From Lepidurus packardi (Eukaryota > Arthropoda > Branchiopoda > Notostraca > Triopsidae), in NCBI GenBank assembly GCA_023053545.1, contig JAKZAN010000007.1, positions 4,464,001 through 4,528,000 on the forward strand: a stretch of 64,000 nt of DNA. The letters are read 5' to 3'. The position numbers and the translations under genes were made by a program. Under the pieces are notes generated by a model that was given only the letters and a program-made list of their open reading frames with translations, made no database searches and had not been told where the DNA came from. Positions 1 to 64,000 of this stretch are shown one piece after another (position 1 is the first letter of the stretch; every line of letters starts with the position of its first letter).

Positions 1-3000
1 CGTTATTAAAAACCTTCGGTAGCTTCTATATTGTGTGGAATAGCTCGCGACTTCGAGTTAACGAGTTACCGCGCGGAAAATCGAACATTTAGTGACTGGC
101 TTGCTTATGCGTAGGCGTTTATTGAGGTCCGTCCTTTGTCTCACATAGCTCTCGTTTTCATTTTTAAAAAGGAAAATCTGCTCACTCGGGAGCTTATATG
201 GACTTTGCATGTATGTTTGCATATTTCACCATGCAAAAGGAACTTTTTTCCCTTTTGTTTTCCTTGTTTTATTTCGGTGAGAATTTGCAGTCACGAAGCC
301 TTTGCAGGAGTATAATATATTGCTGAGTACGTTTGCAAGAACGCCTCACGTGACGATAAAACCTCTAAGCCTGTTTCTTTTGGGCCATGATAGCGTCATT
401 AATGTGCCTAAATGATAATGGGAACATTAAGAGAAGACGGCAGAAGTGAGAACTGAGTTCACCATTCGGGAAGACAAAACATTAGCCATCATTATGCATA
501 CAGAGCAGCAGCGAATAATAATTTAAGGGTGATCTGGATACGGAGTGTAGGTTCCATAGGTTGTCATATTTAGACATGGGTAGTTTATGTGTTGGATACA
601 GAAGAAGATAGACGTCATCAGAGCCGTTAATGAAGTTGCAGGCCCTCATGTGTCACGCACTTCGCATTGATTCTTCCTTTTGTGTCATATTAATTACTTT
701 CAGTTCGCCTCGTACTGTCTTTCTCGCTCCCCTTTTAAAGGAGAAGTAAGGTTTCAAAATGAAAAAATATATGTTATAGAAGAGACCAAACTACATGTTC
801 TGACTTTGTTTCTGTGTTTCGGGAACGTTAAAATACATGGGTCCTATCCTTTGAGCACAAGATTTTCAAGTTCTGATCCACTTGTTGGGTGCAAGTGTGT
901 AATACTTGGATTTTAGCTGTGATATCTCACGTTTCTCGAAAGGCCACAGACTCACAGTTAACCAATCTCGTCTTTTGGCGTAGGTTAAGTCCATGGATTT
1001 GAGTTGGACCACGTGCTGCAATGTAAACGTATATTTTAACGTCTTAAAAAAACTGTTTTCAAATTCATCGTTTTCCATAGTCGTATCGACAAACTTAGTA
1101 ATGCCGTACTAAAAAAAAAAGACAAGAGACGTATTAGGCATTCGTTTCTTCAGCGCAACTTGATTTAATTCTTGACTTCTGAACGCTTCTTTGGGCGCAT
1201 GCTAACGCATGATGAAAAATATATATAAAAAAAGATACACAGCAGAAGAAAAGTAATGACAAGAGGCTTGGTGAGGGAGATAGCGTTCGACTCCCTCGCC
1301 GGCATTGTGAGGAACAGAAAAAGGGTCCGATTTTATAAAACTCCCTTTCTTTGGGAAGCATAGTTTCCTTGACAAAGATCAATATTCCCTCAGGAGGTGT
1401 AAAATCTTCGTTTGGCGGTTGCTGCTGAGTATGGTAGCGGGGCCGTGTGTGTGGAGTCGTTTGACATAGCGATAAAGCTGCATGCAAATGATCTCAGTCC
1501 AAAAGGAGTTTATGTAGTGAATTGCTGATGGACCATTTCCCCTTGGTGTATCCCGGTTTCAGGTCACGCCAACCCAAAACCCACAAGCTCCCACACGTCT
1601 TTAAGCTTGCAGCATGTCCGTTTTATACTGTATAAGCATTCTAATAACTCCTTGGCTGCCTCGAGGCATTGCTGGTATGTGGAAGCCAGTGCGCATATAG
1701 CTTGGCGTGATTAGGAAGCATGTCAGGTCATTCAGATCTTTGCTTTCCCCGTAAACTAACTGCTTTACTGCCCAGAAAGTTTGGGCTACAAGAAGCGTTT
1801 TCATGTTTGTTACATTCTGAATTGGCGCCTTTTTTTCTTACGTATAGCCTTGGGGTTCTCTAAAAAGTAGTTCCAATTCAACAAGACCACTCGACAAGCC
1901 GTTATTTGCTCTATGCATGCAGATGTCGCTGTTAAAAACCAACCCCCTTAGAAGAAGTTACTCTGTTTGGAAATGTTTGGTTGGGTGTGCCCGAAGGGTA
2001 GATATATACTGCTCACACGAAAGGGAAACTTTAGTGGGCGTTAACGTCTGTAATATAATGCCAAATGCCTTAGTTTTGTATTCAAAAGTAGCTAAAAGTA
2101 GGTAATCACCCGGGTAATTTGCTGGTGACGTTGCTCGAAAGAAAAGCTCGGTTCTCTTCTCTGGACCTGTTGGTTCGTTACGGCAATTGGCAGCTGTAAT
2201 GTGTGCCTTAAACCAATTTACTTTACAGTGACGACTACATGTTCTCTAGTCCTCTAGCACGACGTTAAATTACGCTGCCGTCGATGACAAGAATGCAATT
2301 TAAGTTTTTAATTTTATTTATTCTGTGTATTCTTTGAGGTTCGTACACATAATGAACCTTAAGTGAGTAAATATAACCATTGTTCTTGGTTGGGGAAAAG
2401 CGGCAAAAATGCCAAAGTAGCAAATTGGGAAGTCGTTAAGAAGTTATAATTTTAAATCCCGCGTGGAAAGTTTGGGAACGACGGGTCCATGACAGATCAT
2501 TCTATAATCAACTACCAAATCAGTAAACCGAAAATACCGGACTTGAAAGCTGCAGTAAGTTTAGGTTGATTCAGTAAAAAGGTTTCCTTCGAGGTTCTTC
2601 GAGCTTTAGGGGAAACAACAACAAAAAATATATCTTATCGGGTTCTTGCACTCCGGGGTAATTTAATCGAGTTTAAACAGAAACTCGGAAGCTTTTTTTT
2701 TTTTTTTCGAAGAAACCACGTACCCTTTAGCTTCTTAATAACAAAGTTCAAGTCTCAGGAGTTTAATGCTCCTTTTATAAAAATTAAAGTTGGTAAGATG
2801 AAGGGGAAAAGTCGTTTCTCACAATTTCCTACTTTCCTACACTGCGCATATCAACTTATTCCGGTCTTCGCAGCGATTCCGCGTTGCGACGTCTACAACC
2901 GGCAAGTAAACGTCTAAAAACGACGCCACAGCAAGTTCCGTTGTTACAACAACCCCGCAGAGGAGTCAGTCGACGTCCAATCCCATTGGCGTCCGGTCAA

Positions 3001-3505
3001 CTAAGCGACTAAATTATCTGGTGTATTACTATTGATAGTTATTCCAACTTGCACTAATTTCACGTCATCTAAAGGCTAAATATCGTAGTTAATTAAGCAA
3101 CCCCATGCATCCGGTCGTCCGTTGATAGACCTCAAATACGTATAAAGACAATATATTTGGGTATTTTCTAAGTCGAGAACGGGATTTCTAAGCCGTCAAA
3201 TTAGGTAAAAATTATTTCCTCTTTTTTTTTTATTGTTGCAAGATTTAATGTTATGGTGCGGTGGCCAGAATCCCGATCGAACGTAGCCCCTTTTTGACCA
3301 AACCCGGGGCTATTTGTCTTGAGAGGTGTTAAAAGGCTGATACTTGTTGTTTTCCAAGCGCTTGTGGGACGGGGAAAATAGCTTTATTTTATAAATATAT
3401 TTTGGGTTCCGTTATGATTTTTTTTTCTGTTGTGATTTCTGCAGCAGAACTAAGTTCCTGAGTAGTTCTGCTTCTTTTGTTCAGAATCTCAAGTCCGATG
3501 ATTTA
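1..3505. other. Stretch without a recognisable gene
   Basis: No open frame here has homology I recognise or a consistent chain of splice sites. There are poly(T) runs near 2693 and 3220. One frame open from about 2798 to 3011 ends in a basic, proline- and glutamine-rich tail with an acceptor-like pyrimidine stretch before it. It could be a terminal exon, but there is no start codon and no partner exon. A 10-bp stem hairpin (one G-T pair) lies at about 1270-1301. Confidence 0.4.
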
Positions 3506-3705
3506 TGCTTGGTCTCCGAACGCCATCCAAGGAACATATGTGGCAAGTTACATCCAATACCTTGGATTGACGTTGAATGGAAGATTGGAAAGACAAATTT
3601 CTATGGCAGTCGGTGGGTGAGATAAAGCCCGGAAACCTAACAAGCATTGATGCGTGGTACACATTCCCGAATTGGGATTACAAAGATCAAGGGAAGTTAC
3701 ACCGC
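3506..3705. repeat. Dispersed repeat, copy 1 (partner at 27508-27712)
   Basis: About 200 bp here match 27508-27712 in the same orientation with only scattered differences. The match starts at TATGCTTGGTCTCCGAACG and ends near the word GATCAAGG, where copy 2 continues with GTAAGTT and copy 1 with GAAGTT. Short frames run through both copies, but they are not open in the same way and I do not recognise a protein. The second copy sits exactly at the edge of the duplicated egghead/lola block, so the repeat may mark a breakpoint. Confidence 0.75.
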
Positions 3706-6524
3706 ATAAATGAAGACGGACGAGCACTATACGCTTCCTTTGTTTGTTTAAAACTTATGGCTACGGTTAACAAGCATGGCATCTCTTTTGCTAATGCTTG
3801 TGAACTAAAAAACTGCAGTATTCCAGGTAGAAAAGCTTGCATTGTGCGTTTCATGCTGCTCAACCTAGACTGCTGGATTGCTGCAGACTTTATTTCGGTT
3901 AGGTGATGAAAAGGGGTTAAACGACGGTCACTTTCGGCGCTCAGTAACCTCCCTGAAATGGTGGCGAGCCAGCCTTTTAGCTTCGAAATAAAAATAAAAA
4001 AAATGGAAATTAACCCATGCTGGCGAAAAGCGCGATGTATATCGTGTCTAAGCAGGGCTTCGGAGAAAAATTACTTTTTCTCAAGTTGCTGTCAAGTATA
4101 CGTTACCTCCTGTATGGTTGCGGGTTTACGGTCGTCGAAAGACATGAGACCCTTGCCGTTCTTTGTGGCACCCAACCCACTTTTACCCCGTGTCGTCGAT
4201 GAAAAGAAGGAGCAGAAGAATGCATCAGGCTGCCATTTGGCAGGTTTTGTGTTAGCTTGCACGAGTTGCGGTCGGTCGAAACCGCCCTTCACACTTGCAA
4301 CAAAGAACGACGTCCATAACTGTGTCAGAGCATAAGGGGTCGCCGGACCTCCGGACGCTCTGTTGGGTTATTGGCAATCAATGAAAGGAAGGAAGTTAGT
4401 CTTTGACTATTTATGCCTCAAAGCGAAAAAGACAACTTTGCACTATTGGTTCAAGCACATGCGAAACCCTCCTGCCCCGAAATTGCCTTCTATTGTTGGC
4501 TGCGCCCAGCAGGTTGTCTTATTAGCATGGCTTATGCGCCTGAGTTTTTGATCAGGAGCAAATAAAGAAGGAACGAACTTTGTATTCGTACCTCACAAAC
4601 AATCTGGCGTAAGACTCATGATTCATGATACCTAGTATCATGTATTGGTTATACGTTGCAAGACTTTAGCTCAATCAATAACTGTGATGGCATCTGAAAG
4701 GACCGGATTTATTTTTTTGGCAAGAGATTAAGCGTGAAAAGGGACAGAAAAAGCACACCACTATTTTTGCAGAACATGATTCCTTCCGTTTCCCTTTGCT
4801 CTCTCGCATCAATGTCTGCCTGTTCTTTCTTCGGTTTAACGTGACCACCATTTAAGCCGTGAACAAACGGGAGGGTATCGTCGGAAAAATAATGTCCGGT
4901 TTTTTGGCTACGATTTAAGCTTCATCTGCCCTTCCGTTTCAGATCGATGAATGTTGAATGCTGGATGCTGTGGACCAGAGGATAAGAGAGGTTAGATGCG
5001 TCTCGTTTCTTATCTATTGTTCCCCTTCTTCAGAGGCTTTTCATTTTACGCAATGTACATTCAAAGCTTCTCAACTCAAAATGGAGTCCTCCCCGTCCCC
5101 TGAAAAGCTAAGCGTCTTCTTGTACTCTTTTCTTCATACATTCGTATATTTTCCATTGTATGAACAGAAACTCTGTTGCGTTTACTTCTGTCATTAGCGA
5201 ACGTTTCCATCTCCAGAGAAACCTTTCAAAGCTCCAGTTCAATAGATTAAGACTTTTTGATAGGCAAAAAGTTCGATAGCAAAGTTCCGGTCACCTTTTG
5301 ATCCATGTCCTTCGGAAGCCATGAATACTCCGTCACCAATACCTCGCATTCTATATATAACTTCTTCCTTTGCGTTGAGGATCATATTAGTTCTAACGGG
5401 GAAGTTAGTTTACTTTATGGAGTTTTATTGCTCTTTAATACATTAAACAATGAAATTACAACGTATACGTAGCGTCATATCTCACTTCACGTTTGCAAAA
5501 GAACACGGTACTGTTTACGTCGCGAGAAATTGAACTTACGAGCAGCAATCCCACTGTTTCAGTTGGAAAGACTGTGTTCAAGTATAACTTGCGTTGCCCT
5601 TGATGATTTATGGGGTCCCTGGGGAAGCATGGCTGTTGTGTAACTTTAATAACTGCTGCGTCTGGCTATATCTTTGTCTAGGATATATGAAGGTGGGTGT
5701 TTCTAAGAGGAGCAGAAGTGGAACAATTTCTGTCTAATTCCCTCGTAAAGTTCCAAAAAAGTGCTTAGAGTACACGTCATTTGTCTTGCGGAAATTTGAC
5801 GAACCGTAAAAATAAAAAAAAACGCCCAGTTGACTCTCATATTGTCGCTTATCTTCCCTCCCAGGTCCCCGAGTCCGTATAATATTATACCATGGTTTTA
5901 TGTTTCATTTACGACGTTGTGTTAATAATACCCTTGGTCAGCGCCCGACAAAAAGCACACGCTGACTTCCGATAAGAAGGCTCTCTTTCAGTTAGGTTCT
6001 GGTTAATCAAGACCCTGAGTCTCAGTCTTACTAATGGGTCACCCACCGCGGCCAGGAGGTAATTTAGTCTTGGCTTGCATGTACATGTTCCCCTGGATTA
6101 AATAAATACTCACGATGTTACTGTCTGATCCTATTTCGAGCCCTTGTACTGGTTCACGGTCTTCGTGTCAAGAAGAGCCGCAAGTTTGGAGGCTCGGCAA
6201 AGAAAAAAAGTGTAACAGGTTTTCTTTCCCTTTGCTTAATGAAAACGCATTAATTACCAAACCTTATAGTTTTTTCGTTATCGTCTCCGTCTTTTCTTGG
6301 AAGTACATTGGATATTGTCTTTCTTATTTATTCATTACGAAGAAATGTATGGATTTTTCCCCTGGGTCATATGACTTGCGAAACTTCACTTAGTGGCGCT
6401 GACAATTGAATTGTGTCTTACCTTCTTTCGTTTTTATCTATTTATTATTTTAGAGTAAAAAATTGGTCGAAGGGGCTACGTTAATGAGACGCACATCAAG
6501 TAGAATCGAGGAATTTCTTCTTCC
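3706..6524. other. Stretch without a recognisable gene
   Basis: Several short overlapping frames between 3958 and 4551 and at 6115-6393 lack homology and splice structure. I see no RNA gene or long repeat. The stretch directly before 6525 should contain the promoter and leader of the membrane-protein gene, but no clear core motif stands out. Confidence 0.35.
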
Positions 6525-8412
6525 ATGGAGTCTGCTTACCAGTTTTTGGGCGGTCCGAACCCGGGATTTGGAATACGAAGAGCGGCTTTGGCGGGAGCGG
6601 GATATACGATGGTGAGAAAATTAGAAACTGTGTTGTAATGTTTGGCCCGTAAAGAGATGCACAAGTTTTTTTTTATCTCCTTTATATTAATCAATATAAG
6701 GGTATTGGACCTTAGGGCAAGCCTTGAGGTGCTGGTTACGGGAGTTGCGTATCGTTTTGCTGCAAAAAAAAATCTGCACCAAATGGGGCGGATTGGTACA
6801 GAAGCCATATTGTGTTCTGCTCCATTTTCCAGACCGGATGAAACGAACCCTTTTAGCTGTCTTTCTCTTCTGCTTGACTTTCTTTCCGCTTCGAAGGAGG
6901 GAAAGGAACAAATTTTCACAACAAGGCGAACAAGGCCGTGCTCAAGACTTTTCGAAACATATCTTGAATGCATTGCAAAACGCTGATCACTAATGTAATT
7001 CAAGTTATTCGTAGAGACGTAAACACAAGGACGACGCGACAATAGGACTACGGTGTACCCGACTTAAAGACTACAAACCCCTAACCTAACCTAGTGCTTA
7101 AGTCGGGATTCGTAGCCCTTATGTCGGGGTTCGTAGCCCTTATGTCGGGGCCCATAGTCCTTAAGTCGGGGTTCATAGTCCTTATGTCGGGGTTCGTAGT
7201 CCTTAAGTCAGGGTTCGTAGCCTTTAAGTTGGGGTCCGTAGTCCTTAAGTCGGGTAAACCATAGTCCTATTGTCGAGTCGTCCTTCTGTCACGTTGCCCA
7301 TTTGCATAGTGGATGCATAATTTCTGTACGGTCGGCAGCTTAGCGTTTTGATAGCAGTTAAGTCAGCAATTCGTTGTCAATGAGTGAATGAATCACAATA
7401 AGGTTTTTTTCCACCATGTCTTGAAGTTTCTATAGTAAAGTTAGGTTATGCAGCAAATTATGCAAGATATAAAACAATGCCAAGTCCTACTATCCTTTCG
7501 TTCCAGGTTACAGCCTTTATTGTCATCACAGGTTATTTAATCTTACTACGGCAAACCGCATCTGAAGCATATTCCATGCAAGATGTATACCTAGGTAACC
7601 AATTGTGTGATATGAATAATTCATTTAGTTAAACATTCACTTTCTCTGTGAATGCGTGGCGTGTATTATGTTTTAACTTGTATCTTGTTTTAACAGGCGT
7701 TCAAGTGTCTTACGTGGCCATCGCCGGGTCGCAATTGTTTGTTATATTTCTTACTTCGTTGCTCTTCATTGGAATCATTAAGGTGAGAACACGTTAAGCC
7801 TTCTCGAAAAATTGCTTCCAATAAAGCGTTTGACAATTTGACTTTGATCCTAAAAACCGCATCTCATTCCTTTCAAGAGTAAAACTAATAAAAGAGAATG
7901 AAATATGTCGGAATCTAACGAAACCGCCCTTTGATACATCCTAGGAGAGTTGCTCGTTGATTGTACCATGGGTAGTCGGGTTTATTGCCGCTTTGTCACT
8001 GGAAGCCATTGCTATCGTTTACTCGAACGTCTTACGCGATCACATCAATAAAGTAAGCTTCGTACGTCATAAAAGCTCCTCTCCCCCACTATATTTCATC
8101 TTTATATGAAAACAAATTTTATAAATAGCAATAGTGAAATAAAATCGAAGTTAAGTCAAAAGTCTAAGTAAGTTTCGTTGCTTTTTCTTTACAGGAGTTC
8201 GATTCGCTGAGTAAATTGGAAGTCTCTTTGTACATACTCCGAGCTTCCCTAAGCGTAAAGAAGGATTTGCACTTCTACTTCAACACATTTAAATTTGTCT
8301 CGTTACAAAACGTTTCACTCTTTAGGGCCTGGCTTTAGCTGCCGTTGTCCGATTTCATCAGCACGTCCAAGCGGGTTGCTCTTGGAAGGCGCCGGAAGTT
8401 TACGAGCTTTGA
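6525..8412 (+). CDS. Small multi-pass membrane protein (six exons)
   Basis: Six exons join in frame: 6525-6611, 7507-7594, 7697-7782, 7945-8052, 8195-8254, 8326-8412, giving 171 residues. All introns are GT-AG and phases close. The start is the first ATG, opening MESAYQFLGGPNPGFG. At least three hydrophobic segments are visible: about residues 30-45 (TAFIVITGYLILL), 60-86 and 91-114, with a possible fourth near 143-153 (GLALAAVV). The order and the charged loop after the third segment recall small insect four-helix membrane proteins of the DUF4728 type, but I could not verify the family. There is no signal peptide and no catalytic motif. Intron 1 (895 nt) is the only long intron and holds an inverted-repeat element. 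Function unknown. The exon chain is the strong part of this call, the family name the weak part. Confidence 0.72.
7028..7285. mobile_element. Inverted-repeat element with internal 21-bp tandem repeats
   Basis: The left end (AGGACGACGCGACAATAGG at 7028) returns inverted at the right end (7267-7285), and the match extends about 40 bp inward through a block containing TACCCGACTTAA. Between the arms, about 7095-7260, a 21-bp unit of the type CTTAAGTCGGGGTTCGTAGTC is repeated about eight times with substitutions. The element lies inside intron 1 of the membrane-protein gene. I see no clear target-site duplication, so its class is open: a MITE, a foldback element, or a minisatellite that grew between inverted arms. 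Confidence 0.7.
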
Positions 8413-10475
8413 ACACGATACTTTTGTCTATATAACTAGGAATAAAACGTGCGGCGATGAGATCAATTACAAGCATGCCATTTTCAAGTACCTTCCCTTT
8501 TCAGTGCGTAGAGCCTACAGTTGTGTATACGTTTCTGTAATTACAGATCTTAACAAGACTCAGACAAACAAAATTGGCTATAGGGAAGGTTTTACTACTG
8601 CAAAAGGAGGTTCATTCCTTATAGTCAGTAATCACTCACGATGGAACGCGAACGTGCCGCACTTTTTTGGAATGGAAGTGTTTCCCTAGGCATCGTACCT
8701 AGAAAGGTTTTTTCCTCTGCCTCTGCGAACACGTACCATGTTCCATTAATGAGAAGTACTCCAGTTTTCCCAAATTGGCTGCGACCAATTCTCAGCATGC
8801 GTCCAAAACCCTAATGCTACGTTGGTGCTTAGGCTTCGTCGCTTCTTCAATTTTCTATAAATGTACAGCTTCCATATTTTTCTACTGTCTCAAGCGACAA
8901 TAAAAAAATCAGAGCAGTTTAGCTCTGAATTCACAATACATATGTTGTAAAAACCTGTGCATTAACCAAAAAATAATATTTAACAGGTATATATTTCTTA
9001 TGCTGAATGCGTTTGGTATACGGTTTGATAATTTAATGCTATCGATTAAGTGAATAGGAATGAGATAACTCGATGTCGTATATTGATGTCTTTTGTACTA
9101 GACAAATAGCTTATAGGAGGAAAACATAAATCGAAAGTAAATTTGAACTTCGCAGAATAAACAAAAATACAGATGTGATGAAAATCTGTACCGAGTGACA
9201 CTAAATACGGACTAGCACATTCTTTATCCATGTAACATATAACTGGGATATTTTAAAAAGCCTCAAATCCTTATATCTTTCTAGTTAAGAAATATATGTC
9301 GGGTAAATCAGAAAAGCTCGCGAACTTTTGTAAGCTTGTTTTTTTTTTTTTTTAGTTGTCCATAAGTGTAGTATCGTATGATCCGCGTCAGTCACTATAA
9401 TTTAACACAAGCTTAGGAGGAAAAATGTAAGGAATAGCAAGAACGGGGACATTTCCTGACCTTTTGTTCCTCCATAACTTTAAATTTTTCTGCAGACTGA
9501 CTGACCGGGTAGGATTAACTACGGGCTAATAAGGATTTAGCCTTAGGCCCTTATTTTTTGGGTCCTTCGTTATTGACAAATTCTACTTTAGTATTAAAAA
9601 TTCCCTTAGCTAAGCATGGATATTTGTTAAGAAAAATAAAACATGAACAGTCGTTCGGTAATTAGTTTCTTGTATACAATAGAATTAATTTTTTAGAAGA
9701 ATATCCGTCGAAGGAGAATCCGACCGTCTGAGCATATCAAAGAACTTATTCCTTGGGTGGCTAAAACTCGTCTACGTACGTATACAGATTAGAAAATGTC
9801 CTGGCTTATAATCAAATATTACTGTACCTGATGCCAATAAAAAAAAATTTAATTAACTTGTAAGTATTCCAAACATTGTAATAAATACACGGAATTCGGA
9901 GGCACCTTTCTATCAGTACCAGTACCAAATCAGTGCCAGTATAATTTCGAACGAAGTATGACATGGCTTTAGTTTGGATATAATGTAAAACTTGTTATTC
10001 TAAAATTACGGACATTTTCTGCGATGTAGATCCTATTCACTTGATCAATCAGTCCCGCCGCCCACTGTCTACATATTTCTTCTTTTTCTTTACGTTTGGA
10101 ATAAACTGTGCTGAACTACTAAATTTTATTGATTACATACAAAACTTGGCAATAGATTCTATAGCCTACAGATATATTGCTGGGGTGTACAAATTTCCTA
10201 AATTGATTTCCTAAACAAATAATGCTAACCTCACGCATTCGTGAGTTCATGCTCATATGATTCAAGAACTGAACAGGATAACGATGTCAATCCATGTGCA
10301 TAGGCAGTACGTCGCAGAAATAACATTTCTGTCGTGTCTATGAAAGCGCGCTTGCCGTTTTCGGTTCCCTGTTCATGGTTCAAAGCTTAGCCCTGCCCAC
10401 CACAACATCTTTCACCGTTCAGCACGCTGTGTGTAGTATATGAAGGATATTTTGATTTCCCGATAATAGTGCAAA
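8413..10475. other. Intergenic stretch, no gene seen
   Basis: The first part is probably the 3' untranslated region of the membrane-protein gene. The rest is AT-rich with stop codons in all frames apart from short chance frames (8345-8689, 9046-9231). The promoter of the SAM50 gene should lie just before 10476. No RNA gene or repeat was recognised. Confidence 0.4.
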
Positions 10476-12239
10476 ATGGGTACAGTTCATGCAAAGGTAA
10501 AAGCTTACACTTCTGCCTAAACTACCGTTAACATGTTCATTTGATTTATCTAGGGCTTGGATAGTGGGCGTCATGAAAAAGGAGCATCAAAGAAGATCGA
10601 ACTTGCTGGAATCAAAGTTGCTTTTTCTCGTTTCTGTTATTAATGTAGCAAAATTAAACCTTTGTGTAGGCAAAAGTGGAGAAAATTCACGTAGATGGTT
10701 TGGAACGAACTCATGACGACATGGTTATGGCCAGTGTAAAGGAGTTATTTGCAGCCCAAGATTTCCAAGACGTTGTACTCAAAGCTCAGGCCGTGCGAGG
10801 GAAATTGGAAAGACTAGGATGTTTTAAGCATGTTGGTGTATTAATCGATACGAGCACAGCTGCCGACTCTTCTCCGGAAGGCCTAGAGGTTTGCTAATTA
10901 ACTATTTTCTTATTCCCACAGGCCTGTATCTACATTCATTGTTTTTGATTAGGTTACTTTCACAGTCAAAGAGACATCTAGGGTTGTCGGAAGCATCAGT
11001 ACTGCTGTAGGAAACAATGACGGTTCCTTGGTTTTGAGTGGTCAGCTCCCTAACTTGGCGGGGAGAGGAGAACGAATTCAAGTTGAGCACACTTATGGCA
11101 CCAAGAAAAATAGCGGTTTTAACATTACGGGAATTAAGCCGTTCCACAATACGTCGAATGCGGTATTGTCTGGTTCTTTGTTCAGACAACATGCGGAATA
11201 TCCCTGGTCTGGTTATCGTAACTTGGATAATGGTCTGCTGTTCGAGTTAGCCTTCAATTCTACTCCCTTGGTACATTAAACTAAGTTTTCTATTTCCAAA
11301 TTATAATCGTGTTGTTTATTTAAAAAGATCCACCATAAACTGGTGTGGGAAGGAGTTTGGCGAGAGCTTGGGTGCTTGAACCGTAGCTCGTCATTCGCTG
11401 TGCGCGAAGAAGCAGGACACTCTTTGAAATCCGCCTTACGTCACATTACCTCCATTGATGGGACGGACAGTCTAATTTTCCCAACCAAGGGCGTCCTGTT
11501 CAAACTTTCCCAGGAACTCGCTGGGTTAGGCGGCGACGTGGGCTTTGTCAAACACGAAACGAATTTACAAGTACTATCTTTAGTCATGTTAAAAAATAAT
11601 AATATATTTTTAAATTTCTCTGTAATTAGGTGAACTGTCCTTTGCCATTTCATTCAGTTTTGCAAGGGTCATTCAGCGCTGGGCTAATGCAGCGTCTTAA
11701 TAATGATAAAGTCTTCCATATTTGCGATCGGTTTTTCCTCGGAGGACCTCTCTCTGTACGTGGATTTGAAACAAGAGGTATTGGACCACAGTCTGATGGA
11801 AATGCACTGGGTGCTGAAGTAAGTTTCACTTCACTTCAAGTTATGCTAAGTTGATATGATTTTTGGTAGGCTTTCTGGGCCAGTGGTGTACATTTGTACA
11901 CGCCTTTACCTTTTAGGCCAGGTCAAGGTGGATTTGGCGATCTTTTCCGACTCCATTTGTTTGTCAACGGGGGAAATATTGGCAATTTCCAACTGAGTAA
12001 AATAGAAATTCAAATAATGCTATTTTTCTTAACAATTTTTGCCTTTTGTAGCGGATGATATGCAGCAAAACCTTGCCACCTTAGCAGAAAATTTTCGGTT
12101 AGCATATGGAGTCGGAATAGCTATGCGTCTAGGTCAAATTGGCCGTATCGAATTGAATTATTGTTGGCCAGTTAAAGCTCAACGGGGAGATCAGGTCGTG
12201 CCCGGAGTGCAATTTGGCATTGGGATGCAGTTTTTGTGA
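10476..12239 (+). CDS. Sam50: SAM50, mitochondrial outer-membrane beta-barrel assembly protein
   Basis: Eight exons: 10476-10496, 10554-10616, 10670-10888, 10953-11270, 11328-11570, 11630-11818, 11870-11996, 12052-12239. They give 455 residues, against 469 in human SAMM50. The start MGTVHAK matches the conserved MGTVHA of animal SAM50. An N-terminal POTRA domain covers about residues 30-105 ([16 protein letters not shown]). The 16-strand barrel follows, with family blocks such as [32 protein letters not shown] and the C-terminal strand [11 protein letters not shown]50 is the core of the SAM complex, which folds and inserts beta-barrel proteins such as VDAC and TOM40 and contacts MICOS. The gene looks intact. 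The exon 2 donor (GTTGCT) is weak but gives the only frame that closes. It is followed 532 bp later by the phosphotransferase gene on the same strand. Confidence 0.96.
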
Positions 12240-12771
12240 AAATATAAAGCTAAAGGAGACATGTTAAGCTAATAAGAGCATTTTCGTGTAGTGCTGGTTC
12301 TACTGCCATTTTATTCAGTCGAGAGATCGAGTCTTTGTACATAGTGACAGAAATGGTTATATTTCAAAATAGAGAGTTCATATAGGCCGAACATATAAAG
12401 TGTTTTGTTTTTGAACGTAGCGCGAGAATTTTTAAGCAGTAGTTGGGGGCGTGTTGTAGCTCTAGGTGGCATTGGCATCAGTTCGGCCACGACATTTTTA
12501 TTGTGCAAAAGTACGTGCTTGGATTCTATTATATCACCAAAGAACTACAACTAAATTAGGCGTGTGTTTATGAGACACGCCTAATCAATTTAAGTAAGCT
12601 TTTGTAGAGATTAAATCATACAAAAGCTAAATTTCTTTTCTACAAAAAATATATCAATTAACGGTATACCCGTATCGTATTGTATTTTATTGGTTTACTT
12701 CCTGGCCAAAGCATTAAATGTATTATTTTATTCTTAGGACAGAATTTACAAGTCTTCCAGTGCCCTAAATA
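12240..12771. other. Intergenic stretch between SAM50 and the phosphotransferase
   Basis: This 532-bp stretch should hold the SAM50 3' untranslated region and the promoter of the next gene. A perfect short inverted repeat (GCGTGTGTTTATGAGACACGC around 12560-12580) is visible. No coding frame with support. Confidence 0.4.
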
Positions 12772-15253
12772 ATGGCGACTCAACGGAAAAAGCATTCTCC
12801 TCTGTGTTTTTTGTGGAGGACACGTGATCCGGTGATGAGTGCTTCCCAACTGAAGAGACTTGGAGAGCACAAGTACAGCTGCACAAATGGAAGCTTGCTG
12901 GACCCTTTCATGCAACCGTGGTGGAACTGGCTGGTCACACAACTGCCCTTATGGATGGCTCCGAATTTAATTACCATTAGTGGATTGGCTGTCAATATAA
13001 TTACGTCCTTAATTCTTGTATATTATAGCCCAGACGGAAAACAAGAGGTAAATCCCCTTTCGGTCTGCCCTTCGATGTCTATTCTTTATCATGTTATGGC
13101 CTCTTAGCTTTCCCATACGAAAAACTTTTTGGAGGTTAAACGCTGAGCTCGTCCTTTGTTATCTTTTTGGATTTTTTTGGTCTGTTTTGGCGCGTTGGGG
13201 ACGTTCGTAGTTCTTATCAGTCGAACCCCTCACTAGAGTATAATCATAGGTAGCTGTTATCGAACCCTTTAACCCTAAAAGGAAAATGACTAACATATAT
13301 TGCCTAACCTAACTTATACTTGTATTGTGCTTCGTAATTAAAAGGAATGTTTTCTATTTTCGCAGGTACCTGGATGGGCATGTCTTTTATGTGCAATTGG
13401 TCTGTTTATCTACCAAAGCCTGGACGCAATTGATGGAAAGCAAGCTCGTCGGACAGGGTCTTCATCACCTCTAGGTGAACTCTTTGATCATGGTTGTGAT
13501 GCTCTCTCTGTAGGTAAGAATTAACACGCTGAAAAAGAAAGTAAAATACTAAACGCAGGAATCTAGTATTTGTAGCACTGGCTGTCTGTGTGGCTGTGGG
13601 CTTAGGCCATCACCCGAATTGGATGTTTTTCCAATGCTTCGCCTCATTAACCTTATTTTATTGTGCTCACTGGCAGACTTACGTTTCAGGTAAAGTCTAA
13701 TAGACAGAAACTTCGCTTTTTGTCGATAATAAGGCAGTTTGTAGGGACTTTAAAGTTTGGGTTGTTTGATGTCACAGAAGCTCAATTCAGTATCATTGGA
13801 ATTCATCTTGCATGCTTTGTACTTGGATCCAGTTTCTTCACATTGGAGGTAAGTCTTTCACTATGCTGTTTCGATGTCAAATTTTGATGTCTAATTGAAC
13901 ATTACTGGAAAAAAACAGATCAACTAAACGATTTCATCTTCAGTGGCCTAATTTATTATCATTGAACGTAATTATAATTATGTCTTGCGCAGTTGTGGGG
14001 AACCGACATCAAATTAAGAGTCCTCTTGGTTATGAGCATTAGTTTCGTATCCCTCAATTCTTTTAAAGCCTACACCTTAGCGATTTTAGGCGGAGGGATT
14101 GGCAAAAACGGATCTACCGTAGCTGTAAGACAAATTAGGCCTTCCTGGCCCTTACAAATTGCGTAATATCGGGAGCTTTTGTTTGTTCTTTCCCCTTGAT
14201 GTTTACATTGTGAGGGGGTTTTATTTATCCGCTTAAGTGTAGCAAAATAGGGAAACTAAGGAAATGTGTGCGTGTGTGAAATTAATTGCAGAAATCTCCT
14301 GGTATTTTTTTGTCATTTCCTTTTTTATTTCCTTTGCTTTTCACGTGGGTTTAAGCTTCCGTGGCTCAACTTGCCAGCTGTGGTTGTACCAGGGTTCTTC
14401 ACGCTCTGCGTTTATTGCTTCATTTCTTATAACTTGTTATCAGTTATACTGCGAGGCGGGGCTGGAAAAAATGGGTCTACTGTCGCCGTAAGTGGTTAGC
14501 TTTCCTTGCATTCTACTCGGGATCTCGGCTTACAAGGCAGTATTGAGAAATAGACGCTAATTTTCTTTCATTCTGCGTCAGGGTACCAGTGTATTATCAC
14601 CAGCAATCCCCTTTGGATTGGTGGTCGTCCCTGCGTACGTTATTGCGCGTATGAGTGAGGAACATTTGTACGAAGAACACCCTACTTTGTATATTATGGC
14701 GTTTGGACTAGTCTCTGCCAAAGTCACGAACCGATTAGTGGTAAGCTATATAGTTTGTAATGTTCTTTTTAGCGTTTGTAAACGTATTTGCATAATCATA
14801 GGTGGCTCATATGACCAAGAGTGAAATGGACTTGCTAGATTCCGTGTTATGGGGTCCGGCACTCCTGTTTCTCAACCAGTATTTCAACACGTTTATCACG
14901 GAATACTACGTTTTGTGGGTTTGTTTCGTAAGTTTGTTTTTACAAGTATCCACTACTAACATTCAAAATTAATTGCAGCCGTTTCAGTTTAGAGGAATTT
15001 ATTTTGCTTGCTTAACAGAAAGTTGAAAAGGGTTTGCGTAACATCAGTATTTGTTTTTTAGGTTTGGGCCTTGTGGGATTTGACGCGCTATTGCAGCTCG
15101 GTCTGTGTTGAGATTTGCGACGCATTGAACATAGAATTGTTTCGGATAACTCCGAAAGTCATTGACGGAGTTGGAGCTACCATAAAGAATAACACTGCTG
15201 CAGAACAAGGCACGAATGGTTTCTCGAAATCTTCGAAACACAAAAAGCAGTAG
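12772..15253 (+). CDS. CEPT1: Choline/ethanolamine phosphotransferase (CDP-alcohol phosphotransferase)
   Basis: Exons: 12772-13047, 13366-13513, 13567-13689, 13745-13848, then either 13993-14124 or 14356-14487, then 14582-14740, 14802-14927, 15062-15253. Each form has 419 residues (human CEPT1 416). The CDP-alcohol phosphotransferase signature DG-x2-AR-x8-G-x3-D-x3-D is complete: D115, G116, A119, R120, G129, D133, D137. Other family blocks are [42 protein letters not shown] and VAHMTKSE. The enzyme is a multi-pass ER/Golgi membrane protein of the Kennedy pathway that joins CDP-choline or CDP-ethanolamine to diacylglycerol. Sequence alone does not separate CEPT1 from CHPT1-type choline specificity. 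The two alternative fifth exons are described separately. Confidence 0.94.
13993..14124 (+). other. CEPT1: Phosphotransferase alternative exon 5a
   Basis: This 132-nt exon starts after the strong acceptor CTTGCGCAG, ends before GTAAGAC, and is phase 0 at both ends. It encodes 44 residues from [13 protein letters not shown] to GKNGSTVA. The start resembles vertebrate CEPT1 (EIKLKI) better than exon 5b does. It covers one transmembrane helix and the conserved GKNGST loop. Exon 5b has the same length, phase and final motif. Confidence 0.85.
14356..14487 (+). other. CEPT1: Phosphotransferase alternative exon 5b
   Basis: This exon is also 132 nt and phase 0 at both ends. It starts after GGGTTTAAG and ends before GTAAGTGG. 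It encodes 44 residues from [14 protein letters not shown] to [11 protein letters not shown]. Its second half ([12 protein letters not shown]) is closer to vertebrate CEPT1 (VILHGGVGKNGS) than exon 5a is. Including both exons would keep the frame but repeat a helix, so one exon per mRNA is expected. Confidence 0.85.
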
Positions 15254-15880
15254 AGTTAGCTGGACGTAGTTAGTTTTTTATGGAGTTTCCCAGAATTATG
15301 TTGTTATTTTCTCTTCTCTTTTCCTTATTTTCTGTAAGGATCCAGTGCCTTCCCTCTTTTCTCCCGTTTTAGAACAAGCGCAACACGCGTAGTAGAATTG
15401 GGTTTAGCAAAAACAGAGAAGGTTTTGTGCAAGGTAAAGCACCAGTGAGAGTTCAAACGAAACTGTTTAAACATCAATTTATTTGAAGTGTTGCCGTGCA
15501 AGCCCGGTCTTTGTTTGTGGTCTCTTTTTCCAAGTTTTCATTTGCGTTAAACCAAGAAATATAGGGGGAGGTCTATCCTAGTCAATCTAAATCTAGGATG
15601 AATCAAAGAGGTTTGTAAAAAGCAGTACTAAGTTTTTTTTTCTTTTGGGTGGGAAGTGGGGAGAGACCTTATACCGTGCAAACGTGGGCGTTCCATATTG
15701 CTTGAATTGTAACCACTGCGAATTCAATGAAAAGCTAACAAAATACATGCTGGGGTAGTAACTGAACTATTAAAAATGCAATTAACTACTAGTAAAAGAG
15801 CAAGTTAATTAATTGGGGATGTATTACTTGTTTTGGGAAACGTTCGTTGGTCATATTTCGCAATTAACTCAATAGCAGAG
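15254..15880. other. Phosphotransferase 3' flank, no gene seen
   Basis: Probably 3' untranslated sequence and spacer, with T-rich runs. No coding frame with support. Confidence 0.4.
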
Positions 15881-16312
15881 ATTGGAGATTACACGGTGGC
15901 GTATGGCCCGCGAGCGAAGAAAGCCAACAAATTGGAAAAAAGGTTACGGACACTCACTGCCAGCTACCAAGTGCGCTCGCAGGATTAGCCAAGCAGCCAG
16001 TTAAACTTTGGGACCGAATTGAAACGGCCAGTATCGAGGTCAAAACGTACTCGTTTCTAAAGAAGCATGAAGAGCAGGGAATTCCATGGAATTTGGAGGT
16101 GAGTGTCTTGTTTTATGTTATTTTCTTAAGTGCCACTGAATACTTTATGGGTGTGACTATATTCTTCGTTATTTGTTCAGTCAGTGACGCAGAATCTGAA
16201 ACGGCATACGGAGCGACAGAAACAACTACAACTACTTTTTGACTAATTGCGTCGCCAGCTGGAAGACTTGAAAGGACCCGAAGGGATTCAAGTGTGGGTA
16301 GTGGGCTCATGA
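15881..16312 (+). pseudogene. Fragment of an unidentified gene, apparently decayed
   Basis: A frame open before 15881 reads into a lysine-rich segment (GPRAKKANKLEKRLRTL) and meets TAG at about 15985. A shifted frame then reads LAKQPVKLWDRIETASIEVK and IPWNLE up to a good donor at 16099. After an 82-nt intron the same frame continues with SVTQNLKRHTERQKQLQ, hits a TAA near 16242, and goes on in frame with LRRQLEDLKGPEGIQV. Coding-like sequence on both sides of a frameshift and a stop suggests a dead charged, probably coiled-coil gene. I could not name it. A missed intron at the frameshift cannot be excluded. Confidence 0.4.
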
Positions 16313-16835
16313 TTCTAAAATTATGCAAGTGAGATGTTTTGCTCCAACCGGAATTCCTTATTTGCTTATTTATTATATCAAAACGTTTCCCGTCAAAATC
16401 TAGTTTCCAAAAAAATTCCGTGTTGTACGATTTGTGATTTTTTAATAAAAGCGAAAATTTTTGCAATTTTTGCGTGATTTAAAAAAAATCGCGAAAAGGG
16501 GTGTGGTCTCTACAAAAAAGACGAATCCTTGGTGGATTTCAACAAAAAGGGGGTGTGGTCTCTTTTCGAACTGGAAAAGCGTTTTCTGTGCTTTTTCCCA
16601 TAAGGAAAACCGAGAACCTGTCGTTCCGTGCGTGCTATCCACTCGTTTACACACTTATATTAAGCAGTCTTTGAAATATATATAAATGCAGCATATGAAC
16701 AAAGCTGATATACAGTGTATGTTTGAAGTTATCCATATTTTGTTCGATTTATAAAGATATTACGGTTCACCTATAGCCATACCTTCATATCCCCCATATC
16801 AAAATTTATACAAAAAATACTTACGTTATTACGAG
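16313..16835. other. Spacer with a short direct repeat
   Basis: No supported gene. The 14-mer GGGGTGTGGTCTCT occurs twice, near 16498 and 16549, each copy in an A-rich setting. The sequence becomes homologous to copy B (27.7 kb) from about 16836. Confidence 0.4.
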
Positions 16836-17874
16836 TCAAAATCATTCAAAAAAAGGGAAAATGTACTAACTTATAAGAAAGAAAGCTCTTGAAGACAGGA
16901 ATGTACTCGTGGCTTCAGAGAAGTATAAATGTTGATTATAGGGAAAAGGTCGCCGCGTTGTATCCTACTGATGAATTTCAAAGGAACACTTACAGCTCAA
17001 CGATGACGCGGGGAAGAGGCTTCTGTTAACGAAAACAACCAATTCTCATGATTACTAGAGCTTGATGCAAAACCGATGATATTTTTCGCGAAAGTCAATG
17101 CAACTGAAGTCGAATAGAAATCGAAATGTATTTACTGAAACGTTTTCAAATGAGAAAGCTTTCAATAGGGAACCTACGAATAGTTCTCCGTGTTTACTAA
17201 GCATTTTCTTAGGAAATATCTGCATTATTCTAAAGCCTGGATGCGACATGGAAATCGGAAGTTCTCGGAAGAACTCGAGCGTTGAATTGCCGAGGCATAA
17301 TAGACAATTTATCGTACATTGCTCAACATTTTCTTGGAAATCGCTAAACGTTCCCATAGAGTACATGAAACATTTGGTAAAAACCATAAAACCATTAACT
17401 TGGATTTCCATCACTTTTATCCTTGTAGACATAAAAGCCCCTCCTTGACAACTTCGACACGTATGTAATCCATTACATCCGTTTATGGCTTCATGTTATT
17501 TCTCTCACATCTCGTAATGTAGTGAATGTAACGGAAATGACTAATTAGGGCAACAGAGGCGGAATCGTTAACTGAGCATTATGTAAGTGCTGTATTTAAT
17601 CCACAATATTTAAAAAATCATTCAACGCGGGGACTAGTAGAGTCATTACGCAAATTGTCAAATCCAACAACAAACAGGCAGATCCTAAACAATTGTGCTC
17701 TAGAAAATCACTCGTTTAGGGTACGAAGCTAAGGCACTCCATTCCGTTCGCGAGACATGACGTGAGATGTGAAAAAAACTAGGCAACTGCAAAACACAGG
17801 TGTGCAATTTTCTTATTTTTTTCTTTTTCTTTTCAAGCGAGGCTAAACTTGTTCTCAAATTGGGAAGTAGGAAG

Positions 17875-19919
17875 CTAAACATCCAATGTCCGGGTGACAC
17901 TTACTTGTTCTACTTCCTTGTTGACAACGTAGAACTCGTGTTTCTTTGATAAAAGTCCCCATATCACAGCAACATTTTCGATAACTAACTTAAGGGGCGT
18001 GGTGACGACGCCGGCTACTAGACAAAGCGCGAATCTCATCCATCCAAGCCGAGCAATAGTGAAGGAAATCCAAACACCGTACAAATACATGTACATGTTT
18101 ACTCCCGCCACGAAGAACATCACAAAGTCGTACCACTGCACATGAAATAATAGAAGTTAATTAATTAAAAAACTCAAACAATATAGAAGTTTTTTTTCTA
18201 CTTACTTGCGGAAGCGGAATTGGGTACAAAGGCGACAAAAACAAATTGGAAGTCGCGAGGGGCAGTGTGACCCATGAGTATACTGACAAGAGGATCAAAG
18301 GCTTGCAACGCCAGGGAATGAGAGGGGAATGGACTGTTAAAAGAATTCCTTGGAGCCAACGCTTTCGCTGGCGCAAAAAATCCAGGATGTTAAAAGGACT
18401 CTTTTCCCACATCTCGCCTTCGATAAAGTCAAAGCTGTAGCCTTTGCTATACGCCATCAAGGAAAAGAAGCAATCTTCCGCCACAGAACTGTCAATGCCA
18501 TTGTCAAAGGAAACTTTTCTCTCAGCTTCTACCTAAATTGAAATCAAAACATGAAATCTATCCGTTTAGTTTCATGAGATATTACCTTCGAAACAACAAA
18601 AGATCCTTTCCATCCATAAATCGGCTTATGGAAAAATGAAAATTGGAAGCGCAGCTTCCCCATATCGTCCGCTGAGCGATACGCATCGGATAAGGTTAAA
18701 AGCCAGTTGACTACTTTTTCACTTCCATAGGTAATTAGGCCCTGGAACGATTTTTTAAATAGCCACGATTTGATCGAAATTTCGATACACGATAAAAAAA
18801 AAAAATACAACACGAAGAATGCTAAACATAAATATTGTTTAAACCTGACCAAAGGAATGCTTGTTAGCTAGCGCAACATTTTAAAAAAATCGTACAATTA
18901 AAATTGCAAAGAATAAAAAAATACAAATACAAAAGATACACAGATTAAAATTAAACATTAAAATTAAAAAATATTAAAAAAATAAAATAAAAAAACAGCC
19001 ATGATTTGACTGAAATTTCGATAGACGATAAAAAAAATAGAAAGCATAAAAAAGAAGATTACTAAGGACACAATAACTTTTTTTTTACCGGACAAAAGCC
19101 TACCAACTAACGCATTAAAAAAAATCACAAAATTAAAATTTTTTTAAAAAATAGAAAAAAACAGCCACGACATGACGGAAATTTTGATAAACGATAAAAA
19201 AAAACATAAATACGAAGATTGCTAAACCTTAAATAACTTTTTTATTTTACCTGACCAAAGGAATGCTTGTCAGCTAGCGCAAAATTCATTATTCCTTTGA
19301 CCGATGACTCCGTAAGTAGGGTTTCTTCATCCAAGTGTACAATCCAGTCGCGATCGCTTAAAATATTAACTCCATCTTCTAAAGCGTACTGTAAAGCTCG
19401 CCCTTTGAAAAGCACCCCAGTTGTGGTACGATAATCAGCAGGTACAACAACTTCCCTGATTCTGGCATTGGAGAGAATGCCAATACTTTTGTCCGTGACT
19501 ACTTCAATCATAAAATTGCCCAAGCCCGCGTCTAAGCACGTATTGGTGTTTCGGTCTACATTACAGCGCACTAAGTCAGGGTAATTACCCCTAGTGACAA
19601 CTCGTATGCAAATGAGCGGGAGCTTGGAAGGCAGTTGGCGGACCTGCGGTTTTCCGGGGAACGCATTATAGAACACCAGTCCACAAAAATTAAAGATGGT
19701 TTGCGGCAAGCCACTGATCACCACACCCCGGCAAAAGTAAAGAAGAATGCAGCCAAATATTCCATACGACTCCCACGGATCCAGCAAATCCGCAGATCTG
19801 ATTTTGGCATCAAAGGGATTACGGCCTCCAATATAAATAAACACAATAATGGTTGCGGCTAATGCAGTGCAATGGATAGCATGCTTAACGGAACTGGAAA
19901 TGGAAGGCATTTTGCGCAA
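17875..19919 (-). CDS. egh: Egghead, beta-1,4-mannosyltransferase, copy A
   Basis: Four exons on the minus strand: 19919-19251, 18741-18586, 18532-18206, 18135-17875, giving 470 residues (Drosophila Egh 457). The start MRKMPSIS is used; a second ATG three codons later is possible. An N-terminal membrane anchor is followed by NFCGLVFYNAFPGKPQ, the GT2 catalytic motif HLDEE (195-199), ED (294-295) and QRKRW (330-334), then C-terminal membrane helices and WGLLSKKHEFYVV. Egghead adds mannose to glucosylceramide, the second sugar of arthropod-series glycosphingolipids, in the Golgi. All key residues are intact and all phases close. It differs from copy B at about 24 of 470 positions. Intron 1 contains extra partial copies of the end of exon 1. 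Confidence 0.95.
18742..19250. repeat. Repeated exon-1-end/intron unit in egghead intron 1, copy A
   Basis: Three degenerate units each run from a block like GATTTGATCGAAATTTCGATA through an A-rich stretch to a copy of the exon 1 donor region. The donor-like copies (plus strand ACCTGACCAAAGGAATGCTT) start at about 18843 (good match), about 19087 (poorer) and 19250 (the real junction). Copy B has the same arrangement, so the repeats arose before the segmental duplication. Confidence 0.8.
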
Positions 19920-21009
19920 TACGAGGGCTTTGCCAAACTTTGCCTAATTCCAAACACAGATTTGTCGTATATTTAATTTAAGGGAATCTCGAAGCTCTAG
20001 TTGTACCTCACAATGCCGAAATGCGAGCGGTAGTCACGAGTGAGTAGGACTATGTTCCAGGGCTGCTTTTGTTGCGGTAAGATCCCCGCCTTCATCTACC
20101 AATTCACCGTGCTCAGCAAACAACCTTCAATATACATAAATACACAGGTTGTGTCACTGTACGTAGGACACCTGACAATTATATAGGTCATAGCCTGTCT
20201 GCCAGATACTGTAGTATTACGGAAGTACCCAGTATAACGCAACATAAAACGCAATTAAGAATTATAAACAAACTTATACTGACGTGTAAATTGAAAAAAA
20301 AAAACTGTAACAATTAACAAAAATACTGTGAACGCTCAAATTTACCGTAACTGATGCTTGGAAATAAATTGTGTAACCAACCCGTTGCTTATTTACACTG
20401 AAACATAAAAAAGGCATACCTTCAGCTTCACGACCTGGGTTCGACAACGAGAGACTTTTCCGCCTTCCATGGATTAAACCAGTGCTTGCATAATTGCATC
20501 GTAAAGGGTTTCCTTATGAACTTGCCAAATAACTGTTCCCTGATCTCGCAAACCTGATTTTTTTTATTTTATCATGCACTCGAAATATTCTACAACTTGT
20601 CTTGTAAAGTACGCCACGGAAGCACTAAATTGTGCTTATTGCCGCGGTTTTGTTTTTCCTTGAGTTTTGTTAATTTTCCAATGCTTAGATTCTACAACTA
20701 CCGCCCGCTCGCAAGTAAGCTGTCAACAACCTGATTCGCAGGTCGAATTTACGAACCTGTGAAAAACCATCACGCGAACCGCGACAATGAATTTCCACCT
20801 GCCTTTGGATTTTACAACAGGACAAGACGACACATTTCGACTACATGCAATGAAACTGCCATATGTTTCAGAAGCAATGAATACTCATAACAGAAAAAAA
20901 GGCAACTACGCCGTAGAAAAAAAAACATAACTTTGACAGTTTGCCGATGGGAAAATAGTTCACCCTTTCGCACAAATCGAAAATAATTCCTGAACGAAGC
21001 TCAAAACTA
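19920..21009. other. Spacer between egghead A and the zinc-finger exons
   Basis: This is the egghead leader and promoter side together with the spacer to the lola-type pseudo-exons. It is closely matched at 30777-31739. No further gene was recognised. Confidence 0.45.
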
Positions 21010-21507
21010 TTAGGTCGTGAGACACGCACCTCTAGTAATGTGCCTGGTCAATCGGAATCTGTACATGAATGATTTCCCGCAAAGAGGGCACACAAAGTCT
21101 TTCCTTTTGTCGCGGCACTCATACTTTGCATGACGCCAAAGACTTCTTTGCAAGGAGTACGTTTTCCCACACACCGTACACCCATACAATTGGGTATTTT
21201 CGTTTGGCACATTCGGAGGATGTGCCGGTTCAACCTTCACTATAGGAACTGCCACACGAGTTCGCTGTTCCGGGTACAGTGTAGCGATTTCGCCGTCTTC
21301 ACTTTCGCCATTGTGTGCGTGGGAGAGTGACCGATTGCTGCTGGATGAATTGTGTTCCTGACTTTGGCACAGGTCCAAAGGAGGGCAATCCGGTCGGTAC
21401 AGGAAATTGGACAACTTGGGGAATGGAACTCCTGTAGGCCCAAATTGTCCAATTATGGACAATAATTTAGCTTCTTGGGTCAAAGAAGCCACCAGTAATT
21501 CCAGCTC
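21010..21507 (-). pseudogene. Lola-type zinc-finger terminal exon 2, copy A, frameshifted
   Basis: This is the counterpart of the working exon 31740-32260. It encodes the same finger pair (YGCTVCGKTYS, then DFVCPLCGKSFMYRF) and ends RGACLTT-stop. Relative to copy B it has one extra base shortly after the acceptor (minus strand TTCTTTGACCC against TTCTTGTCCC). Entered from a phase-1 donor such as that of the BTB exon, it therefore reads into TAA within about 14 codons. It also lacks the 24 nt encoding LPECSVYR. No BTB exon remains upstream of it. The 160-residue open frame inside the exon is left over from the former reading frame. Confidence 0.82.
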
Positions 21508-21738
21508 CTAGTTAACAAATGTAAACAAAAAAAAAACAATGAACTATTATGGTTACAAGCGACTCTCCACCGAATAAAGCAATATGCGTGTCAAATAAAA
21601 CAATAAAGTTTGCATTAAACAAAGTCTGGCTCTATTATTTCTCATGAGGGGGGAAAAAGATAAAAATTAGAGGCGCCATTTCGATCACATGTGGTAGCTA
21701 ACTTTAAAATAGTAGCATAACTAATGCAAATTCTCTTC

Positions 21739-21931
21739 TAATTCAGCTGGATCCAGTCCATGCAGCTTTCTGATGTGACGTTGCTGATCACTTTTGTGCT
21801 TAAAGCACTGCAAACAGATACGACACTTGAACTGGGGCTCAACCCCGTACTAAGTAGCAGGTGCTAAGATATTCGTCAACACAAAGCTTGGGACGGGGAT
21901 AACATCTGACGGGAAAGTGTCTGTAAAGGAA
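21739..21931 (-). pseudogene. Lola-type zinc-finger terminal exon 1, copy A, internally deleted
   Basis: The acceptor TTTACAG and the first 22 or so codons (DTFPSDVIPVPSFVLTNI) match copy B, then the reading frame runs straight into TAG. About 285 bp present in copy B (about 32602-32890), encoding the acidic linker and the first finger, are missing. The second finger (FKCRICLQCFKHKSDQ) remains beyond the break, with a C replacing the R of copy B. The exon cannot make a zinc-finger tail. Confidence 0.85.
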
Positions 21932-21953
21932 AACAGAAAGTCTTGGTTACGCC

Positions 21954-22005
21954 CACAGTATAAAGGTTTCAAAACAGTATAAAGGTTTGAAACCTCTATA
22001 CTGTG
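21954..22005. mobile_element. 52-bp MITE-like insertion with 8-bp target duplication
   Basis: The element starts CACAGTATAAAGGTTT and ends with the inverted form AACCTCTATACTGTG. It is flanked by GTTACGCC on both sides (21946-21953 and 22006-22013). Copy B has the empty site with a single GTTACGCC at 32988-32995. The 8-bp duplication fits hAT or P-type transposition. A larger element with related ends lies at 39563-39986. Confidence 0.9.
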
Positions 22006-22950
22006 GTTACGCCACTTTGAAACAGGGAAACTACTCGTTTTTCTTTCATCTCTCTTTAAGAAAACAGGAAATGTTACTCTGAGCTTTGAGGTTTTTAATT
22101 CACAAGACTTTCTGCTTTACAATTACTGAAATGAATGGCTCAAAAAGACTCATTAACTCAAACACAGGAAAGGATAATACGTGAACCTGAGTACGATTCC
22201 AGGTACACATACAAAAACAAATCCGTCTTAGACTGAAGCACGTGGAGGAGACTAATTCGCCAGATACTTTTGAGGTACAATACATATTTTTTGCTGAAAA
22301 TGCTTCTGAGAACATAAAGTCGCGGGATGTAATTTACTGCTCATTGTACAACTGCTCCGGACCGTCACGACAGTAAGATCCTCGAGACGACGAAGCAGCA
22401 AAAAAAACTTCTAAGCGAAAAACGACACGTTCTAGCTATTCGTTGCGATTTGATTCGACAGGCTGATATCACCTGTTCTTCTCCCATGATCATCGAAGTT
22501 AAAAAGTGATCTTTATCCCACCTAACTACCAATTAGACTGACTTGCCAGAACTGAATGTTTCGTAACAAAGATCACTGGCAGTGATAACCAAAGAACACG
22601 GGAATCAGATTTCGCAAAACGCGAAAGAAGCAATACGCAATACGTGGAAGTATGTTCTAACTCACTAAGTAAATAAATATAGATGTAAGAAAAAAGTTAA
22701 AAATTGGGAAAGTTAAAAGTGTGCTCTGATGAATACAATACAGAAGAAGTCTACTTAAGGTCAAGCCCCACTTCACCTAACAGCATACATCTTACATCGC
22801 GAACGGCTATGGATAAAATGTGTCCTTTACAATTTCTAGGGGGGAAAAAGAAAAAAAATTCACGAAAAGAAATTATCCAATCAAATGAACGCTCTCAGCC
22901 ATCTTATAACTCGTATGCCTCTAAAGTGACCTGCACCAAGTGTGTAACTT

Positions 22951-23872
22951 CCCAGGTAGCACACTACGGTCGAAGAATGGTTGAAGTGACGTCACCGACG
23001 TTGAAAGTTGTCGTCACTCTGCGACGTCAATGTCACTTGAAAATTGACGTCACCTTCCCGTTTCCCGGACGTCGAATTCGACCGCCTACATTGACGTCGC
23101 TTGCAGGTTGAGGCGACGTCGCAAAGAGCCAACTTTCTGCGTCCCGGTTAGGTAAAATATCTGGTCCTGTGAGGATTTCTATTTGGTGACTCCAGATTCA
23201 TACTTAAAGCCAATGTTTTCTGAAATGGACGTTCTTTAATAAAATATATGTTGAACTGCTTTTTAAATTTAAGAGGGATAATTTAGAAGAATTCTCATGG
23301 TCGCCTTTGCGTATCCCTTTATTTTGGTGGAGTCATGCGTAACAATTGACAATTAAATCTTATAGAAGTTGTTATTAATACATGACATAAAACTAAGTTG
23401 TCTGTTTCATTTATTTTCATTGCATGTATACAATAACAAAACGACAGGCGAGCTGTCAACTACGCTATGCAAATAGGATGGCTGAAACGTCTAATATTTT
23501 TGTCTACGTGAGTAGGTTGTACAGGATGTACACGGTAGATGGCAATGACGTTAGTTGAAATTGGTATGAAGCGGGAATTGAAGAACAAACAGGAGCAGGA
23601 GCTTGTGACGCAAGATAATAGAAGTAGTTACCCATAACTATAACTTCCATATCGCAATTCGTGCTCCTTGTCGAAACCCTTCTGCTCAGTCTCGTACTTA
23701 ACTTCTAAAATTCGTTGCAGTGTATTGTTTACAACTAACTGAACGTTATCTTCATTTGGGCTTAAACGTACAATTCAGGGAGGTACAGTATTTGTTTTTT
23801 AAAAAAATACAGCAAAGCGTTAAGTTTACGCAACTTAACACAATTTATTCATAGTTTTTCTTCTTATCAATT
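22951..23872. other. Unique stretch with a cluster of GACGTC palindromes
   Basis: Right after the end of copy A homology, between 22984 and 23120, the words TGACGTCA, CGACGTCA, GGACGTCG, TGACGTCG and CGACGTCG occur together with half-sites. The cluster lies ahead of the transposase relic and could be the subterminal repeat region of that transposon. I see no matching far end. The rest of the stretch shows nothing recognisable. Confidence 0.45.
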
Positions 23873-26134
23873 AGGAAACATCGCGAAACGTACATTGAAG
23901 GCAGACGTTGGCCGACGGCAACTCTTAAGGAGAATGGCGCGGAAGTGAATAGCGAATTTTCCGAAATGACGGGCTGTTGCGAAATGCAACCGTCAAGTCA
24001 TGAATTTAAGCCTTCTTTTGAACAGTTCTTGCATCAAGGTGAAAGGCATTCGTCATGTGGACCATCGACAATGCCTTGTTTACAAACCGTGACAAGTTTT
24101 AAGCTTGCTTGCGGGCAGGACTCTGCTACCTTGTCTGATAGCTACTTCCCACATACCGAGGATGCCAACGCGGAGGTATTTGTTGAGCTCGAATTCGAAC
24201 ATAGTGAAGTAGATGACAATGATTCGGACGAGTGTGACGAGTATAGTAAATTTTGCTATCGAGAAGTTTTTGGGCAAACTCCTGCTGGAGAAAGTGAAAT
24301 TGAAGATGTAAGTAACAGTGAAAAAACATCAGAAAGAGAGCTGGTGACTTCCAAAGTTGCCAACTGGGCAAGATAATGTGGTGTACCTCGTACACATGTA
24401 AGCAAATTACTTAAGACACTGCGAGAAGTTCCAAGTTTGACATTTTTGTCTGCCGATTATCGATCTTTATTGAAAACAATCCGCCGCGTTGAGATTGAAG
24501 AGCTCGCACCAGGGAAGTATTACAATTTTGAGCTGATACCTGGATTGACTCGCGCTATGAAGATGCTTCCGCCTTCTGATATTCCAGAGACGCTTCTCCT
24601 TCATGTCAACGTGGATGGCCTACCGATGGCGAAAAGCTCAAGTCACTGTTTTTGGACCATTTTAGTGAAGGTTTTCAATGTACCTGTCTTAAAACCTTTC
24701 GCATGTGGCTTGTACTCGGGACAAGGAAAGCCTAGTAATTTGAATGATTTTCTTAAACCTTTCGTCGAGGAAGCATGCCTTTTGGAAAGGGAGGGGTTTT
24801 GCTTTGAGGGTTTAAAGCTAGGAGTTAAAGTCCACGCTTTTATTTGTGACGCTCCCGCATCTGCCTTGGTTAAAGGGGTCCCGTCACATGGAGGTTATTC
24901 CTCATGTCAGAAATGTATCAGAACGGGGGTGTATATAAAAGAGAAGCCAGTTAATGGGACGGTTATACTTGAGGATCTTAACGCGCAAAAAAGGACAGAT
25001 GCCTCGTTCCGTGCGCGTTTAGAGGCAGATCCAAGTAAACCCCATCACATTCGCGACATTAACGTAGTAGAGGACTTAAACACGGACATGATTTTAGGTT
25101 TCCCGCGTGAATCACTTCACTTGCTTGATTTAGGTATTACGAAAACGTTACTTTGTTTTCTAACACGAAGCGTTAGTAGTCCAGCTAACCTTCCCAAGAG
25201 ATCCATCAATGAACTTACGGCTCATTTAAAGTCTATACAACCTCATGTTCCAGTAGAATTTTCTAAAAAACCCAGAGGACTGGATGAGTTGAAGCGCTGG
25301 AAAGTGACAGAGTTTAAAATGTTTAGAGATTAAATAACTGTAGCTGTCTTTAATGATGTTATACCCGAAAATCTCTACCATCATTTTTTGTCATTCTCGG
25401 TCGGTATTAGATTACTTTCGCGTCACGAGACAAGCCGTGCCAGGAACTTTCGCTTTCTGTCGACATTTATTTAAAAAATTCATAGAAGAAACTTCAGTGC
25501 TTTACGGCAGGCATGTTTTGTCTTATAACAGTCACGGCCTAATTTCATCTTGTAGATGACGTGGGAAATTTTGGACCCATTCCTCTTTGGAGTGGCTACT
25601 GGGCCGAGAATTATCTACAAGTGATAAAAAATTTAGTAAAGACCAAAAAGTGTATGCTTGAGCAAGTTGTTAAGCGACTGCATGAGCTTGAAAGTCACGA
25701 TGTTAAGAAAATAGTGTCAGCTAAAAATCCAGTCCTTTTACAAATGCATTCCAGTGGTCCTGTACGGCCGCCAGGTAACCAGGGACAACAGTTCGAGAAG
25801 GCTGTATGCGATCGTTTTGAGTTGCACCGAAAGGAACCGAATAATGTCGTATTTTTGACAGACACGTCAGTTCTGTGTAGAAGATATTATAAAAAGACCC
25901 GACGAAAGAATTTTTATTATTGGAAGGAATTTTACTTCGTGCAATGATTGCTTTGATTTTCCTGTTCCCTCTCAAAGCATCGATACCTTGTTGGTCAGTC
26001 ATTTATCTGATCAATTGAAATGCTACCCACTCGAAGCTGTTAAATGGAAAGGGTTCAAACTTCCTTTTTTCGGACGAGACGGTTATTGGATTGTTTCTCC
26101 ACTTTCATTTGAGTTTAGGTCTGTTTTTTCATAA
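23873..26134 (+). pseudogene. Decayed DNA-transposon transposase (tnp2-like type)
   Basis: Coding-like sequence runs from about 23873 (HRETYIEGRRWPT) to TAA at 26134. It is typical of transposase-like proteins common in cnidarian and arthropod genomes: VDGLPMAKSSSHCFWTILVK, PFACGLYSGQGKPSN, FICDAPASALVKG, HGGYSSCQKC, ESLHLLDLG, then YGRHVLSYN, DDVGNFGPIPLWSGYWAENY and LEQVVKRLHELE. It is broken: an in-frame TAA at 24374-24376, TAA at 25331-25333, frameshifts in about 25350-25440, at about 25546 and at about 25900. Codons on both sides of each break fit one protein. The superfamily name is my recollection of the family's appearance. No terminal inverted repeats were located. Confidence 0.75.
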
Positions 26135-26240
26135 TGTATGTACTGCATGTTAGTTAGTTTTTAATGACGAACTACGTCGCCGCCGTAGCGACACATTTTC
26201 GTCTTCAGCATTATTTCTAAAAAGAACTAATTATATACAT

Positions 26241-26684
26241 TTAAAAGTCAGCAACCGTTGGACAGATAAAGTCTGCCATCTGTGTTTCTGTGAGGAATTT
26301 GTAGAGTAAATTCTGATTAAAGTGCTCATGGGGTGATCTGTCCACAAAATCCAATACTTCTATTGCTTGGGATATTTTTGCTGTGTAATCTTCCCGATAA
26401 TCTTTTACTCCCTGTATAACATTTCCGGCATTCTAGAATTATGTGCCACACTTTTTGCTTTTTGATCTTTCTGGGTTAGCTGGCATGATTTTCGGCTTCC
26501 CTCTCATGTATGTTGGGCTCCCGAGTTTTGTCCTCGGCGGTGCTTCCAAACGCATAAGGTCTGGAGCCGTGGGAACACAAGTCGTGGAAAGAACGACTCC
26601 TTGGGTTGACTCTTCGAGTCGGCAAAGCTTTAACCGGTGAAGCACTGCACTATATACGATACAGCGCATGAAAAAGAAATTCAA
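26241..26684 (-). pseudogene. Possible decayed ORF, unidentified
   Basis: On the minus strand a frame from 26684 (alternative start) encodes a basic tail (MRGKPKIMPANPERSKSKK), then has TAA and TAG three codons apart. In the same frame it continues with NAGNVIQGVKDYREDY and LDFVDRSPHEHFNQNLLYK to a stop near 26241. Sequence on both sides of the stops looks coding. It may belong to another mobile element. A very short intron is an alternative reading. Confidence 0.35.
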
Positions 26685-26872
26685 CTGGGAAGTTCAACCT
26701 TCACTTTGTCAAGGAAGCCAGTAAAAATTTGTAAGAAAGCCAATAAAAACCTGAAATATCAATAACGTTTCGTATCTTCAGCCAACAACGTTGGTCCATC
26801 TAAACGCAACAATGACGTAGCTAATAATATTCTCAATCATCAATAATCATCACCGAGGATCTTTGGGGAGTG

Positions 26873-27198
26873 AAGTCACCGAGGACGAAGTAGACCTCAG
26901 CATCACTAGCCCAAAAACAAGAGATACTGGGCATGGTAACATTTTTATATTGTAGACTCGACTTATTGATCTAATTTGATTTTTTTCCCTTTAGAAAGCA
27001 GTCATGGATTTAAAAAAAATATGACTTTTATGAATGCCATAATGTACAAACTCGACCAGCATGGCAGAATGCTAACACAATTAACAAACCAACAAAGATC
27101 AGAGACCAACAATTTCGATCTTTCCCCGGGCAATACAATTGAGGAGCTGCAAGAGCTACAGAGACGTTTGGATGACTCTACGTTACAAAATTCCTTTG
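26873..27198 (+). pseudogene. Fragment of a DUF4806-type gene
   Basis: A possible exon of about 26873-26937 encodes EVTEDEVDLSITSPKTRD. A second exon from about 26994 to 27198 encodes AIMYKLDQHGRMLTQLTNQQ and NTIEELQELQRRLDDSTLQN and ends at a good donor GTAAGT. The pattern of a coiled-coil leader followed by an EEL-LE-LD segment is like the start of DUF4806 domains, which are often found in repeat-associated arthropod proteins. No downstream exon follows; the lola fragment begins 57 bp later. Confidence 0.45.
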
Positions 27199-27254
27199 TA
27201 AGTTTATTGTTATTCTAATACCTATACAAAAATTATAATACCTATACAAAAAAT

Positions 27255-27502
27255 ATTCCGACGAACTACCCGTTCTAGTTAACATCATTCTATGTTTTAA
27301 GGGAGGAGGGGTGACTTGGATTTGAACGTTTAGGCCTTCATGGGTCGTTCTGTTGGAGCGGTCTTCGGACGAGTAAACATCACTGCTCTCTCCGGAGTCT
27401 CGACGACGTTTAGTGGCGGGTTTTACGGGTCCTAGACCTGAGGAGGTTGCATGGGAAGTACTTAGGATACTACTATAGGTACTTGGCTTTGCGTTAAGCC
27501 AA
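27255..27502 (-). pseudogene. Leftover piece of a BTB-gene exon (linker region)
   Basis: About 245 bp match 35122-35370, the linker part of the BTB gene's third exon, in the same minus orientation. The encoded stretch includes STSHATSSGLGPVKPATKRR, SSDVYSSEDRSNRTTHEGLN and PPPLKHRMMLTRTGSSSE. Homology begins at TTCCGACGAACTACCCG and ends at GCGTTAAGCC. Beyond that end the sequence switches to the dispersed repeat of 3506-3705. This fits the remnant of a second BTB exon set that once belonged to copy A. Confidence 0.88.
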
Positions 27503-27507
27503 GTACC

Positions 27508-27712
27508 TAGTATGCTTGGTCTCCGAACGCCATCCAAGGAACATGTGTGGCATGTTACATCCAATACCTTGGATTGACGTTGAATGGAAGATTGGAACGA
27601 CAAATTTCTATGGTAGTCGGTGGGTGAGATAAAGCCCGGAAACCTAACAAGCATTGATGCGTGGTACACATACCCGAATTGGGATTACAAAGATCAAGGT
27701 AAGTTACACCGT
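27508..27712. repeat. Dispersed repeat, copy 2 (partner at 3506-3705)
   Basis: Same orientation and near-identical to 3506-3705. It lies exactly between the end of the BTB-exon remnant and the start of duplication copy B. Confidence 0.75.
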
Positions 27713-28708
27713 TACACGTTTTATTAGTCAAAATAATTTTATGAGTCAGAATAATTCAAGAAAATTTACTAACTCATAAGAAAGAAAGCTCTTGATGACA
27801 GGAATGTTCTCGTGGCTTCAGAGAAGTATAAATCTTAATTAAAGGGAAAAGGTCGCCGCGTTGTATCCTACTGAGGAATTTCGTAGGAACACTTACAGCT
27901 CAACGATGAGGCGGGGAAGAGGGTTCTGTTAACGAAAACAACCTATTCTCAAGATTACCACAGCTTGATGCAAAACCGATTATATTTTTCGTGAAGTCAA
28001 TGCAACTGAAGTCGGATAGAACTCGAAATGTATTTAGTGAAACGTTTTCCAATGAGAAAGCTTTCAATAGTGGAACCTACGAATAGTTCTCCGTGTTTAC
28101 TAAGCATTTTCTTAAGGAAATGTCTGCATTATTTTGAAGCCTGGTGAGACAAGAAAATCGAAAGTTCTCGGAAGAACTCGAGTACATGAAATATGATGAA
28201 ACAATTGGTAAAAAAAACATAAAACCATTAACTTGGCTTTCCATCACCTTTTATCCTTGTAGGCATAAAAGCCCCTTCTTGGCAACTTCGACACGTATGT
28301 AATCCATTACATCCGTTTATGGCTTCATGTTATTTCTCTCACATCTCGTAATGTAGTGAATGTAACGGGAATGACTAAATAGGGCAAAACAGGCGGAATC
28401 GTTAACTGAGCATTATGTAAGTGCTGTATTTAATCCACAATTCTTAAAAATCATTCAACGCGGGGACTAGTAGAGTCATTACGCAAACTGTCAAATCCAA
28501 CAACAAACAGGCAGACCCTAAACAATTGTGCTCTAGGGAATCACTCGTTTAGGGTACGAAGTTAAGGCACTCCATTCCGTTCGCGAGACATGACGTGAGA
28601 TGTGGAAAAAACTAGGCAACTGCAAAACACAGGTGTGCAATTTTCTTATTTTTTTCTTTTTCTTTTCAAGCGAGGACTAAAGTTGTTCTCTAATTAGGAA
28701 GTAGGAAG

Positions 28709-30776
28709 CTAAACATCCAATTTCCGGGTGACGCTTGCTTGTTCTACTTCCTTGTTGACAACGTAGAACTCGTGTTTCTTTGATAAAAGTCCCCATATCA
28801 CAGCAACATTTTCGATAACTAACTTAAGGGGCGTGGTGACGACGCCGGCTATTAGACAAAGCGCGAATCTCATCCATCCAAGCCGAGCAATAGTGAAGGA
28901 AATCCAAAAACCGTACAAATACATGTACATGTTTACTCCCGCCACGAAGAACATCACAAAGTCGTACCACTGCACATGAAATAATAGAAGTTAATTAATT
29001 AAAAAACTCAACAATATAGAAGTTTTTTTTCTACTTACTTGCGGAAGCGGAATTGGGTACAAAGGCGACAAAAACAAATTGGAAGTCGTGAGGGGCAGTG
29101 CGACCCATGAGTATACTGACAAGAGGATCAAAGGCTTGCAACGCCAGGGAATGAGAGGGGAATGGACTGTTAAAAGAATTCCTTGGAGCCAACGCTTTCG
29201 CTGGTGCAAATAATCCCAGATGTTAAAAGGACTCTTTTCCCACATCTCGCCTTCGATAAAGTCAAAGCTGTAGCCTTTGCTATACGCCATCAAGGAAAAG
29301 AAGCAATCTTCCGCCACAGAACTGTCAATGCCATTGTCAAAGGAAACTTTTCTCTCAGCTTCTACCTAAATTGAAACCAAAACCTGAAATCTATCCGTTC
29401 AATTTCATGAGATATTACCTTCGAAACAACAAAAGATCCTTTCCATCCATAAATCGGCTTATGGAAAAATGAAAATTGGAAGCGCAGCTTCCCCATATCT
29501 TCCGCTGGGCGATAGGCATCGGATAAGGTTAAAAGCCAGTTGACTATTTTTTCACTTCCATAGGTAATTAGGCCCTGAAACGATTTTTTAAATAGCCCGA
29601 TTTGATCGAAATTTCGATACACGATAAAAAACAACATTACAACACGAAGAATGCTAAACACAAATATTTTTTAAACCTGACCAAAGGAATGGCTTGTTAG
29701 CTAGAGCAAATTTTTTTTTAAAAAATCATACAATTAAAATTGCAAAAAAAAGATACACAGAATAAAATTTAAATTAAAAAAAAAAAAAAAAAAAAAAACA
29801 GCCATGACTTGACTGAAATTTTCGATACACGATAAAAAAAACATAGAAAGCATACAAAAGAAGATTGCTAAGCACACAATAACTTTTTTTTACCGGACAA
29901 AAGGAATGCATGTCAACTAACGCATTAAAAAAAATCAAAATTAACAAAATTTTGATTATTTGAAATTAACAAAATCATAATTAAAAAAATTAAATTAAAA
30001 AAAAAATATATATAAAAAAACAGCCACGACATGACGGAAATTTTGATAAACGATAAAAAGAAACATAAATACGAAGATTGCTAAACATTAAATAACATTT
30101 TTTTTACCTGACCAAAGGAATGCTTGTCAGCTAACGCAAAATTCATTATTCCTTTGACGGATGACTCCGTAAGTAGTGTTTCTTCATCCAAGTGTACAAT
30201 CCAGTCGCGATCGCTTAAAATATTAACTCCATCTTCTAAAGCGTACTGTAAAGCTCGCCCTTTGAAAAGCACCCCAGTTGTGGTACGATAATCAGCAGGT
30301 ACAACGACTTCCCTGACTCTGGCATTGGAGAAAATGCCAATACTTTTGTCCGTGACTACTTCAATCATAAAATTGCCCAAGCCAGCGTCTAGGCATGTAT
30401 TGCTGTTTCGGTCTATATTACAGCGCACTAAGTCAGGGTAATTACCCCTAGTGACAACTCGTATGCAAATGAGCGGAAGCTTGGAAGGCAGTTGGCGGAC
30501 CTGCGGTTTTCCGGGGAACGCATTATAGAACACCAGTCCACAAAAATTAAAAATGGTTTGCGGCACGCAACTGATCACCACACCCCGGCAAAAGTAAAGA
30601 AGAATGCAGCCAAATACTCCATACGACTCCCACGGATCCAGCAAATCCACAGATCTGAATTTGGCATCAAAGGGATTACCGCCTCCAATATAAATAAACA
30701 CAATAATGGTTGCGGTTAATGCAGTGCAATGGATAGCATGCTTAACGGAACCAGAAATGGAAGGCATTTTGCGCAA
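28709..30776 (-). CDS. egh: Egghead, beta-1,4-mannosyltransferase, copy B
   Basis: Four exons: 30776-30108, 29574-29419, 29365-29039, 28969-28709, with the same lengths as copy A (669, 156, 327, 261 nt) and 470 residues. HLDEE, ED and QRKRW are all present at the same positions as in copy A. Differences from copy A are spread over the protein (12 in exon 1, 3 in exon 2, 5 in exon 3, 4 in exon 4), many conservative. No stop, frameshift or splice-site loss separates the copies, so both are likely functional glycolipid mannosyltransferases. The gene lies about 1 kb downstream (minus strand) of the last lola-type exon. Which copy is ancestral cannot be told from the coding sequence. Confidence 0.95.
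29575..30107. repeat. Repeated exon-1-end/intron unit in egghead intron 1, copy B
   Basis: Donor-region copies (plus strand ACCTGACCAAAGGAAT or close variants) begin at about 29673, 29891 and 30106, a regular spacing of about 215 bp. Each is preceded by a GAAATTTCGATA-type block and A-rich sequence, including a run of about 20 A near 29776. The regular spacing here suggests the original unit length; copy A has since drifted by indels. Confidence 0.82.
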
Positions 30777-31739
30777 TATGAGGGCTTTGTCAAACTTTGC
30801 CTAATCCCAAACACAGATTTGTCGTATATTTAATTTAAGGGATCTTGAAGCTCTAGTTGTACCTCACAATGCCGAAATGCGAGCGGTAGTCAAGAGTGAG
30901 TAGGACTATGTTCCAGGGCTGCTTTTGTTGCAGTAAGATCCCCGCCTTCATCTAACGATTCACCGTGCTCAGCAAACAACCTTCAATATACATAAATACA
31001 CAGGTTGTGTCACTGTACGTAGGACACCTGACAATTATATAGGTCATAGCCTGTCTGCCAGATACTGTAGTATTACGGAAGTACCCAGTATAACGCACCA
31101 TAAAACGCAATTAAGAATTATAAGCAAGCTTATACTGACGTGTAAATTGAAAGAAAAAAAGTGTAACAATTAACAGAAATACTGTGAACGCTCAAATTTA
31201 CCGTAACTGATGCTTGGAAATAAATTGTGTAACCAACCCTTTGCTTATTTACACTGAAATTTACAAAATACCTTCATGACCTGGGTTCGACAACGAGACT
31301 TTTCCGCCTTCCACGTATTAAACCAGTGCTTGCATAATTGCATTGTAAAGAGATTCACTACCAAATAAATGTTTCCTGATCTCGCAAACCTGATTTTTTT
31401 TATTTTATCATGCACTCGAAATATTCTACAACTACCGCCCGCTCGCAAGTAAGCTGTCAACAACCTGATTCGCAGGTCGAATTTACGAACCTGTGAAAAA
31501 CCATCACACGAACCGCGACAATGAATTTCCACCTGCCTTTGGATTTTACAACAGGACAAGACGACCATTTCGACTACATGCAATGAAACTGGCATGTTTC
31601 AGAAGCAATGAATACTCATAACAGAGAAAAAAAGGCAACTACGCCGTAGAAAAAACATAACTTTGACAGTTTGCCGATGGGAAAATAGTTCACCCTTTCG
31701 CACAAATCTAAAATAATTCCTGAACGAAGCTCAAAACTA

Positions 31740-32260
31740 TTAGGTCGTGAGACACGCACCTCTAGTAATGTGCCTGGTCAATCGGAATCTGTACATGAAT
31801 GATTTCCCGCAAAGAGGGCACACAAAGTCTTTCCTTTTGTCGCGGCACTCATACTTTGCATGACGCCAAAGACTTCTTTGCAAGGAGTACGTTTTCCCAC
31901 ACACCGTACACCCATACAATTGGGTATTTTCGTTTGGCACATTCGGAGGATGTGCCGGTTCAACCTTCACTATAGGAACTGCCACACGAGTTCGCTGGTC
32001 CGGGTACAGTGTAGCGATTTCACCGTCTTCACTTTCGCCATTGTGTGCGTGGGAGAGTGACCGATTGCTGCTGGATGAATTGTGTTCCTGTCGATAAACG
32101 CTGCATTCAGGGAGACTTTGGCACAGGTCCAAAGGAGGGCAATCCGGTCGGTACAGGAAATTGGACAACTTGGGGAACGGAACTCCTGTAGGCCCGAATT
32201 GTCCAATTATGGACAATAATTTAGCTTCTTGGGACAAGAAGCCACCAGTAAGTCCAGCTC
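31740..32260 (-). CDS. Lola-type alternative terminal exon 2 (C2H2 zinc-finger pair)
   Basis: The exon starts after the acceptor TAACTAG with phase 1, matching the BTB exon donor at 34819, and encodes 172 residues plus stop. Finger 1 is YGCTVCGKTYSLQRSLWRHA followed by KYEC, giving the CCHC arrangement typical of lola isoforms. Finger 2 is FVCPLCGKSFMYRFRLTRHI. Joined to exons 35820-35614 and 35533-34819 it gives a 480-residue protein. The start GAGLTGGFLSQEAK and a serine-rich stretch precede the fingers. It is the second of two competing 3' ends; copy A carries a frameshifted version at 21010-21507. Confidence 0.85.
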
Positions 32261-32474
32261 CTAGTTAACAAATGTAAACAAAAAAAAAAACAATGAACTA
32301 TTATGGTTACAAGCGACTCTCCACGGAATAAAGCAATATGCGTGTCAAACAAAACAATAAAGTCTGCATTAGACAAAGTCTGGCTCTATTATTTCTCATG
32401 AGGGGGGAAAAAGATAAAAATTGGAGGCGCCATTTCGATCACATGTGGTAGCTAACTTTAAAACAGTAGCATAA

Positions 32475-35400
32475 CTAATGCAAATTCTCTTCTAATTCAG
32501 CTGGATCCAGTCCATGTAGCTTTCTAATGTGACGTTGCTGATCACTTTTGTGCTTAAAGCGCTGCAAACAGATACGACACTGGAACTGGGGCTCAACCCC
32601 GCACTCGTATCGTAAGTGCCTAAGTACCGAGTGTCGTTTGGAATACAAGCGACCACACCGATTACAGGAGTACATAAAACAGCGCGTGCCAACGCGCTGA
32701 ATCTTGTCCAGCTCAGAAAACCCGCTCCCTTCAGCATCAGTTGCAAAGTTAGCCGGGTTTTCCGCCTCCTCATGCTCAAGCTCAAACACAGCGTCTTCAT
32801 CGTCTTCATCGTCCCCCTCTGATCCTTCCAATTCCACCACTTCGGGCGGCTTGGCTTGTAAACCCTCCGCTGCTGCACAACTTATCATACTATAAGTAGC
32901 AGGTGCTAAGATATTCGTCAACACAAAGCTTGGGACGGGGATAACATCTGACGGGAAAGTATCTGTAAAGGAAAACAGAAAGTCTTGGTTACGCCACTTT
33001 GAAACAGGGAAACTACTCGTTTTTCTTTCATTTCTCTTTAAGAAAACAGGAAATGTTACTCTGAGCTTTGAGGTTTTTAATTCACAAGACTTTCTGCTTT
33101 ACAATTACTGAAATGAATGGCTCGAAAAGACTCATTAACTCAAACACAGGAAAGGATAATACGTGAACTTGAATACGATTCCGGGTACACATATAAAAAC
33201 AAATCCGTCTTAAGCTGACGCACGTAGAGGAGACTAATTCGCGAGATACTTTTGAGGTACAATACATATTTTTTGCTGCAATTGCTTCTCAGAACATAAA
33301 GTCGCGGGATGTAATTTACTACTCATTGTACAACTGCTCCGGACCGTCACGACAGTAAGATCCTCGAGACGACGAAGCAGCAAAAAAAACTTCTAAGCGA
33401 AAAACGACACGTTCTAGCTATTCGTTGCGATTTGATTCGACAGGCTGATATCACCTGTTCTCCCCCTTGATCATCAAAGTTAAAAAGTGATCTTTATCCC
33501 ACCTAACTACCAATTAGACTGACTTGCCAGAACTGAATGTTTCGTAACAAAGATCACTGGCAGTGATAACCAAAGAACACGGGAATCAGATTTCGCAAAA
33601 CGCGAAAGAAGCAATACGCAATACGTGGAAGTATGTTCTAACTCACTAAGTAAATAAATATAAATGAAAGAAAAAAGTTAAAAATTGGGAAAGTTAAAAG
33701 TGTGCTCTGATGAATACAATACAGAAGAAGTCTACCTTTCAAGCCCCACTTCACCTAACATCATACATCTTACATCGCGAACGGCTACGGATTAAATGTG
33801 TCCTTTACAATTTCTAGGGGGAAAAAAAGAAAAAAATTTCACGAAAAGAAATTCTCCAATCAAATGAACAGTCTCAGCCATCTTATAACTCGTATGCCTC
33901 TAAAGTGAGCTGCACCAAGTGTGTAACTTAGAGCTTGACTTAAAGAACAGAGATTAGGAAGCTTAGCTCGCGACGACGATCATGACACTGTACAATTCAC
34001 CGAATTACACATATTGACAGAACCATCTTCAAGTGAAATTACGGTTCTAGTCGTTTTTAGTTCGTAACTAGCTAATCGCTGAACTACATAGAACAAAATT
34101 TCACCTTCAAATTTACCATGCAAATGCGGCTAAAGATGTTAATCTGTCTTCACACTTTCCTATCGACAAAACTAATTTCCGACAAATAGAGCATGGGAAT
34201 GAAAGGGATTAAGCCACATCCAAGGCCAAAAAGCCAAAATCTTCCCTTTGCGTACCATTCATACATTTTGAAACAACGAGAAAAAATCAAATTTACCGAG
34301 TCATTTTAAACCATAACCATGACCCAAGTTTTAGAGGCAGATCTGATCTTGATAACGCCAGAGGACTTGGTATGTCAACGGAACTAGAAACTATTCCAGC
34401 GGTCATATTAGCGAGGCTAAATGCAACTGACGTTGCAAAGCCAAGTATATTGTAATAGTTCCTCTTTTCTACTTGAAATAGAAGCACTAATTTATCAGCC
34501 GTTTTTTCTTCTCCACTGCACTTCTTTTCTTAACACCTGCAAACTTGTAACCTGAGTGTGTGTGCAAAAGCAGACTAGGGTTTGACTATTGCAGTTTTCT
34601 AAAAACCACAAAAAAAAAACGACTACTAACTTTTGCTTCCTTTCTTCTTCTTTACTCCTCAGGGTTATGGATGAACAACCAGAACAACCGAACGTTGTCT
34701 TACATCCAAACATAGCTTCACTTCTCTTTATCTCAACGAATGTTCGGCCGAGATAGTTCTTTTAGGCCACAAACATGTTAAGCAAAGCATTAGGGTAGAC
34801 AGTTGGGCATAAGCTTACCTTGTTGCAAAGGCTTGTTTGATATACGACTAGGTCCTGCTACTGCTGACTCTCCGGTTACATTACCATTGTTCCACGAACC
34901 TATTCCAACGAAATTATAGCTCAGAATGCAAATACGGATAAGTATACTTTGACACTCGGATAAACCGAGCTGAGGCACCAAAAGTTCTTCCGGTTTCCCA
35001 ACAACCAACTCATCTTCCTCACTCCAATCTTCACTTTGTCCAATATTGTCTCCTTCTGCTCCAACATTCGAACCTTCCGATAGATGCTGGTGATTCGATG
35101 TAGCGGGTCCAGTTCTACGACGCGCTTCCGACGAACTACCCGTTCTAGTTAACATCATTCTATGTTTTAAGGGAGGAGGGGTGACTTGGGTTTGAACATT
35201 TAGGCCTTCATGGGTCGTTCTGTTGGAGCGGTCTTCGGACGAGTAAACATCACTGCTCTCTCCGGAGTCTCGACGACGTTTAGTGGCGGGTTTTACGGGT
35301 CCTAGACCTGAGGAGGTTGCATGGGAAGTACTTAGGTTACTACTAGGTACTTGGCTTTGCGTTAAGCCACGGATTTGCAAGGATTCAGCTGTGCGAAGAA

Positions 35401-35820
35401 AGGAAGCCATTTTGTCGTAACTAATGCTAATTTCTCCTTTGTACATGAAATCCAGTAGCGCTTTCAATTCATCGAATTGTACATCCTTAAGGAAAACAAT
35501 GGTGTTTTGTTCAGGATGTAATGAGAGCAGATCCTAAGAAAAAAAAATAAAGCTTTCATTAGTTTTAGTACTATACAATTCAAAAACGAAAATGAATCGA
35601 AAACGACACTTACATCAAAATAAGGACTACAACAGGAAAGAATCACTCTGTGTGCACGAATGAATTTTCCTTCGGCAGCCAATGTAACGTCAAGGAAGTG
35701 TCCCTTTGTCAGAAGATTAGCAAAACATTTGACTATATTTTCTTGATGGTTGTTCCATTTCAAGCAGTAGTTGGAGTCCTGCGGGGCCGCACTTGCTGCC
35801 TGAGTTGATATTGCAGCCAT
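32475..35820 (-). CDS. Lola-type BTB/zinc-finger transcription factor (isoform with terminal exon 1)
   Basis: Exons 35820-35614, 35533-34819 and 32962-32475 give 469 residues. The N-terminus carries a BTB/POZ domain (residues about 16-122: YCLKWNNHQENIVKCFANLL, FLDVTLAAEGKFIRAHRVIL, LDFMYKGEISI), the arthropod lola/ttk/mod(mdg4) type that mediates dimerisation. A long acidic, serine-rich linker follows. The terminal exon adds an acidic stretch and two fingers: YSCNRCGRLYSKRHSVLRHL with YEC (CCHC) and FQCRICLQRFKHKSDQQRHI with KLH. This is the pattern of longitudinals-lacking proteins, nuclear regulators whose 3' exons are chosen by alternative splicing. A second terminal exon at 31740-32260 has the same phase. 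I use no gene symbol because lola orthology against other BTB paralogues is not proven. Confidence 0.88.
33930..34818. other. Unduplicated part of the large lola-type intron
   Basis: Lies between the copy B boundary and the BTB exon donor. No additional zinc-finger exon was recognised: no C-x2-C...H pattern in phase 1 on the minus strand. Short frames at 34293-34487 and 34495-34713 have no support. Confidence 0.45.
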
Positions 35821-36001
35821 CCTTGCATTGGTTTCTGATACAAAGACAAAGTTTAAGCATTAAGGTGCTGGTTTTTATTTTTTACCGAAGTTAGATTGAA
35901 CTTACCTAGCTAGCCAAACAAAATAGCATACTACAACTCAGAGAAAAATTAACCACGCAACCAAAACAAAGAACGAACAAATTGGTATGGCGTCTACTTA
36001 C

Positions 36002-36130
36002 ATGTATCGATTCCAAATTGAACTTGCCAACCTTCGATAGTTAGCTGAGTTGGCGGCAATCTTAAGACTGTTGACTGTCGACAAATTTCGAGTTCTTGGT
36101 AAAATGTTTCGTCCCATTCCGTAACTCGTT
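36002..36130 (-). other. Probable leader exon of the BTB gene
   Basis: On the minus strand an acceptor (TTATTTTAG) precedes 36130 and a strong donor (GTAAGTAG) follows 36002. The next acceptor (GTATCAG) is just before 35834, 14 nt ahead of the BTB start codon. Reading the open frame of this exon across the junction gives TAA before the ATG, which fits an untranslated leader. Confidence 0.5.
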
Positions 36131-36560
36131 CTAAAACAAATAAGCTATGATGTAATAGAAGACCTAACTCATCTAGAGAAAACACAGTGCAATCCAGACA
36201 GTTTTATACCACGAACAGGATAAAAGTCGTGACGCTTGTTCTATTTTATTTTTACTTTTTTTTAATACTTTGTGGGGATGAGACGTTGGCTACATTTTCT
36301 ATTCAATGTATAGCTTCCTCTTCTTAAAGGAATCCGAAATGTGTGTTGTTTTGGCTAAAAATAGACAACAAGGACTACTTCATTATTTTTACTTTTGCTT
36401 TTCCTTTTCAAGTTTTTTATCTACAGTTAAAATGCAACGCAATTTAATCCAGATATTCACGGCAACTCCAAAAGCTGGGTTTTATTACTTTTTGGCACAA
36501 AAACAGCCAAATCAGCTTCCACTTGCATATTCCAGTCTCTGTTTTCAAGATAATCGTAGG
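36131..36560. other. Spacer upstream of the BTB gene
   Basis: T-rich sequence that probably contains more leader exons or the promoter. No coding frame with support. It ends at the target duplication of the hAT element. Confidence 0.35.
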
Positions 36561-37587
36561 CAGGCCCGTACCCAGGGGGGGGGTTCGGGGGGTTTAAACC
36601 CCCCCCGAAATGTTTCCGCAAATGAAAAATATACGTTTTTCTAGCATATGGTACTTGAGAAGTTTATTTCGAATGGAGCTTTGGTTTTGTTTGATTGTTT
36701 TGAAGCTCGAACAACGCGATAACTTTTCTCCTTTTTCGTATCCCCCTTTGCCCTTTCCTTACCGGAAAGCTGTGCAAAGGAAGGCGAGCTGGAGAAACCT
36801 TCATATGTTCTTTTTGCGTTGCGTTCCTTCGGGCCTTCGCTGTTTCTCCCCCACAAGTAACATTTTTGTAACTTTTTCTTTCCCCCGTGTTATCCCCTTC
36901 CTGTCTTGCAGAAAGGAGTGGAAAGGAAAACACGGGAGTTTTTAAACGTGGTCGAAGTCAAGCTAGCTCAGTTTCATATCTGAGACTTCCCAGACAACAA
37001 GCTTAGCGTGTTAGGTCGTATTCGCTAGTTTCTCGATTCGTTACCTCAGTTTAGGTCTGTGATCATTTCACAGGTTGAGGTATGAAGCGCAAAGTAGACA
37101 TCAAATCTTACTTCCTACCTAAGGCAGTAAAGGTGGAAAATTCTGTAACACCTGGACCTGGGTGTTCAACTACTCGAGAGGACTTGGCAGCTACCCAGCA
37201 AGAGGCCACAGGCGATTCCAATGGATCGCAACCAGGTACTTCTCTGCTGCCCGCAGAGAATAATATTAGTGTTTCACCTATTTCTTTCGTGTCCATAGAG
37301 ACTTTGCTAGCAAATACTTCTGAAGAACTAAAAAAGCAGGAATACGATGAAACCAACCGGATATTACCTCCGTAAGGTGTAACATGAACCAACGGCAGGC
37401 TAAACGTCGACAAAAAAACTCTCGCTAGTTTGAATGTGAAAATTAACTTTATGTGTATATAGTTATCGTCTAACTCTCTACATTCTATATGGAAAACTTG
37501 ATAGATTAAGATGGTATACGAAAAAAATAGGATTTCAAGTTCTCGGGTTAAAACCCCCCCCGAAAAAAAATCCTGGGTACGGGCCTG
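36561..37587 (+). mobile_element. Short non-autonomous hAT element
   Basis: A 16-bp perfect terminal inverted repeat (CAGGCCCGTACCCAGG) bounds 1027 bp. The ends are flanked by an identical 8-bp target duplication ATCGTAGG (36553-36560 and 37588-37595), the hallmark of hAT insertions. Just inside each end is a G/C-run palindrome around GGTTTAAACC. The element carries only the first part of a transposase gene, so it would depend on a full-length relative. The intact target duplication suggests a recent insertion. Confidence 0.95.
37082..37375 (+). pseudogene. 5' remnant of a hAT transposase (ZMYM1-like type)
   Basis: The 97-residue frame starts MKRKVDIKSYFLPKAV, the basic K/R-x-DI-x-x-(Y/F)-F opening usual at the N-terminus of the TTF-type/ZMYM1-like hAT transposases. 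A low-complexity acidic/serine stretch follows, then a stop. The zinc-finger, RNase H-like and hAT dimerisation domains are absent. It lies wholly inside the element 36561-37587. Confidence 0.65.
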
Positions 37588-37855
37588 ATCGTAGGTAAAC
37601 ATGACGACGTCAAAGCAGTTCGCCCCCTGCTTCAAAACGAGCAGAAATTTCGCCTTGAATTACACTATGTCTACTGATGGATGACTTCATTTTTGGGCTC
37701 CTAATAGGATCCGCGGTTCTTATACATCGCTTAATAGGAACACAGGAGTATGTTACATAAATTGATGAAGGGCTGTATACAGGTTTCATGCGCAACAATT
37801 AAATCTATGAAGAAACTTGCGTTAAGTTAATTTCTTACAAATTCCGGTAAGACGC

Positions 37856-39305
37856 TTACAGAGCTTTAGCTTTATCAGAAATCTCGGTTTTCCTGCCGTA
37901 GCAAGCTTTGATTCTTACCGGATTAAATTTTGCAATTTTCACAAGGACATAACCTATGACAAGGAGGACGAGATCTACGTCTATTAATGCTCTTTGATAT
38001 GGGGCAAGATCACGCACTGTGGAACGTAAGTGCGGAGCTCCTTTATGCCGGACTACGTGCTCTGTCCAGAATACAGCTTGATCTAGAGGAGTTTGAGGTT
38101 AGTCTTTCATAATTATGGAGCAATATCTCACACTCTCATGGTAACTATAGAGTAAAATGTATGGTTACTATTATTATTATTGATGCCCTTGCTACACTGC
38201 TTACTTTCGATCGTAGATAACTCGCTGGATGGCGTTTTCCAGGGCTTGCTATGTAAGTTCAGACCACTCTAGTTGATTAGCGTATCCGTCCGAAGTGGCT
38301 TTACGCATATTCATGTATTGGTCTCCGTAGATTGGCAGGCCGATTAATGGACAGCCATGATACACAGCCTCTTGGGTGCTCAGCAATCCGCCATGGGTAA
38401 TGAATAAACGCATTTTTGAGTGACCTATAAATCAAGTTGTAGTATCACACTCTATTCAAATATACGAGTTAACAAATAATGACAAATACCCAGTAGATCT
38501 TGCTGAGGGACCCATTTGACTAATTTTACGTTAGAAGACAGGTTTGGAATACCCTCGTCGTCCTCCCATTTCCAGATGACTCGTTGAGGTAAACGGGCGA
38601 ATACTTTCACAAAGACTTCGCGAGTCACTAATGGTATATCAACACTGCGCAAATTGGAACCGAAACTTAGAGTGGTTCATAGAGTGGTACGTTGAGGCTA
38701 TACCATAGCTCGAAAAACACGGTACTGGCAAGCGTGTTAATAGTTCTCTCTCAAAGATTCATCCGATCTGACATTGAGGTCAATAACAGTGGCACGTGGT
38801 CATGGAATGGGTTTATCCCTAATGAGTGGAGGATCCATGGCATCGGTTCACATGGTGTTATAATAATGAACGGAGCTTTGACAACGTACGGTATGGCAGC
38901 GAGAAAATTGTTAAAGAAACCATGCATCAAGATCAAGTCATATTTCTGGCTGAGCAAGTGCTGGATTTTCTCGTCACTGTAGAAAGCATCCACCATCTTT
39001 TCGGTGGAACTCATTGTTTTCTGAAAAAGCATCAAGGGAGATTGTTTTGTTTCCTCAAAGCTAACGCTGAACTCATTAAATACGGCTTCCAAATTAGCCG
39101 GGTTGATTTCCGTGAGATTAGGAACAGTAGACTTGGACGATGAGGCGAGACCATGGTGACGTTGTGACCTTTTTCTGCCAACTTGGCAACTAACGGAGTA
39201 AACACATTCGTGTGGCTTTTTGATGTCATTACCATAAGGGCAAGAATATTGGCTGTGTTCACTACAGTAACCCCGGTTGAGAGCATTAACAAGAAAACCC
39301 ACGCT
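37856..39305 (-). pseudogene. UDP-glycosyltransferase pseudogene
   Basis: Minus-strand pieces in order: a signal-like N-terminus and SKSHTNVFTPLVAKLAEKGH; after a frameshift near 39130, STVPNLTEINPANLEAVFNE and YDLILMHGFFNNFLAAIPYV; then an in-frame TGA where the family has tryptophan (NL-stop-ERTINTL). Most of the central region is missing before SFGSNLRSVDIP. The UGT signature follows (VKWVPQQDLLG, an intron at about 38491-38416, then FITHGGLLSTQEAVYHGCPL). A TAG sits in LEWSELT-stop-QALENAI. After another intron a TAA in MKD-stop-PQTPLDQ precedes FWTEHVVRHKGAPHLRS and a C-terminal membrane helix. At least three stops, one frameshift and one deletion make it non-functional. The intron positions show it is not a processed copy. 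Confidence 0.93.
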
Positions 39306-39562
39306 TCTTTGTCAATTTTTTTTTATTTGTGTACACTCGTAGAGATGGTTCAAATAACCAAAACAGACTGAGAGAAAAGGCTTGTATATTTCACACAACG
39401 AAATTCGGTATTGATGTTTTTGCTGTATATAATCTACGCTGTTTACAAAAACATTGAAAATTCAATGGGCAATGATAAGCAATTTTAGATAAGCGGTTCC
39501 CCCGTTTTGTATATTTGGTTCCTTATGTTCTGCGGTGTTGTGATTTACCTAACACTAGTTCT

Positions 39563-39986
39563 CACAGTATAAAGGTTTACACAGTAGGATATAAGGGTAT
39601 CTCTAGGACTTGCTTTATCGGTCCCTAGAGGATGTAGCAAGTACTAAGGAACATTGTAGGGAATGGATTCACACACAGACTTGCCCATCGACTTCCTAAT
39701 CTACTAGAAAAAGGGTTCGTAAAGAGAACTAAGCATTGGCAATACGGAGGACTGGCAACCTTTCTCTCGGGTATTCTGGGGAGTTTGGAACTGACCTGAG
39801 ATCCGACCTGCATTGCGTTTTTTAAACGGCCGTGATATTTGTTTAACTGGACTGAGAGGTTTAAGAATGTACCTTTGATACTATTGCCTTTTACCTGAAT
39901 GTACTCTTGGGACCAAGAAAGTCGGTCCAAAACCTTTGCATTGGAAGATACCCTTGTCACCATAGTGTGTGAACCATTATACTGTG
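39563..39986. mobile_element. 424-bp MITE-like element related to the 52-bp insertion at 21954
   Basis: It begins CACAGTATAAAGGTTTACAC and ends with the inverted form GTGTGAACCATTATACTGTG. The first 16 bases equal those of the 52-bp element. The 112-residue minus-strand frame inside it (39625-39963) has no homology. No intact target duplication is visible, suggesting an older insertion. Confidence 0.72.
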
Positions 39987-41535
39987 GTGAAGCTTATTTT
40001 TCATAACGCCTTTGGAGATTACATAATCAAAGCTGTTAGTGTTATTATCATACAAAAGACGAAACAAGTACTAACGTATCTTTTATATATTATATGGGAA
40101 TAATTTCTGTAGCGCGCTAATTTGTGCATTTCTTATTTGGTCAGGCTTATAACTTTTCTTGCTTAAATTTGTAATCACGGGCATCGAGGCGCGTTGCAGT
40201 TCTAGCACGGACCGCTCTGGCAGCAGTATAGCAGCATGGATCATAACAACAATAACATTTCGACAGCGGTAGACGATAGATTAGTTCGCATGCACATGCA
40301 CTTTTAATAGCTGAAATGAAGCAGCACAGCTGGAATCGAGCGCTGTGAGGTATCCTACTTACTTACTTGGACTGCAATAAAGTCTCATACATGTGATCGT
40401 GTTGCATTAAAAAAAGTTAACCTGTATGGTTGTTTTACTCTAACGTCTGAGCGATTCATACAGAAGTTCCAGGTAAAACTTTATTTTTAATTTGACTCAA
40501 TTGCAGTTAACGCACCCTGACACAAGTTTCCTGTGAAATTTTTACATAGCGTAGGCAGAAACTTAACCAGAACATATGCGTAATTTAGCTCGTGTGCAAT
40601 TCTACATGCTTTGAGGCGTATTTATTTGCCATGCAACGACCCGCAAGAACAAACAACAGTTCTAACAACAGTTCTGCTATTGCTGTAACATCCCGCACGT
40701 CAGCTCACGACAAAGGATTTACCTTGCAGTTTTTATTGTTTTAATGTAATCGTGCTAGTTTCGCTGACAGGGCATGATCTCGTTTCTTATTACGACTTCT
40801 GCAATAAAAGCTTATTTTTTGTGTAATATTTTTTAAGAAATTAATTATTAAAAATAACTTTTAGCGGCGTAAGGGTTTAAGCCAGTAGAAGTCGAGGTAT
40901 TGATTGTCTAGCTATTTGACCTCTGAGCCATAGTTAGTTTGACGACCAGAGAGGCGCCATACGTCTTCAACCGAGAGAGGATATAGACGATGGAATCTCG
41001 AGAATAAGAAGAGAATAGGGCTGCCATGTTTATGAATCATACATTGATCGGCTAGTTCAGTGGCATTGAAAAAGAAAAGGAAGCACTGTTGTTTCCATAA
41101 GGAGGACGACTTGCCAGCAGATGAGGCGATCAATAACGAGTCAGTCAAGTCCTTATTCCTTGTGCTGCGCAGCAATGACGTCAATACTTTCCTGTACTGC
41201 AGGTCTTGGGCAGAGCTTGACTCAGTAGTGGCGAGAACGAGCATCTTGGCTCCTCTTACTCACCATATAACACTTGTATAGTTTCGGTGTATTGTTTATT
41301 TCTCATACTCCCCCTTCATTCCTTTAGCCACGGTAATCCCCAATTTTCAATCAGTTGCAATCTTCCTCCTTCGCTGAGAAACGTTCAATGTGTCTATTAC
41401 CGATGCGTGCCACTTCAGACTAAAAGTTTATTTGTTTGATTAAAGTTCATTATTGTTTTTACAGATTTAAACATGGCCGGTTGCGTGTGACTTTATTGTT
41501 GTACAGCCTCTTACGGAATTATATAAAACTGCGTC
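39987..41535. other. Upstream region of the kinesin gene, no gene seen
   Basis: About 1.5 kb before the UNC-104 start codon. A 110-residue minus frame at 40912-41244 has no recognisable domain. The region probably holds promoter and leader exons of the kinesin gene. Confidence 0.4.
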
Positions 41536-50735
<9,200 letters not shown>

Positions 50736-51210
50736 ATCTTTTTCTAAAAATTGAGCAAAACCCAAAACCCGAAATTCTCGCCCCGCCTCCTTAATTCGTG
50801 TTGTGTCGCTGCACGAGCTTTCGGAAACAAAAACTGGTAGTTTGGACTTGACACTTTTATTTCTCCGCTCGTTTTCTAGTCCATATTATTTCACAAATCC
50901 CAGCTCTATATATTGGCAAAAGTTTTAGCGAGTTATCGCATGGTAACTCAACCCATTTTGTGTATATGTAATTTGTAAACTTAGCACACTCCACAGGCAA
51001 CTTGTTAGCTTTCATTGTACAGTTATTCCAATTGGCAGCCTTTGGTATCTCCTATTTCACGGTTTATTCCAACAACCCCTTGTAGACTTTTTCTTGTTCC
51101 ATTCGATACTGCAGCTCAGTTGAAATAAAAACAGACTGGCGCTTGAAGTAATAGTGACTTTTTTTGGTTTAGCCAATATAGTCGCCGAAGGATCGGCTTA
51201 AGGAATGGGC

Positions 51211-52212
51211 TTAAGGAATTGTGGGATCGTAGCGCTTGCAACACTCTGAAGGTAACGCACTCCAGTTGTACGCGTAAGAGTAACGAAGGCGAATTTCCTC
51301 GCTGCACATCTTACCGAATGTTCGAAGATTAACATACTTTTCATGCATCATCTTGGGAGTTTGCTTGTGGGTTACTAAATAACTATTAAAGCAGCCGCGT
51401 GACTTGTATTCTGTGTCGAAACGAGGGTCGTGGATCCGTGTTACTTTCAGGGGAGCTAGCCATGTTCCGACTGAAAGATCTTCGCTGTTGTACAGCTGGA
51501 AAAGGTGATGGTTTGCGGCAATGTACCGCACGAGGTCAAAGGAAAGGATATAACCTCCGCCAAAAGCGTAGGGTAAGTAATTGTCACAAAGGACCCAATT
51601 TTCTTCCCGATATTTGCCTTTAGTTTTCACGCGGCCGGAACCGTAAAAGAAACCCATGTAAAGCATAGAAGTCTTTTGCTCTCCGAGTATCTGAACCAAA
51701 TTGTCAAGTCTGATGAAAGAATCGTCATCACACTTCATCACAAAACGTGGGTTTCGATTCGACGCCGCCCATACGAAGGCGTCTAAAACTTTTGGAGTTA
51801 GATTCCTAAAAGAGTCTTTCATTTTGGGGAGGAGTAATAAGTCTTGGTGCAGATTGTGCTCATGTTCCAAGGCGGACAAAGAAGAGGTGGTTAACGAAGC
51901 TGTTCCTATAACGAAACTATAAGAAACATTCCTAGTTTTCTGGGATAACCACGTTTCTCGGATGACTTGCCGGCGTTCCGCATTGCCAACCCCGCTGAGC
52001 ACAAGAATGTACAGAAACTCATCACTGTTTTGGTATTTTAGATTGACAACTGGCAAGTGTGTCTGTGTTTTTACTAGTTTAGCTGGATAATCTTTTACGG
52101 TCACACCGCTGGTTGAGAAATATACGACTAGAGAACACACCATTAATAAAATGTATAACAGAATCCATTTTCGTTTGAAAGGAACTCGCACACTCGACAT
52201 TGTTGTAGCCAA
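51211..52212 (-). CDS. B3GALT6: Beta-1,3-galactosyltransferase 6 (proteoglycan linker enzyme)
   Basis: A single-exon frame of 333 residues. It is a type II membrane protein: short basic cytosolic tail, membrane anchor at about 16-33, stem, then a GT31 domain. Motifs: RRQVIRETWLS (80-90), CDDDSF with the metal-binding DDD at 162-164, YLPYAFGGGYILS (212-224), EDLSVGTWLAP (244-254), HDPRFDTEYKSRGC and YLVTHKQ. The end SECCKRYDPTIP resembles the CCQRREGIP end of human B3GALT6 and separates it from other GT31 enzymes. It adds the second galactose of the xylose-galactose-galactose-glucuronate linker on which heparan and chondroitin sulfate are built, in the Golgi. The gene converges on unc-104 and diverges from the next gene with only 84 bp between start codons. 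Confidence 0.95.
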   Translation of the reverse strand: MATTMSSVRVPFKRKWILLYILLMVCSLVVYFSTSGVTVKDYPAKLVKTQTHLPVVNLKYQNSDEFLYILVLSGVGNAERRQVIRETWLSQKTRNVSYSFVIGTASLTTSSLSALEHEHNLHQDLLLLPKMKDSFRNLTPKVLDAFVWAASNRNPRFVMKCDDDSFIRLDNLVQILGEQKTSMLYMGFFYGSGRVKTKGKYREENWVLCDNYLPYAFGGGYILSFDLVRYIAANHHLFQLYNSEDLSVGTWLAPLKVTRIHDPRFDTEYKSRGCFNSYLVTHKQTPKMMHEKYVNLRTFGKMCSEEIRLRYSYAYNWSALPSECCKRYDPTIP

Positions 52213-52296
52213 AACACATGACGTCAGATGTGCACGTAAATGCAGATTTAGGAAATGCGAAGTGCGAAACGCAAATGGTTAAATTAAATCCCCGAG
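52213..52296. promoter_or_regulatory. Compact bidirectional promoter region
   Basis: The start codon of B3GALT6 (minus) and the proposed start of the FANCB-like gene (plus) are 84 bp apart. A TGACGTCA palindrome, the CRE/ATF consensus with its central ACGT, is approximated by ATGACGTCAG at 52229-52238. Both genes must be driven from this gap or from within each other's first exon. Confidence 0.45.
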
Positions 52297-54253
52297 ATGA
52301 CGGTAATGACCATTGGCTAATGGCAATAATACTTACTTAATTAATTTTCTTTAAATAGGGCATTCCAGTAAAGCTTTCTGATGATCTTTGGAAACAGCAT
52401 ATTGCAGAGATTTTCTTACCTATATGCACAAGCGGACTAGTCCAGCGCTGTAGATATGGTATGTTGCTTGTAGGATTGGTCCCTGTTTCTAACTTCTCAT
52501 AATAACCTTGCTAATTTTATTTTCCTTAAATAGGGAAGGGATTTATGGCAGTTTATGCTATTGCGACAACCTCTCAAGGAAATGTTGTTATTTGCCAGAA
52601 AAAAACGTTGATAAAAGCAGGCCCTTTTCCCTTTTGTAACTGTACAGAACTGCGTTTGTTTCGGGTTGAAGCTGCAGAATCTACCGAGTACCTGGTCGCT
52701 ACATCGCTCACTGAAGGCGTTGCTTTAGTCAATCTGATAGATTTTAAAGTAAGCGTTATTGTAAAGCATCAAGCTAAATTTAATTGACGCTCTTGTGTAT
52801 TAAAGGTAAAGGAGTCATGGACCAATGCTACCAGTGCGGAGATCTCTGACTGGGATAACACTGGAAGTCCACAGCTTAGAATCACCTTTACTGAAGGCGA
52901 GTCAAAAATTTGGAATGAACACTTGTGGCTTCAAGAATCTGAGGCACAATCAGAACTCTTTGTTATCCTAAAACATAGATTACAAACGGCTCAAGAGAAC
53001 CTTAACGCAGTCAAATATGAAATAAACATGAAAAAACGCGTTTTGGTGAGCACTCTGTCAAGATTCCACAAAGCTGAATCGCAGTCTTTTTGTTCAGAAG
53101 TATGTTTCGAGTCAATTAATTTTAATAATGATTTTACATTTTTGTATTAGCTACCAAGCCTAGTGCCTATAGTAAAAACAAAAAAGCCGTCTGCAACTAT
53201 GCAAAGCCAAATTAATCCTGTGTTGGCTGTCACTCCCGTAACCTTCAAAAGGTGTCCCACAGGCCTACATACAGAATTTTCGGTTACCAATCTTTCAAAG
53301 CAGTAAGACTGTCAGATTACGAACAGAATATAAGATATATATAAGTTTTTTACAGTACTGTCGAAAATTTACACTGCTTCGTGACAAGTTCCGTATTAGC
53401 TGGCCTTACGTACCACATCAGTGGAGAAAACGGGAGTAGTCTCCCTAAACTATTAAAACCAGAAAATTCGTCTAAGATTAAAGGTGACACTTACACATGC
53501 TTGTATTCACATATCTTAAGACTATCTTTTTAGTATTGGTGGACTATCCCATCAGCAGATTTCCTTCTCAAAGGCTAAACTTGGCAGTATCCGGAGTTAT
53601 TAATAAAGAACCATTTTGTATAAGCTTAAAGCCTATACAGTTTACAATTGACCACCGTCTATTTGGTGATCAAAGTATATTAGGCATTGAAAACGGTAGG
53701 TATTCTAAACAAATATTTCCATTGTTTTTTTTTTTCGCAAAGGCTCAGTTGGGTTTAATAGGAGAGTCAAACGAACATGAAAACGAGAAGCCTTTAAAGG
53801 AAATTTTCCCTTGCCGTCAAACTATTCAAATTCAAACTTACATGCGTGATCTACCAGATCAGTTTCCTTACAAATTGGGCGACCCTTGCATGTTAGAACC
53901 TCTGGATACGCTACGAAGTAATCATAGGGGCAAAAGTTACTATTTTTATGCGAGGTAAAAGAAAAGAACATAAAATTCTTTCACAGTGAATTGGTAATGT
54001 TTCGTATTTTGTCTGCAGGGATAGATCTTGTCTAAAGCAATATATCCATGCTCTTTACTCTGCTCTTCCGGACGACACATTAATTCTGCCAGTGCCAACA
54101 AGTCTACGTAAATGGACAGAAAAAGAGATCGTGGAGGAATGTCTTAATTGTTTGCTTAAATATTTATTTGTTTCCGGTGTCTCAGTCAAGACACTTCCTT
54201 TAAGCCGTTATAGAGAGCTTTGTGAAACTGTATACGGAATATTGTCAGAATAA
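52297..54253 (+). CDS. Conserved-looking protein, tentatively FANCB-like
   Basis: Exons: 52297-52302 (tentative start, MT), 52359-52458, 52534-52748, 52806-53099, 53151-53302, 53356-53483, 53534-53954, 54019-54253; 516 residues with all phases closing. The N-terminal part looks like beta-propeller blades (FMAVYAIATTSQGNVVICQK, EISDWDNTGSPQLRITFTEG). A helical, probably coiled-coil segment follows (LQTAQENLNAVKYEINMKKR), then beta-rich sequence (TEFSVTNLSKQTVENL-like) and a helical end. The order blade, then 'W-N-....-D-...-G-PQL', then helical linker, recalls FANCB of the Fanconi anaemia core complex, or its partner FAAP100, but I see no diagnostic motif. In exon 7 the frame reads through a T-rich stretch (IFPLFFFFAK); no intron there keeps the frame. 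The first exon is the weakest part. Confidence 0.6.
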
Positions 54254-54469
54254 TGAAATGCTTTTCAACTGGAAAGGATCGTTTTGAATGTTCGCGCTTT
54301 TTGATGGTTTTTTTTATGGGTTTTTGATGGGTTTCGGTTGTTTAATCTCATGACAAATATTCTCGCATGGGGGCGGTAAGATCAACTTTTGACGGAAGCC
54401 GGATTGTGGATGGACATCTTGTGTTTCTTTGTTTATTTTCGTATTAATTTGACTTAATTAACTTACAAT
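54254..54469. other. Short intergenic gap before Mi-2
   Basis: 216 bp between the FANCB-like stop codon and the Mi-2 start. It must contain the 3' end of one gene and the promoter of the other. No TATA box is evident. Confidence 0.4.
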
Positions 54470-63592
<9,123 letters not shown>

Positions 63593-64000
63593 TTAGATCA
63601 AGGAAATTGAATGTGTTTTTGGCTTCAGCGAGGTTGGCGTTCTATAACTGTCATCCGTCGTTTACTCATGTATGGAAGTAATTGTTTCTTTTATTTATCT
63701 TTTATGTGGCTCTACAGAACTGATCTGACACCTGTTTCGGAATCATCTTCATGATTTATTATTATGTATTTGAAAACTGTTGGGAGCAGTATACATTAGT
63801 AATTCATGGCTTTTTGGCTTAACTTGTGAAATAAAGATGTCGAGTGATTTCAAAAATGGCGCTACATTTTCTGGCTCTATTGAAATGGCGGTTCTGCAGC
63901 CCTCGTGTGGCGATAAGCAGAAGCTTCAAGTATCCGGCGTGGTCTTTGGCGTCTATTTTATTGATTCGACATTTATCCTGTTTTGTGTGGCTGATTTGAA
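63593..64000 (+). other. Mi-2 3' untranslated region and right edge
   Basis: The stop codon at 63590-63592 is followed by AT-rich sequence. A canonical poly(A) signal AATAAA lies at 63830-63835, so the transcript probably ends near 63850. Beyond that nothing recognisable remains before the window edge. Confidence 0.6.

Follow-up and report, generated by a model that had tools for sequence, protein, structure and literature searches.

A choline/ethanolamine phosphotransferase gene of Lepidurus packardi carries a doubled exon for TM6, most likely spliced as a mutually exclusive pair

CDP-alcohol phosphotransferases share the signature D1xxD2GxxAR...GExxDHxxD, and the solved Xenopus enzyme, CHPT1, has ten transmembrane helices (TMs) with a single TM6 (PMC10182977). 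This helix is loosely packed, and the slit between TM5 and TM6 has been proposed as the entry for diacylglycerol (PMC10182977). In human CEPT1, Cys253 and Thr254 of TM6 line the acyl-tail chamber, whilst Ser261 and Tyr265, together with Asp212, are the polar residues topping that chamber (PMC10156783). Replacement of these polar residues reduces activity, the TM6 changes with lowered activity being Ser261 to Ala and Tyr265 to Phe; moreover, the use of diacylglycerol is cited as being altered by V216A, a change in TM5 (PMC10156783). Entry of diacylglycerol and exit of phosphatidylcholine have both been proposed to take place through the TM5/TM6 cleft (PMC10182977, PMC10156783).

Mutually exclusive exons have been recorded in a fly gene of this class. 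A 2012 study, which aligned exons derived from fly ESTs across 15 insects, lists Drosophila bb in a boxcar (bbc, CG6016) with mutually exclusive exons and counts it with the 11 genes where a significant conserved motif is present in one exon of the exclusive pair and absent from its partner (PMC3303723). Several maternally deposited bbc isoforms are reported from D. pseudoobscura and D. miranda (PMC5147784). In a fly survey of neighbouring look-alike exons, 65 of 94 predicted look-alikes were internal, though just 26 of these 65 (40%) had been annotated before; neighbouring exons that look alike without being mutually exclusive turned up in just 6 of 1705 D. melanogaster X-linked genes (PMC3228551).

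We analysed a window of 64,000 nucleotides of the L. packardi genome, which holds a complete choline/ethanolamine phosphotransferase (CEPT) gene at 12772-15253 on the forward strand. The gene has eight coding exons, the fifth of which is present in two copies, 5a and 5b (Table 1). With either copy the protein is 419 aa long and both isoforms align gap-free to human CEPT1 over query residues 14-385 (phmmer, 8gyw), bearing out an earlier note on this DNA, which had proposed that the flanking exons fit either copy. An alternative acceptor for exon 3 at 13576, giving a 416-aa model, was dropped; the acceptor at 13567 is preferred because a 3-residue gap versus human CEPT1 then vanishes, and the score rises from 460.9 to 472.6 bits for the 5b isoform and from 448.8 to 460.5 bits for the 5a isoform. 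The introns, eight including the one between 5a and 5b, measure 53-318 nt. With the chosen acceptor, intron 2 (13514-13566) is just 53 nt long.

Table 1. Coding exons of the CEPT gene and an inverted repeat around exon 5a (positions in the window).
Feature	Position	Strand	Remarks	Basis
CEPT coding exon 1	12772..13047	+	start ATG	translation, splice sites, human CEPT1 alignment
CEPT coding exon 2	13366..13513	+	catalytic motif DAIDGKQAR...GELFDHGCD	translation, splice sites, alignment
CEPT coding exon 3	13567..13689	+	acceptor TCTAG/TATTTG	splice site, human CEPT1 alignment
CEPT coding exon 4	13745..13848	+	ends in phase 0; TM5 by alignment	translation, splice sites
CEPT coding exon 5a	13993..14124	+	TM6 version a, 44 codons; Ser261/Tyr265 equivalents kept	splice sites, alignment, chance controls
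CEPT coding exon 5b	14356..14487	+	TM6 version b, 44 codons; Pro240/Pro250/Asn264/Val268 equivalents kept	splice sites, alignment, chance controls
CEPT coding exon 6	14582..14740	+	starts in phase 0 (GTSVLSP)	translation, splice sites
CEPT coding exon 7	14802..14927	+		translation, splice sites
CEPT coding exon 8	15062..15253	+	includes stop	translation, splice sites
perfect inverted repeat (10 nt) around exon 5a, left arm	13945..13954	+	possible loop-out stem	weak, may be chance
perfect inverted repeat (10 nt) around exon 5a, right arm	14132..14141	+	possible loop-out stem	weak, may be chance (same repeat)

The signature described above is present, and D112, D115, G116, A119, R120, G129, E130, D133, H134 and D137 are invariant in an alignment with three vertebrate sequences. 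A match to Pfam PF01066 was found at E 6.5e-13 on the 416-aa model with acceptor 13576. The alignment to solved members is gap-free over nearly the full length and corresponds to the ten-TM architecture, the topology being assigned by alignment only. Judged by these features the protein is a CDP-alcohol phosphotransferase of the CEPT1/CHPT1 type, predicted to transfer phosphocholine and/or phosphoethanolamine to diacylglycerol.

The surrounding DNA has features of its own. A direct duplication of ~6 kb (16829-22950 and 27739-33929; four blocks aligning at 90-95% identity, with roughly 11 kb between the copies' positions) carries, as open reading frames, C2H2-like zinc-finger exons and a glycosyltransferase-like gene, which we take to be egghead-like. 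Between the duplicated blocks lies a 318-aa open frame (24377-25333, +) with no Pfam match at E 0.001, perhaps, at a guess, part of a mobile element. On the reverse strand a BTB domain exon (35464-35859; Pfam BTB) and a zinc-finger exon (32475-33098; sub-threshold zf-C2H2 match) presumably resemble a lola-type BTB-ZF locus. Ordinary neighbour genes with Pfam matches are found at 45652-46128 (+; kinesin-associated plus FHA), 51211-52278 (-; galactosyltransferase) and 61848-62636 (+; CHDCT2). TTAGG repeats, with 104 exact overlapping matches to a 25-mer against 0 for the reversed control, are in keeping with an arthropod.

We confirm the doubled fifth exon. Its anatomy is directly visible in the DNA: 5a and 5b are neighbouring internal exons of 132 nt each that begin and end in phase 0, with intact and matching splice sites (acceptors cgcag/TTG and ttaag/CTT, donors GCT/gtaaga and GCC/gtaagt), which are the properties by which an exclusive pair is recognised. 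The coordinates, length and phase that the earlier note had given for the two copies proved exact, as did the end of the upstream exon (13848), the start of the downstream exon (14582) and the shared GKNGSTVA. Homology between the copies is seen at their C-terminal ends, where 12 of 14 residues are identical, and is undetectable over the first 33 residues.

Two controls were used to gauge chance. All 71 open segments of the form AG-132 nt-GT on both strands were compared with TM6 of three vertebrate enzymes by their summed BLOSUM62 scores; exon 5b came first (236) and 5a second (194), followed by a segment scoring -44. When the first 33 residues were scored alone, without the GKNGST tail, the order was the same (5b 82, 5a 31, next -12). 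The second control comprised open candidate exons of 75-300 nt standing in tandem pairs of equal length and phase, with four donor types and starts no more than 1.2 kb apart, each pair being counted once per phase. This gave 94 pairs in the window (63 on the forward and 31 on the reverse strand), among which 5a/5b was the sole outlier, scoring 57 with the next pair at 16.

The two ends of the exon have diverged very differently. In the last 8 codons 6 differ between 5a and 5b, all at third positions, and all 8 residues are the same; the synonymous-only nature of these differences is itself an observation, and under an even spread such a pattern has P = 0.0002, for a stretch that was picked after inspection. 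Over codons 31-44 the differences by codon position are 3, 1 and 10. Across codons 1-30 they are even (20, 21 and 19) and 3 of 30 residues agree. The part before GKNGST does differ strongly, as had been claimed, with identity at 5 of 33 residues, and no mutual likeness of 5a and 5b was detectable over these 33 residues, 8252 of 20000 shuffles scoring equally high. Likeness to vertebrate TM6 goes beyond shuffles for both copies, the score being reached by 0 of 20000 for 5b and by 20 of 20000 for 5a. Since the first 33 residues are not detectably alike, the case for homology over the full exon length is made by the tail, the frame and the likeness of each copy to vertebrate TM6. It looks as though the GKNGSTVA tail has been constrained in both copies whilst the helix halves have diverged past mutual resemblance, each still like vertebrate TM6. 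Hydropathy is 1.54 for 5a and 1.98 for 5b, with the vertebrate sequences at 1.21-1.79.

Residues 218-261 of the protein, encoded by exon 5, correspond to residues 239-282 of human CEPT1 in the phmmer alignment, which has no gaps. Human numbering was set through the motif residues Asp154 and His155, and the Cys, Thr, Ser and Tyr at 253, 254, 261 and 265 agree with it. By this alignment exon 5 is TM6, the helix that walls the lipid chamber on one side and likewise the putative diacylglycerol entry cleft. At the four positions 5b has Phe, Thr, Ile and Leu, whereas 5a has Ser, Ile, Ser and Tyr, the register at 261 and 265 being uncertain as MAFFT, unlike phmmer, aligns 5a with gaps. The three vertebrate sequences share 23 invariant positions, of which 10 are retained in both copies, 2 only in 5a (Ser261 and Tyr265), 4 only in 5b (Pro240, Pro250, Asn264 and Val268) and 7 in neither. 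These numbers, too small for any statistical claim, are suggestive of ancestral TM6 residues having been split between the copies. The residues kept by 5b alone span both halves of the exon, and so the earlier description of 5a as resembling CEPT1 at its start and 5b at its end does not hold. The position equivalent to human Val216, in TM5, is Ala in this protein (A195, exon 4). Single-sequence AlphaFold2 models of the two isoforms were unusable (pLDDT 41.0 and 37.0); in these low-pLDDT models exon 5 was mostly helix in the 5b isoform and strands in the 5a isoform, to which we give no weight.

We looked for relatives of the gene elsewhere. None was found in the viral-contig and genome-contig collections scanned. 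Two pattern matches, L017 and L018, look like chance, being frames without CEPT sequence; tblastn at E 1 gave one 15-residue match (E 0.91) in the former and none in the latter. A full-length search of the L. packardi genome itself (E 10; 9 candidates scored, 12 matches) detected one CEPT1/CHPT1-type gene. Outside it there were matches at C163:45345-45914 (E 5e-28) and C6:3624959-3625255 (E 1.2e-11), besides two weak ones in C133 (E 0.04) and C1 (E 0.85). The surroundings of the C163 and C6 matches contain CDP-alcohol transferase exons by tblastn, but these more distant relatives are uninformative on exon doubling because the GKNGST part is matched only at chance level (E 2.5 and worse). Searches of the genome with single exons, at E 0.001 and at E 10, found each exon once and neither recovered the other. 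Such searches are thus insensitive, and further diverged copies are possible.

From the anatomy of the exons, mutually exclusive splicing is the most likely reading of the pair. We put at roughly 80% the probability that 5a and 5b are old tandem duplicates, spliced in a mutually exclusive manner to give two 419-aa enzymes that have different TM6 helices and likely differ in lipid handling. The helix-swapping pair proposed in the earlier note therefore stands as the best explanation, and the independent naming of bbc speaks for it, even though the pattern of resemblance to CEPT1 given with it was wrong. The reading frame does not force exclusivity, because it is also kept when both exons are included (463 aa) or both are left out (375 aa). 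Given these in-frame joint forms, a 231-nt intron between 5a and 5b that only one other of the gene's eight introns exceeds in length, and an ordinary GTAAG-type donor on that intron, steric exclusion, frame loss and the use of two spliceosome types are all unlikely enforcers. A loop-out stem around exon 5a is possible, the inverted repeat of Table 1 being near chance (roughly 0.6 expected in 1.1 kb, by arithmetic). When intron 4 was paired with the 5a-5b intron, 9 of 200 shuffles matched the duplex energy of the real sequences, whilst two other intron-intron pairings were no better than shuffles (183/200 and 146/200) and the folding of the introns was ordinary (z -0.01, -1.37 and -1.22). Beyond that weak signal in one of three intron pairs, an RNA docking structure is unsupported.

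Inclusion of both exons in every mRNA would keep the frame and yield the 463-aa protein. It would also place two TM6 helices in series, against the ten TMs and one TM6 of the solved Xenopus enzyme (PMC10182977), and the extra membrane pass should flip the downstream half. Moreover, each single-copy isoform aligns gap-free to human CEPT1 and non-exclusive look-alike neighbours are rare in D. melanogaster (PMC3228551), so that we regard joint inclusion as very improbable. Somewhat less remote, though still improbable, is that the gene works with a single exon, which would be 5b judging by overall score, and that the other copy is decaying, as a relic or a cassette that is seldom used. Exon 5a does score below 5b against human CEPT1 (460.5 versus 472.6 bits), it is without the vertebrate-invariant Pro240, Pro250 and Asn264, and its 44 open codons are by themselves weak evidence of function, expected in about 10% of cases by chance. 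Against decay, its splice sites are intact, its tail is full and differs from that of 5b synonymously only, its hydropathy lies inside the range of the others, and it keeps Ser261 and Tyr265, both of the TM6 polar residues tested in human CEPT1.

If splicing is exclusive as we favour, one mRNA would take one copy, 5a or 5b, and the two resulting enzymes would have a common catalytic core and a different TM6. This helix is expected to wall the hydrophobic acyl-tail chamber and to flank the TM5/TM6 cleft, the proposed route of entry for diacylglycerol and of exit for phosphatidylcholine. Because of that position the isoforms would most likely differ in preference for diacylglycerol species, in turnover or in product release; a difference in diacylglycerol or product handling is, from the alignment to solved structures, likelier than one in the choice between CDP-choline and CDP-ethanolamine. 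The earlier note had suggested lipid preference, CDP-alcohol preference or localisation as the difference; we found no support for the latter two. The isoforms might still be exclusive yet handle lipids alike, the difference between them lying in stability, localisation or protein partners. Vertebrate CHPT1 and CEPT1 do reside in different organelles. The changes here nevertheless hit chamber and cleft positions of human CEPT1, two of which lower activity when mutated, and we consider this alternative unlikely, if well ahead of the other two.

If lipid handling does differ between the isoforms, the selection of diacylglycerols for phosphatidylcholine and phosphatidylethanolamine would be under the control of splicing. 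The naturally swapped exon would then provide, ready-made, a way to test the substrate gate proposed between TM5 and TM6 of CEPT enzymes. We hypothesise, tentatively, that one CEPT gene yields two enzymes through a swapped diacylglycerol gate helix, each with a different subset of the vertebrate TM6 residues, and that this splicing switch sets the acyl composition of new phosphatidylcholine and phosphatidylethanolamine, where vertebrates keep two genes, CHPT1 and CEPT1.

Lastly, we compared the locus with known systems. Human CEPT1 (8gyw/8gyx), Xenopus CHPT1 (8ero/8erp) and human CHPT1 (9uet) are 58%, 55% and 52% identical to the 5b isoform, respectively, and have the catalytic motif and a TM6 ending in GKNGST in common with it; unlike the gene described here, they have a single TM6 that holds both the 5a-only and the 5b-only conserved residues. 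The arthropod Mhc and Dscam clusters likewise consist of tandem internal exons of equal length and phase that encode the same structural element (PMC3228551, PMC3923563), whereas here there are just two copies, in a membrane enzyme of lipid synthesis, and no docking RNA structure is established. Drosophila bbc is of the same gene class, a diacylglycerol cholinephosphotransferase, and orthology is assumed; its exclusive exons may or may not lie at TM6, or even within coding sequence. The doubled exon is possibly already annotated in flies, although none of the matches listed in open-licence PMC papers (main texts) describes paired TM6 exons in a CEPT gene. What this analysis adds, on alignment, is that the exon swap would exchange the diacylglycerol gate helix and that functionally sensitive residues are split between the copies. 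The doubled exon may well be an arthropod-wide feature of CEPT genes.
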